From an uncultured Bacteroides sp. (GTDB lineage Bacteria; Bacteroidota; Bacteroidia; Bacteroidales; Bacteroidaceae), in assembly GCA_947646015.1 (NCBI GenBank), contig CANSEY010000030.1, positions 1 to 51,427 of the forward strand: DNA of 51,427 nucleotides, written 5' to 3'. Numbering within the stretch: the first letter of the stretch is position 1; every line of letters begins with the position of its first letter. Both the position numbers and the translations under genes were made by a program. Below, piece by piece: positions 1-51,427 of this stretch. The notes beneath the pieces are model-generated. The model saw only the letters and a program-made list of their open reading frames with translations, searched no databases and was not told the DNA's origin.

Positions 1-16
1 ATTTGGAAACAAAAGG

Positions 17-43
17 CTTGATTTAACAGAAGGTTAAATCAAG
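17..43. repeat. Perfect 11-bp inverted repeat
   Basis: The arms CTTGATTTAAC and GTTAAATCAAG are exactly complementary around a 5-nt loop (AGAAG). No U-tract follows on either strand, so a classical intrinsic terminator is not well supported. It could be the 3' end of a gene left of the window, or an operator. The symmetry is read directly from the sequence; the role is unknown. Confidence 0.6.
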
Positions 44-108
44 TAATAGGAAGAGAGGAAACAAGAGGAGGAAAAGGGTTGAAGATGAAGACGATAGAGA
101 AACGAGGG

Positions 109-312
109 AGTATCTGCCCCAAAAGGATAAGTGCCGGACCGAAAGGGATAGTTGCGATTAGGGCAAGTATAGATACGATTAAAGCAGGTATGGGGGTGAT
201 TAGGATAAGTACGATTGTGATTAGAGCAACTATAGGTGCAATTAAAGTAAGTATAGGTGCGATCAGAGCAGGTATAGGTGTATTTAAAGCAAGTGCCGGT
301 GCAATCCGGAAG
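109..312. repeat. Degenerate 21-bp tandem repeat, about 9-10 units
   Basis: Units start every 21 nt: 109, 130, 151, 172, 193, 214, 235, 256, 277 and a partial unit at 298. A typical unit reads like GGTGCGATTAGAGCAAGTAT. Because 21 is a multiple of 3, several frames stay open. On the plus strand it reads as seven-residue repeats (GAIRASI, GAIKVSI, GAIRAGI) preceded by GSICPKR. That heptapeptide is also encoded by the repeat at 19481-19564. Whether any frame is translated cannot be judged. The nearest plus-strand ATG is at 85 and that frame runs to 447. Confidence 0.7.
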
Positions 313-1039
313 AACATTTGCGATCAGGGAAGTCTCATTATAAAGTATTTTCATAAGCAAAATTTAGAAAAAAACAGGAGAAGCCTACCTTTCAAACCAA
401 AGGCGTGTTGGTTTAAAGCCAAGGGGCGTTGTTGGCTTAAAAGGTAAGGAGTCTTGGTTTTAAAGGTAAAAGGATGGCTGTGTAAGGAGGTTATAGGGGT
501 ATTTTTAGGGAAATAGAGAGCTGCTCAAAGAAAGAAAGAGAATAAGGAGATGTATAGATTTGAGAAGAGACTATATGAATCAACCTTAGCCTACCTCTAT
601 AAACCACACTCACCCACTCCTTGTCCCTATGCCTAATCGTTTTGCATCAATCATCCCCATTATAGCATTAACAACATAGAAAAGTTCCCTCCACTGAAAT
701 AATGTTTAGCCCGATACAGATAATGATGTTTGAATCATCTTGAAGTAGAAACTTATTTCTCCATTCCGTCCATTACAACTCAAGCTGAAATAGCCACCGC
801 TTGTATGTAAGCATTATACAAACCAGCTAAATATCTCCAAACAAGTTACAATAAATATCTTTCTATAAAAGTTTTGCCTCCTATTCATTAAAAGTTCAGG
901 TTAACAACAGAAAAAGAATCATAACTGGGAACAAAGGCAATCTTTTCAGGTTCTACAACGATTTCGTTTCATCTTTTTTTCGTATTTTTGTCCCAATATG
1001 CATGCTTCTGCAAGGATAGCAAAGACGAATAAAAAAATA
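313..1039. other. Gene-free stretch left of metF, with twin hairpins
   Basis: I see no convincing gene. Two small hairpins of matched design follow each other: AAACCAA/TTGGTTT (394-414) and AAGCCAA/TTGGCTT (416-438). The interval from about 470 to 960 is AT-rich with no recognisable RNA, repeat or ORF. The right end carries the metF promoter. Confidence 0.5.
983..990 (+). promoter_or_regulatory. Bacteroides -7 element for the metF operon
   Basis: TATTTTTG matches the Bacteroides -7 consensus TAnnTTTG. A clear -33 TTTG at the expected spacing is not seen. Transcription would begin near 997, almost on top of the upstream in-frame ATG at 998. This supports the internal start at 1040 for metF. 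Confidence 0.6.
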
Positions 1040-1993
1040 ATGAGAGTAATTGATTTAATACATAGCAACGAAAAAACAGCTTTCTCTTTCGAAATACTCC
1101 CTCCTTTAAAGGGTACGGGCATCGAGAAGTTGTACCAAACCATAGATACCTTACGTGAGTTCGACCCAAAGTATATCAACATCACCACTCATCGCAGTGA
1201 GTATGTATATCGGGATTTAGGCAACGGACTTTTTCAGCGCAACCGCCTGAGAAGACGTCCGGGAACCGTAGCTGTAGCTGCTGCCATCCAGAATAAATAC
1301 AACATCACAGTAGTACCCCACATTTTGTGTAGCGGGTTTACACAGGAAGAGACAGAATATGTACTGCTCGACCTTCAGTTCCTGGGTATTACAGATCTAT
1401 TAGTGCTTCGTGGCGATAAAGCCAAACATGAAACCGTGTTTACTCCTGAGGGAGACGGACATCATCATGCTTTGGATCTGCAGCAACAAATCAATAACTT
1501 CAACAAAGGTATTTTTGTAGACGGATCGGAGATGAAAGTGACTAATACTCCTTTCTCATACGGTGTGGCTTGCTATCCGGAAAAGCATGAAGAAGCTCCT
1601 AATATCGATATGGATATCTATTGGTTGAAGAAAAAAGTGGAAGCCGGTGCAGAATATGCCGTTACCCAACTGTTTTACGATAACAAAAAGTACTTTGAAT
1701 TCGTAGAAAAGGTACATCAGGCAGGTATCGACATCCCTATCATCCCGGGTATTAAGCCCTTTAAAAAGATATCACAACTGAATATGGTGCCTAAAACGTT
1801 CAAGGTAGACCTTCCGGAAGAGTTGACCAAGGAAGCACTGAAGTGCCAAACCGATGAGGAAGCCCGTCAGGTAGGCATCGAATGGTGCATCAGCCAATGC
1901 AAAGAGTTGATGGCAGCCGGTGTGCCCAGTATCCATTTCTACTCCATCGGAGCAGTGGACAGTATCAAAGAAGTAGCCAAAGCAATTTACTAA
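1040..1993 (+). CDS. metF: Methylenetetrahydrofolate reductase
   Basis: This is the FAD-dependent TIM-barrel enzyme that reduces 5,10-methylenetetrahydrofolate to 5-methyl-THF for methionine synthesis in the cytoplasm. The 317-residue product begins MRVIDLIHSN. FSFEILPP near residues 15-22 is the family's N-terminal signature; its Glu matches the catalytic Glu of the FEFFPP motif in E. coli MetF. A longer frame opens at 998, but that ATG sits at the predicted transcription start and adds 14 residues outside the family's usual N-terminus, so 1040 is preferred. It is first in a run with holB (3-nt gap), ricT and gldH. No SAM riboswitch was recognised upstream. The family call is firm. Confidence 0.93.
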   Translation: MRVIDLIHSNEKTAFSFEILPPLKGTGIEKLYQTIDTLREFDPKYINITTHRSEYVYRDLGNGLFQRNRLRRRPGTVAVAAAIQNKYNITVVPHILCSGFTQEETEYVLLDLQFLGITDLLVLRGDKAKHETVFTPEGDGHHHALDLQQQINNFNKGIFVDGSEMKVTNTPFSYGVACYPEKHEEAPNIDMDIYWLKKKVEAGAEYAVTQLFYDNKKYFEFVEKVHQAGIDIPIIPGIKPFKKISQLNMVPKTFKVDLPEELTKEALKCQTDEEARQVGIEWCISQCKELMAAGVPSIHFYSIGAVDSIKEVAKAIY

Positions 1994-1996
1994 GCC

Positions 1997-3106
1997 ATGT
2001 TTTTCAGAGACGTCATCGGACAAGAAGAGGCCAAGTATCGACTGATACAAGAAGTCAGCGAAGGACGCATCCCCCATGCCCAGCTTTTTTGTGGGCCCGA
2101 AGGGGTAGGCAAGTTTCCGCTGGCACTGGCCTATGCACGCTATCTGAGTTGCACCAATCGTAGTGACACTGATGCTTGCGGAGTCTGTCCGTCATGTGTG
2201 AAATTCAATAAGCTGGTTCACCCGGATGTTCATTTCGTCTTTCCGGTAGTAAAAAACGGGAGAAGCGATGACTACATTGTAGAATGGAGAAAATTGGTGT
2301 TAAACAATCCCTATTTTACCATCAATCATTGGCTGAACGAAATAAATGCAGAAAATGCACAGGCCGTAATCTACACCAAAGAGAGTGATGAGATCATGAA
2401 AAAGCTCAGCCTTAAATCCAGCGAGGGCGAATTTAAGATTACACTCCTCTGGCTGCCGGAAAAGATGCAACAGGCTTGTGCCAACAAGTTATTGAAACTG
2501 CTGGAAGAACCACCCGAAAAGACAATCTTCCTTTTGGTTTCGGAGGCTCCCGATTTAATTCTCCAAACGATATTGAGCCGCACACAACGCTTCAATCTAC
2601 GTAAAATTGAGGAAGAGTGTATGGCCGAGGCTTTACAAAGCAAATACGGGGTCCAGCAGGCAACCAGTATTTCGATCGCCCACCTGGCCAACGGAAACTT
2701 TATCAAAGCCCTCGAGACGATTCACCTGAATGAAGAGAATCAGTTGTTTTTCGAACTGTTTGTCAGTTTGATGCGACTCTCTTACCAACGGAAAATCCGG
2801 GAAATGAAATTATGGAGTGAACAAGTGGCAGGCATGGGACGCGAACGCCAGAAAAACTTTCTGGAATACTGCCAACGAATGATCCGGGAGAATTTTATCT
2901 ACAACCTACACCGGAAAGAGTTGACTTATATGACATTAGAAGAACAGAACTTCGCTACACGGTTTGCCCCTTTTGTCAACGAACGAAATGTAATGGGCAT
3001 CATGGATGAACTGAGTGAAGCTCAAAAACATATTGAACAGAACGTAAATGCTAAAATGGTATTTTTCGACTTCTCGCTGAAGATGATCGTACTGTTAAAG
3101 CAATAA
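1997..3106 (+). CDS. holB: DNA polymerase III delta' subunit (clamp loader)
   Basis: The 369-residue protein is the delta'-type subunit of the AAA+ clamp loader that places the beta clamp on primed DNA. Walker A GPEGVGK lies at residues 33-39. A Cys cluster at 52, 61, 64 and 67 (CGVCPSC) forms the zinc module typical of clamp-loader subunits. LLKLLEEPP is the family segment around the Walker B/sensor region. The arginine-finger motif reads SRTQ instead of the more usual SRCQ. It follows metF by 3 nt and precedes ricT by 16 nt, so co-transcription is likely. DnaX is also similar, but it is longer and has C-terminal domains not seen here. Confidence 0.9.
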   Translation: MFFRDVIGQEEAKYRLIQEVSEGRIPHAQLFCGPEGVGKFPLALAYARYLSCTNRSDTDACGVCPSCVKFNKLVHPDVHFVFPVVKNGRSDDYIVEWRKLVLNNPYFTINHWLNEINAENAQAVIYTKESDEIMKKLSLKSSEGEFKITLLWLPEKMQQACANKLLKLLEEPPEKTIFLLVSEAPDLILQTILSRTQRFNLRKIEEECMAEALQSKYGVQQATSISIAHLANGNFIKALETIHLNEENQLFFELFVSLMRLSYQRKIREMKLWSEQVAGMGRERQKNFLEYCQRMIRENFIYNLHRKELTYMTLEEQNFATRFAPFVNERNVMGIMDELSEAQKHIEQNVNAKMVFFDFSLKMIVLLKQ

Positions 3107-3122
3107 CTTTAAAATAAAGTAT

Positions 3123-4580
3123 ATGAAATTTAAACTGCATAATGGGAGCGGAGGTCTTTGTTGTAAAAGCTGTTCCCGACAAGATAAAAAACTAAATACC
3201 TATGATTGGCTGGCCGACATACCAGGCAATGCAGAGGAGAGTGATATGGTAGAAGTTCAATTTAAGAACACCCGTAAAGGCTACTACCGTAACAGTAACA
3301 AAATCAAATTGGAGAAAGGCGATATCGTAGCTGTAGAAGCTACTCCGGGACACGATATTGGTACTGTCACCCTGACAGGACGATTAGTCCCCCTCCAGAT
3401 GAAAAAGGCAAACTTTAAACAGGATGCCGAAATCAAGCGTATCTACCGCAAAGCAAAAGCTGTAGATATGGAGAAATATGAAGAAGCAAAAGCCAAAGAA
3501 CATACCACAATGATTCGTGCACGGCAGATAGCAGCCAGTCTGAATCTGGATATGAAAATTGGTGATGTAGAATATCAAGGAGACGGCAATAAAGCTATCT
3601 TTTATTATATCGCCGACGAACGCGTAGACTTCCGCCAATTGATTAAAGTACTGGCCGAAGCTTTTAGAGTACGTATCGAAATGAAGCAAATCGGTGCACG
3701 GCAGGAAGCCGGACGCATCGGAGGTATCGGCCCTTGCGGACGTGAGTTATGCTGTGCCACCTGGATGACCAGTTTTGTATCCGTATCAACCAGTGCGGCA
3801 AGGTATCAGGACATTTCACTGAATCCTCAAAAGTTGGCCGGACAGTGTGCCAAGTTAAAATGTTGCCTGAACTATGAAGTGGACTGCTATGTAGAAGCAC
3901 AAAAACGTCTGCCCTCAAGAGAAATCGAACTGGAAACCAAAGACGGAACCTATTACTTCTTCAAAGCAGATATCCTCAGTAATCAGATTTCGTATTCAAC
4001 CGACAAAAACTTTGCAGCAAACTTAGTGACCATTAGCGGAAAACGTGCATTCGAAGTGATAGGGCTGAACAAAAGAGGTATTAAACCGGACAGTCTGTTG
4101 GAAGCCGAACGCAAACCGGAACCTAAAAAGCCTGTTGATTTGCTGGAGCAGGAAAGCTTGACGCGTTTCGACCGTGACCGCCGCCGTAACGCCAAAGACG
4201 GAAATGGAAAGGACGAAGGCGGAAACGGAAACCGGAAAAAGAAAAAGAAGAATAATAACAACCGCCCGCAACAAGCTGCCAATGGCGAAACACAGAGTTC
4301 ACAGTCCACTCCGATTAATGCACAGGAGAACAACGGTTCTCAGCCTGTACAAAACCAACAGCGTACACGTGGTGAACGTCCGAAAAACAATAATCGCAAC
4401 AACAACCAACCACGTAAAAATAATGAGTCTCGTGAACCGCGTAACAACGAGAACCGGGAAACGCGTAAAAACGAACCCCGTGAACAGCGCCCTCCTCGCG
4501 AACCACGCGGACCGCGCAACAATGAACAACCTAAACGTATCGAGAAAGCTCAGGAAAATGAAAAGCCTGCTCAAGAATAG
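3123..4580 (+). CDS. ricT: PSP1-domain protein, RicT/YaaT-like, with basic Asn/Arg tail
   Basis: The core (about residues 100-260) is a PSP1 domain with GGIGPCGRELCC and a second Cys group (QCAKLKCC). Together they give Cys at 205, 210, 211, 242, 247, 248 and 255. In Bacillus, RicT works with RicA and RicF, carries Fe-S clusters and affects RNA processing and development. No ricA or ricF homologue is visible here. An N-terminal CCKSC lies at residues 13-17. The last 130 or so residues are low complexity, rich in Asn, Arg, Glu, Lys and Pro, and look disordered and possibly RNA-binding (inference). The gene lies between holB and gldH, and gldH begins inside its 3' end. The role in Bacteroides is not established. 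Confidence 0.85.
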   Translation: MKFKLHNGSGGLCCKSCSRQDKKLNTYDWLADIPGNAEESDMVEVQFKNTRKGYYRNSNKIKLEKGDIVAVEATPGHDIGTVTLTGRLVPLQMKKANFKQDAEIKRIYRKAKAVDMEKYEEAKAKEHTTMIRARQIAASLNLDMKIGDVEYQGDGNKAIFYYIADERVDFRQLIKVLAEAFRVRIEMKQIGARQEAGRIGGIGPCGRELCCATWMTSFVSVSTSAARYQDISLNPQKLAGQCAKLKCCLNYEVDCYVEAQKRLPSREIELETKDGTYYFFKADILSNQISYSTDKNFAANLVTISGKRAFEVIGLNKRGIKPDSLLEAERKPEPKKPVDLLEQESLTRFDRDRRRNAKDGNGKDEGGNGNRKKKKKNNNNRPQQAANGETQSSQSTPINAQENNGSQPVQNQQRTRGERPKNNNRNNNQPRKNNESREPRNNENRETRKNEPREQRPPREPRGPRNNEQPKRIEKAQENEKPAQE

Positions 4581-5028
4581 CATTTGCATGCTCCTTACCA
4601 CATGGGTTCTGACTGCATGTGACGAAAATACTGTGTATCACTCTTACCAATCCACTCCCCCGGATGGATGGAAGAAGAGTGATACACTCTTTTTCAACGT
4701 GCCTCTAAAAGATTCCCTAGCCAACCTGCGACTGTCCGTTGGTGTACGCAACAGCAGTAACTACCCTTATCAGAACCTGAATATCCTCATCCATTATAAT
4801 CTGGAAGATTCAACTGTATGGAAGACAGATACCCTGAAGTTTATACTGACTGACCGGGAAGGCAAATGGACAGGAACCGGCTGGGGAAGTCTCTACCAAT
4901 CGGCGCTCCCTTTGAAGGACTGCTTTGTCAAACATCCCGGCAACTATACTTTCAAGATAGTACACGAAATGAAGAATGAACAACTAACCGGGATCAGTGA
5001 TGTGGGATTGAAAATAGAACATTTATAG
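4558..5028 (+). CDS. gldH: GldH-family lipoprotein
   Basis: The 156-residue product begins MKSLLKNSICMLLTTW and has a lipobox ending LTAC at about residue 17, so it is probably acylated and envelope-anchored. The rest is a compact beta-rich domain with GTGWGSLYQ, as in GldH proteins. GldH was defined as needed for gliding in Flavobacterium; in non-gliding Bacteroides the role is unknown. The frame is open upstream to 4174, but that part overlaps ricT and lacks a signal peptide, so the ATG at 4558 is chosen. It overlaps ricT by 23 nt, suggesting translational coupling. Its stop overlaps that of rodA on the other strand by 6 nt. Confidence 0.85.
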   Translation: MKSLLKNSICMLLTTWVLTACDENTVYHSYQSTPPDGWKKSDTLFFNVPLKDSLANLRLSVGVRNSSNYPYQNLNILIHYNLEDSTVWKTDTLKFILTDREGKWTGTGWGSLYQSALPLKDCFVKHPGNYTFKIVHEMKNEQLTGISDVGLKIEHL

Positions 5029-6480
5029 CCGTCTGCTACGCCCCGCATCGATACGCAGAAAGATAAAAAGCAGAATCGTAAATCCCCATAAAGATGACCC
5101 GCCATAACTAAAGAAAGGCAACGGAATACCGATTACAGGAGTCAGACCAAGTACCATTCCGATGTTAATAAACAAATGGAACAGGAAAATGCTCACAACC
5201 GAATAGCCATAAACCCGCCCGAAAGTAGAAGTCTGCCGCTCTGACGTCGCTATAAGACGGAGTATCAATGCCAAGAAAAGCAAAAGAACGGCTGCCGAAC
5301 CAACAAACCCCTGTTCTTCACCCACAGTACAGAAAATGAAATCGGTATCTTGTTCGGGCACATATTTCAACTTGGTTTGTGTACCATTCAGAAAACCTTT
5401 ACCCGTCAACCCTCCGGAACCAATCGCAATCTTCGACTGGTTAACGTTGTAACCGGCTCCGGCCAAGTCCTCTTCCATCCCCAACACCACTTTTATACGA
5501 ATCTGCTGATGAGGTTCAAGAATGTTGTCGAACACATAATCACTTGAATAAAGAAAACCGATAGAACCCAAAGCAAACAATCCGATCAAAAGATAGGCAC
5601 GTTGCCGTTCGCTCAAAGATAAGTAAAGTAGATAACCTATGGTCACCACACAAAGCCCCCACTCCACCCAAACCAAATTGAATGGAGAGAGATACTCAGA
5701 AACGAGATAAGCGATCAGCAGCACAAGCAAACTACCGCCTATCATATTCCGTACAGGTTCCCACTTTTTCCTATACACCCAAACCATGGAACCGGCAAAT
5801 AAAAGTATCATCAACAACACGGCAAACTCTCCGATAGGCGTAGGCGTATCGGCTATAAATACCTGATCGAAACGAATACCGACCACAAAATAGACTACGG
5901 CACATACTCCCGAAAACAAAACTACTCCAGGCATACCCTCGCGATATAGCACCAAGAAGAAGGCAAGATAGACCAATGCCGAACCGGTTTCTTTCTGCAA
6001 AATAATCAGCAACATCGGAAGTAAAATAAAAGCTACCAAGGGTAAAAAGCACTTCCACTTCTTGATATTAAATGAATAGGCATTCATAAACTTTGCCAGA
6101 GCCAAAGCTGTGGCAAATTTTGCAAACTCCGCCGGCTGCAGACTGACCGGACCTAATATTAACCACGAACGGGAACCTTTCGTATCGGGTGCAATAAAAA
6201 TGGTTACGATCAACAGAAGAATCATACCTATATATATCAGGTATGCAAACATATCGTACATTCGTTCTTCAAGCATCAGGAGTATAAAACCAAGCCCAAA
6301 GGAACAGATAATCCACACAAACTGCCTACCGGCACGTGTTGAAAAGTCCAGAAAGTCACGATCACCATAATCATAACTGGCACCGCACACACTAAACCAT
6401 CCACCGATTATAAGGAGCAGGTAAATGACGATCGTTACCCAATCCAATGTTTTCCATAAACTAACGCTCCTCGTTTCCAT
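5023..6480 (-). CDS. rodA: RodA SEDS peptidoglycan glycosyltransferase
   Basis: This polytopic SEDS protein polymerises lipid II for the elongasome with PBP2. It has multiple hydrophobic helices and the signature PEQDTDFIF at residues 375-383; Asp380 matches the catalytic Asp of RodA/FtsW proteins. FFSYGGSS near the C-terminus is another SEDS hallmark. At 485 residues it is longer than E. coli RodA (about 370). The extra length is in the middle (about 200-330), which holds added hydrophobic segments. It overlaps mrdA by 20 nt and is last in the purH-mreBCD-mrdA-rodA run. No terminator is visible after it because the convergent gldH starts to overlap at once. Confidence 0.95.
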   Translation of the reverse strand: METRSVSLWKTLDWVTIVIYLLLIIGGWFSVCGASYDYGDRDFLDFSTRAGRQFVWIICSFGLGFILLMLEERMYDMFAYLIYIGMILLLIVTIFIAPDTKGSRSWLILGPVSLQPAEFAKFATALALAKFMNAYSFNIKKWKCFLPLVAFILLPMLLIILQKETGSALVYLAFFLVLYREGMPGVVLFSGVCAVVYFVVGIRFDQVFIADTPTPIGEFAVLLMILLFAGSMVWVYRKKWEPVRNMIGGSLLVLLIAYLVSEYLSPFNLVWVEWGLCVVTIGYLLYLSLSERQRAYLLIGLFALGSIGFLYSSDYVFDNILEPHQQIRIKVVLGMEEDLAGAGYNVNQSKIAIGSGGLTGKGFLNGTQTKLKYVPEQDTDFIFCTVGEEQGFVGSAAVLLLFLALILRLIATSERQTSTFGRVYGYSVVSIFLFHLFINIGMVLGLTPVIGIPLPFFSYGGSSLWGFTILLFIFLRIDAGRSRRL

Positions 6481-8317
6481 ACATAATCACTCTATTACTA
6501 TATTCTTCTGCACGTATCTCATTCTCCGGAGAGAGTTTCCCTTTTAAATATTGTTCCATCATCAATGCTCCGATCGGTACTCCGTAGACTGCGCCAAAAC
6601 CACCATTCTCAACATATACGGCGATGGCTATCTTTGGGTTATTCATGGGAGCAAATCCCATAAAAACAGAGTGGTCATGTCCTCGGTTCTGCGCCGTACC
6701 GGTTTTGCCACATACTTCAACGTCCGGTAAAATGGCTCCTGCTACCCGGCAAGTACCTCCTGTGACCGCAGCACGCATGCCTGTAACCACATCTTCATAG
6801 TGCTTCCGGTCGATAGAGGTTTTTCTGGGAACCCGATAGAGGCTGTCGAGCTGTTCATCTTGAATTTCCTTCACAATATGTGGAGTAATAAAATGTCCCC
6901 GATTGGCTATTGTCGCACCCAAATTGGCTATCTGCAAAGGAGTTGCCAGAATCTCTCCCTGGCCAATTGCGATACTGATCACCGTCAACCCATTCCAACG
7001 TCCACGATAGGCCTTGTCATAAAACTGAGCATTAGGAATCAATCCCCGCTTTTCACCCGGTAAATCCACCCCGAGTTTATAGCCAAAACCCTGAGACACC
7101 ATGTGGTCTTTCCATACAGTAATGGCATTTTGTGAAGAGCCATACTTGCGATCGCCAAACATCCGGAACAAGCCCCAACAAAAATAAGAGTTACATGAAG
7201 TCGCAATGGCCGGTATTAGCGGCAACGGCGAACCATGGGCATGACATCCCACATGCAAACTCCCGTAATTGAACCCATGAGCACAAGGGAAAGCCGGCGT
7301 ATTGGTCTGAATAATCCCTTCTTGTAAGAAAGTCAGCGCTTGTGCCGTTTTAAACGTCGATCCCGGAGGATATACTCCCATAATCGAACGGTTTAACAAA
7401 GGTTTCATCGGATCTCTCTGGAGCATCAAGTGGTTCTTTCCGCGCTGACGGCCAATCATCAGTCTCGGATCAAAATCGGGTGAAGAAACCATGCAAAGTA
7501 TTTCTCCCGTCTCCGGTTCGATAGCAACAATACTCCCGATTTTATTTTTCAACAAGCGTTCTCCCAACATCTGGAGATCGATATCGATTCCGAGCTTCAG
7601 GTTCTTTCCGGGTATCGGACGCTTATCATACTTTCCATCCATATAATGTCCTTGTATACGTCCGTGCGCATCCCTCAACAATACCTCAACGCCCTTTTCG
7701 CCCCGTAAATAAGATTCATATGATTTTTCAATACCCTGTTTCCCGATATAGTCTCCCCGGATGTAATAATCATCATTTTCGATGTCTTTCATTGATACTT
7801 CACCAATATCACCAAGCACATGGGCAGCGGAGTTGTAGCTATATTGACGAATGGTACGTCGCTGGATATAGAATCCGCGAAACTTAAATAGCTTCTCCTG
7901 AAATACGCCACATTCTTCTGCCGAAAGTTGAGACATGAATACCTGATTGGTATAGCGTGAATAACCGGGATTCCTGCGACGATCTTTCATATCGCTCATT
8001 ATCTTCAGAAACTGTGCACGAGTGATATTCAGCGTCTGGCACAAGTCGAGTGTATCGAGGTTCTCAACTTCCTTCGGCACCATTGTTATATCATACGCAG
8101 GCTGATTAAACACTAACAGTTTATCATTCCGGTCATACATTGCCCCACGTGACGGGTACTGAATCTTATTCAGGAAAGCATTACTGTCGGCATTTTTTTT
8201 ATAGTCATCAGTAGCTATCTGGAGAGAAAACAGACGCAGCAGATAAATCAGGACAATAGCCAATGCTACTCCGCCGATCACATATTTCCGTTTCTCTAAA
8301 ACATAATCTTTTGCCAT
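6461..8317 (-). CDS. mrdA: Penicillin-binding protein 2 (elongasome transpeptidase)
   Basis: The 618-residue class B PBP cross-links peptidoglycan during rod-shaped growth. One N-terminal membrane anchor (about residues 12-33) is followed by the PBP dimerisation domain and a C-terminal transpeptidase domain. Active-site motifs are visible: SxxK as S320-TFK, SxN as SCN at 374-376, and KTG at 538-540. It is the beta-lactam target partner of the adjacent RodA. It overlaps rodA by 20 nt and lies 2 nt from mreD. The neighbours identify it as PBP2 rather than the septal PBP3/FtsI. Confidence 0.95.
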   Translation of the reverse strand: MAKDYVLEKRKYVIGGVALAIVLIYLLRLFSLQIATDDYKKNADSNAFLNKIQYPSRGAMYDRNDKLLVFNQPAYDITMVPKEVENLDTLDLCQTLNITRAQFLKIMSDMKDRRRNPGYSRYTNQVFMSQLSAEECGVFQEKLFKFRGFYIQRRTIRQYSYNSAAHVLGDIGEVSMKDIENDDYYIRGDYIGKQGIEKSYESYLRGEKGVEVLLRDAHGRIQGHYMDGKYDKRPIPGKNLKLGIDIDLQMLGERLLKNKIGSIVAIEPETGEILCMVSSPDFDPRLMIGRQRGKNHLMLQRDPMKPLLNRSIMGVYPPGSTFKTAQALTFLQEGIIQTNTPAFPCAHGFNYGSLHVGCHAHGSPLPLIPAIATSCNSYFCWGLFRMFGDRKYGSSQNAITVWKDHMVSQGFGYKLGVDLPGEKRGLIPNAQFYDKAYRGRWNGLTVISIAIGQGEILATPLQIANLGATIANRGHFITPHIVKEIQDEQLDSLYRVPRKTSIDRKHYEDVVTGMRAAVTGGTCRVAGAILPDVEVCGKTGTAQNRGHDHSVFMGFAPMNNPKIAIAVYVENGGFGAVYGVPIGALMMEQYLKGKLSPENEIRAEEYSNRVIMYGNEER

Positions 8318-8319
8318 AC

Positions 8320-8817
8320 CTATCTCCTCACTCCTTCAACAGCCATAATACAGGTTATAGTCAAAATGGTGCTCGACACCACCCTTAACAGCAACAACGG
8401 TATGCTGGTAAATGAGAAGAACTCAAGAGTCAGTAACATAAAATGGTGAACAAAGACACTTACCACCAAATATTTAAGGAAAGAAGCAATTCCCATACTT
8501 TTCAGCGAAGGTACGATACTATCCAAAGTATCTCGAGGCGTAAACAAGCGAAGAAACAACGGACGTAGAAAAGCCAGTAGTACTGTCGCCGCCGCATTCA
8601 TACCCGGGGTATTAGAAAAGATATCGATGGCAAGCCCCATACAGAAACCCCATACCATCAATTCGTTTCGGGAAGTACCGGAGTTAAATTTTAATATAAA
8701 ATAAACGTATAGAAAAGGAGTAGCCACACCGGCTATGTGCACATTATTCAAGATCAGCACCTGAAGTAATATCAGACCGACAAACCATCCTACTCTATGT
8801 ATATAGTTGATAATCAT
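8320..8817 (-). CDS. mreD: Rod shape-determining membrane protein MreD
   Basis: This is a 165-residue, very hydrophobic protein with about five transmembrane segments, as expected for MreD, the elongasome scaffold between MreC and PBP2/RodA. Sequence alone gives little beyond hydropathy (the FCMGLAIDIFSN stretch fits the family). The position between mreC (4-nt overlap) and mrdA (2-nt gap) settles the identity. Confidence 0.9.
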   Translation of the reverse strand: MIINYIHRVGWFVGLILLQVLILNNVHIAGVATPFLYVYFILKFNSGTSRNELMVWGFCMGLAIDIFSNTPGMNAAATVLLAFLRPLFLRLFTPRDTLDSIVPSLKSMGIASFLKYLVVSVFVHHFMLLTLEFFSFTSIPLLLLRVVSSTILTITCIMAVEGVRR

Positions 8818-9659
8818 TGCGCCAAACTCTTTTGTTCCAACTCTTTTTGCTCTCTCTGACCAGTTCTTGCAATCACACGCACCTCACTCACCTTACCAAA
8901 ATCCGTTGCCAGTTTTACCTTCAACAGATAGGAAAGACCATCATTCGAATCGGCCATATCATCTACCGTACCAATCATAATACCTTCAGGAAAAACCGTG
9001 GAATAACCACTGGTCACAACTGTATCTCCCAAATTGAATTCGGCATGACGAGGCAAATCTTTCAAATAAGCATACCGGGCATCTCCATATTCCCACTTCA
9101 GGTAACCGAAATACTCACTACCCACAATTTTACAACTAATGCTGGATTTGCTGTTCAACACCGAAATCACCCGGGAATAGTGAGAAGAAGTTTCATATAC
9201 GATGCCGACCACCCCATTACCATCGACCACGCCCATTTCAGGACGGATGCCATCCTTCGATCCCCGATTCAGAGTGATGTAGTTATCTACCAGATTGAGA
9301 CTGTTATTGATAACCCGGGCTTTGAAGATTTCATAGTCTGTATCCGACAAGTTTCGGATACTATTCAGCTCGGTTGAGTCAGAGAGATGTTTTACTAATG
9401 CATTCTCCAGATTGCGGTTCTGCTGCTCCAACTCCATGATGCGATCCAATAAATCCTCATTGACCGACTTCAGATGGAAATAAGAAGTTATTCCACCGGA
9501 TACTTCATATACTTTGCCGGCAACTACATTGGCCGAACTGAAATAAACACTGTGTTGGTAGTGGTTAAAGCGAAATAACAAAACAAAACTGATCACCTCC
9601 AACAGAATGAAGAGGAACCAGTGATTATATTTCAAAAGAAAGTTCAGTAAATTCCGCAT
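8814..9659 (-). CDS. mreC: Rod shape-determining protein MreC
   Basis: The 281-residue protein has an N-terminal membrane anchor (about residues 10-30), a coiled-coil stretch around 60-95 rich in Leu, Glu and Asn, and a beta-rich periplasmic domain with MGVVDGNGVVGIV and VVTSGYSTVFPEGI, both MreC hallmarks. MreC links MreB filaments to PBP2 in the periplasm. It overlaps mreD by 4 nt. It is separated from mreB by 101 nt containing a long inverted repeat, so its level could be set separately from mreB. Confidence 0.94.
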   Translation of the reverse strand: MRNLLNFLLKYNHWFLFILLEVISFVLLFRFNHYQHSVYFSSANVVAGKVYEVSGGITSYFHLKSVNEDLLDRIMELEQQNRNLENALVKHLSDSTELNSIRNLSDTDYEIFKARVINNSLNLVDNYITLNRGSKDGIRPEMGVVDGNGVVGIVYETSSHYSRVISVLNSKSSISCKIVGSEYFGYLKWEYGDARYAYLKDLPRHAEFNLGDTVVTSGYSTVFPEGIMIGTVDDMADSNDGLSYLLKVKLATDFGKVSEVRVIARTGQREQKELEQKSLAQ

Positions 9660-9678
9660 AAAGACATATAAGTTACAA

Positions 9679-9753
9679 ACTACGATCTACGAGCCACAAG
9701 TTCGTGCAGCAACTTACGCAACTGCCTCTCACTTATAGCTCGTAAACCGTAGT
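9679..9753. repeat. Inverted repeat in the mreB-mreC gap
   Basis: ACTACGATCTACGAGC (9679-9694) and GCTCGTAAACCGTAGT (9738-9753) pair at 14 of 16 positions around a 43-nt loop. It lies within the otherwise tight elongasome operon. There is no U-tract, so it is more likely an RNA processing or stability element than a terminator (inference). Confidence 0.5.
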
Positions 9754-9760
9754 CAATTAT

Positions 9761-10783
9761 TTATCTCATCAAGAATGAGAAACGGTCTACATTCTTCAAT
9801 GCAACCCCTGTACCTTTAGCTACTGCATGCAACGGGTCTTCTGCAATGTGGAAAGGAATATTTATCTTATCAGTCAGACGTTTGTCCAAGCCACGAAGCA
9901 GCGCTCCACCACCGGCCAAATAGATTCCATTATGCACAATATCGGCATACAGTTCAGGAGGTGTATTCTCTAACGCACTCAGAATAGCTGTTTCTATCTT
10001 CGAGATTGATTTCTCAAGACAGTGTGCCACTTCCTGGTAGCATACCGGAACTTCCATCGGAAGTGCAGTGATACGGTTCGGTCCGTGAACGATATAATCT
10101 TCAGGAGCATCCTCACCCAGTTCGGTCAAAGCAGCACCCACATTTATCTTAATACGTTCGGCCATACGCTCACTGACTTTCACGTTATGCTGACGGCTCA
10201 TGTATTCCTGAATATCGGCAGTCAGATCATCTCCCGCTATACGAATAGAGTTGTTCGAAACAATACCTCCCAATGAAATTACAGCAATCTCGGTAGAACC
10301 ACCACCTATATCAACAATCATGTTTCCTTCCGGTGCTTCTACATCAATACCGATACCGATAGCCGCAGCCATAGGTTCAAATACCAGATAGACATCACGT
10401 CCGCCGGCATGTTCGGCAGAGTCACGGACAGCACGAAGTTCAACTTCCGTACTACCCGAAGGCACTCCGATCACCATACGAAGCGATGGAGAGAAAAGGC
10501 GGTTACGAGTATTTACCTGTTTGATCAGTCCGCGCATCATCTGCTCGCAAGCATAGAAGTCGGCAATCACTCCGTCGCGCAACGGACGGATGGTACGAAT
10601 ATTCTCGTGCGTCTTTTCGTGCATCAGCTTAGCCTTTTCACCTACAGCAATCATCTTGTCTGTCCGACGGTCAAGGGCCACCACCGAAGGCTCATCTACT
10701 ACAATCTTACCACCGGTAATAATGATAGTATTGGCCGTACCGAGGTCCATTGCTATTTCTTGTGTAAAAGAGAATAATCCCAT
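9761..10783 (-). CDS. mreB: Actin-like rod shape protein MreB
   Basis: The 340-residue bacterial actin organises the elongasome under the inner membrane. Nucleotide-binding motifs are plain: DLGTANT at residues 13-19 (phosphate 1), DIGGGST at 158-164 (phosphate 2) and GGGALLRGL near the C-terminus (adenosine). The N-terminal GLFSFTQEI precedes the first strand, as in MreB proteins. It lies 74 nt downstream of purH and upstream of mreC. No promoter-like -7 element was recognised in the short purH-mreB gap, so it may be read from the purH promoter. Confidence 0.97.
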   Translation of the reverse strand: MGLFSFTQEIAMDLGTANTIIITGGKIVVDEPSVVALDRRTDKMIAVGEKAKLMHEKTHENIRTIRPLRDGVIADFYACEQMMRGLIKQVNTRNRLFSPSLRMVIGVPSGSTEVELRAVRDSAEHAGGRDVYLVFEPMAAAIGIGIDVEAPEGNMIVDIGGGSTEIAVISLGGIVSNNSIRIAGDDLTADIQEYMSRQHNVKVSERMAERIKINVGAALTELGEDAPEDYIVHGPNRITALPMEVPVCYQEVAHCLEKSISKIETAILSALENTPPELYADIVHNGIYLAGGGALLRGLDKRLTDKINIPFHIAEDPLHAVAKGTGVALKNVDRFSFLMR

Positions 10784-10857
10784 AATGAATAAATTTCTAA
10801 TGCGTCAATATACCAGTGTGCCCATAACGGGTTGTCCGGCATACAACAAGTTTTTAA

Positions 10858-12381
10858 TTAGTGCTTAAAGTGGCGGATACCCGTTGTAACCATTGCCATG
10901 CCATGTTCGTTGCAATAGTCAAATGTCAACTGGTCTTTCACCGAACCGCCCGGCTGGATCACAGCTGTCACACCTTCCTTATCCGCAATTTCCACACAAT
11001 CGGGGAAAGGGAAGAAAGCATCCGATGCCATCACCGCACCCTGCAAATCGAAACCAAACGACTTAGCTTTTTCGATAGCTTGTTTCAGTGCATCCACACG
11101 TGAAGTCTGTCCCACACCGCTTGCCAGCAATTGTTTTCCTTTGGCCAAAACAATGGCATTCGACTTACTGTTTTTTACTATTTTATTAGCAAACAGCATA
11201 TCTTCTACCTCTTCCGGTGTCGGAGCTTTATCAGTTACCGTTTTCAGGTCTGCAGTTGTTTCAATATTCAAGTCTCTGTCCTGAACCAATACACCATTCA
11301 ATAAAGAACGGAATTGCTTTCTCGGCAATTTAGCCTCTTTACGAACCAAAATGATACGATTCTTTTTCTGTCCCAGAATTTCGAGTGCATCTACATCGTA
11401 ATCAGGAGCAATCACAACTTCAAAGAAGATTTTATTGATCTCTTCCGCTGTCTCTTTATCAATAACCGCATTCGTGATCAGCACCCCCCCAAAGGCAGAT
11501 ACCGGATCACCGGCCAACGCGTCTTTCCATGCTTCGAGCACAGTAGGACGAGAAGCCAGCCCGCAAGCATTATTATGCTTCAGAATAGCAAATGTGACAT
11601 CGTCAAACTCATCGATCAAATCGACAGCGGCATTGATGTCAAGCAGGTTGTTATAAGAGATCTCTTTTCCATGAATCTGATCAAACATCTCATCCAGGTT
11701 TCCATAGAAATATCCCTTCTGATGTGGATTTTCGCCATAACGCAACGTCTTCTGGCTATTGGCAGAGCAACGGAAAGCAGAACCCTCTTCAGCATCAAAA
11801 TAGTTGAAGATAGCCGAATCATAGTGTGAAGATACGGCAAATGCCTCTTTAGCCATCCAACGACGTTCTTCAAGAGAAGAAGTGGCCCCGTGCTCCATCA
11901 ACATATCGAGCAAAGGTTTATATTGAGCTTGTGAAGCAACAATAATTACGTCATTGAAGTTTTTGGCAGCGGCACGAATCAAAGAGATTCCGCCTATATC
12001 AATTTTTTCGATAATAGCAGCCTCATCAGCACCCGAAGCAACAGTCGCTTCAAACGGATAGAGGTCTACAATAACCAGGTCGATTTCAGGGATTTCATAT
12101 TTCTCAATCTGCTGGATGTCTTGTTCCAGTCCACGGCGGCAAAGAATTCCTCCGAATATTTTCGGATGCAGCGTCTTCACTCTACCACCCAAAATAGAAG
12201 GATACGAAGTCAAATCTTCGACAGCCTTACAGGGATAGCCCAGCGATTCAATAAACTGACGAGTTCCGCCTGTTGACAGGAACTCTACTCCTTCTTCGTG
12301 CAGTTTGGTAATGATTTCATCCAAACCTTCTTTGTGATAAACCGATACCAAAGCGGTTTTTATTCTTTTAGACTCAGACAT
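10858..12381 (-). CDS. purH: Bifunctional AICAR transformylase / IMP cyclohydrolase
   Basis: The 507-residue enzyme carries out the last two steps of IMP synthesis. The N-terminal IMP cyclohydrolase domain (about 1-190) starts KRIKTALVSVYHKEGL and contains LSTGGT and GGRVKTLHPKI. The C-terminal transformylase domain carries KTLRYGENPHQ and KHNNACGLA. The frame is open to a TTG at 12411, but that point overlaps the -7 promoter element, so the ATG at 12381 is chosen. It appears to head the transcript running into mreB, joining purine synthesis with cell-wall growth genes. Confidence 0.95.
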   Translation of the reverse strand: MSESKRIKTALVSVYHKEGLDEIITKLHEEGVEFLSTGGTRQFIESLGYPCKAVEDLTSYPSILGGRVKTLHPKIFGGILCRRGLEQDIQQIEKYEIPEIDLVIVDLYPFEATVASGADEAAIIEKIDIGGISLIRAAAKNFNDVIIVASQAQYKPLLDMLMEHGATSSLEERRWMAKEAFAVSSHYDSAIFNYFDAEEGSAFRCSANSQKTLRYGENPHQKGYFYGNLDEMFDQIHGKEISYNNLLDINAAVDLIDEFDDVTFAILKHNNACGLASRPTVLEAWKDALAGDPVSAFGGVLITNAVIDKETAEEINKIFFEVVIAPDYDVDALEILGQKKNRIILVRKEAKLPRKQFRSLLNGVLVQDRDLNIETTADLKTVTDKAPTPEEVEDMLFANKIVKNSKSNAIVLAKGKQLLASGVGQTSRVDALKQAIEKAKSFGFDLQGAVMASDAFFPFPDCVEIADKEGVTAVIQPGGSVKDQLTFDYCNEHGMAMVTTGIRHFKH

Positions 12382-12408
12382 TGATTTGCTTATTAAGTAT
12401 TTGGTGCG

Positions 12409-12416
12409 CAAAGTTA
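12409..12416 (-). promoter_or_regulatory. -7 element for purH-mre operon
   Basis: On the minus strand this reads TAACTTTG, an exact TAnnTTTG match, giving a 5' leader of about 20 nt before the purH ATG at 12381. The -33 region is weak. Confidence 0.65.
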
Positions 12417-12461
12417 CGAAATATTGTTTATCGTACGTAATAAATAAGGTGTGAATTATTA

Positions 12462-12501
12462 ATAAAAAAGCGCTGACTCACAATTGAATGAGTCAGCGCC
12501 A
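12462..12501 (-). terminator. Intrinsic terminator after the M13 peptidase gene
   Basis: An 11-bp perfect stem GCGCTGACTCA/TGAGTCAGCGC (12470-12480 with 12489-12499) has an 8-nt loop and, on the minus strand, is followed by a run of Ts. It lies just past the M13 peptidase stop and upstream of the purH promoter, so it insulates the two transcripts. Confidence 0.9.
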
Positions 12502-12532
12502 TTTTTACTTTTATTTTATTTGCAACAATCTA

Positions 12533-14566
12533 TTACCAAATTGACACCCGCTTATCTACCGGCAAGTACATCGGATCTTTTTCAGTAATATTGAAAGCTT
12601 CATACCATGCACCGATTTGAGGCAGTGCTCCATCTACACGCCATTTGCCCAACGAATGCGGATCGGTCTTCGTACGCTTCAGGATTTCTTCAGGACGGAT
12701 GTTTCCGGCCCACACATTGGCATAAGACAAGAAGAAGCGCTGTTCGGGTGTAAATCCGTTTTCAATTCTCAACGGAGCCGCAGCCGTCGCTTTTTTGAAT
12801 GCCTGATATGATACCTGAAGTCCACCGTGATCGGCAATGTTTTCGCCTAAAGTAAACTCTCCATTGGCATGAACACCGGGAGCTACTTCAATACTGTCGA
12901 AGAAGTTAGCCATCACCGCCGCACGAGCCTCAAAGTTCTTGGCATCTTCTGCCGTCCACCAATCTTTCAAGTTACCATCCTTATCATACTGACGACCCTG
13001 ATCATCAAATCCATGGGTCATTTCATGTCCGATAACTACACCGATCGCTCCATAATTGAAGGCATCATCCGCATTCATATCAAAGAAAGGATATTGAAGT
13101 ATACCGGCCGGGAAACAGATCTCATTCGTCGTTGGATTGTAATATGCATTTACTGTCTGTGGAGTCATATACCACTCGTCCTTATCGACCGGTTTACCAT
13201 ATTTGCCGATCATCTCGTTGTAACTCCACTGGTTGGCACGCTCAATGTTGGCCCAATATGAATCATCCTTTATTTCCAGAGAAGAGTAGTCTTTCCACTT
13301 ATCCGGATACCCGATCTTGACATGGAAAGTCGCCAGTTTTTCAAGTGCTTTTTCTTTGGTCTCTTCACCCATCCAGCTCAGCCCCTTGATGCGCTCTCCC
13401 AAAGATTCCTGCAAATTCTTGACCAGCGCTACCATACGCTCCTTAGCCGCAGCAGGGAAATACTTCTCTACATACATCTGTCCGACAGCCTCGCCCAATG
13501 AACCATCAACAGTGCTGACAGCACGCTTCCAACGAGGTTGCATCTCTTTCTTACCCGACATGGTGCGGCCATAGAAATCAAAATCCTGGGCTATAAAGTC
13601 GTCACTCAGATAGTTGGCAGCCGAATTGATCAGATTCCACTGCAAGTACAAAATCTGGTCCTCGAGTGATACCGTATCGATGATGGCATTCACCTCCTTC
13701 AATGCATCAGGCTGACCAATATTAACTTCTTTCAGGTTATTCAGTCCGGCAGTTGAGAAAAATACATCCCATGCAAAAGAAGGATACTCTTTTTGCAATT
13801 CTTCCAAAGTCTTCTTATTATAGTTGGCATGCGGATCACGCAATTCTACTTGCGAACGTGCCGACCGGGCCAGGCGAGTCTCGATATTCATCACTGCTTT
13901 CACAGCTTTCCGGGCAGTAGCTTCATCATATCCGGCCAGTTGGAACATCTTACTTACATGCTGCTGGTATTTATCACGAATTTCTTTCGTCTGCGCATCA
14001 TCCTCCAAATAATAATCCCGTTCGCCCATGCCCAGGCCACCTTGCATGGTATGCACCATATTTTCATTGCTATTCATGTCATCAGCACTGACATACAGAA
14101 TGAAGTACGGATACATCCCTCTCTTCTGCATTTCTACAATCAACGGATAGATTTCAGCTTTATCTTTGATGGCACCTATTTTCTCCAGTTCGGGTTTAAT
14201 GGGGGCAGCGCCTTCCTTATTCAGTTTTACGCTGTCCATAGCTATATTATAAAGTTCACCGACTTTCTGTGCAATGCTGCCGGCTTCATGTTTTTCGGCA
14301 GCCAGCCCTTCAATCAGTCCACGCAACTGCTGACGGTTGTTTTCGGCGAGCATATCGAATGAACCGAAACGTGAATACTCATCTGTCAGAGGATGGTTTT
14401 TCATCCATCCGCCACAAGCATACTGATAAAAACTGGTGCCCGGCAGGGCAGTTGTGTCAAGGTTGGCAAGGTCAATGCCGGACGTAAGTACGGCCTCTTT
14501 CTTACTGTTGCATCCTGTTGCCATACAACAGATTGCAAGAATTGGTAAATACTTAATTACTTTCAT
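12533..14566 (-). CDS. pepO: M13 (neprilysin/PepO-like) zinc endopeptidase, lipoprotein
   Basis: The 677-residue envelope metallopeptidase likely cleaves short peptides. A signal peptide with lipobox MATGC (Cys about residue 19) predicts lipidation. The zinc site is intact: HEMTH at 514-518 (His514, His518, catalytic Glu515), with the third ligand Glu575 in GENIADHGG. The motif NAYYNP and the C-terminal Trp of RVSIW fit the family. It lies 15 nt downstream of the ABC-F gene, probably in one transcript, and ends at a strong terminator. The gene symbol reflects family membership; the substrate is unknown. Confidence 0.92.
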   Translation of the reverse strand: MKVIKYLPILAICCMATGCNSKKEAVLTSGIDLANLDTTALPGTSFYQYACGGWMKNHPLTDEYSRFGSFDMLAENNRQQLRGLIEGLAAEKHEAGSIAQKVGELYNIAMDSVKLNKEGAAPIKPELEKIGAIKDKAEIYPLIVEMQKRGMYPYFILYVSADDMNSNENMVHTMQGGLGMGERDYYLEDDAQTKEIRDKYQQHVSKMFQLAGYDEATARKAVKAVMNIETRLARSARSQVELRDPHANYNKKTLEELQKEYPSFAWDVFFSTAGLNNLKEVNIGQPDALKEVNAIIDTVSLEDQILYLQWNLINSAANYLSDDFIAQDFDFYGRTMSGKKEMQPRWKRAVSTVDGSLGEAVGQMYVEKYFPAAAKERMVALVKNLQESLGERIKGLSWMGEETKEKALEKLATFHVKIGYPDKWKDYSSLEIKDDSYWANIERANQWSYNEMIGKYGKPVDKDEWYMTPQTVNAYYNPTTNEICFPAGILQYPFFDMNADDAFNYGAIGVVIGHEMTHGFDDQGRQYDKDGNLKDWWTAEDAKNFEARAAVMANFFDSIEVAPGVHANGEFTLGENIADHGGLQVSYQAFKKATAAAPLRIENGFTPEQRFFLSYANVWAGNIRPEEILKRTKTDPHSLGKWRVDGALPQIGAWYEAFNITEKDPMYLPVDKRVSIW

Positions 14567-14581
14567 ACACTTAATAAACTA

Positions 14582-16537
14582 TTATTTTTCATTCATCTCT
14601 TCCAACTCCATCGAAACGCGCTCCCACTCTTCCACCGTATGGTCAAGTTGCTGTTTCAGTTTTTGGTGTTGTTCATATAGCGACATGTCCGAAGCACCAT
14701 CGGGCGTAGCCATCTTTTCTTCAAGAATAGCAATAGCCGACTCTGTCTGTTCGATAGCAGCTTCACAGTCTGCTACCAGGCGCTCCAGTTTTTTTATTTT
14801 TTTATTGAGTTCTTTTTGAGCCTCGTATGATAACTTATTCTCGGATATTCCTTCTTCGGCTCCTTCCTCTTTCTTACCGTTTGCGGGCGAGGCGGATGAC
14901 GGATTCGCCTTCTGAAGTTCATTCAGGTTCTCTATTTTCTTCTTTTGAAGAAAATCATAGATACCTCCCAAATGCTCTTTCACCACGCCACCACCAAACT
15001 CATATACTTTAGTCGCAAGTCCATCCAAAAAATCACGGTCATGACTAACTATAATCACCGTTCCGTCAAACTCTCGGATAGCCTCTTTCAGCACATCCTT
15101 CGAACGCATATCCAAATGATTGGTAGGCTCGTCGAGAATCAGGAAGTTGACAGGTTCCAAAAGCAACTTTATCATTGCCAGACGTGTACGCTCACCTCCC
15201 GAAAGCACTTTCACCTTCTTATCCGATGCCTCTCCACCAAACATAAAGGCTCCCAGAATATCACGTATTTTCAGACGGATATCTCCCACTGCCACCCGGT
15301 CGATAGTATCGAAGACCGTTAGATTCTCATCCAACATCTGTGCCTGGTTCTGGGCAAAATATCCAATCTGCACATTGTGCCCCAGTGTAAGTTTACCCTC
15401 ATAATCAATCTCACTCATGATACACTTCACAAGGGTAGACTTACCTTCACCGTTCTTTCCTACAAAGGCCACTTTTTCACCACGATTAATGGTCAGGTTG
15501 ACATCATGGAAGACAACGTGTGCCCCATAGGCCTTTTTCACGTCTTCGCAGATCACCGGGTAGTTTCCGCTACGGCTGGAACAGACAAACTTTAATCTCA
15601 ATGCGGAGTTATCCACTTCGTCAACCTCAATCCGTTCTATCTTTTCCAGTTGCTTCATGCGGCTCTGCACCTGCACAGCCTTCGTTGCTTTGTAACGGAA
15701 ACGCTCGATAAACGCCTCTGTATCCTCAATCTGTTTCTGCTGATTCTCATAAGCACGCAACTGCTGCTCACGACGCTCCTGACGCAAAACGATATACTCA
15801 TCATATTTCACTTTATAATCGTATATCTGCCCACAAGTAATTTCGATGGTACGAGTGGTTACATTGTTTAAAAAGGCCCGGTCATGGCTGACCAGCACCA
15901 CTGCATTGGCACGGGTAGAGAGGAAAGTCTCCAGCCATTGGATACTCTCGATGTCCAAATGGTTGGTCGGCTCGTCAAGAAGCAGCACATCCGGTTTCCT
16001 GAGCAGAAGTTTGGCCAGTTCGATTCTCATACGCCATCCTCCGGAAAACTCACTGGTCGGACGATTAAAATCTTCCCGGCTGAATCCCAATCCTATCAGC
16101 GTACGCTCTATCTCCGCATGAAAGTTAGTGCCTCCCATCATCAGGAAGCGGTCATTCTCATGCGTGAAACGGTCTATTAGTTTATGATACTCTTCCGAAT
16201 CATAATCGGTTCGGTCAGCCAATTCCTGATTCATGCGTTCCAGGTCGGCCTGTAATTCAAAAATATGTTCAAATGCCAATTCCGCCTCTTCCATCACGGT
16301 ATGGTTATCGGCAAGAATCATCACCTGTGGCAAATAGCCGATCGTTACATCACGCGGAATAGCTATAACACCTCGTGTAGGACTTTGCAATCCGGCCAAG
16401 ATCTTCAACATAGTTGATTTCCCGGCACCGTTTTTACCCACCAGGGCTATTCGATCTTTTTTATTAATGACATAACTAACGTCCTCAAACAATGGTGTGG
16501 CGTTAAATTCTACTGTTAATCCTTCTACTGAAATCAC
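14582..16537 (-). CDS. ABC-F family ATPase
   Basis: The 651-residue soluble protein has two ABC domains in tandem and no membrane segment, the ABC-F layout (EttA/Uup/YdiF-like). These proteins act on ribosomes, some relieving stalls or protecting from antibiotics. Walker A GKNGAGKST (34-42) and GKNGEGKST, signatures SGGWRMR and LSGGERTR, and two DEPTNHLD Walker B boxes are visible. The charged linker after domain 1 (EAFIERFRYKATKAVQVQSR) is the P-site tRNA-interaction region. A C-terminal coiled coil (about 575-650) is Uup/YdiF-like. The start is GTG: an in-frame stop lies just upstream and no ATG precedes the conserved ISVEGLTVEF. The exact subfamily is not determined. Confidence 0.92.
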   Translation of the reverse strand: MISVEGLTVEFNATPLFEDVSYVINKKDRIALVGKNGAGKSTMLKILAGLQSPTRGVIAIPRDVTIGYLPQVMILADNHTVMEEAELAFEHIFELQADLERMNQELADRTDYDSEEYHKLIDRFTHENDRFLMMGGTNFHAEIERTLIGLGFSREDFNRPTSEFSGGWRMRIELAKLLLRKPDVLLLDEPTNHLDIESIQWLETFLSTRANAVVLVSHDRAFLNNVTTRTIEITCGQIYDYKVKYDEYIVLRQERREQQLRAYENQQKQIEDTEAFIERFRYKATKAVQVQSRMKQLEKIERIEVDEVDNSALRLKFVCSSRSGNYPVICEDVKKAYGAHVVFHDVNLTINRGEKVAFVGKNGEGKSTLVKCIMSEIDYEGKLTLGHNVQIGYFAQNQAQMLDENLTVFDTIDRVAVGDIRLKIRDILGAFMFGGEASDKKVKVLSGGERTRLAMIKLLLEPVNFLILDEPTNHLDMRSKDVLKEAIREFDGTVIIVSHDRDFLDGLATKVYEFGGGVVKEHLGGIYDFLQKKKIENLNELQKANPSSASPANGKKEEGAEEGISENKLSYEAQKELNKKIKKLERLVADCEAAIEQTESAIAILEEKMATPDGASDMSLYEQHQKLKQQLDHTVEEWERVSMELEEMNEK

Positions 16538-16567
16538 TTCTTTCTATAAATAAGGGAATTGAGGCAG

Positions 16568-16575
16568 CAAAGATA
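16568..16575 (-). promoter_or_regulatory. -7 element for the ABC-F/M13 peptidase operon
   Basis: TATCTTTG on the minus strand is an exact TAnnTTTG match 30 nt before the GTG start. The -33 is degenerate. Confidence 0.6.
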
Positions 16576-16764
16576 CTCATTTATACAGACTGCGAAAAAA
16601 GAAACGGAATAAATATACACCCCCTCTAAAACTGAAAGCCAAACAGACATACACTACAAAACACGATGAAATGATCTACCTCACAATGATCATTCATGTA
16701 GCAGTATGAGACAGAACAGAAAGACAACACCCGATTACTCTAAATATACTGATAAAAAGACTTA

Positions 16765-19155
16765 TTATTCATTACCTAAAGTCCGAGTCAAATTTATCAA
16801 CTTTCCATCTGGTGTGATTCCCTGAACAACAAGAGTCAGTCGACCCTGTTTCGGATTACCGAACTCCAAATGAGAAGCCGCTTTATCAAGCAGAAGATCC
16901 GGTGACCAGTATATTGTTCTGAAACTATTCCCACCGTTATTTATTGCACCATAAACAACCGGATAAGAAGGCGAATAAGACTCACGCTTCACCTGATATC
17001 CTATGGGACGAATTATCCTAAAATTGGATGCTTTCTTACCAACAGTGCCTAAACCTGATTTTGTACTAATCAAAATAGCGCCATTCGATGCTTTAGATCC
17101 GATATATGCCATCTGAGCGGCATCTTTTACCAACTCGATGGATTCAACTATGGATACAGGGATACCGACAAGTTCGGAATAAGAAGTTTCCAGCCCATCT
17201 ACCATTAACAGAGCCGGAGGAGGAGTGGAACTTCTTCCTGCACGCAACCGTGTTATATAAAAGAAATCTCCTGAGTTCGAATCGACTGCCCACCCTACTC
17301 CGGGAGTATTAATCAACAAATCTTTAGTAGATGAATAAGGCGAAAGAGTCATTTCGTCCACATGATAAGTCTTATTCCAATCGGAGTGAGCCATTAAAGA
17401 TTCGATTGCATACCGTTTCTTTTTCTCAATCTTTTTAGTGGAAACAACAACTTCGTCTAAATATTGCTCCATGGAAAAAGGGGCGGTAGAAGGTCGTTGA
17501 AACACATTCGCACTGGTCGGAGAAGGATCATTACCGGATTGTTCGGAAACAACCGGTTCATCCATCTCTGCACGAAACCAATCCGCATAAACGGGAAGAG
17601 AAGAATGTACAGAAGGAACGGAATCCCGATCGACCAACAGCGCCACATCTGTACCTCCCTTTTTCTTACGCGCCTGAAGAATGAAATGCGTACCCCGGGG
17701 GAAGGAAAGACTGTCGAAACGGAAACAGCCCGAAGCATCACTCGTCGTCTGACGCATAATCTTTTTATCGAAAGAGAATAAAGTGACAACCGCATCAGCG
17801 ATACACTTCTTTTCCGAATATTCGGAAACCACCTTGCCACTGACACACTGACTACGCTCCACCGGAAAAGAACCCCGATCCGGAACAAGGCTGTATTTCA
17901 CCCAGCCCTGAGTCAGCATCAACAAGTCCAACAGATACGAGGTACGGGAGTCATCACTGGAAAAATAGAAAGAGGGAGCCTCAACATAGCCCTGAAGGTC
18001 AGAACTCAGAAGAAAAGAAGAAAGGATATTTACCGTGGTATCCTGAAGTGCATAGCGGTCGTCGGTGACCGAAACAGAAAGTGTACCGCCCAACGGCTCA
18101 CCCGAGGAATCACGAAGCCCCAAGCTGACATCCCAAAACGAACGTCCCTTCTCTTCTTTCAAACGAGCCGAGAAATCAACGTCGGCACGCACGGAAGGAC
18201 TCTGATTGAAAGCGGTACGACCACTTATAGGAACGCCCGAACCATCCAACAAAACAAAACGGAGTACACCCGGAGGCAGCGGAGAGCGGAGAAACCGCAA
18301 AGGCCTGGAACCGGAGAAAGCCGCATGCAAAAGAATACTATCCCGATATTCCACACGAAGAGAATGCCCCGGAGACAGGGAAACGCCTGAATTCAAACGC
18401 ACCAGAAAGTCATCCTTACGGACATCGACACGGAGGCTGACGGCAGAAGGATCCGCCGGAGGTAATGGAAAGCGAAGCTCCATCCCCTCACGATTACGGC
18501 ACACCGCCGTATAGCTGTCACCCGAAACAGGTTCAAGATTGAAGAAGCCCATCCCCCGATGGACGGAACGCAACGTGGTGACGGTATCTCCACGCTGATT
18601 GACCACAAAGCCCTGCACATCTGTTCCCAAACCATCGGGACTCAAAGCCTTGAAAGCGACACGGCTGACACAACCCGAAGGGAGACGTCCCCCTTCCGGA
18701 AAGAAAGAGACATGGTAGGAAGCCGCCATACGAGTCACGCTCTCCTTGCGGTAATCCTGAAAGGGACGCCCGCCGACAATGATCTGACGATAGAAGTAAC
18801 GGGGAGCGGGCAAAGAAGAAAGATAACGGGTATAGAAACGAAGCGTATAATTGCCGGAACGAAGTGTATCGCCCAAAGAGAGGTAACCGGAAAAGACACC
18901 GTGATCATCCTTGACCATCTCACGGGAGATAACCTGACTGTCAGCCAGCAGTTCGGCATAAACGTAGCGGCTGTAAGCCGTTGCCTCGCGGCGGGTATCC
19001 ATCAGGTAAGCACGGAAACGGACCGTATCACCACGCTCATAATTGGCACGGTCCGTATGGACATAAAGTTTCTCGTGAGGACAGATATGATCAGACTGGG
19101 CTTCCGACCGAATAAAAGAGAAAAGGAGTATTATCAGGCAAAGGAGTTTCTTCAT
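16765..19155 (-). CDS. Secreted MG2-like protein with TonB-plug domain, no barrel
   Basis: The 796-residue product has a signal peptide (MKKLLCLIILLFSFIRSEA). The N-terminal part (about 25-130) resembles an MG2-type domain: KLYVHTDRANYERGDTVRFR. The middle has more beta domains and a carboxypeptidase-regulatory-like segment (about 440-510: VSGKVVSEYSEKKCIADAVV). The C-terminal part (about 600-720) looks like a TonB-receptor plug (LMVDGL, SIVESIELVKDA, NGAILISTKSG). No beta barrel follows, so it cannot be a TonB-dependent channel itself. The role is unknown. By eye the 17.5-19.1 kb part is richer in G+C than its flanks. It is probably monocistronic. Confidence 0.8.
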   Translation of the reverse strand: MKKLLCLIILLFSFIRSEAQSDHICPHEKLYVHTDRANYERGDTVRFRAYLMDTRREATAYSRYVYAELLADSQVISREMVKDDHGVFSGYLSLGDTLRSGNYTLRFYTRYLSSLPAPRYFYRQIIVGGRPFQDYRKESVTRMAASYHVSFFPEGGRLPSGCVSRVAFKALSPDGLGTDVQGFVVNQRGDTVTTLRSVHRGMGFFNLEPVSGDSYTAVCRNREGMELRFPLPPADPSAVSLRVDVRKDDFLVRLNSGVSLSPGHSLRVEYRDSILLHAAFSGSRPLRFLRSPLPPGVLRFVLLDGSGVPISGRTAFNQSPSVRADVDFSARLKEEKGRSFWDVSLGLRDSSGEPLGGTLSVSVTDDRYALQDTTVNILSSFLLSSDLQGYVEAPSFYFSSDDSRTSYLLDLLMLTQGWVKYSLVPDRGSFPVERSQCVSGKVVSEYSEKKCIADAVVTLFSFDKKIMRQTTSDASGCFRFDSLSFPRGTHFILQARKKKGGTDVALLVDRDSVPSVHSSLPVYADWFRAEMDEPVVSEQSGNDPSPTSANVFQRPSTAPFSMEQYLDEVVVSTKKIEKKKRYAIESLMAHSDWNKTYHVDEMTLSPYSSTKDLLINTPGVGWAVDSNSGDFFYITRLRAGRSSTPPPALLMVDGLETSYSELVGIPVSIVESIELVKDAAQMAYIGSKASNGAILISTKSGLGTVGKKASNFRIIRPIGYQVKRESYSPSYPVVYGAINNGGNSFRTIYWSPDLLLDKAASHLEFGNPKQGRLTLVVQGITPDGKLINLTRTLGNE

Positions 19156-19187
19156 ATATAATCAGAGTTAAGCCTAAAGGAATATTT

Positions 19188-19195
19188 CAAATATA
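19188..19195 (-). promoter_or_regulatory. -7 element for the MG2/plug gene
   Basis: TATATTTG on the minus strand matches TAnnTTTG, with a TTG-containing -33 region about 20 nt upstream, 33 nt before the ATG. Confidence 0.55.
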
Positions 19196-19963
19196 AACAC
19201 ATATTCTGAAATAAGCAACGAAAAGAATATAAATATCCGACACATACCGGACATTCGCCCTTTTCTCATCTGCCCCGAAGCCCTGCACACTTTATTTCCT
19301 CATAAAGAATTGACAGTCATTTACAGACATAGACATCAAAAAGACACTGAATCGCAGAATTCGCTTACAAGCCCTTTTCATATTCGGGTGAAAGCAGAAG
19401 AAACAGAGCACAGTCAAAAGCTTTTTCTACAGGAAATCCGGACTTTTGAGCCGGTTGCACCTTTGTTTTTTCGGAAAGAAGGAAGCATTTGCCCCAAAAG
19501 AAGTAAGTATTCGGGTGAAAAGAAGTAAGCATTTCCCGAAAATGTTTACTTCTTTTCTGAATATCTCTATATGTTTTGGCAGATTACATCTATTGTAATG
19601 CAAATCGGGCGACAAGAGTGACTGATTTTCTCCTGGTTGCCTCCCCCCGCCCGACCGCTGCAAAGTGTCAGAAAAGCAGGAAAAGCTCCTCAAAGAAAAG
19701 ATTAGGAAACAAAAAAATCATACTTCCTTTCCTTTTATTTCCATTAGGGATGAAACAAGATCAAAACCATGAATGAATATTTGCCTGTAGGCCGTTTTTA
19801 TAGACTTTACCGGATTGTGGCCCGAAAAAACGAGAAACAGAGGGTTACGATTATCAATTTGACACATTGACAAACCGCCCATCTTCTCCTTCGCGACTCC
19901 CGGAGGGTGATTTAAAGTTCATCGGCAAGGAGTGTACAAAAGAGATGTGATCCGGCCTGATAT
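19196..19963. other. Gene-free interval with repeat element
   Basis: I see no credible gene. The frames open here are short, match no family I recognise and are built on repeats. Contents: the repeat and hairpin at 19481-19564, AT-rich DNA on the left, and a 300-nt stretch on the right (19680-19960) in which I see nothing else. Confidence 0.5.
19481..19564. repeat. 21-nt repeat element with 18-bp hairpin
   Basis: Four 21-nt units start at 19481, 19502, 19523 and 19544. The plus strand of the first units encodes GSICPKR, the same heptapeptide as the repeat at 109-312, and both loci share TGCCCCAAAAG. Units three and four form a hairpin: 19517-19534 pairs with 19540-19557 over 18 bp (one G-U) around a 5-nt loop. 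It looks like a dispersed Bacteroides intergenic repeat. It may also terminate transcription, but it is remote from any 3' end. Confidence 0.65.
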
Positions 19964-19997
19964 TAAAAAAGGGACATCTTCGCAAAGACGCCCCTTT
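19964..19997 (-). terminator. Intrinsic terminator after the nucleotidyltransferase gene
   Basis: On the minus strand AAAGGGGCGTCTT and AAGATGTCCCTTT pair over 13 bp (two G-U) with a TGCG loop, followed by Ts. It lies 35 nt past the stop codon at 20032. Confidence 0.85.
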
Positions 19998-20031
19998 CAA
20001 AATCTACATTATAGAAATAAGCAAATTAGCT

Positions 20032-20934
20032 TTAGAACAGTTTATCAGGATATTCGCCTGCATCTACCAATGCCTGAATCTTATCTACTACACCCTGACG
20101 GTCGGCAGCATAAGTCACGCCGAACCATTTGCTTGTAGTATCCAGAACCTTTACGCGGGCAGTGCCTTCGTTCACCAGTTTGTTTACCATCAGCGGAATG
20201 AAGTATTCTGATTTCAGGTTTCCTTCGTTTTCTTTCAGGAACTCTTTGAAATACTCTTCCGAATAAGCGAAATAGTCGGGAGTGAATCCCCACATATTCA
20301 TTGAAACCGGAGTGTTATCACCGATTGTCTGCATTTCGCCGTTCTCGTCCTTAAACGATACTTTACCATCGATACGCTCGATTGCAGTGCGTTCTACCAC
20401 TGTAGTCAGATAGCCTTCCGCATTTGTCTCACAAACGCCACGAGCCACAGATCCGCTTTCTGAAAGCGTATTGCCTACACGGTAACCTACCATACAATAG
20501 TCGTTCTTTTTACCGTCCATCTGAGACAGTTCGGCACCCAATACAGCAAAGCTGTCGCGTCCGTAGAAGTCGTCAGCATTGATAACGGCAAACGGTTCTT
20601 TGATGACGTCTTTACCCATCAGGACAGCATGGTTGGTTCCCCAGGGTTTTACGCGGTCGGCAGGGCAAGTGAAGCCTTCGGGCAGGTTGTCCAATGCCTG
20701 GAATACGAGTTCCACCGGAATATGATTTTCGTATTTACTCAGAATCTTTTCACGGAAATCCTGCTCAAAATCTTTACGGATAACGAATACTACTTTACCA
20801 AATCCACCACGAATGGCGTCGTAAATAGAATAGTCCATGATAGTTTCGCCGTTGGGACCCAGTCCGTCCAATTGTTTTAAGCCTCCGTAACGGCTGCCCA
20901 TGCCGGCAGCAAGCACAAATAATGTTGGTTTCAT
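20032..20934 (-). CDS. Sugar-phosphate nucleotidyltransferase family protein
   Basis: The 300-residue cytoplasmic protein has an N-terminal nucleotide-binding signature, VLAAGMGSRYGGLKQ at residues 7-21, typical of NTP-transferases that make NDP-sugars (GalU/RmlA/GlmU-type fold). VINADDFYGRD is the metal-binding Asp segment. The substrate cannot be read from sequence. The frame extends to 20985, but that start falls on the -7 element and the conserved N-terminus begins at MKPTLFVLAA, so 20934 is chosen. It appears monocistronic, with its own promoter and terminator. It could serve surface polysaccharide synthesis, though no glycosyltransferase genes are nearby. Confidence 0.85.
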   Translation of the reverse strand: MKPTLFVLAAGMGSRYGGLKQLDGLGPNGETIMDYSIYDAIRGGFGKVVFVIRKDFEQDFREKILSKYENHIPVELVFQALDNLPEGFTCPADRVKPWGTNHAVLMGKDVIKEPFAVINADDFYGRDSFAVLGAELSQMDGKKNDYCMVGYRVGNTLSESGSVARGVCETNAEGYLTTVVERTAIERIDGKVSFKDENGEMQTIGDNTPVSMNMWGFTPDYFAYSEEYFKEFLKENEGNLKSEYFIPLMVNKLVNEGTARVKVLDTTSKWFGVTYAADRQGVVDKIQALVDAGEYPDKLF

Positions 20935-20982
20935 AACTGTGAATATTAAAAGGTTAGTGATGTGTCTCATCAGATATCGTTG

Positions 20983-20990
20983 CAAAAGTA
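20983..20990 (-). promoter_or_regulatory. -7 element for the nucleotidyltransferase gene
   Basis: TACTTTTG on the minus strand is an exact TAnnTTTG match, 48 nt before the ATG at 20934. No good -33 was seen. Confidence 0.6.
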
Positions 20991-21060
20991 CAAAATAGAA
21001 TGAAGAATGAAGAACGAAGTATGAAGAATTTTCTTACGCCGCCCATCGTCATCGACTATT

Positions 21061-23412
21061 TTAGAACGGATAGCCTACGGCAAAGTGTAGTCCCAGCCCC
21101 TTCCAGAAAGAACCGGTCACATTGTAATATCCCTTCTTGCCGGTATCGTACGGATCATGCAAAGGCACACCACAATCCAGACGCAGAATCAGGAAGTCGA
21201 GGTCGTAACGTATACCGGCACCTGTTCCCAACGCAATCTGTTTGCCGAAAGTCTTCCAACGCAGTTGCTTTTCCGGTGCCTCTTCATCTTTACGCAACAT
21301 CCAGACGTTACCGGCATCCAGAAAGACAGCACCGTGCAAGTCACCGTAAATGCGGAAACGATATTCCACGTTGGCTTCCATCCGGATATCTCCCGTCTGG
21401 TCCAGATAGAGCCCTTTCGAAGTCTTTGTCGGCCGGAATCCACCCGGTCCGATACTGCGTGCAGTAAAAGCACGTACACTATTGGCGCCTCCGATATAGA
21501 ACTGCTCGCTGTAAGGTGCCGTATTTGTATTGCCATACGCCCAGATAATTCCTCCAGCCACACGGCTGGCTATGGACTGGTTCTTATCGATCTTCCAGGT
21601 ATAACGGAAGTCACTGTTCACCTTCAGAAACTGTGCGAAAGGAACACCGAACAGTTTCTTGTCTCTTTGGCTGAACTCCTTTCCGAAAATACGATAAATA
21701 CCGGAAGTTATGTTACCGGCGGAAGTAAACGTAGTCTGCCACCAGATAGGATTACGCACTCCGCGCAAAGCCGCGTTATCAAAAGTATAGGTATATTCCA
21801 TTGCCGGAATAAACTGATTCTGCAGACTACGGTACAAGGCTTTGTTCTGATCAGCAATTTCCTCAAAGGCCTTCGTTGTGTGTTGCAGCACATTGAAAGT
21901 CACCCGGAGAGGTGTCAGGCTGTGACGACTGATACGGGTCGGCTGAAAGTCATAAGTGGCATTTCCTCCGAACGCCAATAGTTTATAGTATTTGGCACGG
22001 TTAAGCTGATCGATATACAAACGGAAAGTAGTGGTTGCCGGGAAGTCATACTCACGTCCTCCGAAAGAAGGGAACACGACCCGAGGAAAAGTCAAGGCAG
22101 TAGATACTCCCATCTCCCAACTATTCATCAATGAACTTCCTTTATTCTGTCCGGTCTGCCATTCGTAAGAGCCCTTTAACTTGACATTCCACGTCTCTCC
22201 TCCCCCAAATACATTGTAACGGGTCAGGCCGAAAGATGCACCGGGGCCTGTCTGGTTATTGCTCTTGGTGGTCAGGTTGAATTCCAGTTCCGCGTCATAC
22301 GGTTTATCAAACGTAGCCTGCAAACGCACGTTCAGCGTGTCACAAGTTGCCGTAGAGTCCTGAGGGATATATTGCAGATCGAGATAGCGGAAAATACTCA
22401 GTTGCGAAAGGCGTTCCTGGATACGCGTTTGCCGATACTGGCTGTATAAACGGCTATGAGCAGAGTTGCGCAAAGAATCATTGCGGACATAAGCCTGATA
22501 ATTCAACCAACGGTAAAGCATATTCGGACGCACCTGCATCTTCTTATAATAATGAATATCGAGTCCCCGGTATTCGAGTGTACTGTTCGGCACTTCTCCA
22601 CCCTTTCCGTACAAAAAGACCGATGTCTTACCGACATAATACGGGCGCTGGGCCGCATCCGGAAGTCCCGGTACAGGTATCAACCGGAGACTGACATGCC
22701 CGGGATTCAACAGAGTATCCGCCTGATACTTCATATAGTCCGGACGAAAGTAGAAATACCCGCGATTACGCAATAAAGTACTGATACGGCTGCGCTCTCC
22801 ATCCAGATCACTCACGTTGAACTGTTCACCGGGGGTCAACAACGATCCTCTGCGTCCTCTCTCCATGATTCTCAACGTACGCGGATTGAAACGAGTGTAA
22901 TAAACCGTATCGATGTAATAAGGGTCTTTCATATCAACCGTATAGCGTATACTTGCCTTCAGGCTGTCTTTCTTGTCGGGCACGGTCTGAAATCGGACCG
23001 TCCCATTAAAGTAGCCATAGTCGTGTAACAGGTTGGTGCCTACTTTGGCACGTATTTCCGGATTGACCGTAGAAATGAACACAGGAGGATTAGCGGCAAA
23101 CCGGTTGAAGAGCCAGTGTCCGAAACCTTTCTTATAGCGAACCAGACTGTTATAAGCCCACATCTTGAAAGGGATGGGGACAAAGCCTAAAATTTTTGTA
23201 CTTGGAGCTTTATCGAGTGCGGCATCAAGTTCGGTCAGCGCATCCTCTGTCAAAGGCGCTTGTGGCTCGTTTTCAACAATAGTCTTCGATCCGGTGTAGA
23301 GTATTTCCCCTTCGGGCAGGTGCTTGGTTGTGGAACATGCTCCCAACAGCAACATTACAAGACCGGCTTGTATGGTAACCCATATTATATGAACTGTTTC
23401 TTTACGTATCAT
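21061..23412 (-). CDS. tamL: TamA/BamA-like outer-membrane lipoprotein (TamL-like)
   Basis: The 783-residue Omp85-superfamily protein has POTRA-like repeats in its N-terminal half and a C-terminal beta barrel (about 400-783) ending in Phe (VGYPF). GGANSVRAFTARSIGPGG carries the conserved loop motif of the family. The N-terminus MIRKETVHIIW runs to a lipobox LLGAC, so it is a lipoprotein, as described for Bacteroidetes TamL. It likely works with TamB, encoded 27 nt upstream, in outer-membrane protein insertion or lipid transport. A TTG at 23439 extends the frame, but the ATG at 23412 fits a normal signal peptide. Confidence 0.87.
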   Translation of the reverse strand: MIRKETVHIIWVTIQAGLVMLLLGACSTTKHLPEGEILYTGSKTIVENEPQAPLTEDALTELDAALDKAPSTKILGFVPIPFKMWAYNSLVRYKKGFGHWLFNRFAANPPVFISTVNPEIRAKVGTNLLHDYGYFNGTVRFQTVPDKKDSLKASIRYTVDMKDPYYIDTVYYTRFNPRTLRIMERGRRGSLLTPGEQFNVSDLDGERSRISTLLRNRGYFYFRPDYMKYQADTLLNPGHVSLRLIPVPGLPDAAQRPYYVGKTSVFLYGKGGEVPNSTLEYRGLDIHYYKKMQVRPNMLYRWLNYQAYVRNDSLRNSAHSRLYSQYRQTRIQERLSQLSIFRYLDLQYIPQDSTATCDTLNVRLQATFDKPYDAELEFNLTTKSNNQTGPGASFGLTRYNVFGGGETWNVKLKGSYEWQTGQNKGSSLMNSWEMGVSTALTFPRVVFPSFGGREYDFPATTTFRLYIDQLNRAKYYKLLAFGGNATYDFQPTRISRHSLTPLRVTFNVLQHTTKAFEEIADQNKALYRSLQNQFIPAMEYTYTFDNAALRGVRNPIWWQTTFTSAGNITSGIYRIFGKEFSQRDKKLFGVPFAQFLKVNSDFRYTWKIDKNQSIASRVAGGIIWAYGNTNTAPYSEQFYIGGANSVRAFTARSIGPGGFRPTKTSKGLYLDQTGDIRMEANVEYRFRIYGDLHGAVFLDAGNVWMLRKDEEAPEKQLRWKTFGKQIALGTGAGIRYDLDFLILRLDCGVPLHDPYDTGKKGYYNVTGSFWKGLGLHFAVGYPF

Positions 23413-23439
23413 CCTGTTTAAATCTCTGTTGTTAATCAA

Positions 23440-26400
23440 TTACTGATGTGCTTCGCCGTCAGACGGAGCTTTTTGCGTATCAGGAAGTGTCTTCTTCTTT
23501 TTACGGAAAATAAATAACTCACCCAATCTGTCGATACGTTTACGCAGTACCAGACCGATACCGGTTTCCGTTATCTCCCCTTCAAGCACACTTTCGTAAT
23601 TCTTATTGTGGAAAAGGCGAATGTAACGGGTACCGGATGTATCGAGACGATATTCGAGAGAGATATTGTCGATAAACGACTCGACATCATTCGTAGCCTG
23701 TGCTCCGGTAGACACCTTACCACCCAGTACGATCTGGAAACGGTCATTGAAGAAACGCTGCGAATAACGGAAGCTGTAGTCGGTACGTTTTCCTCCCGCA
23801 TCAGCCGCATCGTGGTCTTCTACTCCCATCGAGAAGCTGGCATTCTTCAGGTTTCCGGCCAATGCATTGATCTGGCTGGAAAGTATACTGTTCAATGCCG
23901 ATCCCATATTTAGTCCCCCACCTCCGGAACTTCCCGAATTAGCCAGATAGAGCCCGGTAGCCAACATTGCAATGGCCTGTTTACCCCGTTCATCAGCACT
24001 CATAGAAGCCAGCTGATTCTGCACTTCCGCATCATCGGGCGCATCGATCTCAAAGGCCAGTGAAAGGTTATCCAAACGGTTCTTAACTACAATCGACACA
24101 TCAAAGTTGACCATACGCGATTGCCCGTTCTCACTGCCTACGGAAGCGCGAAGGCGCTCGGTAGCTTTGAGATTGAGCATCGGGTCCATCGGATTACCGG
24201 TCCATTCCACGTAACTGCCATTGTTTATATTGAATTCTTTCAGGGGTATCACGGGAAGTGCATACTTCATCATACCACCCGTAAGGGTATACCGGCCTGA
24301 TAAGGACAAATCACCTTGCGGTGTATATTGCATACTCAGATTGCCTCCTCCCTGCAACTCTACCCGGCTGCTACGGTCAGCACTCAGATCGGCCTTCAAC
24401 CGGACTCCGGGATCGATTTGTACAGTCATAATCATGTCGAGTCCGCCAAGTGACACAACAGGGGCTTCTTCTTTCTGTACGGTCGTCGTATCACTGAAAG
24501 AAGTAAAAGTAACCAGGTCTCCCAACCGGTCCTGCACGGTAAGCGGCGAGTCCATCAATACATAAGTGACATCCGTATTGCCCAGCAAATTCATATTGCC
24601 GCGCATCACCAACGCATTTACCGGTCCGCGCACGGTTGCATTGAAGTCGACAAACACTTTGCCATATACCAGGCTCTCCTTTGTACGGGGAGCATTGAGC
24701 AGCATATAGTTTTCTGCCAGCATGGACAGATTAACCCTGGGATCGGTCAAATTCCGAAAATCGACTGTACCATCAATCGTGAAAGGATTCTTTCCGGTAG
24801 TGAATATAGCGAACTTATCAAAAGTCAAACGGCTGTTTTTGATTTGTACAGGACGATTGTCGAACGTAAACCGCGCCCCTGCCTGACGGGCAAAGACCGA
24901 CACACTGTCCAAGACCAGATCCCCGTTGACCAACGGCCGGTCTGTATCACCGGTGATGTGAAGCCCACCGTCCATATCGCCGGAAAGGGTGACTACCTGA
25001 TCCGGTACAAAGGCATTGGCTATCTTTAACGGAAAATGTTCCATGATGGCATTCACCTCAATACTGTCTTTACCGGTCACCGAAGGATGAAGCGAACCGT
25101 CAGCCATCAATATCTCCTCGCCCTCATGGGTCAGATAAGTACTGATATAATGTTTTCCTCTTTCACCCGGAAGCCAGGTCACACCGAGTGCAACGTCGCC
25201 GATGCGTTGACGTTCATAAGTCAATTCATCAATATTAGCCTCAGCCGATACTTGCAAGGAAGTAGCTGTCTGCACGTAATTAGCCTCAGCCGAGAAGAGC
25301 CCGGACAAGTCAGGCAGATAAGGAAGCACTTCACTGATCTCAGACAGGCGGATGCGTTGCAACTCTACATCAATGTTCTGCAACGATACAGTATCGCTCC
25401 GGTTTGATTTTATCCTGAATCCCATGTCTTCGTCATCCGCCATATCGACATTGGCGTACAAGCGCATGTTTTTATGGAGGTATATCCAGTTGTGATGATC
25501 GACGAAGTGGAACTTTCGGAAGGCAATAATGGGATTTTCCGGTATCAGCGTAAAAGCAAGCCCATCGCCTTTTCCGTTTCCTTCGACCAATGGACGGACG
25601 TTCACACCGAAAAGTACCCCGGTTTCGCCTTTCGCATTTTCATAGCGTAGCGTGAGTTCGGCATCATCGTTGCGTATTTCTCCGGCAAAGCTCGATTTAA
25701 AAACGATCTGCGGATTCTTGGGGCCGTTGATGACCCCTCCGTGCAAACTCATGCGAGTCGTGTCCTGCTTGACAGTAAAGTAGATCGTGTCCAGTTGCAA
25801 GGTATCCATCTTCAATGCATGAATGGAGGCTTTTCCGTTGATCCCCCAGTCGGGAGCAGTGCCAAACTTCACACCCACATCGTGAAAAGCGATATCTTTC
25901 GTTGCCAGATAATAGGCCAACGGATTTTCTTTACCGGCCGACATCGAGAATATAGCGGTCGGCAACGCCTCTCGCAATTCCCCGTGATCAAGTTCTTTCT
26001 TATCTATTTGCTTGACCAGCACATCAGCAAAATGTGCTGACTGTTTAATCAGCTTATCCAGGCTGGAACGTGCCGAAAGGTTAAGCTTCATATCACCGGC
26101 CGTAAGATGAGTGAAAATACGGTCGCGCCGGGCTTCTGCCGTAAAATTAAAAGCTAAAGGATATTTCAGGGGTTTAGGGGCAATCCCCAGTTCATACAAA
26201 TCAAGTTGTGTAACATCCATATCAAGCTTTCCGTCCATATAAGGTTTGGCAAGGTGATATTCGGCATTGGCATTCATCTTTAACAAGCGGTTGTCACTCA
26301 CTAAACGGGCTGTGGCAAGTGCGTTCTTTACATCACCGGTCACTTCAATTCCCGAAATCTGATAACGCCCATAATGCAACGATTGCAGTGAGGCCTTCAA

Positions 26401-27984
26401 AGAGGCAGTCGTACGATAAGAAGTGAAATCGATCCCTCTTCCCACAGCAGCGACCGATGTAGTCAGTTCGTAGATCGAGTCTTTGGGCAGGAAATGATGA
26501 AGTTGCAAAGCGTCCACCTTCAGGTCAGCCCGATAAGCCTCAGTGCTTCCATTGTATGCAGCATCTAAATTCAGCATTCCCTCTCCTTCTTTCAACAGGA
26601 GTTGCGCCATATATTGAGGCCCTTTCATTCGGGCTTTCGCAACCAATGACATCTGATTGGGAATAACAAGTAAACTATCCGGCCTCGTTCCGCCCAGAGC
26701 GGTCAGGAAGTTAAGATTCTGTGTCTGCATCCTCAGGTCAATAATGGCGGACCTCTCCAGGCTATCGGTCAGATTCAATAACTCTCCACCGCCCGAAAGT
26801 GAAAAAGCTCCGGGCAACTCGGCACTGAACCGGGTTATCTGCATCTCTTTCAGGTTTCCTTCCGTACCGGCACGTATCACCAACGGACGGAAGGGATAGG
26901 CCTCTTTGAAGCTATCCGGCAATCCACCGGCCAGCAACAACACGTCTTGTTTCCCGATCATCGCATTAAAGCGAGCAGTCAGACGTCCGGTAGTAGGAAT
27001 ATTCACCAACTCCCAATAAGTCTGTGCAGTAAGATCCATTTCGGAATGTGGAGTCAGCAGTTTCAAACTCGGCACTTGGATAATGGTATCATTGGCAAAC
27101 ACACGTCCGGTAAGCGAAGTGACACTTAATCCGGAACGGTCGTTCATCGAAAACTCACGGATAACAGCATTCATATTGCGTCCGCGATAATACATCGAAT
27201 CGAGTCCGATACGAATATCGCGCAAAGCGATGTGTGAAGGATCGAAACCTTCCGCCGGCTCCGCGGTGCCCACATCATAATTGACCGAGGTACCCGATAC
27301 CAGAAAACTACGAAGCCCGTAATGCAAATTCTTCAAATCGGCTTCCGCATCATTCACTTGTGCTTCTTCCACATGAGCCGCCAAGCGCATACTGTCTGCC
27401 GGTAACTGCATGCTGAAAGAGACATTCTTCAATTTCAAATGACGCAGGTCTACTTTCCAGCGGACCTCACTTTGAGCAGTATCTTTAGGCGTAGCAGTGG
27501 TATCATTCAAAAGCAACTGTACATGAGTATCAGAGAGTTCGGCCCGGTTTATAATGGCTATTTCATTGGGTAGATCCACCCCATGGCTCTCCAGCCTAAA
27601 ACTACCCAGAACACCTTTCAGCCGCATACCGTCTATCAGGTTGGCAGAATTAACCGCTACCTGCTGAAGGCTGATGTCATCTACCTCAACCTTGCCACGG
27701 AAAAGCGGAAGTGCCTGCACATGTACATTGAGGCTTTCAAGTGAAAGCAATGTATCGGGAGCCTGGATGACTTCAACTCCCCGTACCAACAGATTTAAAG
27801 GAAACCGTAAATCGATGCGACGTACATTGATCTGCATGCCGGTTGCTTCGGAAGCATAAGCAGCAGCCTCCTTTCTCAGAAAATTCTGTACGGGAGGGAT
27901 ATAGAGTAATACCATCAGTATCACAAAGAGTATGAGGGGGGTAAGCAAAATCCAGCTTACCCATTTGATCCATTTTCGTTTCAT
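23440..27984 (-). CDS. tamB: TamB-family translocation/assembly protein (DUF490)
   Basis: The 1514-residue protein has one N-terminal membrane anchor (about 9-30) then a very long beta-rich periplasmic region, the AsmA/TamB architecture that forms a lipid-conducting groove to the outer membrane. The C-terminal 400 or so residues carry the TamB domain, with segments such as GNMNLLGNTDVTYVL, LSGRYTLTGGMMKYALPVI and YVEWTGNPMDP. It precedes the TamL-like gene by 27 nt. E. coli has the reverse order (tamA then tamB). Only a poor -7-like element (TTCCTTTG, 28015-28022) was seen upstream. Confidence 0.9.
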   Translation of the reverse strand: MKRKWIKWVSWILLTPLILFVILMVLLYIPPVQNFLRKEAAAYASEATGMQINVRRIDLRFPLNLLVRGVEVIQAPDTLLSLESLNVHVQALPLFRGKVEVDDISLQQVAVNSANLIDGMRLKGVLGSFRLESHGVDLPNEIAIINRAELSDTHVQLLLNDTTATPKDTAQSEVRWKVDLRHLKLKNVSFSMQLPADSMRLAAHVEEAQVNDAEADLKNLHYGLRSFLVSGTSVNYDVGTAEPAEGFDPSHIALRDIRIGLDSMYYRGRNMNAVIREFSMNDRSGLSVTSLTGRVFANDTIIQVPSLKLLTPHSEMDLTAQTYWELVNIPTTGRLTARFNAMIGKQDVLLLAGGLPDSFKEAYPFRPLVIRAGTEGNLKEMQITRFSAELPGAFSLSGGGELLNLTDSLERSAIIDLRMQTQNLNFLTALGGTRPDSLLVIPNQMSLVAKARMKGPQYMAQLLLKEGEGMLNLDAAYNGSTEAYRADLKVDALQLHHFLPKDSIYELTTSVAAVGRGIDFTSYRTTASLKASLQSLHYGRYQISGIEVTGDVKNALATARLVSDNRLLKMNANAEYHLAKPYMDGKLDMDVTQLDLYELGIAPKPLKYPLAFNFTAEARRDRIFTHLTAGDMKLNLSARSSLDKLIKQSAHFADVLVKQIDKKELDHGELREALPTAIFSMSAGKENPLAYYLATKDIAFHDVGVKFGTAPDWGINGKASIHALKMDTLQLDTIYFTVKQDTTRMSLHGGVINGPKNPQIVFKSSFAGEIRNDDAELTLRYENAKGETGVLFGVNVRPLVEGNGKGDGLAFTLIPENPIIAFRKFHFVDHHNWIYLHKNMRLYANVDMADDEDMGFRIKSNRSDTVSLQNIDVELQRIRLSEISEVLPYLPDLSGLFSAEANYVQTATSLQVSAEANIDELTYERQRIGDVALGVTWLPGERGKHYISTYLTHEGEEILMADGSLHPSVTGKDSIEVNAIMEHFPLKIANAFVPDQVVTLSGDMDGGLHITGDTDRPLVNGDLVLDSVSVFARQAGARFTFDNRPVQIKNSRLTFDKFAIFTTGKNPFTIDGTVDFRNLTDPRVNLSMLAENYMLLNAPRTKESLVYGKVFVDFNATVRGPVNALVMRGNMNLLGNTDVTYVLMDSPLTVQDRLGDLVTFTSFSDTTTVQKEEAPVVSLGGLDMIMTVQIDPGVRLKADLSADRSSRVELQGGGNLSMQYTPQGDLSLSGRYTLTGGMMKYALPVIPLKEFNINNGSYVEWTGNPMDPMLNLKATERLRASVGSENGQSRMVNFDVSIVVKNRLDNLSLAFEIDAPDDAEVQNQLASMSADERGKQAIAMLATGLYLANSGSSGGGGLNMGSALNSILSSQINALAGNLKNASFSMGVEDHDAADAGGKRTDYSFRYSQRFFNDRFQIVLGGKVSTGAQATNDVESFIDNISLEYRLDTSGTRYIRLFHNKNYESVLEGEITETGIGLVLRKRIDRLGELFIFRKKKKTLPDTQKAPSDGEAHQ

Positions 27985-28097
27985 GAAGCTTGTCTCTCAA
28001 TGTAAAAAGTGATACAAAGGAAACAAAATTTTCCGGAAAAAGATTAAAGTGACGACGATTTTGTATACGAATAGACACTTACGGCAATCACCGATTG

Positions 28098-30398
28098 TCA
28101 ATCTCCCGCTACATATCGTCTTGCCTCAGTCATTACGATATCTACCTGTCGAAGAGCTTCATTCGCCTTTTGTATCATTTCGTCCGATACGGCTTCGCCA
28201 CGACGCTGCTCCAGCCATAATAGCAGAGGAAGTGCCTCGGAAGCCCCAAGCAACGTAAACAGAGGCAATAATTTGTGAGCCATGCCGGCTATCCCATCCA
28301 CATCAGTGGCTCGGATAGCGCTTTCCATCCGGTTCCGGTTCTTCTCCGTTTCTTCAATAAAGGTTTGAATGATGGTAGAGGCAGCTTCCGGATCATCTTC
28401 GGAAAAAGCAGTCAGCGCCCGAAAGTTAAGGGAGTCCGGTGTCAATTCAGCTGACGAACCGGTCATTTCTTCACCACTGATAATCGTCAAGAGTTCCTTT
28501 ACCGTAAAAGGCTTATGCAAACATCCTGCAAAGCCGTGTTCCTGAAAGTCCTGTTCATTCATCTCACTCCGGGCGGTAACAGCAATTACCGGAATAGTAC
28601 GCGCCTGAGGTATATTGGATGCACGCAATAGTTTCAGTAAATCGAAACCATTGATGGCAGGCATTTGAACGTCAGTCAGCAACACGTCGAATGTAGCCGT
28701 ACGAAGTTGCTCAATCAACTCATCCGGCTGTTGGCAGCAAACAGCCTGAATGCCTTGTTGTTCAAGCATAGCGGCAGTCAGAGCCAATTGAATCCGGTCG
28801 TCATCAATCAATAAAACACGGTTTAATTTTGGAGATGCCATTACCCCGTCCTCACCGGCTTGATCTGTCGTTGAAACCGAAGACACATTTCCTTCCCGCT
28901 TCTCTCCTGTCACAGGCCCCACAGGATAGAGCGGCAGAATGACAATAAAACGACTCCCTTCACCCAAGGTACTTTGAACACTAATCGATCCTTCGAGCAA
29001 GGTCACAAGTTTGTGTACAATGGAAAGCCCCAGTCCAAAGCCTTCCTCACCTTGCGCTCCCGGCAACCGGGTAAATTCCTGAAATATCTTTTCACGGTCA
29101 CCAGGTGCCATACCTTTACCTGTGTCCACCACCTCGATGCGGACACTGGACGAATGATAGGTAATATTCAATGCAATGCTACCCTTAGCTGTGAATTTCA
29201 CAGCATTGGAAAGCAGATTATTTACAATTTGCCGGATACGGAGCGGATCACTGATAAAGCGTCCGTCCAGTTCGGCGTCTATACTGCAACTTAAAGTCAG
29301 ATGTTTGGCATCGGTCAGTGGTTTGAAGCTAATACGTATCTCTTCAAACAGTTGTGCCGGATTAAAAGTAACCCGGTTGACTTCTGCCTTATTCAGATCC
29401 AACCGGTGGAAGTCGAGCAAGTCACTTACCAGTTTAAGCAGATGTTGCGAGGAACTTTTCATATTGTCCAGATAGAAACGCTGTCTTTCATCCGTAGTCA
29501 ACCCGGTCAATAAATCCGTATATCCGATGATAGACCCCAAAGGAGCTTTAAAATCATGAGTGATGGCAAGCATTAACTTTTCACGAGCCTCCAACAACGC
29601 CTCCGCACGCTTATTGGCCTCCTCCAATTCCTTCCGGTAACGATTGCTCCGGGTGATATCCCGCCAAATCATAATCAGGAAGCAGGCGGACAGCAACACG
29701 GCGGCAATGGCAATCCCGCCAATCGTACGAGTTGAACGGTTCCGAAGTTCTTGCTGTTCGGATGCGTTGTCCATAGCACGTTGGGTGACTACTTGCTCAT
29801 AGGTCGTAATCATGCTGTCAATACGAGTGGTTAATTCCTTATTCATCCGGCGAAGACGGGCATTGTAGTTGGGCCGTACCACAGGCCTGGACTTCCGTTT
29901 GGTCACCGTTCGTATGCGCTGATGTAGTGAATCAATCGGATTGTAAGGTTCAAGAATGGTGTCGGTCGCAAATTCCACAGCTGTATTTACCAGCACAGCC
30001 GTATCTTCTTTCGAAGGAGCGAACACCTCGCCCAACCTCCTGAAAAAACCCTTTTTCTTTCGTTTCGTAATCACAGAGTCACGCTTGGTGATGATACGAT
30101 GTTGCACACGCTGTTGAGTGATCACTGTATCTTGTTCGGCAATGATGGAATCCAATTCAACCGGAGTAATCATACTCTCGTTCGCTTCATTAATGATCTG
30201 AAGCATCCGGATGGTATTTTCATCTTTCTCTTTCAGTAAAAGCAGCAAACTATCCGTCTGCAAACTCTGTACATCGTCCGTATCAGACAGTTTCTCCATC
30301 TCCCTGTGTACAAACAACAGGGAGAGCAGCAGCACAACCAGCAACAAAGTATACCCCGCCGCGATCTTTACTTTTGTGAAACGGGAAGGAATAGCCAT
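28098..30398 (-). CDS. Hybrid sensor histidine kinase (HK-REC-Hpt)
   Basis: The 766-residue membrane kinase has a helix at 11-30, an extracytoplasmic stretch of about 190 residues with basic and coiled segments, and a second helix at about 226-245. HisKA follows with His281 (ITHDFKAPLGS), then HATPase (NNLLSNAVKF, DTGKGM, GFGLGLSIVHKL). A receiver domain has Asp576 (LLTDVQMP) and Lys629, and an Hpt domain has His708 (GMAHKLLPLF). The layout implies a phosphorelay out of Hpt to a separate response regulator. The divergent sigma-54 regulator at 33909 is the nearest candidate (inference). It is last in an operon after the MATE gene (3-nt gap). The signal is unknown. Confidence 0.92.
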   Translation of the reverse strand: MAIPSRFTKVKIAAGYTLLLVVLLLSLLFVHREMEKLSDTDDVQSLQTDSLLLLLKEKDENTIRMLQIINEANESMITPVELDSIIAEQDTVITQQRVQHRIITKRDSVITKRKKKGFFRRLGEVFAPSKEDTAVLVNTAVEFATDTILEPYNPIDSLHQRIRTVTKRKSRPVVRPNYNARLRRMNKELTTRIDSMITTYEQVVTQRAMDNASEQQELRNRSTRTIGGIAIAAVLLSACFLIMIWRDITRSNRYRKELEEANKRAEALLEAREKLMLAITHDFKAPLGSIIGYTDLLTGLTTDERQRFYLDNMKSSSQHLLKLVSDLLDFHRLDLNKAEVNRVTFNPAQLFEEIRISFKPLTDAKHLTLSCSIDAELDGRFISDPLRIRQIVNNLLSNAVKFTAKGSIALNITYHSSSVRIEVVDTGKGMAPGDREKIFQEFTRLPGAQGEEGFGLGLSIVHKLVTLLEGSISVQSTLGEGSRFIVILPLYPVGPVTGEKREGNVSSVSTTDQAGEDGVMASPKLNRVLLIDDDRIQLALTAAMLEQQGIQAVCCQQPDELIEQLRTATFDVLLTDVQMPAINGFDLLKLLRASNIPQARTIPVIAVTARSEMNEQDFQEHGFAGCLHKPFTVKELLTIISGEEMTGSSAELTPDSLNFRALTAFSEDDPEAASTIIQTFIEETEKNRNRMESAIRATDVDGIAGMAHKLLPLFTLLGASEALPLLLWLEQRRGEAVSDEMIQKANEALRQVDIVMTEARRYVAGD

Positions 30399-30401
30399 AA
30401 C

Positions 30402-31727
30402 TTATCTTGTTTTATATCTGAAACGTAACCATAACATAATGGCTGCACTACTCAGTCCGAAAGGAAAAGCCATCCAGACCCCGAGTAATCCCCAGCCCAT
30501 AACAAATCCAAAGAAATATCCGGCCGGGAGAGAAATGATAAAATAGGCGATAAAAGCAATCAGCATCATAGGCTTTACATCCGAAATACCACGCAGGGCA
30601 TTAGCGAAATTGATTTGCATCCCATCGCCGAACTGATAAGCCAGAAAAGGCACCATCAGAACAACTACCATCGCAGAGACTTCGGTATTGTCGGTAAACC
30701 ATCCTCCTACCTGATAGCGGAACAAGAAGACAATAGACAGCAGAACAACTCCCATAGCCAATATGATATGTGCCCCGGCATACGCAGTACGACGTACATT
30801 AACAATATCGTTTTGACCCTTGAAATTGCTGACACGCACAGCTACTGCCGCCCCCATCCCATAAAACATCATAAACGTGAACTGTGAGATAGTAAGCATT
30901 ACCTGATGTGAGGCAAGGGCGATAGTCCCCAACCATCCTACCATCACTGTGCTCAAGCTAAATGAAGCGGTTTCCATCCCCATTTGAAAAGCTACAGGCC
31001 ATCCTAAGGCATTCAGCTGACGGAACAATGTACGCGACCATCCCAAGCGAATAAATCCCAGTTTATAACGTAAGAAACGGCGGCTGCTAAAAAACACGAA
31101 TGCAAATACCAGCACCATGACAATACGTGAGAACAACGTGCTGATTCCGGCACCCAATAATCCAAGTTCGGGAAATCCAAGTTTACCGTTAATCAAGATA
31201 TAGTTCCCCACGATATTCAGTACATTTCCACCCAAAAGTATCCACATAGCTGTCTTAGTATCGGTTATTCCATCGGTAAACTGTTTGAATCCGTTAAATA
31301 GCAACACAAAGACCAGCGAGGCAAGTAGTATCAGATAATAGGGCTTGATCAAGGGTAATAACTCTTCCGGTTGCCCCAATCTTTCAACATTCAGATAGAG
31401 AATGCCCATAATTACGGTTAATAAAATACCGACCAAAAGATTGGCAAGCAAACTGCAACGTAATGCCTGCCCGGCAGACGCAAATCTACGAGTCCCATAA
31501 AAGCCCCCTACAATAGGAGTCAATCCATATGAAAATCCGGTACTGAAAATAATGGCAAGCGTAAACATGTTATTGACAAAGGAGGCTGCTCCCAGTTCGT
31601 TGGTGCTGTGATGACCAATCATTAAGGTATCGGCAAAGCCAAGCACAATAACCCCCACTTGCCCGATAACAATGGGAAGGCCGAGAAGAAACAATGCTTT
31701 ATAATGATTCTTATATATAAGTCTCAT
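30402..31727 (-). CDS. MATE-family efflux transporter
   Basis: The 441-residue inner-membrane protein has about 12 transmembrane helices and MATE-type sequence from the start (GLPIVIGQVGVIVLGFADTLMIG). MATE proteins export cationic drugs and metabolites using Na+ or H+ gradients. The substrate is not predictable. It overlaps the M16 peptidase gene by 17 nt and precedes the hybrid kinase by 3 nt, so transport and sensing genes share a transcript. Confidence 0.93.
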   Translation of the reverse strand: MRLIYKNHYKALFLLGLPIVIGQVGVIVLGFADTLMIGHHSTNELGAASFVNNMFTLAIIFSTGFSYGLTPIVGGFYGTRRFASAGQALRCSLLANLLVGILLTVIMGILYLNVERLGQPEELLPLIKPYYLILLASLVFVLLFNGFKQFTDGITDTKTAMWILLGGNVLNIVGNYILINGKLGFPELGLLGAGISTLFSRIVMVLVFAFVFFSSRRFLRYKLGFIRLGWSRTLFRQLNALGWPVAFQMGMETASFSLSTVMVGWLGTIALASHQVMLTISQFTFMMFYGMGAAVAVRVSNFKGQNDIVNVRRTAYAGAHIILAMGVVLLSIVFLFRYQVGGWFTDNTEVSAMVVVLMVPFLAYQFGDGMQINFANALRGISDVKPMMLIAFIAYFIISLPAGYFFGFVMGWGLLGVWMAFPFGLSSAAIMLWLRFRYKTR

Positions 31728-32973
31728 CCTTCTCTCCTCTACTACTCTTATAATAAAGTACTACTCCATTTTCTTCTCGGAATGCAGTTTGTGCCACCGC
31801 GTTCAAACGGTCGGCAGTCACGGCACGATAGCGTTCAACCTCCTTTTCCATATCTTCAGCCCGCCCGTTCAATTCGAACCAGGCAAGATTGGTGGCAACA
31901 TTCAGATAATTGATATTTCCGAATATCTGGGTAGATTCAAACTTATTCTTTACCTTCTCGAGTTCCTGTTCTTGGATCAAAGCAGATTGCAGTTCATTCA
32001 ACTCTTCACGCACCGCAGCCTCAGCTTCTTCCAACGACACACCGGCTGCCGGTTTCCCACTGATATGGAACAAGCCGGCATCAAGTGTTCCCGATATATA
32101 AGCATCGATACTCGAGAACAATTGCTTTTCTTGCACAAGATGCTGGTTCAAACGGCTGGAACGTCCGTTACTTAAGATATCCGACAAGATATCAAAAGCA
32201 TAATAATCGCTATCCGCGCGGTCACACATATGGTACGCCATAAAAAGCGAATCAAGCGGTACATTTCTCTCCACTACCAAACGGCGTTCTTCCGTTTGTA
32301 CCGGCTCCGGAGGCAATTGCCTCAAAGGAACTTCCCTGCGGGGGATAGGACCGAACCACTTTTCTGTGAGATGTAAAGCCTCTTCAAACGAAATATTGCC
32401 GGTAACAGCCAGAACAGCATTATTAGGTGCATAAAAACGAAAAAAGAAATCTTTGACCTCTTCCAATGTAGCATTGGCTATGTGAGACAGCTCCTTACCG
32501 ATGGTAGGCCATTGATAAGGATGAACCCGATAAGCCAGCGGACGCAACAAATGCCCAACATCACCATAGGGCTGATTAAGGCAACGCTGCTTAAACTCTT
32601 CCATTACCACTCCCCGCTGAACCTCCAGACTGCGTTCACTGAAATCGAGGCTCAACATTCTATCAGATTCAAGCCAAAATCCGGTTTCCACATTCTGTCT
32701 GGGTACAGTGAGGTAATAATTGGTAATGTCATTATTGGTCCAGGCATTATTTTCCCCTCCTGCCAATTGTAGCGGAGCATCATAATCGGGTATATTCACA
32801 GAACCGCCAAACATCAGGTGCTCAAAAAGATGGGCAAACCCGGTATGCTCCGGGTTTTCATCTCTGGCTCCCACATTATAGAGAATATTGAGCGCAACCA
32901 TCTGCGTACTGGTGTCCTGCGCATGAACCAATCTCAAACCATTATCCAGAATATGCCTGTTGATTTGCAGCAT
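31711..32973 (-). CDS. M16-family zinc peptidase
   Basis: The 420-residue pitrilysin-family protein keeps the inverted zinc motif HLFEH (His48, Glu51, His52) in GFAHLFEHLMFGG, and the downstream Glu in VVMEEFKQR (about 125-126) as third ligand. It is therefore the catalytic half. M16 enzymes act as two-half chambers, often with an inactive partner, and no partner gene is next to it. No signal peptide is evident, so it may be cytoplasmic. It sits 2 nt after the cyclophilin gene and overlaps the MATE gene. Confidence 0.92.
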   Translation of the reverse strand: MLQINRHILDNGLRLVHAQDTSTQMVALNILYNVGARDENPEHTGFAHLFEHLMFGGSVNIPDYDAPLQLAGGENNAWTNNDITNYYLTVPRQNVETGFWLESDRMLSLDFSERSLEVQRGVVMEEFKQRCLNQPYGDVGHLLRPLAYRVHPYQWPTIGKELSHIANATLEEVKDFFFRFYAPNNAVLAVTGNISFEEALHLTEKWFGPIPRREVPLRQLPPEPVQTEERRLVVERNVPLDSLFMAYHMCDRADSDYYAFDILSDILSNGRSSRLNQHLVQEKQLFSSIDAYISGTLDAGLFHISGKPAAGVSLEEAEAAVREELNELQSALIQEQELEKVKNKFESTQIFGNINYLNVATNLAWFELNGRAEDMEKEVERYRAVTADRLNAVAQTAFREENGVVLYYKSSRGEKDETYI

Positions 32974-32975
32974 AT

Positions 32976-33815
32976 TTATTCAATAACAGAAACATTAATA
33001 ATCTTCACATCCTCTTCCGGGCGATCGCTACGGTCTGTTTTTACCTGCTGGATTTTGTCAACAATATCCATGCCCTCGACAACTTCGCCAAAAACAGTAT
33101 ATTCACCATCCAGATGCGGAGTACCTCCGACGGTTGTATAAGCTTTTATTTGCTCAGGAGTAAAGTGGAAATCGGGTTGTTTGGCAGCTTCCGCTTCAGC
33201 CTGTATAAACAGAGTATCTTGTAAAGCATAAAGTCCGTCCTGATCATTGGCCTTACGCATTTTATAGATTTCTTTCATGTGTTTTTGCGCCAAAGCATTA
33301 AAAGCCTCAGTTACCTTATTCTGATTCTTCTGTTGTTCCATATTCAGAAGTGTCGAATCATTGAACACCTTTCCGGTAACAATATAGAATTGACAACCGG
33401 ATGATTCTTTCTTGGGATTCACTTCATCTCCCTGTCGGGCAGCAGACAAAGCGCCTTTCTTATGAAAATACTTCGGATATACAAATTCAGCTGGAACTGT
33501 ATAACCTACATCACCGGAACCCAACATCTTACCTTTCGGAGCATTTTTCGATTCCGGATCACCCGCTTGCACCATAAAGTCTTTTATGACACGATGAAAC
33601 AACGTTCCATTATATGTTCCGTCTTTAGCCAGTTTAATGAAATTATCTCTATGTTTCGGAGTCTCATTATACAACTTTACTTTGATATCCCCCATAGAGG
33701 TCTCAATCTTCAATACAGTTTCTTTTTCCATGTTTCCATCTTTCTTTTGTCCCGACTTACAAGCTACTGCGCTGCAAGCCAGTATAATTAATAATATCCA
33801 AAAATTCTGTTTCAT
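32976..33815 (-). CDS. Cyclophilin-type peptidyl-prolyl isomerase, lipoprotein
   Basis: The 279-residue protein has a lipoprotein signal (lipobox AVAC at about residue 19) and a cyclophilin domain with LFHRVIKDFMVQAGDP, GCQFYIVTG and TVFGEVVEGMD. An insertion of about 70 residues with charged helices lies between the QFYIVTG and VFGEV blocks, longer than in E. coli PpiA/PpiB. It probably catalyses proline isomerisation in the envelope. It heads the operon that continues with the M16 peptidase, MATE transporter and hybrid kinase, and is divergent from the sigma-54 regulator. Confidence 0.93.
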   Translation of the reverse strand: MKQNFWILLIILACSAVACKSGQKKDGNMEKETVLKIETSMGDIKVKLYNETPKHRDNFIKLAKDGTYNGTLFHRVIKDFMVQAGDPESKNAPKGKMLGSGDVGYTVPAEFVYPKYFHKKGALSAARQGDEVNPKKESSGCQFYIVTGKVFNDSTLLNMEQQKNQNKVTEAFNALAQKHMKEIYKMRKANDQDGLYALQDTLFIQAEAEAAKQPDFHFTPEQIKAYTTVGGTPHLDGEYTVFGEVVEGMDIVDKIQQVKTDRSDRPEEDVKIINVSVIE

Positions 33816-33840
33816 AACGCTTTTATTTAATTTAAGTCTG

Positions 33841-33848
33841 CAAATATA
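33841..33848 (-). promoter_or_regulatory. -7 element for the cyclophilin operon
   Basis: TATATTTG on the minus strand matches TAnnTTTG, 25 nt before the ATG. It lies only 21 bp from the oppositely oriented -7 of the response-regulator gene. Confidence 0.6.
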
Positions 33849-33869
33849 CGACTTTACCTCAAAACCTCT

Positions 33870-33877
33870 TACCTTTG
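33870..33877 (+). promoter_or_regulatory. -7 element for the sigma-54 regulator gene
   Basis: TACCTTTG matches TAnnTTTG, 31 nt before the ATG at 33909. No clear -33 TTTG. The two divergent promoters would occupy overlapping DNA. Confidence 0.6.
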
Positions 33878-33908
33878 TAGCTCACAAAAAGAGGCAAAAG
33901 CTAACATC

Positions 33909-35252
33909 ATGAGATCCATACTGATAGTTGAAGATGATATTACGTTCGGGATGATGCTAAAAACCTGGTTAGGCAAAAAAGGGTTTAATGTATCATCAGT
34001 GAGTAACATTGCACGTGCGCAAAAGCACATCGATGCACAACCGGTAGACCTGATTCTTTCCGACTTGCGACTTCCCGACCACGATGGTATTCACCTGTTG
34101 AAATGGATGGGTGAGAAAGAGCTCCATATCCCATTGATTATCATGACAGGATATGCAGATATCCAATCAGCCGTACAAGCAATGAAACTGGGTGCACAAG
34201 ACTATATTGCCAAACCCGTTAATCCCGAAGAGCTGCTTAAGAAAATGAGCGAAGCACTTCAAAAGAAAGAAGCTCCTCTTCCCAAAACTCCCCTCACGGA
34301 GAAAAGCCCTAAAACCAAACAAGAATCTCATTCCTATCTGGAAGGAGAAAGTGATGCTGCCAAACAACTCTATAACTATGTCAGCCTGGTAGCTCCCACC
34401 AACATGTCAGTCCTGATCAACGGTGCCAGTGGAACCGGAAAAGAGTATGTAGCCCATCGTATTCACCAATTAAGCAAACGTAGCGACAAACCGTTTATTG
34501 CCATCGACTGTGGCTCCATCCCCAAAGAGTTGGCCGCTTCTGAGTTCTTCGGTCACATCAAAGGCTCCTTCACCGGTGCTCTCTCTGATAAAACCGGTGC
34601 TTTTGTAGCAGCGAACGGGGGTACCATCTTTCTTGATGAAATCGGTAACCTGAGTTACGAAATACAAATTCAACTTCTTCGTGCACTACAGGAACGTAAA
34701 ATACGCCCTGTTGGTTCAAACTCAGAAATTACTGTCGATATCCGTCTGGTGTCTGCAACCAACGAGAACCTGGAACAAGCCATCGAAAAAGGTACATTCC
34801 GCGAAGACCTCTACCACCGAATCAATGAATTTACTTTGCGCATGCCTACTCTGAAAGAACGTGGCGGAGACATCCTTCTTTTTGCCAACTTCTTCCTCGA
34901 CCAGGCTAATAAAGAGCTTGACAAGCAACTGATCGGCTTCGATGCCAATGCTTCAAAGGCATTACTCGAATATCACTGGCCCGGCAACCTAAGGCAGATG
35001 AAGAATATCATCAAACGCGCCACATTGCTTGCTCAAGGCAGTTTCATAGGCCTTGCAGAACTGGGTAGTGAAATTCTGGAAACACAACTATCAACTCCCA
35101 AAATGACATTACGGGATGAAGATGCCGAAAAGGAACATATACTGGAAGCACTCCGACAAACAGGAAACAACAAAAGCCGTGCTGCACAATTACTCGATAT
35201 TGACCGCAAAACATTATACAATAAACTGAAACTATACGGAATCGACCTCTAA
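33909..35252 (+). CDS. Sigma-54-dependent response regulator (NtrC family)
   Basis: The 447-residue transcription activator has a receiver domain (Asp52 in LILSDLRLPD, Lys102 in AKPV), a AAA+ sigma-54 interaction domain (Walker A GASGTGKE about 172-179, the sigma-54 contact loop GSFTGA 219-224, Walker B GTIFLDEIG) and a C-terminal Fis-type helix-turn-helix (about 407-447, NNKSRAAQLLDIDRKTLYNKL). It should bind DNA upstream of sigma-54 promoters and drive open-complex formation when phosphorylated. No kinase is adjacent in the same direction. The hybrid kinase in the divergent operon is a possible partner. A palindrome and a -24/-12-like element lie just downstream. Confidence 0.95.
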   Translation: MRSILIVEDDITFGMMLKTWLGKKGFNVSSVSNIARAQKHIDAQPVDLILSDLRLPDHDGIHLLKWMGEKELHIPLIIMTGYADIQSAVQAMKLGAQDYIAKPVNPEELLKKMSEALQKKEAPLPKTPLTEKSPKTKQESHSYLEGESDAAKQLYNYVSLVAPTNMSVLINGASGTGKEYVAHRIHQLSKRSDKPFIAIDCGSIPKELAASEFFGHIKGSFTGALSDKTGAFVAANGGTIFLDEIGNLSYEIQIQLLRALQERKIRPVGSNSEITVDIRLVSATNENLEQAIEKGTFREDLYHRINEFTLRMPTLKERGGDILLFANFFLDQANKELDKQLIGFDANASKALLEYHWPGNLRQMKNIIKRATLLAQGSFIGLAELGSEILETQLSTPKMTLRDEDAEKEHILEALRQTGNNKSRAAQLLDIDRKTLYNKLKLYGIDL

Positions 35253-35262
35253 AGAACACCAA

Positions 35263-35312
35263 GGTGTGGAATATTTCCACACCCTTTTCCACATTTTCCA
35301 CAACATTCCACA
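35263..35312. promoter_or_regulatory. Palindrome plus TTCCACA half-sites, candidate activator binding region
   Basis: A perfect 21-bp palindrome (GGTGTGGAA, TAT, TTCCACACC; 35263-35283) is followed by further TTCCACA half-sites at 35287, 35296 and 35306. Counting the one in the palindrome (35275), spacings are 12, 9 and 10 bp, close to one helical turn. It begins 10 bp after the regulator's stop and about 100 bp upstream of a -24/-12-like element, the usual place for an enhancer-binding site. Alternatives: a weak terminator hairpin, or DnaA-like boxes (TTTTCCACA differs from TTATCCACA at one base). Confidence 0.6.
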
Positions 35313-35380
35313 CTGCATCCCATTTCCATTCATTTTTTACTCACCTACAAATCAACAGATTAGTTCACACGTATTCTTTT

Positions 35381-35395
35381 TGGCACAAGATTTGG
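35381..35395 (+). promoter_or_regulatory. Candidate sigma-54 (-24/-12) promoter
   Basis: TGGCAC-N5-TTGG matches the sigma-54 consensus TGGCAC-N5-TTGC except for the last base. The -24 GG is intact and the spacing is right. It is directly downstream of a sigma-54 activator gene and its putative enhancer, and upstream of the small exported protein gene. Transcription would start near 35407. Confidence 0.55.
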
Positions 35396-35423
35396 GAAAT
35401 ACTCAATACAAGTGTTTAACCAA

Positions 35424-35483
35424 ATGAAAGATAAAACTAAAGAGTTAGTTTTATAGTAGTAGCAATGTTTATGTTTGTTTGTG
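35424..35483 (+). pseudogene. Decayed copy of the leader of the next gene, with 10-codon ORF
   Basis: 35442-35483 aligns with 35558-35597 inside the next gene: about 37 of 40 positions match, with a 2-nt insertion (TA) in the upstream copy. The ATG at 35424 reads MKDKTKELVL then TAG (35424-35456). Without the TA insertion it would continue as LVLVVAMFMFVC, nearly the same as the downstream signal peptide. It is either the remnant of a tandem duplication or a short upstream ORF in the leader of the next gene. Confidence 0.6.
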
Positions 35484-35551
35484 ATGGTTTTAACCTAGAC
35501 CTTAACATGAAATTAAAAACAGACAATCAGAACTTTAACAAGAAAATAATT

Positions 35552-35749
35552 ATGAAAAAGTTAGTTTTAGTAGTAGCTATGTTTATGTTTGCTTGTGGAT
35601 CGTTCTTTACAATGGCACAGGATCCGGTGAAAAAAGACCCAAAGAAAGAGGTCAAAGACACTGCAAAAACTGAGCCTAAGAAAGAAGTAGCCGACACAAC
35701 CGCTATAACGGTCGCAGCATCAGGAGCATTTGCACAGTTTGCCGAATAA
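35552..35749 (+). CDS. Small exported Lys/Glu-rich protein, unknown function
   Basis: The 65-residue product begins MKKLVLVVAMFMFACGSF, a signal peptide with a likely signal-peptidase I site after TMA (mature protein from QDPVKK). The mature 43 or so residues carry two related units, DPKKEVKDTAK and EPKKEVADTTA, then a hydrophobic end (AASGAFAQFAE). I do not recognise a family or function. The frame is open upstream to 35465, but that part is the decayed leader copy, so the ATG at 35552 is chosen. It is probably monocistronic, read from the -24/-12-like element at 35381, and ends at its own terminator. Confidence 0.7.
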   Translation: MKKLVLVVAMFMFACGSFFTMAQDPVKKDPKKEVKDTAKTEPKKEVADTTAITVAASGAFAQFAE

Positions 35750-35767
35750 TAGTAAGCACACTACAAC

Positions 35768-35811
35768 AAAAAAGCCATTCCTACTTCGTCTATTCAGGGA
35801 ATGGCTTTTTT
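35768..35811 (+). terminator. Intrinsic terminator after the small exported protein gene
   Basis: AGCCATTCC (35773-35781) pairs with GGAATGGCT (35798-35806), followed by a T run on the plus strand. A-rich sequence on the other side lets it work in both directions. Confidence 0.9.
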
Positions 35812-35897
35812 GCGTTTATATAGGAAAGTAGATAACCAAAGTTGTGCTCCGGTTGAAATTATTTGAGGATCCATCTAAATGAAACCATCACTCTTTT

Positions 35898-36563
35898 TCA
35901 TTGAAATCCATGCCATAAGTTACTATCCGGTACAGGAGCATCGAGTTCAATCAATTCTTTAGACACCGGATGAACAAAACGCACATGCCGGGCATGCAAA
36001 CAAATACTTCCATCCGGATTGGAACGTGCAGAACCATATTTCAAATCACCTTTGATGGGACATCCCATCTTTGCCAACTGGCAACGAATCTGATGATGAC
36101 GTCCGGTCTTCAGATCAACTTCGAGTAGAAAGTAATGATCCGAATGTCCGATAAGTTTATAGTTCAGAATCGCCTTTTTACTGTTGGGAACCTCCTTATC
36201 ATAAGCGTAGCTTTTATTCTGCTTCTCGTTACGCACCAGATAGTGAACCAATTCTCCTTCGGGTTGCTTCGGACAATTCTTCACGATGGCCCAATAGGTC
36301 TTTTTCACTTCACTGTTCTTAAACATCTCATTCAAGCGGGAAAGAGCCTTACTGGTTTTCGCAAAAATAACAAGACCGCTCACGGGGCGGTCCAGCCGAT
36401 GGGTTACACCGATAAAGACATTTCCGGGTTTCTGATATTTATCTTTCAGATATTGCTTGACAGTTTCTGAAAGAGGAGTATCACCCGTTTTGTCTCCCTG
36501 AACGATTTCGGAAGCGGTCTTGTTAACTACTATAATATGATTGTCTTCGTATATGACGGTCAT
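35898..36563 (-). CDS. RluA-family pseudouridine synthase without S4 domain
   Basis: The 221-residue enzyme isomerises uridine to pseudouridine in RNA. The catalytic motif HRLDR at 55-59 (Asp58) and TGRHHQIRCQLA are the RluA-family blocks. It starts directly with the catalytic fold (YEDNHIIVVNK), so it lacks the N-terminal S4 RNA-binding domain of RluC/RluD and is nearer the RluA/TruC size class. The target RNA cannot be told. It is third after tetR and fabG, with an 8-nt gap to fabG. Confidence 0.9.
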   Translation of the reverse strand: MTVIYEDNHIIVVNKTASEIVQGDKTGDTPLSETVKQYLKDKYQKPGNVFIGVTHRLDRPVSGLVIFAKTSKALSRLNEMFKNSEVKKTYWAIVKNCPKQPEGELVHYLVRNEKQNKSYAYDKEVPNSKKAILNYKLIGHSDHYFLLEVDLKTGRHHQIRCQLAKMGCPIKGDLKYGSARSNPDGSICLHARHVRFVHPVSKELIELDAPVPDSNLWHGFQ

Positions 36564-36571
36564 ACCGAATA

Positions 36572-37318
36572 TTACATATTCATACCACCATCTACCTGAA
36601 TCACCTGACCTGATACATAAGAAGACATATCAGAAGCAAGGAAAGTAGCGATGTTAGCCACATCTTCAGGAGTACCGCCACGACGCAATGGAATCTTCTT
36701 AGCCCATTCTGTTTTCACTTCTTCCGAAAGGCCGGCTGTCATGTCAGTAATGATGAATCCCGGAGCAATGGCATTGGCACGGATACCACGAGAGCCAAGC
36801 TCCTGAGCGATAGATTTAGCCAAACCAATCATACCTGCTTTTGAAGCTGAATAGTTAGCTTGTCCGGCATTACCGTGAACACCCACTACAGAAGCCATAT
36901 TAATAATGCTTCCGGCTTTCTGGCGCATCATGATCGGAGTACACGCATGCACAAAGTTAAAAGCAGATTTCAGGTTCACATTAATAACCATATCCCACTG
37001 CTGTTCGCTCATACGCATCATCAATCCGTCACGAGTGATACCTGCATTGTTTACCAGAATATCGATACGGCCGAAATCTTTATGAATCTCTTCCACTACT
37101 TTTGCAGTATCTTCAAAATTGGCAGCATTCGACGCATATCCTTTGGCTTTCACACCCATTGCTTCGATTTCTTTTGCTGTATTCTGTGCATTCTCATCGA
37201 TAACAAGATCTGTAAATGCAATATTTGCTCCTTCAGAAGCAAATTTCAAAGCAATAGCTTTACCAATACCACGAGCCGCACCGGTCACAATGGCTGTTTT
37301 TCCATCTAATAATCCCAT
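36572..37318 (-). CDS. fabG: 3-oxoacyl-[acyl-carrier-protein] reductase
   Basis: The 248-residue short-chain dehydrogenase reduces 3-oxoacyl-ACP with NADPH in fatty acid elongation. The cofactor motif TGAARGIG lies at 12-19 and NNAG at 90-93. The catalytic set Asn115, Ser143, Tyr156 and Lys160 (YSASK) is complete. The sequence is typical of FabG throughout. It lies 12 nt after a TetR regulator and 8 nt before an rluA-like gene, apart from other fab genes. Confidence 0.93.
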   Translation of the reverse strand: MGLLDGKTAIVTGAARGIGKAIALKFASEGANIAFTDLVIDENAQNTAKEIEAMGVKAKGYASNAANFEDTAKVVEEIHKDFGRIDILVNNAGITRDGLMMRMSEQQWDMVINVNLKSAFNFVHACTPIMMRQKAGSIINMASVVGVHGNAGQANYSASKAGMIGLAKSIAQELGSRGIRANAIAPGFIITDMTAGLSEEVKTEWAKKIPLRRGGTPEDVANIATFLASDMSSYVSGQVIQVDGGMNM

Positions 37319-37330
37319 ACTAAATTTAAA

Positions 37331-37927
37331 TTATTGATTAATTTCTGTTCTATGTAGTGCGCCAAACACGATGTTGGCAACATATCTTTTTCGGGTTTCC
37401 ATATCCAGATTAGCTCCTATATGTCCCCGGATATAAGGCACTTCGATACCTTTTACGCAATAGTGTACCAATGCAGCAGTCATTTCCACATCATCTACAT
37501 GAAACACTCCTTTGTCCTGTCCTTCCTTCAGCACGCTTTTAAACAGTTGCATTTCTTTTGCATCAAAGCGCTTCCGAACTTTTTCCACACGCCAAATATC
37601 TCTAAAAAAATTAGCACGAAGGGTTCCATTGCGATATACTACTTCCTTTACCGCATCCAGCCGGGTGTAAATCATCTCTATAATCTTTTTATCAGGAGAG
37701 ATATCTTTATCTGCCACACGCTTCATCATATCCGACAGAATATCCAGTTCAGACTCTACAACAGCCAAATAGATTTCATCCTTACTTTTAAAATAAGTAT
37801 AGAGCGTACGTCTACCCTTTTTAGAAGCAAGAGCGATATCATTCATTGTAGTATTCTCCACTCCCATCTTTGCGAAAAGCTGACGGGCAACGTCTACTAA
37901 CTTGGCTTTTGTCTTTGATACGGTCAT
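37331..37927 (-). CDS. TetR-family transcriptional regulator
   Basis: The 198-residue protein has an N-terminal TetR helix-turn-helix (about 5-52; VARQLFAKMGVENTTMNDIA, KKGRRTLYTYFKSKDEIYLA) and an all-helical C-terminal domain likely to bind a small ligand. It is first in a run with fabG, so a role in sensing acyl-CoA/ACP or controlling lipid synthesis is plausible but unproven (inference). No clear palindrome was picked out at its promoter. Confidence 0.9.
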   Translation of the reverse strand: MTVSKTKAKLVDVARQLFAKMGVENTTMNDIALASKKGRRTLYTYFKSKDEIYLAVVESELDILSDMMKRVADKDISPDKKIIEMIYTRLDAVKEVVYRNGTLRANFFRDIWRVEKVRKRFDAKEMQLFKSVLKEGQDKGVFHVDDVEMTAALVHYCVKGIEVPYIRGHIGANLDMETRKRYVANIVFGALHRTEINQ

Positions 37928-37958
37928 AGGTTAATTGCACATTGCTGAATTATTTGTG

Positions 37959-37966
37959 CAAAAGTA
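37959..37966 (-). promoter_or_regulatory. -7 element for the tetR-fabG-rluA operon
   Basis: TACTTTTG on the minus strand matches TAnnTTTG, 31 nt before the tetR ATG. The -33 is unclear. Confidence 0.6.
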
Positions 37967-38114
37967 ATTCTTTTCTTTCGTCCACACAAGAAAACAAATA
38001 AATTATTAACAATTGTATGTGAAAACAGATAAAAAAAATCAATCTAGTTCAGCACTGATCCTCAAGTATATAGTATAAAAGAAGCTCTTTTATAAAAAAA
38101 TAAATGCCGAAATA

Positions 38115-38145
38115 TTTGGTAGTTCAAATAAAAGCCGTACCTTTG
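38115..38145 (+). promoter_or_regulatory. Full -33/-7 promoter of the initiator tRNA gene
   Basis: TTTG (38115-38118), 19 nt, then TACCTTTG (38138-38145): both Bacteroides consensus elements at the expected spacing. It is the best promoter match in the window. Confidence 0.85.
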
Positions 38146-38165
38146 CACTCACAAAACAGAAACAT

Positions 38166-38238
<73 letters not shown>

Positions 38239-38250
38239 CTAAATAGAAGA

Positions 38251-38290
38251 AGAAAGGCTGATAATTAATCGATTATCAGCCTTTCTTATT
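38251..38290 (+). terminator. Intrinsic terminator after tRNA-fMet
   Basis: A 15-bp perfect stem (38251-38265 with 38272-38286, core AAAGGCTGATAAT/ATTATCAGCCTTT) has a 6-nt loop and is followed by TATTTTAT. It starts 12 nt past the tRNA. Confidence 0.9.
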
Positions 38291-38728
38291 TTATATCGAG
38301 ATAAGGAGCAGAGCCGGAATCAGGATTCCGGGATCTTCCATAATTCCTGAGGGATTCTATAATAAGAATGATGAATTCGGAATATCGGCTTGCTCTCTTA
38401 CAGAAAATGAATTTCAATCTTCCATCTTCCACCCGCATCTTCCACCCGCTGATTTGGGAGTATATCAATAGCTAAGATACTAATTAATAATGGTAAGATG
38501 GGCGTTTCTTAACCAGATATCCTGTTTAGAGCATTCTGTTTTTCATTACTATTTAATAAAAAATGGTATGTTATCTATCTGATCCCCCATATCCGAGCCC
38601 ATGAACCCGCGTATCTGTGCTGAGGTAAAGAAACCGAGATTTGTTATAATAGACTTAAAGGCAAGATGTTAAGAGTAATGATGTATCTGTTTAAAATCTT
38701 AGTGAGAGACCAGATTCGTATCCTTCAA
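38291..38728. other. Gene-free interval
   Basis: It holds one exact 13-bp tandem direct repeat (CATCTTCCACCCG twice, 38423-38448) and otherwise AT-rich sequence. I see no gene, RNA fold or clear terminator for the glycosidase gene that ends at 38729. Confidence 0.5.
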
Positions 38729-40252
38729 CTACATAACCCTTATCACCATCCCCGGATCAGAACAATCTCCTTCTGAAGCATTCATAAGTCCTACCCGGCT
38801 AATTACTTCTCCCGGAATTACCAATCGATTATCCTTGATTACAACATTGGAAGTAATGTCCACCGGATTCTCACCGGCCAGATCCTGCGCAAAAACCGTA
38901 TGCTTTCCTGTTTTCAATGGAGAAGGAAACACCATTGTCACTTCTTTGAAATAACCAAATAGTCCGATAGGTATGTCCCAACGGTCGACGGATATCGAAA
39001 CAGCAACCTTTTCGGTTACATACTCACGTCCTACATTACGGCCTATAGTAGAAACGGCTACAGCGCCATTGGGGTATCGGGAAGCCAACACAAACGGACA
39101 AACCGACAAAGGAGCTCCGGATACCTCCGGTAACTTCATATTCCGAGCAACCCGCGCCGGTGCATCGGCCGTTACATCTGCACCCACCGTACGCCCCTTA
39201 TTCCAAGTCTCATTTTCCTGTAGAATCCAATGATCGGTTAACTTCACACTGTCGATGGCGAAAGTCCCGTAACCCACTGCAAACGGCTCAGCTATCCGAT
39301 GCCATCTGACACCACGCACGACTTCATCCAGACGCCGCTTAATATCACGTCCGACCGGAGGAAACACAAAATCTTGTGCCCCATCCGGCAAAGTCCCTGC
39401 GAACGGATGTCGCATCACACCGATAGCACAGCCCAAACCTACCGCAATATAAGGTTCATCTTCACAATTAATAATTCCTTTCGCTCCCTCGACTGTCTTA
39501 TAAGGCAATAAATCACAAATACGCCGGATAGTTATCGGCTGCGCCGTAATATTTTCGACATCATAGGTCCGAAAAACATCGCTAAACTCAATAAATTCAT
39601 TTCGCAAAGCATGTTCTATATATAAATGGGGAGCATATCGCTTGCCGATAGCTGTCAACTTTCTTCTCCATTCCCCATTCCTGTCTTCCTTCCCCCAATC
39701 AACTTTCCAATAATCAAATCCGGCAGCATTTGCCGCTTTAATTCGTTGTTTCCAATACTCCTCTTCAGGAATAGCTGCATGCGTCTCTGCCTTCTGGGCA
39801 CAAATCCATCCACCGACACCTTTCCAGCCTTTACTCTTGATCTGTTCCGATAATTGTTTCAAACGCTCCACTGCATCTCCACGAAAAGACGGAAAACGAT
39901 CAGAACTCAGTTCTACGCAACCTAAATAAAGATTGGGTGAATCATTCACATCTTTAGGAATATCCCACGAATCGTCCATTACAAAGTAAAGATCTTTTCG
40001 GATTGCAGGATAACAATCCACCCAATTCTGATAAAGCCCGTCCCCCAATAAATAATCTTCAGTCATAGCAGCCCTGGTCAGTTCAGTACTTTTATAGCTG
40101 GCCACATAGCCTTGTAAATTCCACGTGCAAAAGTAATCGGGAGCTTGCGATGGCATATCAGGCACAAGGCTTTTTACTAAGCGCGGCTGTCCGGCAGCAG
40201 AAACAGCCATACTACAAAATAACGATATCAGTAAGTTTCTATATCCTATCAT
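38729..40252 (-). CDS. Secreted glycoside hydrolase, clan GH-D-like (alpha-galactosidase type)
   Basis: The 507-residue product has a signal peptide (about 1-21) and a TIM-barrel-like core. Motifs recall GH27/GH36 enzymes: YFVMDDSWD at 89-97 (compare DDCW), DYWKVDWG at 180-187 with Asp185 as likely nucleophile, and FRTYDVE at 227-233 with Asp231 as likely acid/base. A C-terminal beta domain (about 400-507) follows. Substrate and exact family are uncertain. No SusC/SusD genes are next to it, so it is not in an evident polysaccharide utilisation locus. It has its own -7 element and lies 132 nt after the ABC operon. Confidence 0.72.
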   Translation of the reverse strand: MIGYRNLLISLFCSMAVSAAGQPRLVKSLVPDMPSQAPDYFCTWNLQGYVASYKSTELTRAAMTEDYLLGDGLYQNWVDCYPAIRKDLYFVMDDSWDIPKDVNDSPNLYLGCVELSSDRFPSFRGDAVERLKQLSEQIKSKGWKGVGGWICAQKAETHAAIPEEEYWKQRIKAANAAGFDYWKVDWGKEDRNGEWRRKLTAIGKRYAPHLYIEHALRNEFIEFSDVFRTYDVENITAQPITIRRICDLLPYKTVEGAKGIINCEDEPYIAVGLGCAIGVMRHPFAGTLPDGAQDFVFPPVGRDIKRRLDEVVRGVRWHRIAEPFAVGYGTFAIDSVKLTDHWILQENETWNKGRTVGADVTADAPARVARNMKLPEVSGAPLSVCPFVLASRYPNGAVAVSTIGRNVGREYVTEKVAVSISVDRWDIPIGLFGYFKEVTMVFPSPLKTGKHTVFAQDLAGENPVDITSNVVIKDNRLVIPGEVISRVGLMNASEGDCSDPGMVIRVM

Positions 40253-40289
40253 GGTAAAGTAAATTTTAGGTTAACAAGAACGAATATTG

Positions 40290-40297
40290 CAAATATA
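40290..40297 (-). promoter_or_regulatory. -7 element for the glycoside hydrolase gene
   Basis: TATATTTG on the minus strand matches TAnnTTTG, 38 nt before the ATG. A TTTG (40320-40323, minus) lies 22 nt upstream, slightly longer than ideal. Confidence 0.55.
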
Positions 40298-40384
40298 AGC
40301 ATTCTTACCACTTGCCGAACAAAATCACTTCATTCATTTCGGTAAGCTGGAAAGAACTTCACCCCTTCACTACCAGGAATCATC

Positions 40385-41158
40385 CTAGCGCCATTTTTTA
40401 TACCTATATAAAATATAACCCACGATAGAAAAGACTATAAAATAACTGATATTAATGGTTTCAAATGATTTCCAATAATAAACCGTTTGCTGCATAAATG
40501 AAGAGTATGCATGTAAAATGGAGGAATACGGAATAAAATTAATGTAACGCCAATTACTCGCAATCATCGAAAACACAGTCATAAAAAAACTAAATCCCAG
40601 TGCTAAAGCATAATTTTTAAACAAGAAACTAAACACATATTGAATAACAAGGATAGGCAATAGCCCAATAAAAACACGAAAGAAGACAGAAATCACTAAA
40701 ATTCTCACATCAAAATTTTGAAAGCCCATTGACGGTAAACAAACGCCCAAAATAAAGCCTGATAACATAAAAGCAACATAGGCGATAAGAACTGACAAGA
40801 ATGTCATTGATATAAGGTAAATAAGTTTAGCTACATAAACAGTGCCTCTGGGAACAGGAAATAAAAACAAGAGAAGGTAATTGTCATTTTTAAACTCTTT
40901 TCCTATATAGGCCGCACAAAACAAGGCTGCCATTAATGGATACAACATACCGTAAAACATGAATAACGTACGTCCGATATTGTATATCCACAAGTTCGTA
41001 CCGTCATAGCCTTCCTGACTCAGATTCCATAAATCATACACAATGAAAGCTACTGTCAACAACACCGGGAAGAATAGAAATAACTTTGCAGCTACATCGT
41101 GACGTGTTTTATAATATTCTGATGCTATGACATTTTGTAAGTCTCTTAATATCCTCAT
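40385..41158 (-). CDS. ABC-2 type transporter permease
   Basis: The 257-residue protein has about six hydrophobic segments after a basic N-terminus (MRILRDLQNVIASEYYKTRHD), the ABC-2 permease pattern. It pairs with the ATPase encoded just upstream (4-nt ATGA overlap) to form an exporter or an envelope-acting ABC complex. It is the last gene of the GntR operon. The substrate is unknown. Confidence 0.85.
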   Translation of the reverse strand: MRILRDLQNVIASEYYKTRHDVAAKLFLFFPVLLTVAFIVYDLWNLSQEGYDGTNLWIYNIGRTLFMFYGMLYPLMAALFCAAYIGKEFKNDNYLLLFLFPVPRGTVYVAKLIYLISMTFLSVLIAYVAFMLSGFILGVCLPSMGFQNFDVRILVISVFFRVFIGLLPILVIQYVFSFLFKNYALALGFSFFMTVFSMIASNWRYINFIPYSSILHAYSSFMQQTVYYWKSFETINISYFIVFSIVGYILYRYKKWR

Positions 41159-42057
41159 TTTGTTTGTGAAGTTAATTTTAAATAAACCGATTCCAAAGTA
41201 TTCTCCAAAGGTTGAATAGCAGATATATGATAACCGCCCTGCCCCAGTAGCTCAATAAGCCTGTCATAGGTAGTATCATTGGAAAGGATAACTTCCAATA
41301 TTGACTCCGACTTGATCCGGCTGTCAATTTGGACCTCTTTACATACCGAATGTAACAAATCCACCTTGTCCAACCTGATATGGATTCTTTTCTCTATACT
41401 GTTTAGTAATTCCGATAAATCTCCTTGATACAATAAACAGCCATGCTGAAGGATACCAACATGGGTACAAGTTTTTTCTACTTCATCAAGTAAATGACTG
41501 GATAAAAAAACGGTCTTACCCTCTTGATGCAGCTGTAAAAGTAACTCTCTTATAGAATGTATCCCCTCCGGATCAAGTCCATTGAGCGGTTCGTCCAGAA
41601 ACAGTATATCCGGATCATGCAATAAAGCCATAGCCATTCCCAATCGATGTATCATACCCGTGGAATAGTGTCGAAGCTTCTTGTTTCTGGCATTCTCAAT
41701 TCCCGTGATTGCCAATACTTTATTGATAGCGGTCCTTCCACAATGATAAATATGGTCTAAATACGCAAGGTGTTCATACCCCGTAAGATTATCATAATAG
41801 AATGGTTCTCCCGGGCATAAGCCTATCTTCCTTAATTGTTTTTCTCTCTGATCTCGAAATGGCTGTCCATCATATAATACCTCACCTTTAACAGGACGAG
41901 CTAAGCCAAGTAATACTTGAATCGTAGTTGTCTTTCCGGAACCATTATTACCTAAATATCCATAGAGTGCATTTTCCGGGATATCCAGATTCAGATTATT
42001 GAGTACCATCTGTTTGCCGTATCGGAAACAGAGATTTCTTATCTCTATTTTGCCCAT
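41155..42057 (-). CDS. ABC transporter ATP-binding protein
   Basis: The 300-residue ATPase has Walker A GNNGSGKTT, signature YSTGMIHRLGMAMAL (a variant of LSGGQ) and Walker B ILFLDEPLNGLD. A C-terminal extension of about 80 residues after the ABC core resembles ABC-2-type drug or bacitracin exporters. It overlaps the esterase-like gene by 13 nt and the permease gene by 4 nt. Confidence 0.92.
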   Translation of the reverse strand: MGKIEIRNLCFRYGKQMVLNNLNLDIPENALYGYLGNNGSGKTTTIQVLLGLARPVKGEVLYDGQPFRDQREKQLRKIGLCPGEPFYYDNLTGYEHLAYLDHIYHCGRTAINKVLAITGIENARNKKLRHYSTGMIHRLGMAMALLHDPDILFLDEPLNGLDPEGIHSIRELLLQLHQEGKTVFLSSHLLDEVEKTCTHVGILQHGCLLYQGDLSELLNSIEKRIHIRLDKVDLLHSVCKEVQIDSRIKSESILEVILSNDTTYDRLIELLGQGGYHISAIQPLENTLESVYLKLTSQTK

Positions 42058-43358
42058 TTATACATTTTATTTATAAAAGTTTTATCGTAATATACATCAT
42101 AATTCAGGTCGATATAGAATAGCATATCCATTTGTTCGCTCCAAACTTCCGGAAGACTTGCACCTTGATCCAAACCCGAGATAAACGCTTGTCTCCATCT
42201 GCTATCCACGGGTAGTTCATTGAAATTTAAATAAGCAAACCCGACTTTTCTCCGATGTAGCAAATACTCGAGTGACAACGTACTAAGCGGATCCCGTATG
42301 CCGCCGTCAGTGTTTCTTCGTGCATACGAAGTAAATGCTATTGTATACATCCGGTCTCCAAAATGTATTTTTAACCTTTGTCCCATAGAGGTGAATCTGG
42401 TCGAGTCAACCTGCATCCTCCCCCGGTTGAATACATGCACATTAGCGCACCATACAATCACTTTTTGGTCTTTATAAACCGAGTCTACCAACCAAGTCAA
42501 ATTATCGGCCATAATAGAATCGCGTAGGTTCATTCGTGTTAAATCACCGACATTCCGATACTTCCATATGCTCTCATACCGTAGTTTCAGTCCTGCAATA
42601 TAACGCTGATGCAAACCATCTTCCACAGAATATCTTGACTCCTCATGAATTCTATTTTCCAATTTATTAAAATCCTGAACAATGGAGTCTTTTAACATCC
42701 TATCAAGCCGGTATCCGAAATAATTCCAGTTTCCATTAAACTCACTCATCTGCAAGAAGAAGCGTTGCACATACGGGAAATCCGAAAGAGAAGAAGAGTA
42801 ACCATTTAAATACTTCTCAACGGATTCCATGTGTTTCCTTCCTTGTCCATAATTGGTTAACTGGCAGTCGAAGCCATCCAAGGCAATAGAAGGATGGGAG
42901 CGATAATATTCCCATAATGATTTTGTCTCATTACTCCCCCACCAAAATGTCCATACAGCTTTAGATGGATTCATCCGCTGACGACCATCCTGATTCATAA
43001 GATACATGTCATATAAGCCAGTTTCATATAGTATAACATTATATCCTAATTTCTCGTGTAAATAACGAACCATCCTGGTTTTCATTTGCAAGGTGGCTCC
43101 ATCCTGATGCAACTGCTCACCTAACAATAAGATTTGCTTGTTTTTTAACTCTTCATCCAAGAAGCACAAGAAATCAGTAGCGGTATCCGGCATCTGTACA
43201 GTACATGGCACGGAATGAACATACCGATCAATTTCTATAGCCGATTCTGAAGAAAGAGCCGGTATTTCCAAAGGATACAAAAGATAGCATACCAATGCCA
43301 AAAGCAAAAGGATGACCGATAAATAAGACCTCCGTATTGCCACTCGAAAATTCTTCAT
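42045..43358 (-). CDS. Membrane-anchored erythromycin-esterase-like protein
   Basis: The 437-residue protein has an N-terminal anchor (about 11-30) and a domain resembling the Ere superfamily: LLGEQLHQDG (Glu81, His84), NVILYETG (Glu112), RDSIMADNLTWL (279-290) and VIVWCANVHVF with His308. The His/Glu/His set matches conserved residues of EreA/EreB/EreC, which hydrolyse macrolides. Most family members have other or unknown substrates, so resistance should not be assumed. The frame opens at a TTG (43433), but the ATG at 43358 gives a standard basic-then-hydrophobic anchor and is preferred. It sits between two ABC modules. Confidence 0.75.
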   Translation of the reverse strand: MKNFRVAIRRSYLSVILLLLALVCYLLYPLEIPALSSESAIEIDRYVHSVPCTVQMPDTATDFLCFLDEELKNKQILLLGEQLHQDGATLQMKTRMVRYLHEKLGYNVILYETGLYDMYLMNQDGRQRMNPSKAVWTFWWGSNETKSLWEYYRSHPSIALDGFDCQLTNYGQGRKHMESVEKYLNGYSSSLSDFPYVQRFFLQMSEFNGNWNYFGYRLDRMLKDSIVQDFNKLENRIHEESRYSVEDGLHQRYIAGLKLRYESIWKYRNVGDLTRMNLRDSIMADNLTWLVDSVYKDQKVIVWCANVHVFNRGRMQVDSTRFTSMGQRLKIHFGDRMYTIAFTSYARRNTDGGIRDPLSTLSLEYLLHRRKVGFAYLNFNELPVDSRWRQAFISGLDQGASLPEVWSEQMDMLFYIDLNYDVYYDKTFINKMYKWAK

Positions 43359-43456
43359 AGCTTTCAACTTCAAATAACTGAAAAAGGATGCAGCAAGAAA
43401 ACTAAAATACTCTCTACTACATCCTTCCTTCAATTATGTATTAATAATTTCTTCTT

Positions 43457-44254
43457 TTATTCTTCTTGAAGTATCAAACTTCCCTTCTCCCGTATAGTTA
43501 ATCTCAATTCGGCGTCCTCTTTCTTCGGAGCCCAGATCATCTTTTTACACTCACCCCTCTGCAAGTTATTATGATAAACTCCACTTCCGGTCAGATGTTC
43601 AGTACCAATTACAGATTCATGAACGCCCCAATTCCTGACGCCATCCAAATCTAAATAGAGATGGGGAATAATTGATTGATGAGCATTAAATGTCACTCCA
43701 TCTCCATCGACACAAAAAGCACGTATCTCACAAGAGTCCAAACGTAATTCCCCTCCTCTTATATATGTAGTCAAAGAGTCGGCATGCAACCTATCGATTC
43801 TCGTACGTAATCCACGAATAGCATTAGCCACAAAAGCCAGATTAGAGTCGGCTTCTATGGTCAGTTGTAATCCTTTAGCTTGCAGGGCCGGAATAAGATA
43901 CTCCTTTTTTTGCTTAGGAAGATCATAAGTTGTCAAATCCAGGCAAATGACCAATGTATCTGCATTCTGACTGATTTTCAGATATTCGGATTCCGGACTT
44001 AAAAGTCTGGTTTTTCCATCTGTAGAAGAAACAACATTCACACAAGCTTCGTCCAACCACACACGACGCGTGTCGTTTGCATACACTTTGACAGCACGGA
44101 TACCGGAAAACTCTGTTCTAAGTATCTTCTCCGACAAAGTGAGTGTATACGAATTAGTTTCTGATTTCTGGAAAGAAATATAAACGACACCTGCCATCAG
44201 TATCACGAGTACCGAAACAAGTATGCCAATAAATATATATGTAGTACGTTTCAT
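43457..44254 (-). CDS. Membrane-anchored beta-rich protein, unknown function
   Basis: The 265-residue product has one N-terminal membrane helix (about 5-27) and a soluble, probably periplasmic domain with repeating short beta segments (IRGGELRLDSCEIRAF, VRNWGVHESVIG), reminiscent of DUF2807-type beta-solenoids. I do not recognise the family with certainty. It follows gntR by 12 nt and precedes the esterase-like gene, so it belongs to the same operon. Confidence 0.75.
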   Translation of the reverse strand: MKRTTYIFIGILVSVLVILMAGVVYISFQKSETNSYTLTLSEKILRTEFSGIRAVKVYANDTRRVWLDEACVNVVSSTDGKTRLLSPESEYLKISQNADTLVICLDLTTYDLPKQKKEYLIPALQAKGLQLTIEADSNLAFVANAIRGLRTRIDRLHADSLTTYIRGGELRLDSCEIRAFCVDGDGVTFNAHQSIIPHLYLDLDGVRNWGVHESVIGTEHLTGSGVYHNNLQRGECKKMIWAPKKEDAELRLTIREKGSLILQEE

Positions 44255-44266
44255 AAAATTTCGTTT

Positions 44267-44635
44267 TTATTTTTGTTTCATCATAAAGTTACGGTACATA
44301 GTCAACAACTCGTCATCCGAAACTCCAAGTGTATAGAGTTGACGGAATACATGCTCAAGTTCATCCTTCAGAAAAGTCTCCCGACGAAGTGAAAAAATCA
44401 GCTCCTTTGCGCCGGAAGAAACAAAATAACCAATACCCCGTTTATTGTAAATGATATCTTGTGACTGAAGATAATCGAACGAACGCATGGCCGTGTTGGC
44501 ATTTACCTCCACCATAGCTGCATACTCCCTTACAGAAGGAATTCGTTCTTCCTCCTGATACTGTCCGAGAAGAATCTCGTCACAGATTCGATCTGCTATT
44601 TGCAGATAAATGGCTTTACTTTCTTTAAAATTCAT
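44267..44635 (-). CDS. GntR-family regulator, YtrA type
   Basis: The 122-residue protein has a GntR winged helix (about 8-75; YLQIADRICDEILLGQYQ, RIPSVREYAAMVEVNANTAM, GIGYFVSSGA) and only a short helical C-terminal tail (about 80-122), the YtrA subfamily layout. YtrA-type repressors usually control neighbouring ABC transporter operons. Here it is the third gene of the operon whose promoter carries a 22-bp dyad (46340-46361), so autoregulation is likely (inference). Confidence 0.92.
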   Translation of the reverse strand: MNFKESKAIYLQIADRICDEILLGQYQEEERIPSVREYAAMVEVNANTAMRSFDYLQSQDIIYNKRGIGYFVSSGAKELIFSLRRETFLKDELEHVFRQLYTLGVSDDELLTMYRNFMMKQK

Positions 44636-44650
44636 AAACGTAAGAGTTTG

Positions 44651-45466
44651 TTACATTCGATTAATAATCTCAGATTCCTTGAAACGGAAATACGCAAGTG
44701 TCCAGTTAGTCAGAGTGAAAAGAACAGCTATTGCCGAAAGACAAGCAAAAGCAGTCTCCTCGCTCATATCCGGATTGTAACTTATTTGATCCGGCCATAT
44801 CAACTTGGCAAATCCGACCACAATCAATACATAAGCAATGAATATAATCATTCCGGCAGAAAATGTTTTGATAAACGAATTCTTAGGCCAGACAGAACTG
44901 CCCAGTACAAAGCAAGACTGACAGAAGAAATAGCTTGCAATCATTAATACAAATGTATGGGTATGCTTGAATACTGTATAATAATCCGTATTTTCACCAA
45001 ACAGATGAGATAACGGAGTAATCGCAATTGCGTTATTTTCCGGATAAACCAAAGAGTATACCAATACTTTTGTATAATCCGCCAGTTTATAAGTAATCAG
45101 AAAAACAATTAAGAAAACAACCGTAAATACCAACCAACGGGAAAAGTATTTTTCAAACGATGTAGCAGGAGTCATCAGAACAGAGAGCCGCCCGGTTTTC
45201 GATTTCATCCTCTCCATTGTGAACGAAGCACTCAAGCAACCGAATACACAAAGCCCCCACATAAAAATCACCAGATTGAACTCCCAGGTACTATCTGTAT
45301 CTTGACCTACTGCCCGGTAACTTAAATATCCGCTCCATAACATTATCACCGCCATAGCACCATACATCAACGCAACACGAAGCAGATTGGACTTCCAATT
45401 CTCCACCATCTCTTTACGGCAAAGATTCACAAAACGCGTTTGACTGAAAAAAGTATCTCGTATCAT
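44651..45466 (-). CDS. ABC transporter permease
   Basis: The 271-residue protein has about six transmembrane segments and a basic, amphipathic N-terminus (FVNLCRKEMVENWKSNLLRV). It pairs with the ATPase encoded immediately upstream (4-nt overlap). It lies 15 nt before gntR. The substrate is unknown. The family is likely ABC-2 type. Confidence 0.82.
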   Translation of the reverse strand: MIRDTFFSQTRFVNLCRKEMVENWKSNLLRVALMYGAMAVIMLWSGYLSYRAVGQDTDSTWEFNLVIFMWGLCVFGCLSASFTMERMKSKTGRLSVLMTPATSFEKYFSRWLVFTVVFLIVFLITYKLADYTKVLVYSLVYPENNAIAITPLSHLFGENTDYYTVFKHTHTFVLMIASYFFCQSCFVLGSSVWPKNSFIKTFSAGMIIFIAYVLIVVGFAKLIWPDQISYNPDMSEETAFACLSAIAVLFTLTNWTLAYFRFKESEIINRM

Positions 45467-46323
45467 AATTCTATTTGTTTAGAGTGGAACAATGCAGAAA
45501 TCCTTTCGGGAACTGCCAAGGTAGCATTAAATAATAATTCCAGGTTAATCTCTGAATCTTCGCCCGATTCATTAGGCAAAAGCAAAAAATTACCTTGAAT
45601 AGAGGGAGTGGAAAACAAAGACGACTGTAACAACTCCCGGTTTTCGCTTTCAGTAAAAAACAGTTTATCGCAAATACTCATAGTAGATTCATTCAGCAAT
45701 ACCCGACTATTGTCCATAATCAACACATGATCGAGCACCTTATCAATGTCACGCACCTGATGGGTAGAAATCAAGATCGTTTTATCATCTGTCATACCCG
45801 AAGCAATAAACTTCCGGAACTGACTTTTACCAGGAATATCAAGTCCATTGGTCGGTTCGTCCATCAACAACAAAGATGTATTAGTGGCTAGCGCAAAGCT
45901 CATGAATACTTTTTTCTTCTGCCCCATAGAGAGTGCCCCCAGATCAATATTGATATCCATTTCAAAATAGTGCAGATATTTCACCATATCCTCTTTGCTG
46001 AAACGGGGATAAAACGGACTGTTTAACTCTATATAGCTAATTAGCGAAACCGGAGGAAGATCAAATTCTTCAGGAACCAAAAACATATCCTGCAAAGTGA
46101 TGGGAAGCCGGCGGCGTACGTCAACATCATGATAGACCACTTTTCCACTTTTAGGAGTGAGCAGCCCACTCATCAGATAGAGTAGTGTAGATTTGCCTGC
46201 ACCATTTTTGCCAAGTAATCCGTAAACTCGCCCCTTTTCAAGTGACAGGGAGAAGTCATGCAAAACGGCACGCTTCGATTTACGATAAAGAAAGGAAAGA
46301 TTTTCTACTGTAATCATCTTCAT
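45463..46323 (-). CDS. ABC transporter ATP-binding protein
   Basis: The 286-residue ATPase heads the GntR operon. It has Walker A GKNGAGKST, signature LSMGQKKKVFMSFAL (a variant of LSGGQ) and Walker B LLLMDEPTNGLD. A C-terminal tail of about 80 residues follows the core. Its start lies about 35 nt downstream of the predicted transcription start and the putative GntR operator. A second in-frame ATG two codons later is possible. Confidence 0.92.
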   Translation of the reverse strand: MKMITVENLSFLYRKSKRAVLHDFSLSLEKGRVYGLLGKNGAGKSTLLYLMSGLLTPKSGKVVYHDVDVRRRLPITLQDMFLVPEEFDLPPVSLISYIELNSPFYPRFSKEDMVKYLHYFEMDINIDLGALSMGQKKKVFMSFALATNTSLLLMDEPTNGLDIPGKSQFRKFIASGMTDDKTILISTHQVRDIDKVLDHVLIMDNSRVLLNESTMSICDKLFFTESENRELLQSSLFSTPSIQGNFLLLPNESGEDSEINLELLFNATLAVPERISALFHSKQIEL

Positions 46324-46339
46324 TTATTTATGAGTTTAT

Positions 46340-46361
46340 GTGTATTAGTACAATAGTACAC
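46340..46361. promoter_or_regulatory. 22-bp imperfect palindrome, likely GntR operator
   Basis: The outer arms GTGTA and TACAC plus inner TA-T/A-TA positions make 16 of 22 bases symmetric. An 8-bp direct repeat of AGTAC also lies inside. It covers the predicted transcription start just downstream of the -7 element, a typical place for a repressor site. Confidence 0.65.
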
Positions 46362-46363
46362 CA

Positions 46364-46371
46364 CAAAAGTA
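46364..46371 (-). promoter_or_regulatory. -7 element of the GntR/ABC operon
   Basis: TACTTTTG on the minus strand matches TAnnTTTG, directly next to the 22-bp dyad, 40 nt before the first ATG. Confidence 0.65.
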
Positions 46372-46565
46372 GATAAATATATGAATATTACAACCGAATT
46401 GGCAATGTTTTTTTAGATAATTTTCTTATTTCACTCATTATCAGCGCTATACATTCGATATTCTATCGATACGAAAGGAAAATCATAAAATCAAAACCAA
46501 TACTTATAGCAACGCTCTAAAAGTAGAAGATGAAACCAAAGCGGATATAGGATAAGAAAGAAACT
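46372..46565. other. Intergenic, nothing recognised
   Basis: AT-rich sequence between the GntR operon promoter and the terminator of the TonB operon. I see no gene, repeat or RNA. Confidence 0.5.
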
Positions 46566-46603
46566 AAAAAAGGAGGAGCTAAGAATCACTCTCCACTCCT
46601 CCT
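46566..46603 (-). terminator. Intrinsic terminator of the TonB/TPR operon
   Basis: On the minus strand AGGAGGAG pairs with CTCCTCCT (46596-46603 with 46571-46578), followed by a T run. It lies 25 nt past the TPR gene stop. Confidence 0.85.
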
Positions 46604-46628
46604 ACACGACAAACAACTAAAATTATTA

Positions 46629-48062
46629 CTATTTGATGCCATCCAATGCACGTTTAGCAGTAGCATTAGCGGGGTCTATAGCCAGAATTTTATTCCAATA
46701 CTCCTTAGATTCAGGAAGTTTGTTAGCTACCAGATAATAATATCCCAAGTAACTATAACACTCAATCAAAGCTGAGTTGTACCTCGGGTCATTTTTATCA
46801 ATCAAGAAGGCAGCCACCTCTTCATAATAAGGTTTAGCCAACCCTTGAGTGGTCTCCGGGTCTAACGCGGAATTAGTACGTGCTCTCCAGAAGTTACCCA
46901 GATAACTATCCGGAGCCACTTTAGCAATCTCAGTAAAAATGGAATCGGCAGAAACAAGAGCCGCCTTCCGCTCATCCAGCGAAACGGTTAACGTATCCGA
47001 TTGCGTACCCTTTTCGTAATAAAGCTTTCCTATTTGGAACTGTACGTCAGGGGTACGCTTGTCGGCACTCAACGATTCGCTATATTTTTTATAGGCCTCT
47101 ATTGCCTTTGTAAATTCATTATTCAATTCATAAGAAGAAGAAACTTCACGCCACAAATCTGTTTTAGCGGGATCAAGCGTGATCGCTTTCATATAAGCTT
47201 CAACTGCCTGATCATACTTCTTCACGGCATTGAGCAGATGGCCGAAATACATATAATCAAGATAAGAAAAATCTGCCTTATCGGACTCCTTAAAGAACGC
47301 ATCCGCCGCTTTCATAGCTTCATCATAGCGTTTCAGGTCGGTATAGTTATACATAGCCAAACGATTGAATGCAGCATCACGCGGATTCTTCTGTAAACCC
47401 ATCAAAGCTATCTGAAGTGATTTCTCAAAATCATGGTTCAAAAAAAGCGCAAAAGAGTATTTCGTCAAATCATCTTCCGTAGCCTCCGGTGTATTGATAA
47501 AATGCGCATAAGCTTCGGCCGCTTTATCAAATTTATTATTCAGATAATAAACCTCTGCCATTTTTTTATCGGCAGCCACGCACGAAGGATCAAGGTTTTT
47601 CAGTTGTTCCAGCTTCTCGATAGCAAGTTGCGGACTAGCCCCCTTATATACGTCAGCGAACTTCAGATAGGCTTCTTTATAATTAGGATCAAAATAGATA
47701 GCCTGCTCATATAACTGACAAGCTTTTCCGGCATCTTTCTTAGCTACGGCAATGTCACCTTGCAGCACCGAAACCGCAGCAGATTTGCTGTTAGCTTTCT
47801 GTCCAAGAGCAGCATAGGCTTCGGCCTCATTAATTTTACCGGCTTCCAAATGGGCTTGTCCAATGGCAATCAGAAGATCCGTATTTTTTTTATTTTTACC
47901 TTTCAGCAATTGTGCGGCTTCCTCGGAAGCTTGCGCCGGATTAGTCTGAATAAGTTCTTTCACTTTGGCAACCTCACTGTGCCAATCAGCATCTGCCGAT
48001 TGCGCAAAAAGCGGACCGGCTGCTACAAATGCTCCTACTAAAAACAGTTGAAATCGTTTCAT
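46629..48062 (-). CDS. Secreted tetratricopeptide-repeat protein
   Basis: The 477-residue product has a signal peptide (about 1-21, ending LFAQ) and at least eight TPR-like helix pairs from about 70 onward (AYLKFADVYKGASPQLAIEK, AVEAYMKAITLDPAKTDLWR, AIEAYKKYSES). TPR arrays mediate protein contacts, so it is probably a periplasmic or outer-membrane scaffold for the TonB machinery encoded upstream (inference). It is the last gene of the exbB-exbD-exbD-tonB-pstS-like run, 19 nt after the PstS-like gene, and ends at a terminator. Confidence 0.9.
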   Translation of the reverse strand: MKRFQLFLVGAFVAAGPLFAQSADADWHSEVAKVKELIQTNPAQASEEAAQLLKGKNKKNTDLLIAIGQAHLEAGKINEAEAYAALGQKANSKSAAVSVLQGDIAVAKKDAGKACQLYEQAIYFDPNYKEAYLKFADVYKGASPQLAIEKLEQLKNLDPSCVAADKKMAEVYYLNNKFDKAAEAYAHFINTPEATEDDLTKYSFALFLNHDFEKSLQIALMGLQKNPRDAAFNRLAMYNYTDLKRYDEAMKAADAFFKESDKADFSYLDYMYFGHLLNAVKKYDQAVEAYMKAITLDPAKTDLWREVSSSYELNNEFTKAIEAYKKYSESLSADKRTPDVQFQIGKLYYEKGTQSDTLTVSLDERKAALVSADSIFTEIAKVAPDSYLGNFWRARTNSALDPETTQGLAKPYYEEVAAFLIDKNDPRYNSALIECYSYLGYYYLVANKLPESKEYWNKILAIDPANATAKRALDGIK

Positions 48063-48081
48063 TGTAATTCAATTTTAGTTA

Positions 48082-49029
48082 TTATTCGTCTTTCACGTCC
48101 ACAATACGAACCGGCTGAGTAGCCGGAACGAGTCCGGACTTTAATATAATCCGCTGCCCTCTGTCAGATGTGAGAAAAGAAGCGAATCCCCAGGGCAGTG
48201 CATTACGGGGATCGTTCAATAATACATAAATAGGCCGTGCCAACGGATAGTTACCATAGTACAGATAAGCCTGATAAGGCTTATAACTGTTCTCTACCGT
48301 AGCCACATCGTCTGCACTGACAGACATCACTCTGATCTCATCACGGAAAGACAAGTTAGTGGTATCACTTCGGTTTCCAAGCCAATTGACTCCAATCACT
48401 CCGATTGCATCAGGTGTATGTGCAACATAGTCAATCACCTGCTGATTTGTTTTCAGAGCTTTTACGTCTTTATCAGACAGAGGAGCTCCCTTACAAATGG
48501 AGTCAACCGCAAAGCGTACCGTGCTTGAGTTTTTGTTATCAAAGACGAGTTGGATATCACCCAACCCCGACGCAGGATAGAGCTCTTTCCACTTTTGTAC
48601 CTGTCCCGTCAGTATACGGCGGATATCACGCACTGAAATCAACGAATCGGCGTTTTGTCTATTGACAATCAGAGCCAAACCGTCAGTAGCCAGTTTTATC
48701 TCCCGGGGAAAAAATTTCCGGCTATGAAAAGAGTTCATCTCCTCCGGAGTCAGTGTACGCGTGGTGATAGCCAAACGTACACTGTCCTTCAGGAGCTGGT
48801 TGATAGCGTCTACCTCAGTAGTATAACGGGGAACAATTCCGGCCAAAGGAAACAATCCCTCGAACACATCAATTTCCTCCTGAACAATGGGTTGGAAACT
48901 TTCGTCAGCAGTAATAGCTATTACACCCGATGTATAAGTGTCTGTCAGTCCGTCTTTGGGTTTCGAGCTACAAGCAGATAGTGCAATCAAGGACCACGCA
49001 CCGATCAGCCAAAATTGTTTTTTAGTCAT
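48082..49029 (-). CDS. PstS-like substrate-binding lipoprotein
   Basis: The 315-residue protein has lipobox LSAC (Cys about 20) and a PBP-like (phosphate-type) domain: ITADESFQPIVQEEIDVFEG, DSVRLAITTRTLTPEEM, ISVRDIRRILTGQVQKWKEL, KNSSTVRFAVDSIC. PstS normally delivers phosphate to PstCAB, but no pstCAB genes are nearby. It lies between tonB (2-nt gap) and a TPR gene, so it may serve TonB-linked uptake or sensing in the periplasm. The ligand is not proven to be phosphate. Confidence 0.88.
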   Translation of the reverse strand: MTKKQFWLIGAWSLIALSACSSKPKDGLTDTYTSGVIAITADESFQPIVQEEIDVFEGLFPLAGIVPRYTTEVDAINQLLKDSVRLAITTRTLTPEEMNSFHSRKFFPREIKLATDGLALIVNRQNADSLISVRDIRRILTGQVQKWKELYPASGLGDIQLVFDNKNSSTVRFAVDSICKGAPLSDKDVKALKTNQQVIDYVAHTPDAIGVIGVNWLGNRSDTTNLSFRDEIRVMSVSADDVATVENSYKPYQAYLYYGNYPLARPIYVLLNDPRNALPWGFASFLTSDRGQRIILKSGLVPATQPVRIVDVKDE

Positions 49030-49031
49030 AA

Positions 49032-49847
49032 TTACTGTAGTTTAAAGACAATAGGTACTGTGAAATTTACAGCTACGGCTTTACCGTTCTGTTTTCCGGG
49101 AATCCACTTAGGCATTGATTTGATAACACGAATGGCTTCCTTGTCGCAATATGGATCCAACGAACGCGCGATGGTTACATCCCTCACTTGGCCATCCTTA
49201 CCAATCACAAAACGACAGATCACTTTTCCCTGTGTACCGTTTTCAGCCGCAATGGGAGGATATTTCAGATGTTCACCGATGTATTTCATCAATTCTGTAG
49301 TTCCACCGGGGAATGTGGGCATCTGTTCTACCATATCGAAAACTTGTTCTTCGGCCGGCTCTGCCTGAGTAACCACCTGCTTCAAATCGGCAATATCCTT
49401 ACCGTTTGCTTCATCGTTACCCTTCACGTCGGCAATGGATATAGCGACTTTGGTTTGTGTAAGTTCTTCCTGACTCTTAATCTCGTCATCCTCATGTACC
49501 TCTTCGTCTTTCTTGATCACCGGAGCGGTAAATTTAATAGAGCTCTTCAAAGCAGGCGGTGGTGGTGCCACCGGCTCTACTCTTTTCATCTCTTCCTGCT
49601 TCACTTCCGGTTCCTCCAATTGCGACAAAGTGGTAACTTCCGTCATTACCTCTTTTTGCTTCGGAGTAGCCATTTTGATTAAGGTCGGAAGACTAAAACC
49701 TACTAAAGCTATTATCAACACAATGACCATTGCCACGTTGTGACGCTTGGGTGAATCGGCACGCATTTTATAGGCACCGTAAGCTTTATTTTTGCCTTTA
49801 AAAATCAGCTCACACCATTCAAAAGAAGTTAAATCTATTTTTGCCAT
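49032..49847 (-). CDS. tonB: TonB energy-transducing protein
   Basis: The 271-residue protein has a cytoplasmic N-terminus (about 1-37), one membrane helix (about 38-60), an acidic, Pro-containing periplasmic linker (VEPVAPPPPAL; then Glu/Lys-rich) and a C-terminal TonB domain (about 185-271; VICRFVIGKDGQVRDVTIARS, MPKWIPGKQNGKAVAVNFTV). It passes energy from ExbB/ExbD to outer-membrane receptors. The N-terminal GKNKAYGAYKMR motif is common in Bacteroidetes TonB proteins. It lies 29 nt after exbD. Confidence 0.93.
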   Translation of the reverse strand: MAKIDLTSFEWCELIFKGKNKAYGAYKMRADSPKRHNVAMVIVLIIALVGFSLPTLIKMATPKQKEVMTEVTTLSQLEEPEVKQEEMKRVEPVAPPPPALKSSIKFTAPVIKKDEEVHEDDEIKSQEELTQTKVAISIADVKGNDEANGKDIADLKQVVTQAEPAEEQVFDMVEQMPTFPGGTTELMKYIGEHLKYPPIAAENGTQGKVICRFVIGKDGQVRDVTIARSLDPYCDKEAIRVIKSMPKWIPGKQNGKAVAVNFTVPIVFKLQ

Positions 49848-49876
49848 TTTACTTTTCTATTTTTTGGTGTTACATT

Positions 49877-50527
49877 TTAGTCGGCAATATTCTGTGAAAG
49901 TTCACCCTTGCTTTCAAAGTTCTTCACCAGAAACTCGTCGGCTTCAGCAATGTTCGTTATCACATATTTACCAATATTACATATTTGCATTTCATCGAGA
50001 GCGTCAATCAGATTTTTATACGATGCATTATCCATTGCCTTAATGATGACTGTAGGAGTATTCTTTCCACTCTTTATTTCAGAAAGTTGCTTCGTAAATT
50101 CATCCTCTGATATCTTAAGTTCCAGCTTTTTCTGTTTCAGATCATTGACTTGTCTGACAGCAGTCGCATTTTTCTTCAGGAGTATCCCCCGTAATCCATC
50201 CGGTTTATACGTCGTCTCTTTCAGCGAAGTATAATCCTTGTAATTAGGTTCTCCTTCATAATAATATAGTTTGTCATCGGGGCCCAGTAACAGAGTGATT
50301 GCCTGTGAAGCTTTCACCTTGCTTTGCTGTTCTTCGGTGATGTTTTTATCATTGCTCGGCATGCTTATCTCCATCGTCTGAGGTTTACTCAGCGAGGTAC
50401 AAAGCATAAAGAAAGTGATCAACAACATATTCATATCCACCATAGGCGTAAAGTCTACGCGAACCGTCATCTTCTTCTGTTTGCTATTCCCCTTCTTTTT
50501 ACCGCTTTCTTGTACTTCAGCACTCAT
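49877..50527 (-). CDS. exbD: ExbD/TolR-family protein (second copy)
   Basis: The 216-residue protein has a Lys-rich cytoplasmic N-terminus, one membrane helix with Asp31 (VDFTPMVDMNMLLITFFML), the proton-path Asp of ExbD/TolR, and a periplasmic domain longer than in E. coli ExbD (141 residues). It lies 12 nt after the first exbD. Two different ExbD paralogues in one operon suggest a mixed ExbD stoichiometry (inference). Confidence 0.92.
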   Translation of the reverse strand: MSAEVQESGKKKGNSKQKKMTVRVDFTPMVDMNMLLITFFMLCTSLSKPQTMEISMPSNDKNITEEQQSKVKASQAITLLLGPDDKLYYYEGEPNYKDYTSLKETTYKPDGLRGILLKKNATAVRQVNDLKQKKLELKISEDEFTKQLSEIKSGKNTPTVIIKAMDNASYKNLIDALDEMQICNIGKYVITNIAEADEFLVKNFESKGELSQNIAD

Positions 50528-50539
50528 AGTTGTTCGTTT

Positions 50540-51145
50540 TTAGTTTTCAGAAGTCGTTTTCAGAGAAGTAATCAGGTTGTACCGATTCTCTCTGAGGTCC
50601 TGAAGTGAATTCATAACATTTTTAATCACAGAATAAGGAGTATCCGCATCGGCCTTGATTGCAATACGTAAATCAGAATTCACCGCGCGTGCATTACGCA
50701 CCCATGATTTGAATTGGTTATCAAGACTATCACAAGGAATACCTTCGTTCTTCAGTACTGCGTCCTGTTTGTCGGTCGGCAGGTCGAGATAGGTTTTCAT
50801 GTTTTTCATCGGCACTCCGAAAGTAGAGGCCAACATGAATTTCTTTTCCTGTTCCGGAGTAAATGTGACACCATATTCCTGTCCCATGCTCTCCAATACC
50901 GCTTTCAGGTCGGACTGCTTGTCCATACTCATAAATATCTTTCCGTTCGGATCGACCAATATCTGAAGAATATTTTTCTCGGGAATTTTAATTTCCGAAA
51001 CCGAAGCGGGTGTTGTCACTTGTACCGGCTCTTTCTTCACAAACGTAGAGGTCAGCATAAAGAAAGTAAGCAACAGTACCGTAACGTCACTCATCGCTGT
51101 CATGTCGATGAACGTACTTTTCTTTTTAATTTTCGCTCTGCCCAT
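50540..51145 (-). CDS. exbD: ExbD/TolR-family protein (first copy)
   Basis: The 201-residue protein has a basic N-terminus and one membrane helix carrying Asp20 (DMTAMSDVTVLLLTFFML), the conserved proton-path Asp. The periplasmic part includes an insertion of about 60 residues relative to E. coli ExbD. It follows exbB by 27 nt and precedes the second exbD by 12 nt. Confidence 0.92.
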   Translation of the reverse strand: MGRAKIKKKSTFIDMTAMSDVTVLLLTFFMLTSTFVKKEPVQVTTPASVSEIKIPEKNILQILVDPNGKIFMSMDKQSDLKAVLESMGQEYGVTFTPEQEKKFMLASTFGVPMKNMKTYLDLPTDKQDAVLKNEGIPCDSLDNQFKSWVRNARAVNSDLRIAIKADADTPYSVIKNVMNSLQDLRENRYNLITSLKTTSEN

Positions 51146-51172
51146 TATTGTCAGAATTTAGTAGATTCTAAA

Positions 51173-51427
51173 TTATTTATGAGTAGCTGCAAAAGTCTGC
51201 ACAATAGAGAAACCGACCTCATCGAGACTGTAAGTCAACTTATCGATTTTGTTTGTATAGTAGTTATAAGAGATAACTGCCAACGCACCGGTAAGAATAC
51301 CGAAAGCTGTGTTAATCAAAGCCTCAGAAATACCTTGCGACAAGGCCATTGAATCAGCAGAACCACCTGCAGCCAAAGCGGCAAACGAACGGATCATACC
51401 GATAACCGTACCAAGCAATCCCATCAA
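51173..51427 (-). CDS. exbB: ExbB/MotA/TolQ proton channel (partial, cut by window edge)
   Basis: Only the C-terminal 84 residues are present; the 5' part lies beyond 51427. GLLGTVIGMIRSFAAL and ISEALINTAFGILTGALAVI are the conserved TolQ/ExbB core helices with the polar Thr residues of the proton path. It heads the visible part of the exbB-exbD-exbD-tonB operon. Its promoter is outside the window. Confidence 0.93.
   Translation of the reverse strand: MMGLLGTVIGMIRSFAALAAGGSADSMALSQGISEALINTAFGILTGALAVISYNYYTNKIDKLTYSLDEVGFSIVQTFAATHK

Follow-up and report, generated by a model that had tools for sequence, protein, structure and literature searches.

A predicted sigma-54 relay and a candidate dual-function RNA in Bacteroides

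In a 51,427-nucleotide stretch of DNA from an uncultured Bacteroides sp. (the window, analyzed here over its whole length), a hybrid kinase with receiver and Hpt-like domains, an NtrC-type regulator and a sigma-54-type promoter probably make up a relay that drives a dual-function RNA. In the mechanism that we propose, the membrane hybrid kinase (28098-30398) would pass phosphate to the NtrC-type regulator (33909-35252), which would bind a palindrome and phased half-sites and whose AAA+ domain would open sigma-54 polymerase at 35381. The transcript, predicted to run from about 35406 to 35816, would contain the core UGUUUAUGUUUGUUUGUG and end in a terminator with the loop CTT-N0-3-GTCTATTC; in the window, the same transcript would also encode a 65-residue exported protein. 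In many relatives the open reading frame (ORF) appears decayed or deleted while the core, a stem and the terminator loop have stayed, which argues that the product kept throughout is a small RNA. This RNA would most likely act by base pairing via the single-stranded core, the terminator loop or both. The features involved are as follows.

28098..30398, minus strand: hybrid sensor histidine kinase, probable partner of the activator, with HisKA, HATPase and REC domains (Pfam) and a C-terminal Hpt-like domain
33909..35252, plus strand: NtrC-family response regulator/sigma-54 activator, 447 amino acids, with REC, sigma-54 AAA+ (containing GSFTGA) and Fis-type HTH domains
35263..35283, no strand assigned: perfect 21-bp palindrome GGTGTGGAATATTTCCACACC, predicted enhancer core; its TGTGGAA starts 116 bp before TGGCA
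35287-35293, 35296-35302 and 35306-35312, plus strand: three more TTCCACA half-sites
35381..35395, plus strand: -24/-12 element TGGCACAAGATTTGG (TGGCAC-N5-TTGG), with a similar element in relatives and a predicted transcription start near 35406
35431..35454, plus strand: 10-bp perfect hairpin immediately before core copy 1
35466..35483, plus strand: RNA core copy 1, exact 18-mer TGTTTATGTTTGTTTGTG, its frame broken by TAG
35552..35749, plus strand: 65-codon ORF for a predicted small exported protein (MKKLVLVVAMFMFACGS...), holding core copy 2
35580-35597, plus strand: core copy 2, with one mismatch, inside the intact 65-codon ORF
35741..35768, plus strand: element GCCGAATAATAGTAAGCACACTACAACA, spanning the ORF stop codon; by eye, similar stretches occur in several ORF-less RNAs
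35767..35812, plus strand: intrinsic terminator hairpin (arms 35767-35781 and 35798-35812), whose loop holds CTTCGTCTATTC, GTCTATTC at 35788-35795

The activator combines the REC, sigma-54 AAA+ and Fis-type HTH domains of an NtrC-family bEBP (Pfam: Sigma54_activat, 3.2e-66; Response_reg, 3.3e-28; HTH_8, 1.3e-14), and its translation contains GSFTGA, which we take to be a GAFTGA-type sigma-54 contact loop. Its nearest named relatives are two Bacteroides fragilis records, 95 and 97% identical, and rpoN is present in its own genome as well as in 36 of the 41 genomes searched. When the best 80 of 534 activator relatives were considered, a relative of the kinase was found in the flank at 63 of the 80 loci and was not found there at the other 17, some of which did have flanking sequence to search. 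Because of this association, the kinase at 28098-30398 is the likely partner of the activator, and a phosphorelay may link the two; the Hpt-like tail itself falls just under the Pfam threshold (E 9.8e-5, 23.0 bits, cut-off 24.6). Genes for a MATE transporter, an M16 peptidase and a PPIase are also frequent in activator flanks that carry the kinase relative. In Phocaeicola, all four share the activator strand, and at L126, L127, L129, L132-L135 and L139 the kinase lies near the activator and the other three were not found.

The preliminary description of this DNA had seen, after the activator gene, a palindrome with three phased half-sites, a TGGCAC-N5-TTGG element, a 65-codon ORF and a terminator, and had read them as a sigma-54 regulon in miniature with a small exported protein as its product. 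All of these elements were confirmed, and the palindrome and half-sites lie far beyond what shuffles of the window yield. At up to three mismatches, GGTGTGGAATATTTCCACACC has no other match in the window (shuffles expect 0.02), and the first three TTCCACA words at their exact window spacing likewise match once (shuffles, 0.00). TTCCACA starts at 35275, 35287, 35296 and 35306, giving spacings of 12, 9 and 10. No stretch of the window other than the promoter element TGGCACAAGATTTGG matches TGGCACNNNNNTTKG exactly; at one mismatch the count rises to 10, where 6.2 are expected. Taken by itself, the promoter word is therefore not significant, and it is conservation that lends it weight. An exact search of the 74.7% complete draft genome for TGTGGAAN{1,6}TTCCACA gives one occurrence. 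Looser enhancer sites, with up to two mismatches, number 26 in the window's own genome (G000) versus 11 in a reversed control, suggesting that the regulator may have other targets.

Conservation was assessed in a GTDB genome scan covering the best 80 of the 534 activator relatives with flanks of up to 10 kb. To count as an instance, a locus had to show two or more half-site words, a word resembling -24/-12 and a terminator with GTCTATTC (at most one mismatch). By these rules there were 51 instances of distinct sequence, 50 of which were retained after L093, which has no core, was dropped. The palindrome is present in 50 of these 50 instances, prefiltered as they are for at least two half-site words, with up to four mismatches, and in 49 with up to two; it starts 115-130 bp before TGGCA in 41 of them and 79-106 bp before it in 9. 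Half-sites (at most one mismatch) peak near -116, -105, -95, -85 and -75, about one helical turn apart. The palindrome also occurs in 13 of 14 further copies taken without the half-site filter, several of them distant from the activator, which were picked by hand from 77 genomes positive for the RNA 3' element, mostly for their odd position; the exception (L198) keeps its half-sites in an assembly that looks corrupted at that point. The palindrome stands further out in five copies (L077, L080, L083, L101 and L107), 404-504 bp upstream of the core, and in L032, L040 and L044 it is extended to an inverted repeat of roughly at least 35 bp (of the type GCGGGGAGTGTGGAA...TTCCACACTCCCCGC). What the relatives share is thus a -24/-12 element with conserved spacing and a palindromic array upstream of it, as in a sigma-54 promoter. 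Since the array is conserved across Bacteroides, the view of activator, enhancer array and -24/-12 element as a single conserved sigma-54 unit is well supported. A lack of conservation in relatives, which the preliminary description had named as grounds for abandoning its reading, is clearly rejected.

The repeated word in the array, TTTTCCACA, also fits the DnaA-box pattern, and it occurs four times in the window against 0.9 expected, as it might at a replication origin. GC skew changes from positive to negative near 4-5 kb (window 4000-6000) and is then negative to the window end. A DnaA-box array is hardly credible here: the skew keeps its sign near 35.3 kb, and in relatives the array is helically phased to the -24/-12 element and follows that element even far from the activator. 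We ruled against an origin on these two grounds.

We next turn to the distribution of the unit that the proposed relay would control. A covariance model of the RNA 3' element, R1, drew on 31 of the 50 instances; as the window copy was among them, its own match at 35767-35816 (E 4.6e-8) is to be read with that in mind. Strong R1 matches (E < 1e-6) occur once each in 21 of 61 genomes, all among the 37 that belong to the window's genus. Weaker matches (E >= 3e-4), two of them in the window's own genome, are scattered and were taken as chance. The activator has matches in all 61 genomes searched; paralogues make up most of those listed, and 30 loci were fetched. In 119 genomes of the genus, with an activator threshold of E <= 1e-140, activator and RNA 3' element occur together in 76, the activator alone in 9, the RNA alone in 1 and neither in 33 (Fisher p 5e-20, kinship ignored). 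The RNA is therefore present in 77 genomes, once in 76 and twice, on two contigs, in G067, and the activator in 85; in the single RNA-alone genome (G002), a contig end truncates the activator. Of the 76 genomes with both, 52 have the RNA on the activator strand no more than 1 kb downstream of that gene, and in the other 24 the RNA lies 1-5 kb away (9), further away by up to 145 kb (6), on another contig (6) or on the opposite strand (3).

If the unit were a plain sigma-54 regulon, its product would be the small exported protein, and any RNA features would be by-products of coding and decay. The conserved regulator, enhancer and promoter fit such a regulon. Among 53 scored relatives, however, the ORF (at least 50 codons with an MKK or MKR start) is present in 25 and broken or deleted in 28, counts that, the relatives being kin, are not of independent events. 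The 18-mer TGTTTATGTTTGTTTGTG is nevertheless exact in 24 of the 28 ORF-less copies, versus 15 of the 25 ORF-bearing ones, at distances where neutral change is large: pairwise identity among 27 ORF-less copies averages 0.963 over the 18-mer, against 0.478 at fourfold-degenerate sites in the activator gene next to it. In five genomes (L017, L025, L052, L089 and L097), nearly everything between core and terminator is gone while promoter, core and terminator loop remain, leaving predicted RNAs of 144-156 nt on the assumption of a start 26 nt after the T of TGGCA. A stem with preserved pairing also follows the core in ORF-less copies, as set out below. We therefore consider a plain regulon quite unlikely. 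The conserved activator, enhancer and promoter unit of the preliminary description stands, and the exported protein as its product is not supported as stated, given an ORF that is missing in 28 of 53 relatives while the core, stem and terminator loop persist.

The 53 scored activators comprise 45 of the 80 GTDB loci and 8 others. The 35 unscored loci belong to other genera, lie on cut contigs or were missed by the instance rules; those missed include L077 and L083 (exact core, no ORF) and L131 (two ORF-bearing cores). In this last locus, from B. nordii, two exact cores stand in tandem at 11599 and 11917, and each lies in an open frame some 80 codons long. B. neonati (L071), one of the ORF-less copies, has lost the core and kept the promoter and the terminator loop. 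On an activator tree (63 rows, IQ-TREE, with L071 put in by hand), ORF state requires at least five changes. ORF-bearing species also sit on deep branches, which makes ORF loss the likelier direction; an independent-pairs test found only three pairs on starred branches and was uninformative.

Where it survives, the ORF is under purifying selection, as judged from substitution patterns, a point that a plain regulon would share. In the three B. fragilis-clade copies, pN/pS is 0.12 over the first 22 codons and 0.19 over the rest. Past codon 22, five groups of our own choosing gave 0.33 (B. fragilis group, ovatus type), 0.24, 0.19, 0.34 and 0.39, a sixth (L019, L092) having one difference only. 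The largest of these, the ovatus-type group, shows a pS of 0.123 over codons 1-22 versus 0.346 elsewhere, a reduction that may reflect an overlapping RNA constraint, early codons being possibly special in other ways. A six-member ORF-bearing group has a pS of 0.708 in the first 22 codons versus 0.723, with no RNA-level constraint there; its core has drifted in L012, L021, L072, L100 and L115 and is exact in L013, and from the equal pS this stretch looks protein only in that group. Coding selection on the ORF thus coexists with RNA-level conservation beyond coding need, the sequence signature of a dual-function small RNA. The window ORF, whose open frame begins at 35465 (94 codons), matched nothing in Pfam or NCBIfam, in keeping with the earlier remark that the small protein has no recognized family.

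The core overlaps signal-peptide codons in ORF-bearing species, as would be expected if core and stem were cis-acting mRNA elements governing translation or stability of the small protein and mere relics in species without the ORF. Identity of 96% at such divergence is more than a relic should show, as is continued pairing in the stem, and we regard this explanation as very improbable.

The 18-mer might instead serve the main Bacteroides sigma factor as an internal promoter, giving a short RNA of stem and terminator. This factor has the -7 consensus TAnnTTTG, and a TTG was looked for at -33. The word TATGTTTG does occur in both window core copies (35470-35477 and 35584-35591), 43 of the 52 copies scored have TAnnTTTG at the core, and TATGTTTG itself is present in 26 of 27 ORF-less ones. 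In the ORF-less copies, however, the free positions of TAnnTTTG (TG) and the TTTGTG that follows are as conserved as the rest, and only 2 of the 43 TAnnTTTG copies have a TTG 17-26 nt upstream, at the -33 distance. The sigma-54-type promoter is also kept where the word or the core is missing, namely in B. neonati and in the remaining 9 scored copies, 8 of which bear the ORF. An internal promoter is accordingly unlikely. As for a TAnnTTTG promoter driving the small gene, which the preliminary description had raised as an objection to its own reading, TATGTTTG sits inside the ORF and core and so cannot drive the ORF.

Predicted folding gives further support to an RNA product of the sigma-54 unit. 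A long hairpin follows the core directly in 17 of 17 ORF-less copies tested (-21 to -38 kcal/mol), and stems as unlike as GGTTCTTTCTTGACA and GCTCTCCCCGGCA still pair. These 17 are drawn from the 28 ORF-less copies after exclusion of L102, L103, L105, L080, L101 and L107 (distant or displaced partners), three minimal copies, L085 and L071; the stem was defined from single-sequence folds that had no shuffle control of their own. Scored as a duplex against shuffles, 16 of the 17 gave z values of -3.3 to -5.5. Shuffle scoring over 45 of the 50 instances (the 5 minimal ones have no inner stretch) gave mean duplex z values of -3.7 for 22 copies labelled ORF-less versus -2.4 for 23 ORF-bearing ones, the former mean being weakened because the 22 include L003 and L063, whose ORF is on a second core copy. 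The inner stretch folds with much the same significance whether the ORF is absent (mean z -3.1) or present (-3.0), and RNAalifold found no structure on the raw alignment.

Covariation was examined in 14 of the 17 copies, leaving out L086, L112 and L020. In this alignment, 77.7% of stem cells pair. Changes on both sides occur in 9 of 14 pairs (19 of 500 shuffles as high), and there are 22 doubly changed cells with a covariation score of 0.367, values that none of 500 shuffles reached; further pair types were not above shuffles (156 of 500). Sliding the stem by -1 column gave a score of 0.361 and 23 cells with 64.9% paired, a near-equal result that we attribute to a bulge shifting the register. 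Pairing in the stem has thus been kept through changes on both sides. The window copy is not the clearest case, with its ORF intact and a weak post-core stem (duplex z -0.7).

The terminator loop has the form CTT-N0-3-GTCTATTC in most copies; since GTCTATTC (with at most one mismatch) was a search word, all of them carry it by construction. In 1.41 Mb from the 80 activator loci, 40 hairpin terminators bear the longer loop motif, of which 39 pass the site test and the fortieth (L131) is the same locus by its core. Another seven loop-motif matches lacked a qualifying hairpin or T-run; L067 and L071, two of the seven, are at the RNA locus. The window's own genome shows no excess of complements to the loop motif (103 matches versus 190 in a reversed control). 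The motif is also antisense to activator HTH codons in L111, L119 and L122; in the window copy, by eye, it is not.

The start of the small gene is duplicated in the window, a point absent from the preliminary description: 35451-35483 and 35565-35597 are 91% alike. The three B. fragilis-clade genomes seen (L001, L003 and L063) all have this partial tandem duplication, the first copy being frame-broken with an exact core and the second coding.

Comparable units occur elsewhere among the relatives. In Phocaeicola-type units, a like enhancer and promoter precede an unrelated exported ORF of 101-102 codons at five loci, with no ORF in L123 and L124. The 3' motif GATGCCTA...GCTGTGAAGC is carried by seven such units (L093, L098, L099, L104, L110, L123 and L124), which were found by that motif and so share it by construction; it marks a candidate second RNA family. 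L128 resembles these units and failed the script rules, by which no unit of this type was found in L113, L116, L117, L118, L120 or L130. In Paraprevotella (L129), tandem enhancer and sigma-54 promoter units lie at 11462 and 12230, the first before an ORF and the second apparently ORF-less. Further small exported-protein genes (MKKLVL...) lie on the strand opposite the activator in L022, L126 and L127, and in L127 a second such gene start follows the first.

These parallels raise the broader idea that one switch repeatedly turned messenger genes into regulatory RNAs in two genera, for which we consider the case evenly balanced. In Bacteroides, signal-peptide codons would have become an RNA core, followed by several ORF losses down to core and terminator. 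The Phocaeicola-type units, five with an ORF and two without, would be a parallel, and the B. fragilis clade would be in the course of dividing the two roles, RNA to copy 1 and protein to copy 2.

The proposed relay resembles a system known from Vibrio, in which LuxQ belongs to the LuxQ/LuxU - LuxO - Qrr relay. As described in the parts of the sources available to us, an Hpt relay there leads to the NtrC-family LuxO, palindromic enhancers and sigma-54-dependent Qrr small RNAs with a conserved core (PMC10162802, PMC4211561). Set against that description, the likeness extends to the relay, the NtrC-type regulator, the palindromic enhancers, sigma-54 and a conserved RNA core, all predicted here from sequence. 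Unlike Qrr, the Bacteroides unit has another enhancer sequence, its gene is usually near the activator, a protein is encoded in some species, and the window-type RNA is single-copy in 76 of 77 positive genomes. There was no Rfam Qrr match at 35200-35900 of the window (E <= 5) or at 15 relatives' loci (E <= 2 or 1), and the activator scores 335.1 bits against the LuxO cut-off of 800, so that the RNA is not a Qrr member. On this comparison, the predicted window relay works like LuxO/Qrr and is not homologous to it. Hfq is, to our knowledge, absent from Bacteroides.

Other known RNAs share single traits with this one. GlrR is the activator of GlmY/GlmZ, and the window activator reaches 340 bits against the GlrR cut-off of 763. 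The GlmY/GlmZ small RNAs of Enterobacteriaceae have a sigma-54 promoter, according to a reference in PMC4211561 that was available to us in part; our element shares this trait and differs in phylum, in having no Rfam match and in an activator below the GlrR cut-off. More broadly, neither the window locus nor 15 relatives' loci matched any Rfam family, Bacteroides BTnc small RNAs included, at gathering score, all hits being sub-threshold. SgrS is a dual-function small RNA, and VcdRP of Vibrio cholerae, in the portion of its description available to us, combines a regulatory RNA and a small protein on one transcript. Unlike in these two, the protein here was apparently lost repeatedly while the RNA persists, and the core overlaps signal-peptide codons. 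Within the same genus, GibS and FopS are small RNAs; FopS of B. thetaiotaomicron is a 14-copy family drawn with main sigma factor promoters in the parts of PMC11697453 at hand, and the window element differs in being mostly single-copy with a sigma-54-type promoter. SnoA, an HcpR-linked RNA, is apparently a different RNA, judging from the accessible part of PMC13370916.

RpoN, sigma-54 and NtrC go unmentioned in the main text of three papers on B. thetaiotaomicron small RNAs (PMC7366714, PMC10994844 and PMC10861873), whose supplements may list the locus, and a survey of sigma-54 regulons (PMC12316311) makes no mention of sRNA, small RNA or non-coding RNA. In the literature searched, as partial listings, we found no sigma-54-driven small RNA described in Bacteroides. 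In ORF-bearing species an RNA of this kind would probably carry an mRNA annotation and escape notice for that reason.

Bacteroides are major bacteria of the human gut. If the model is true, they would possess a Qrr-like relay, with a probable kinase, its regulator and the draft genome's only exact enhancer match in one window. It would also offer a natural species series, leading from mRNA to dual-function RNA to non-coding RNA.
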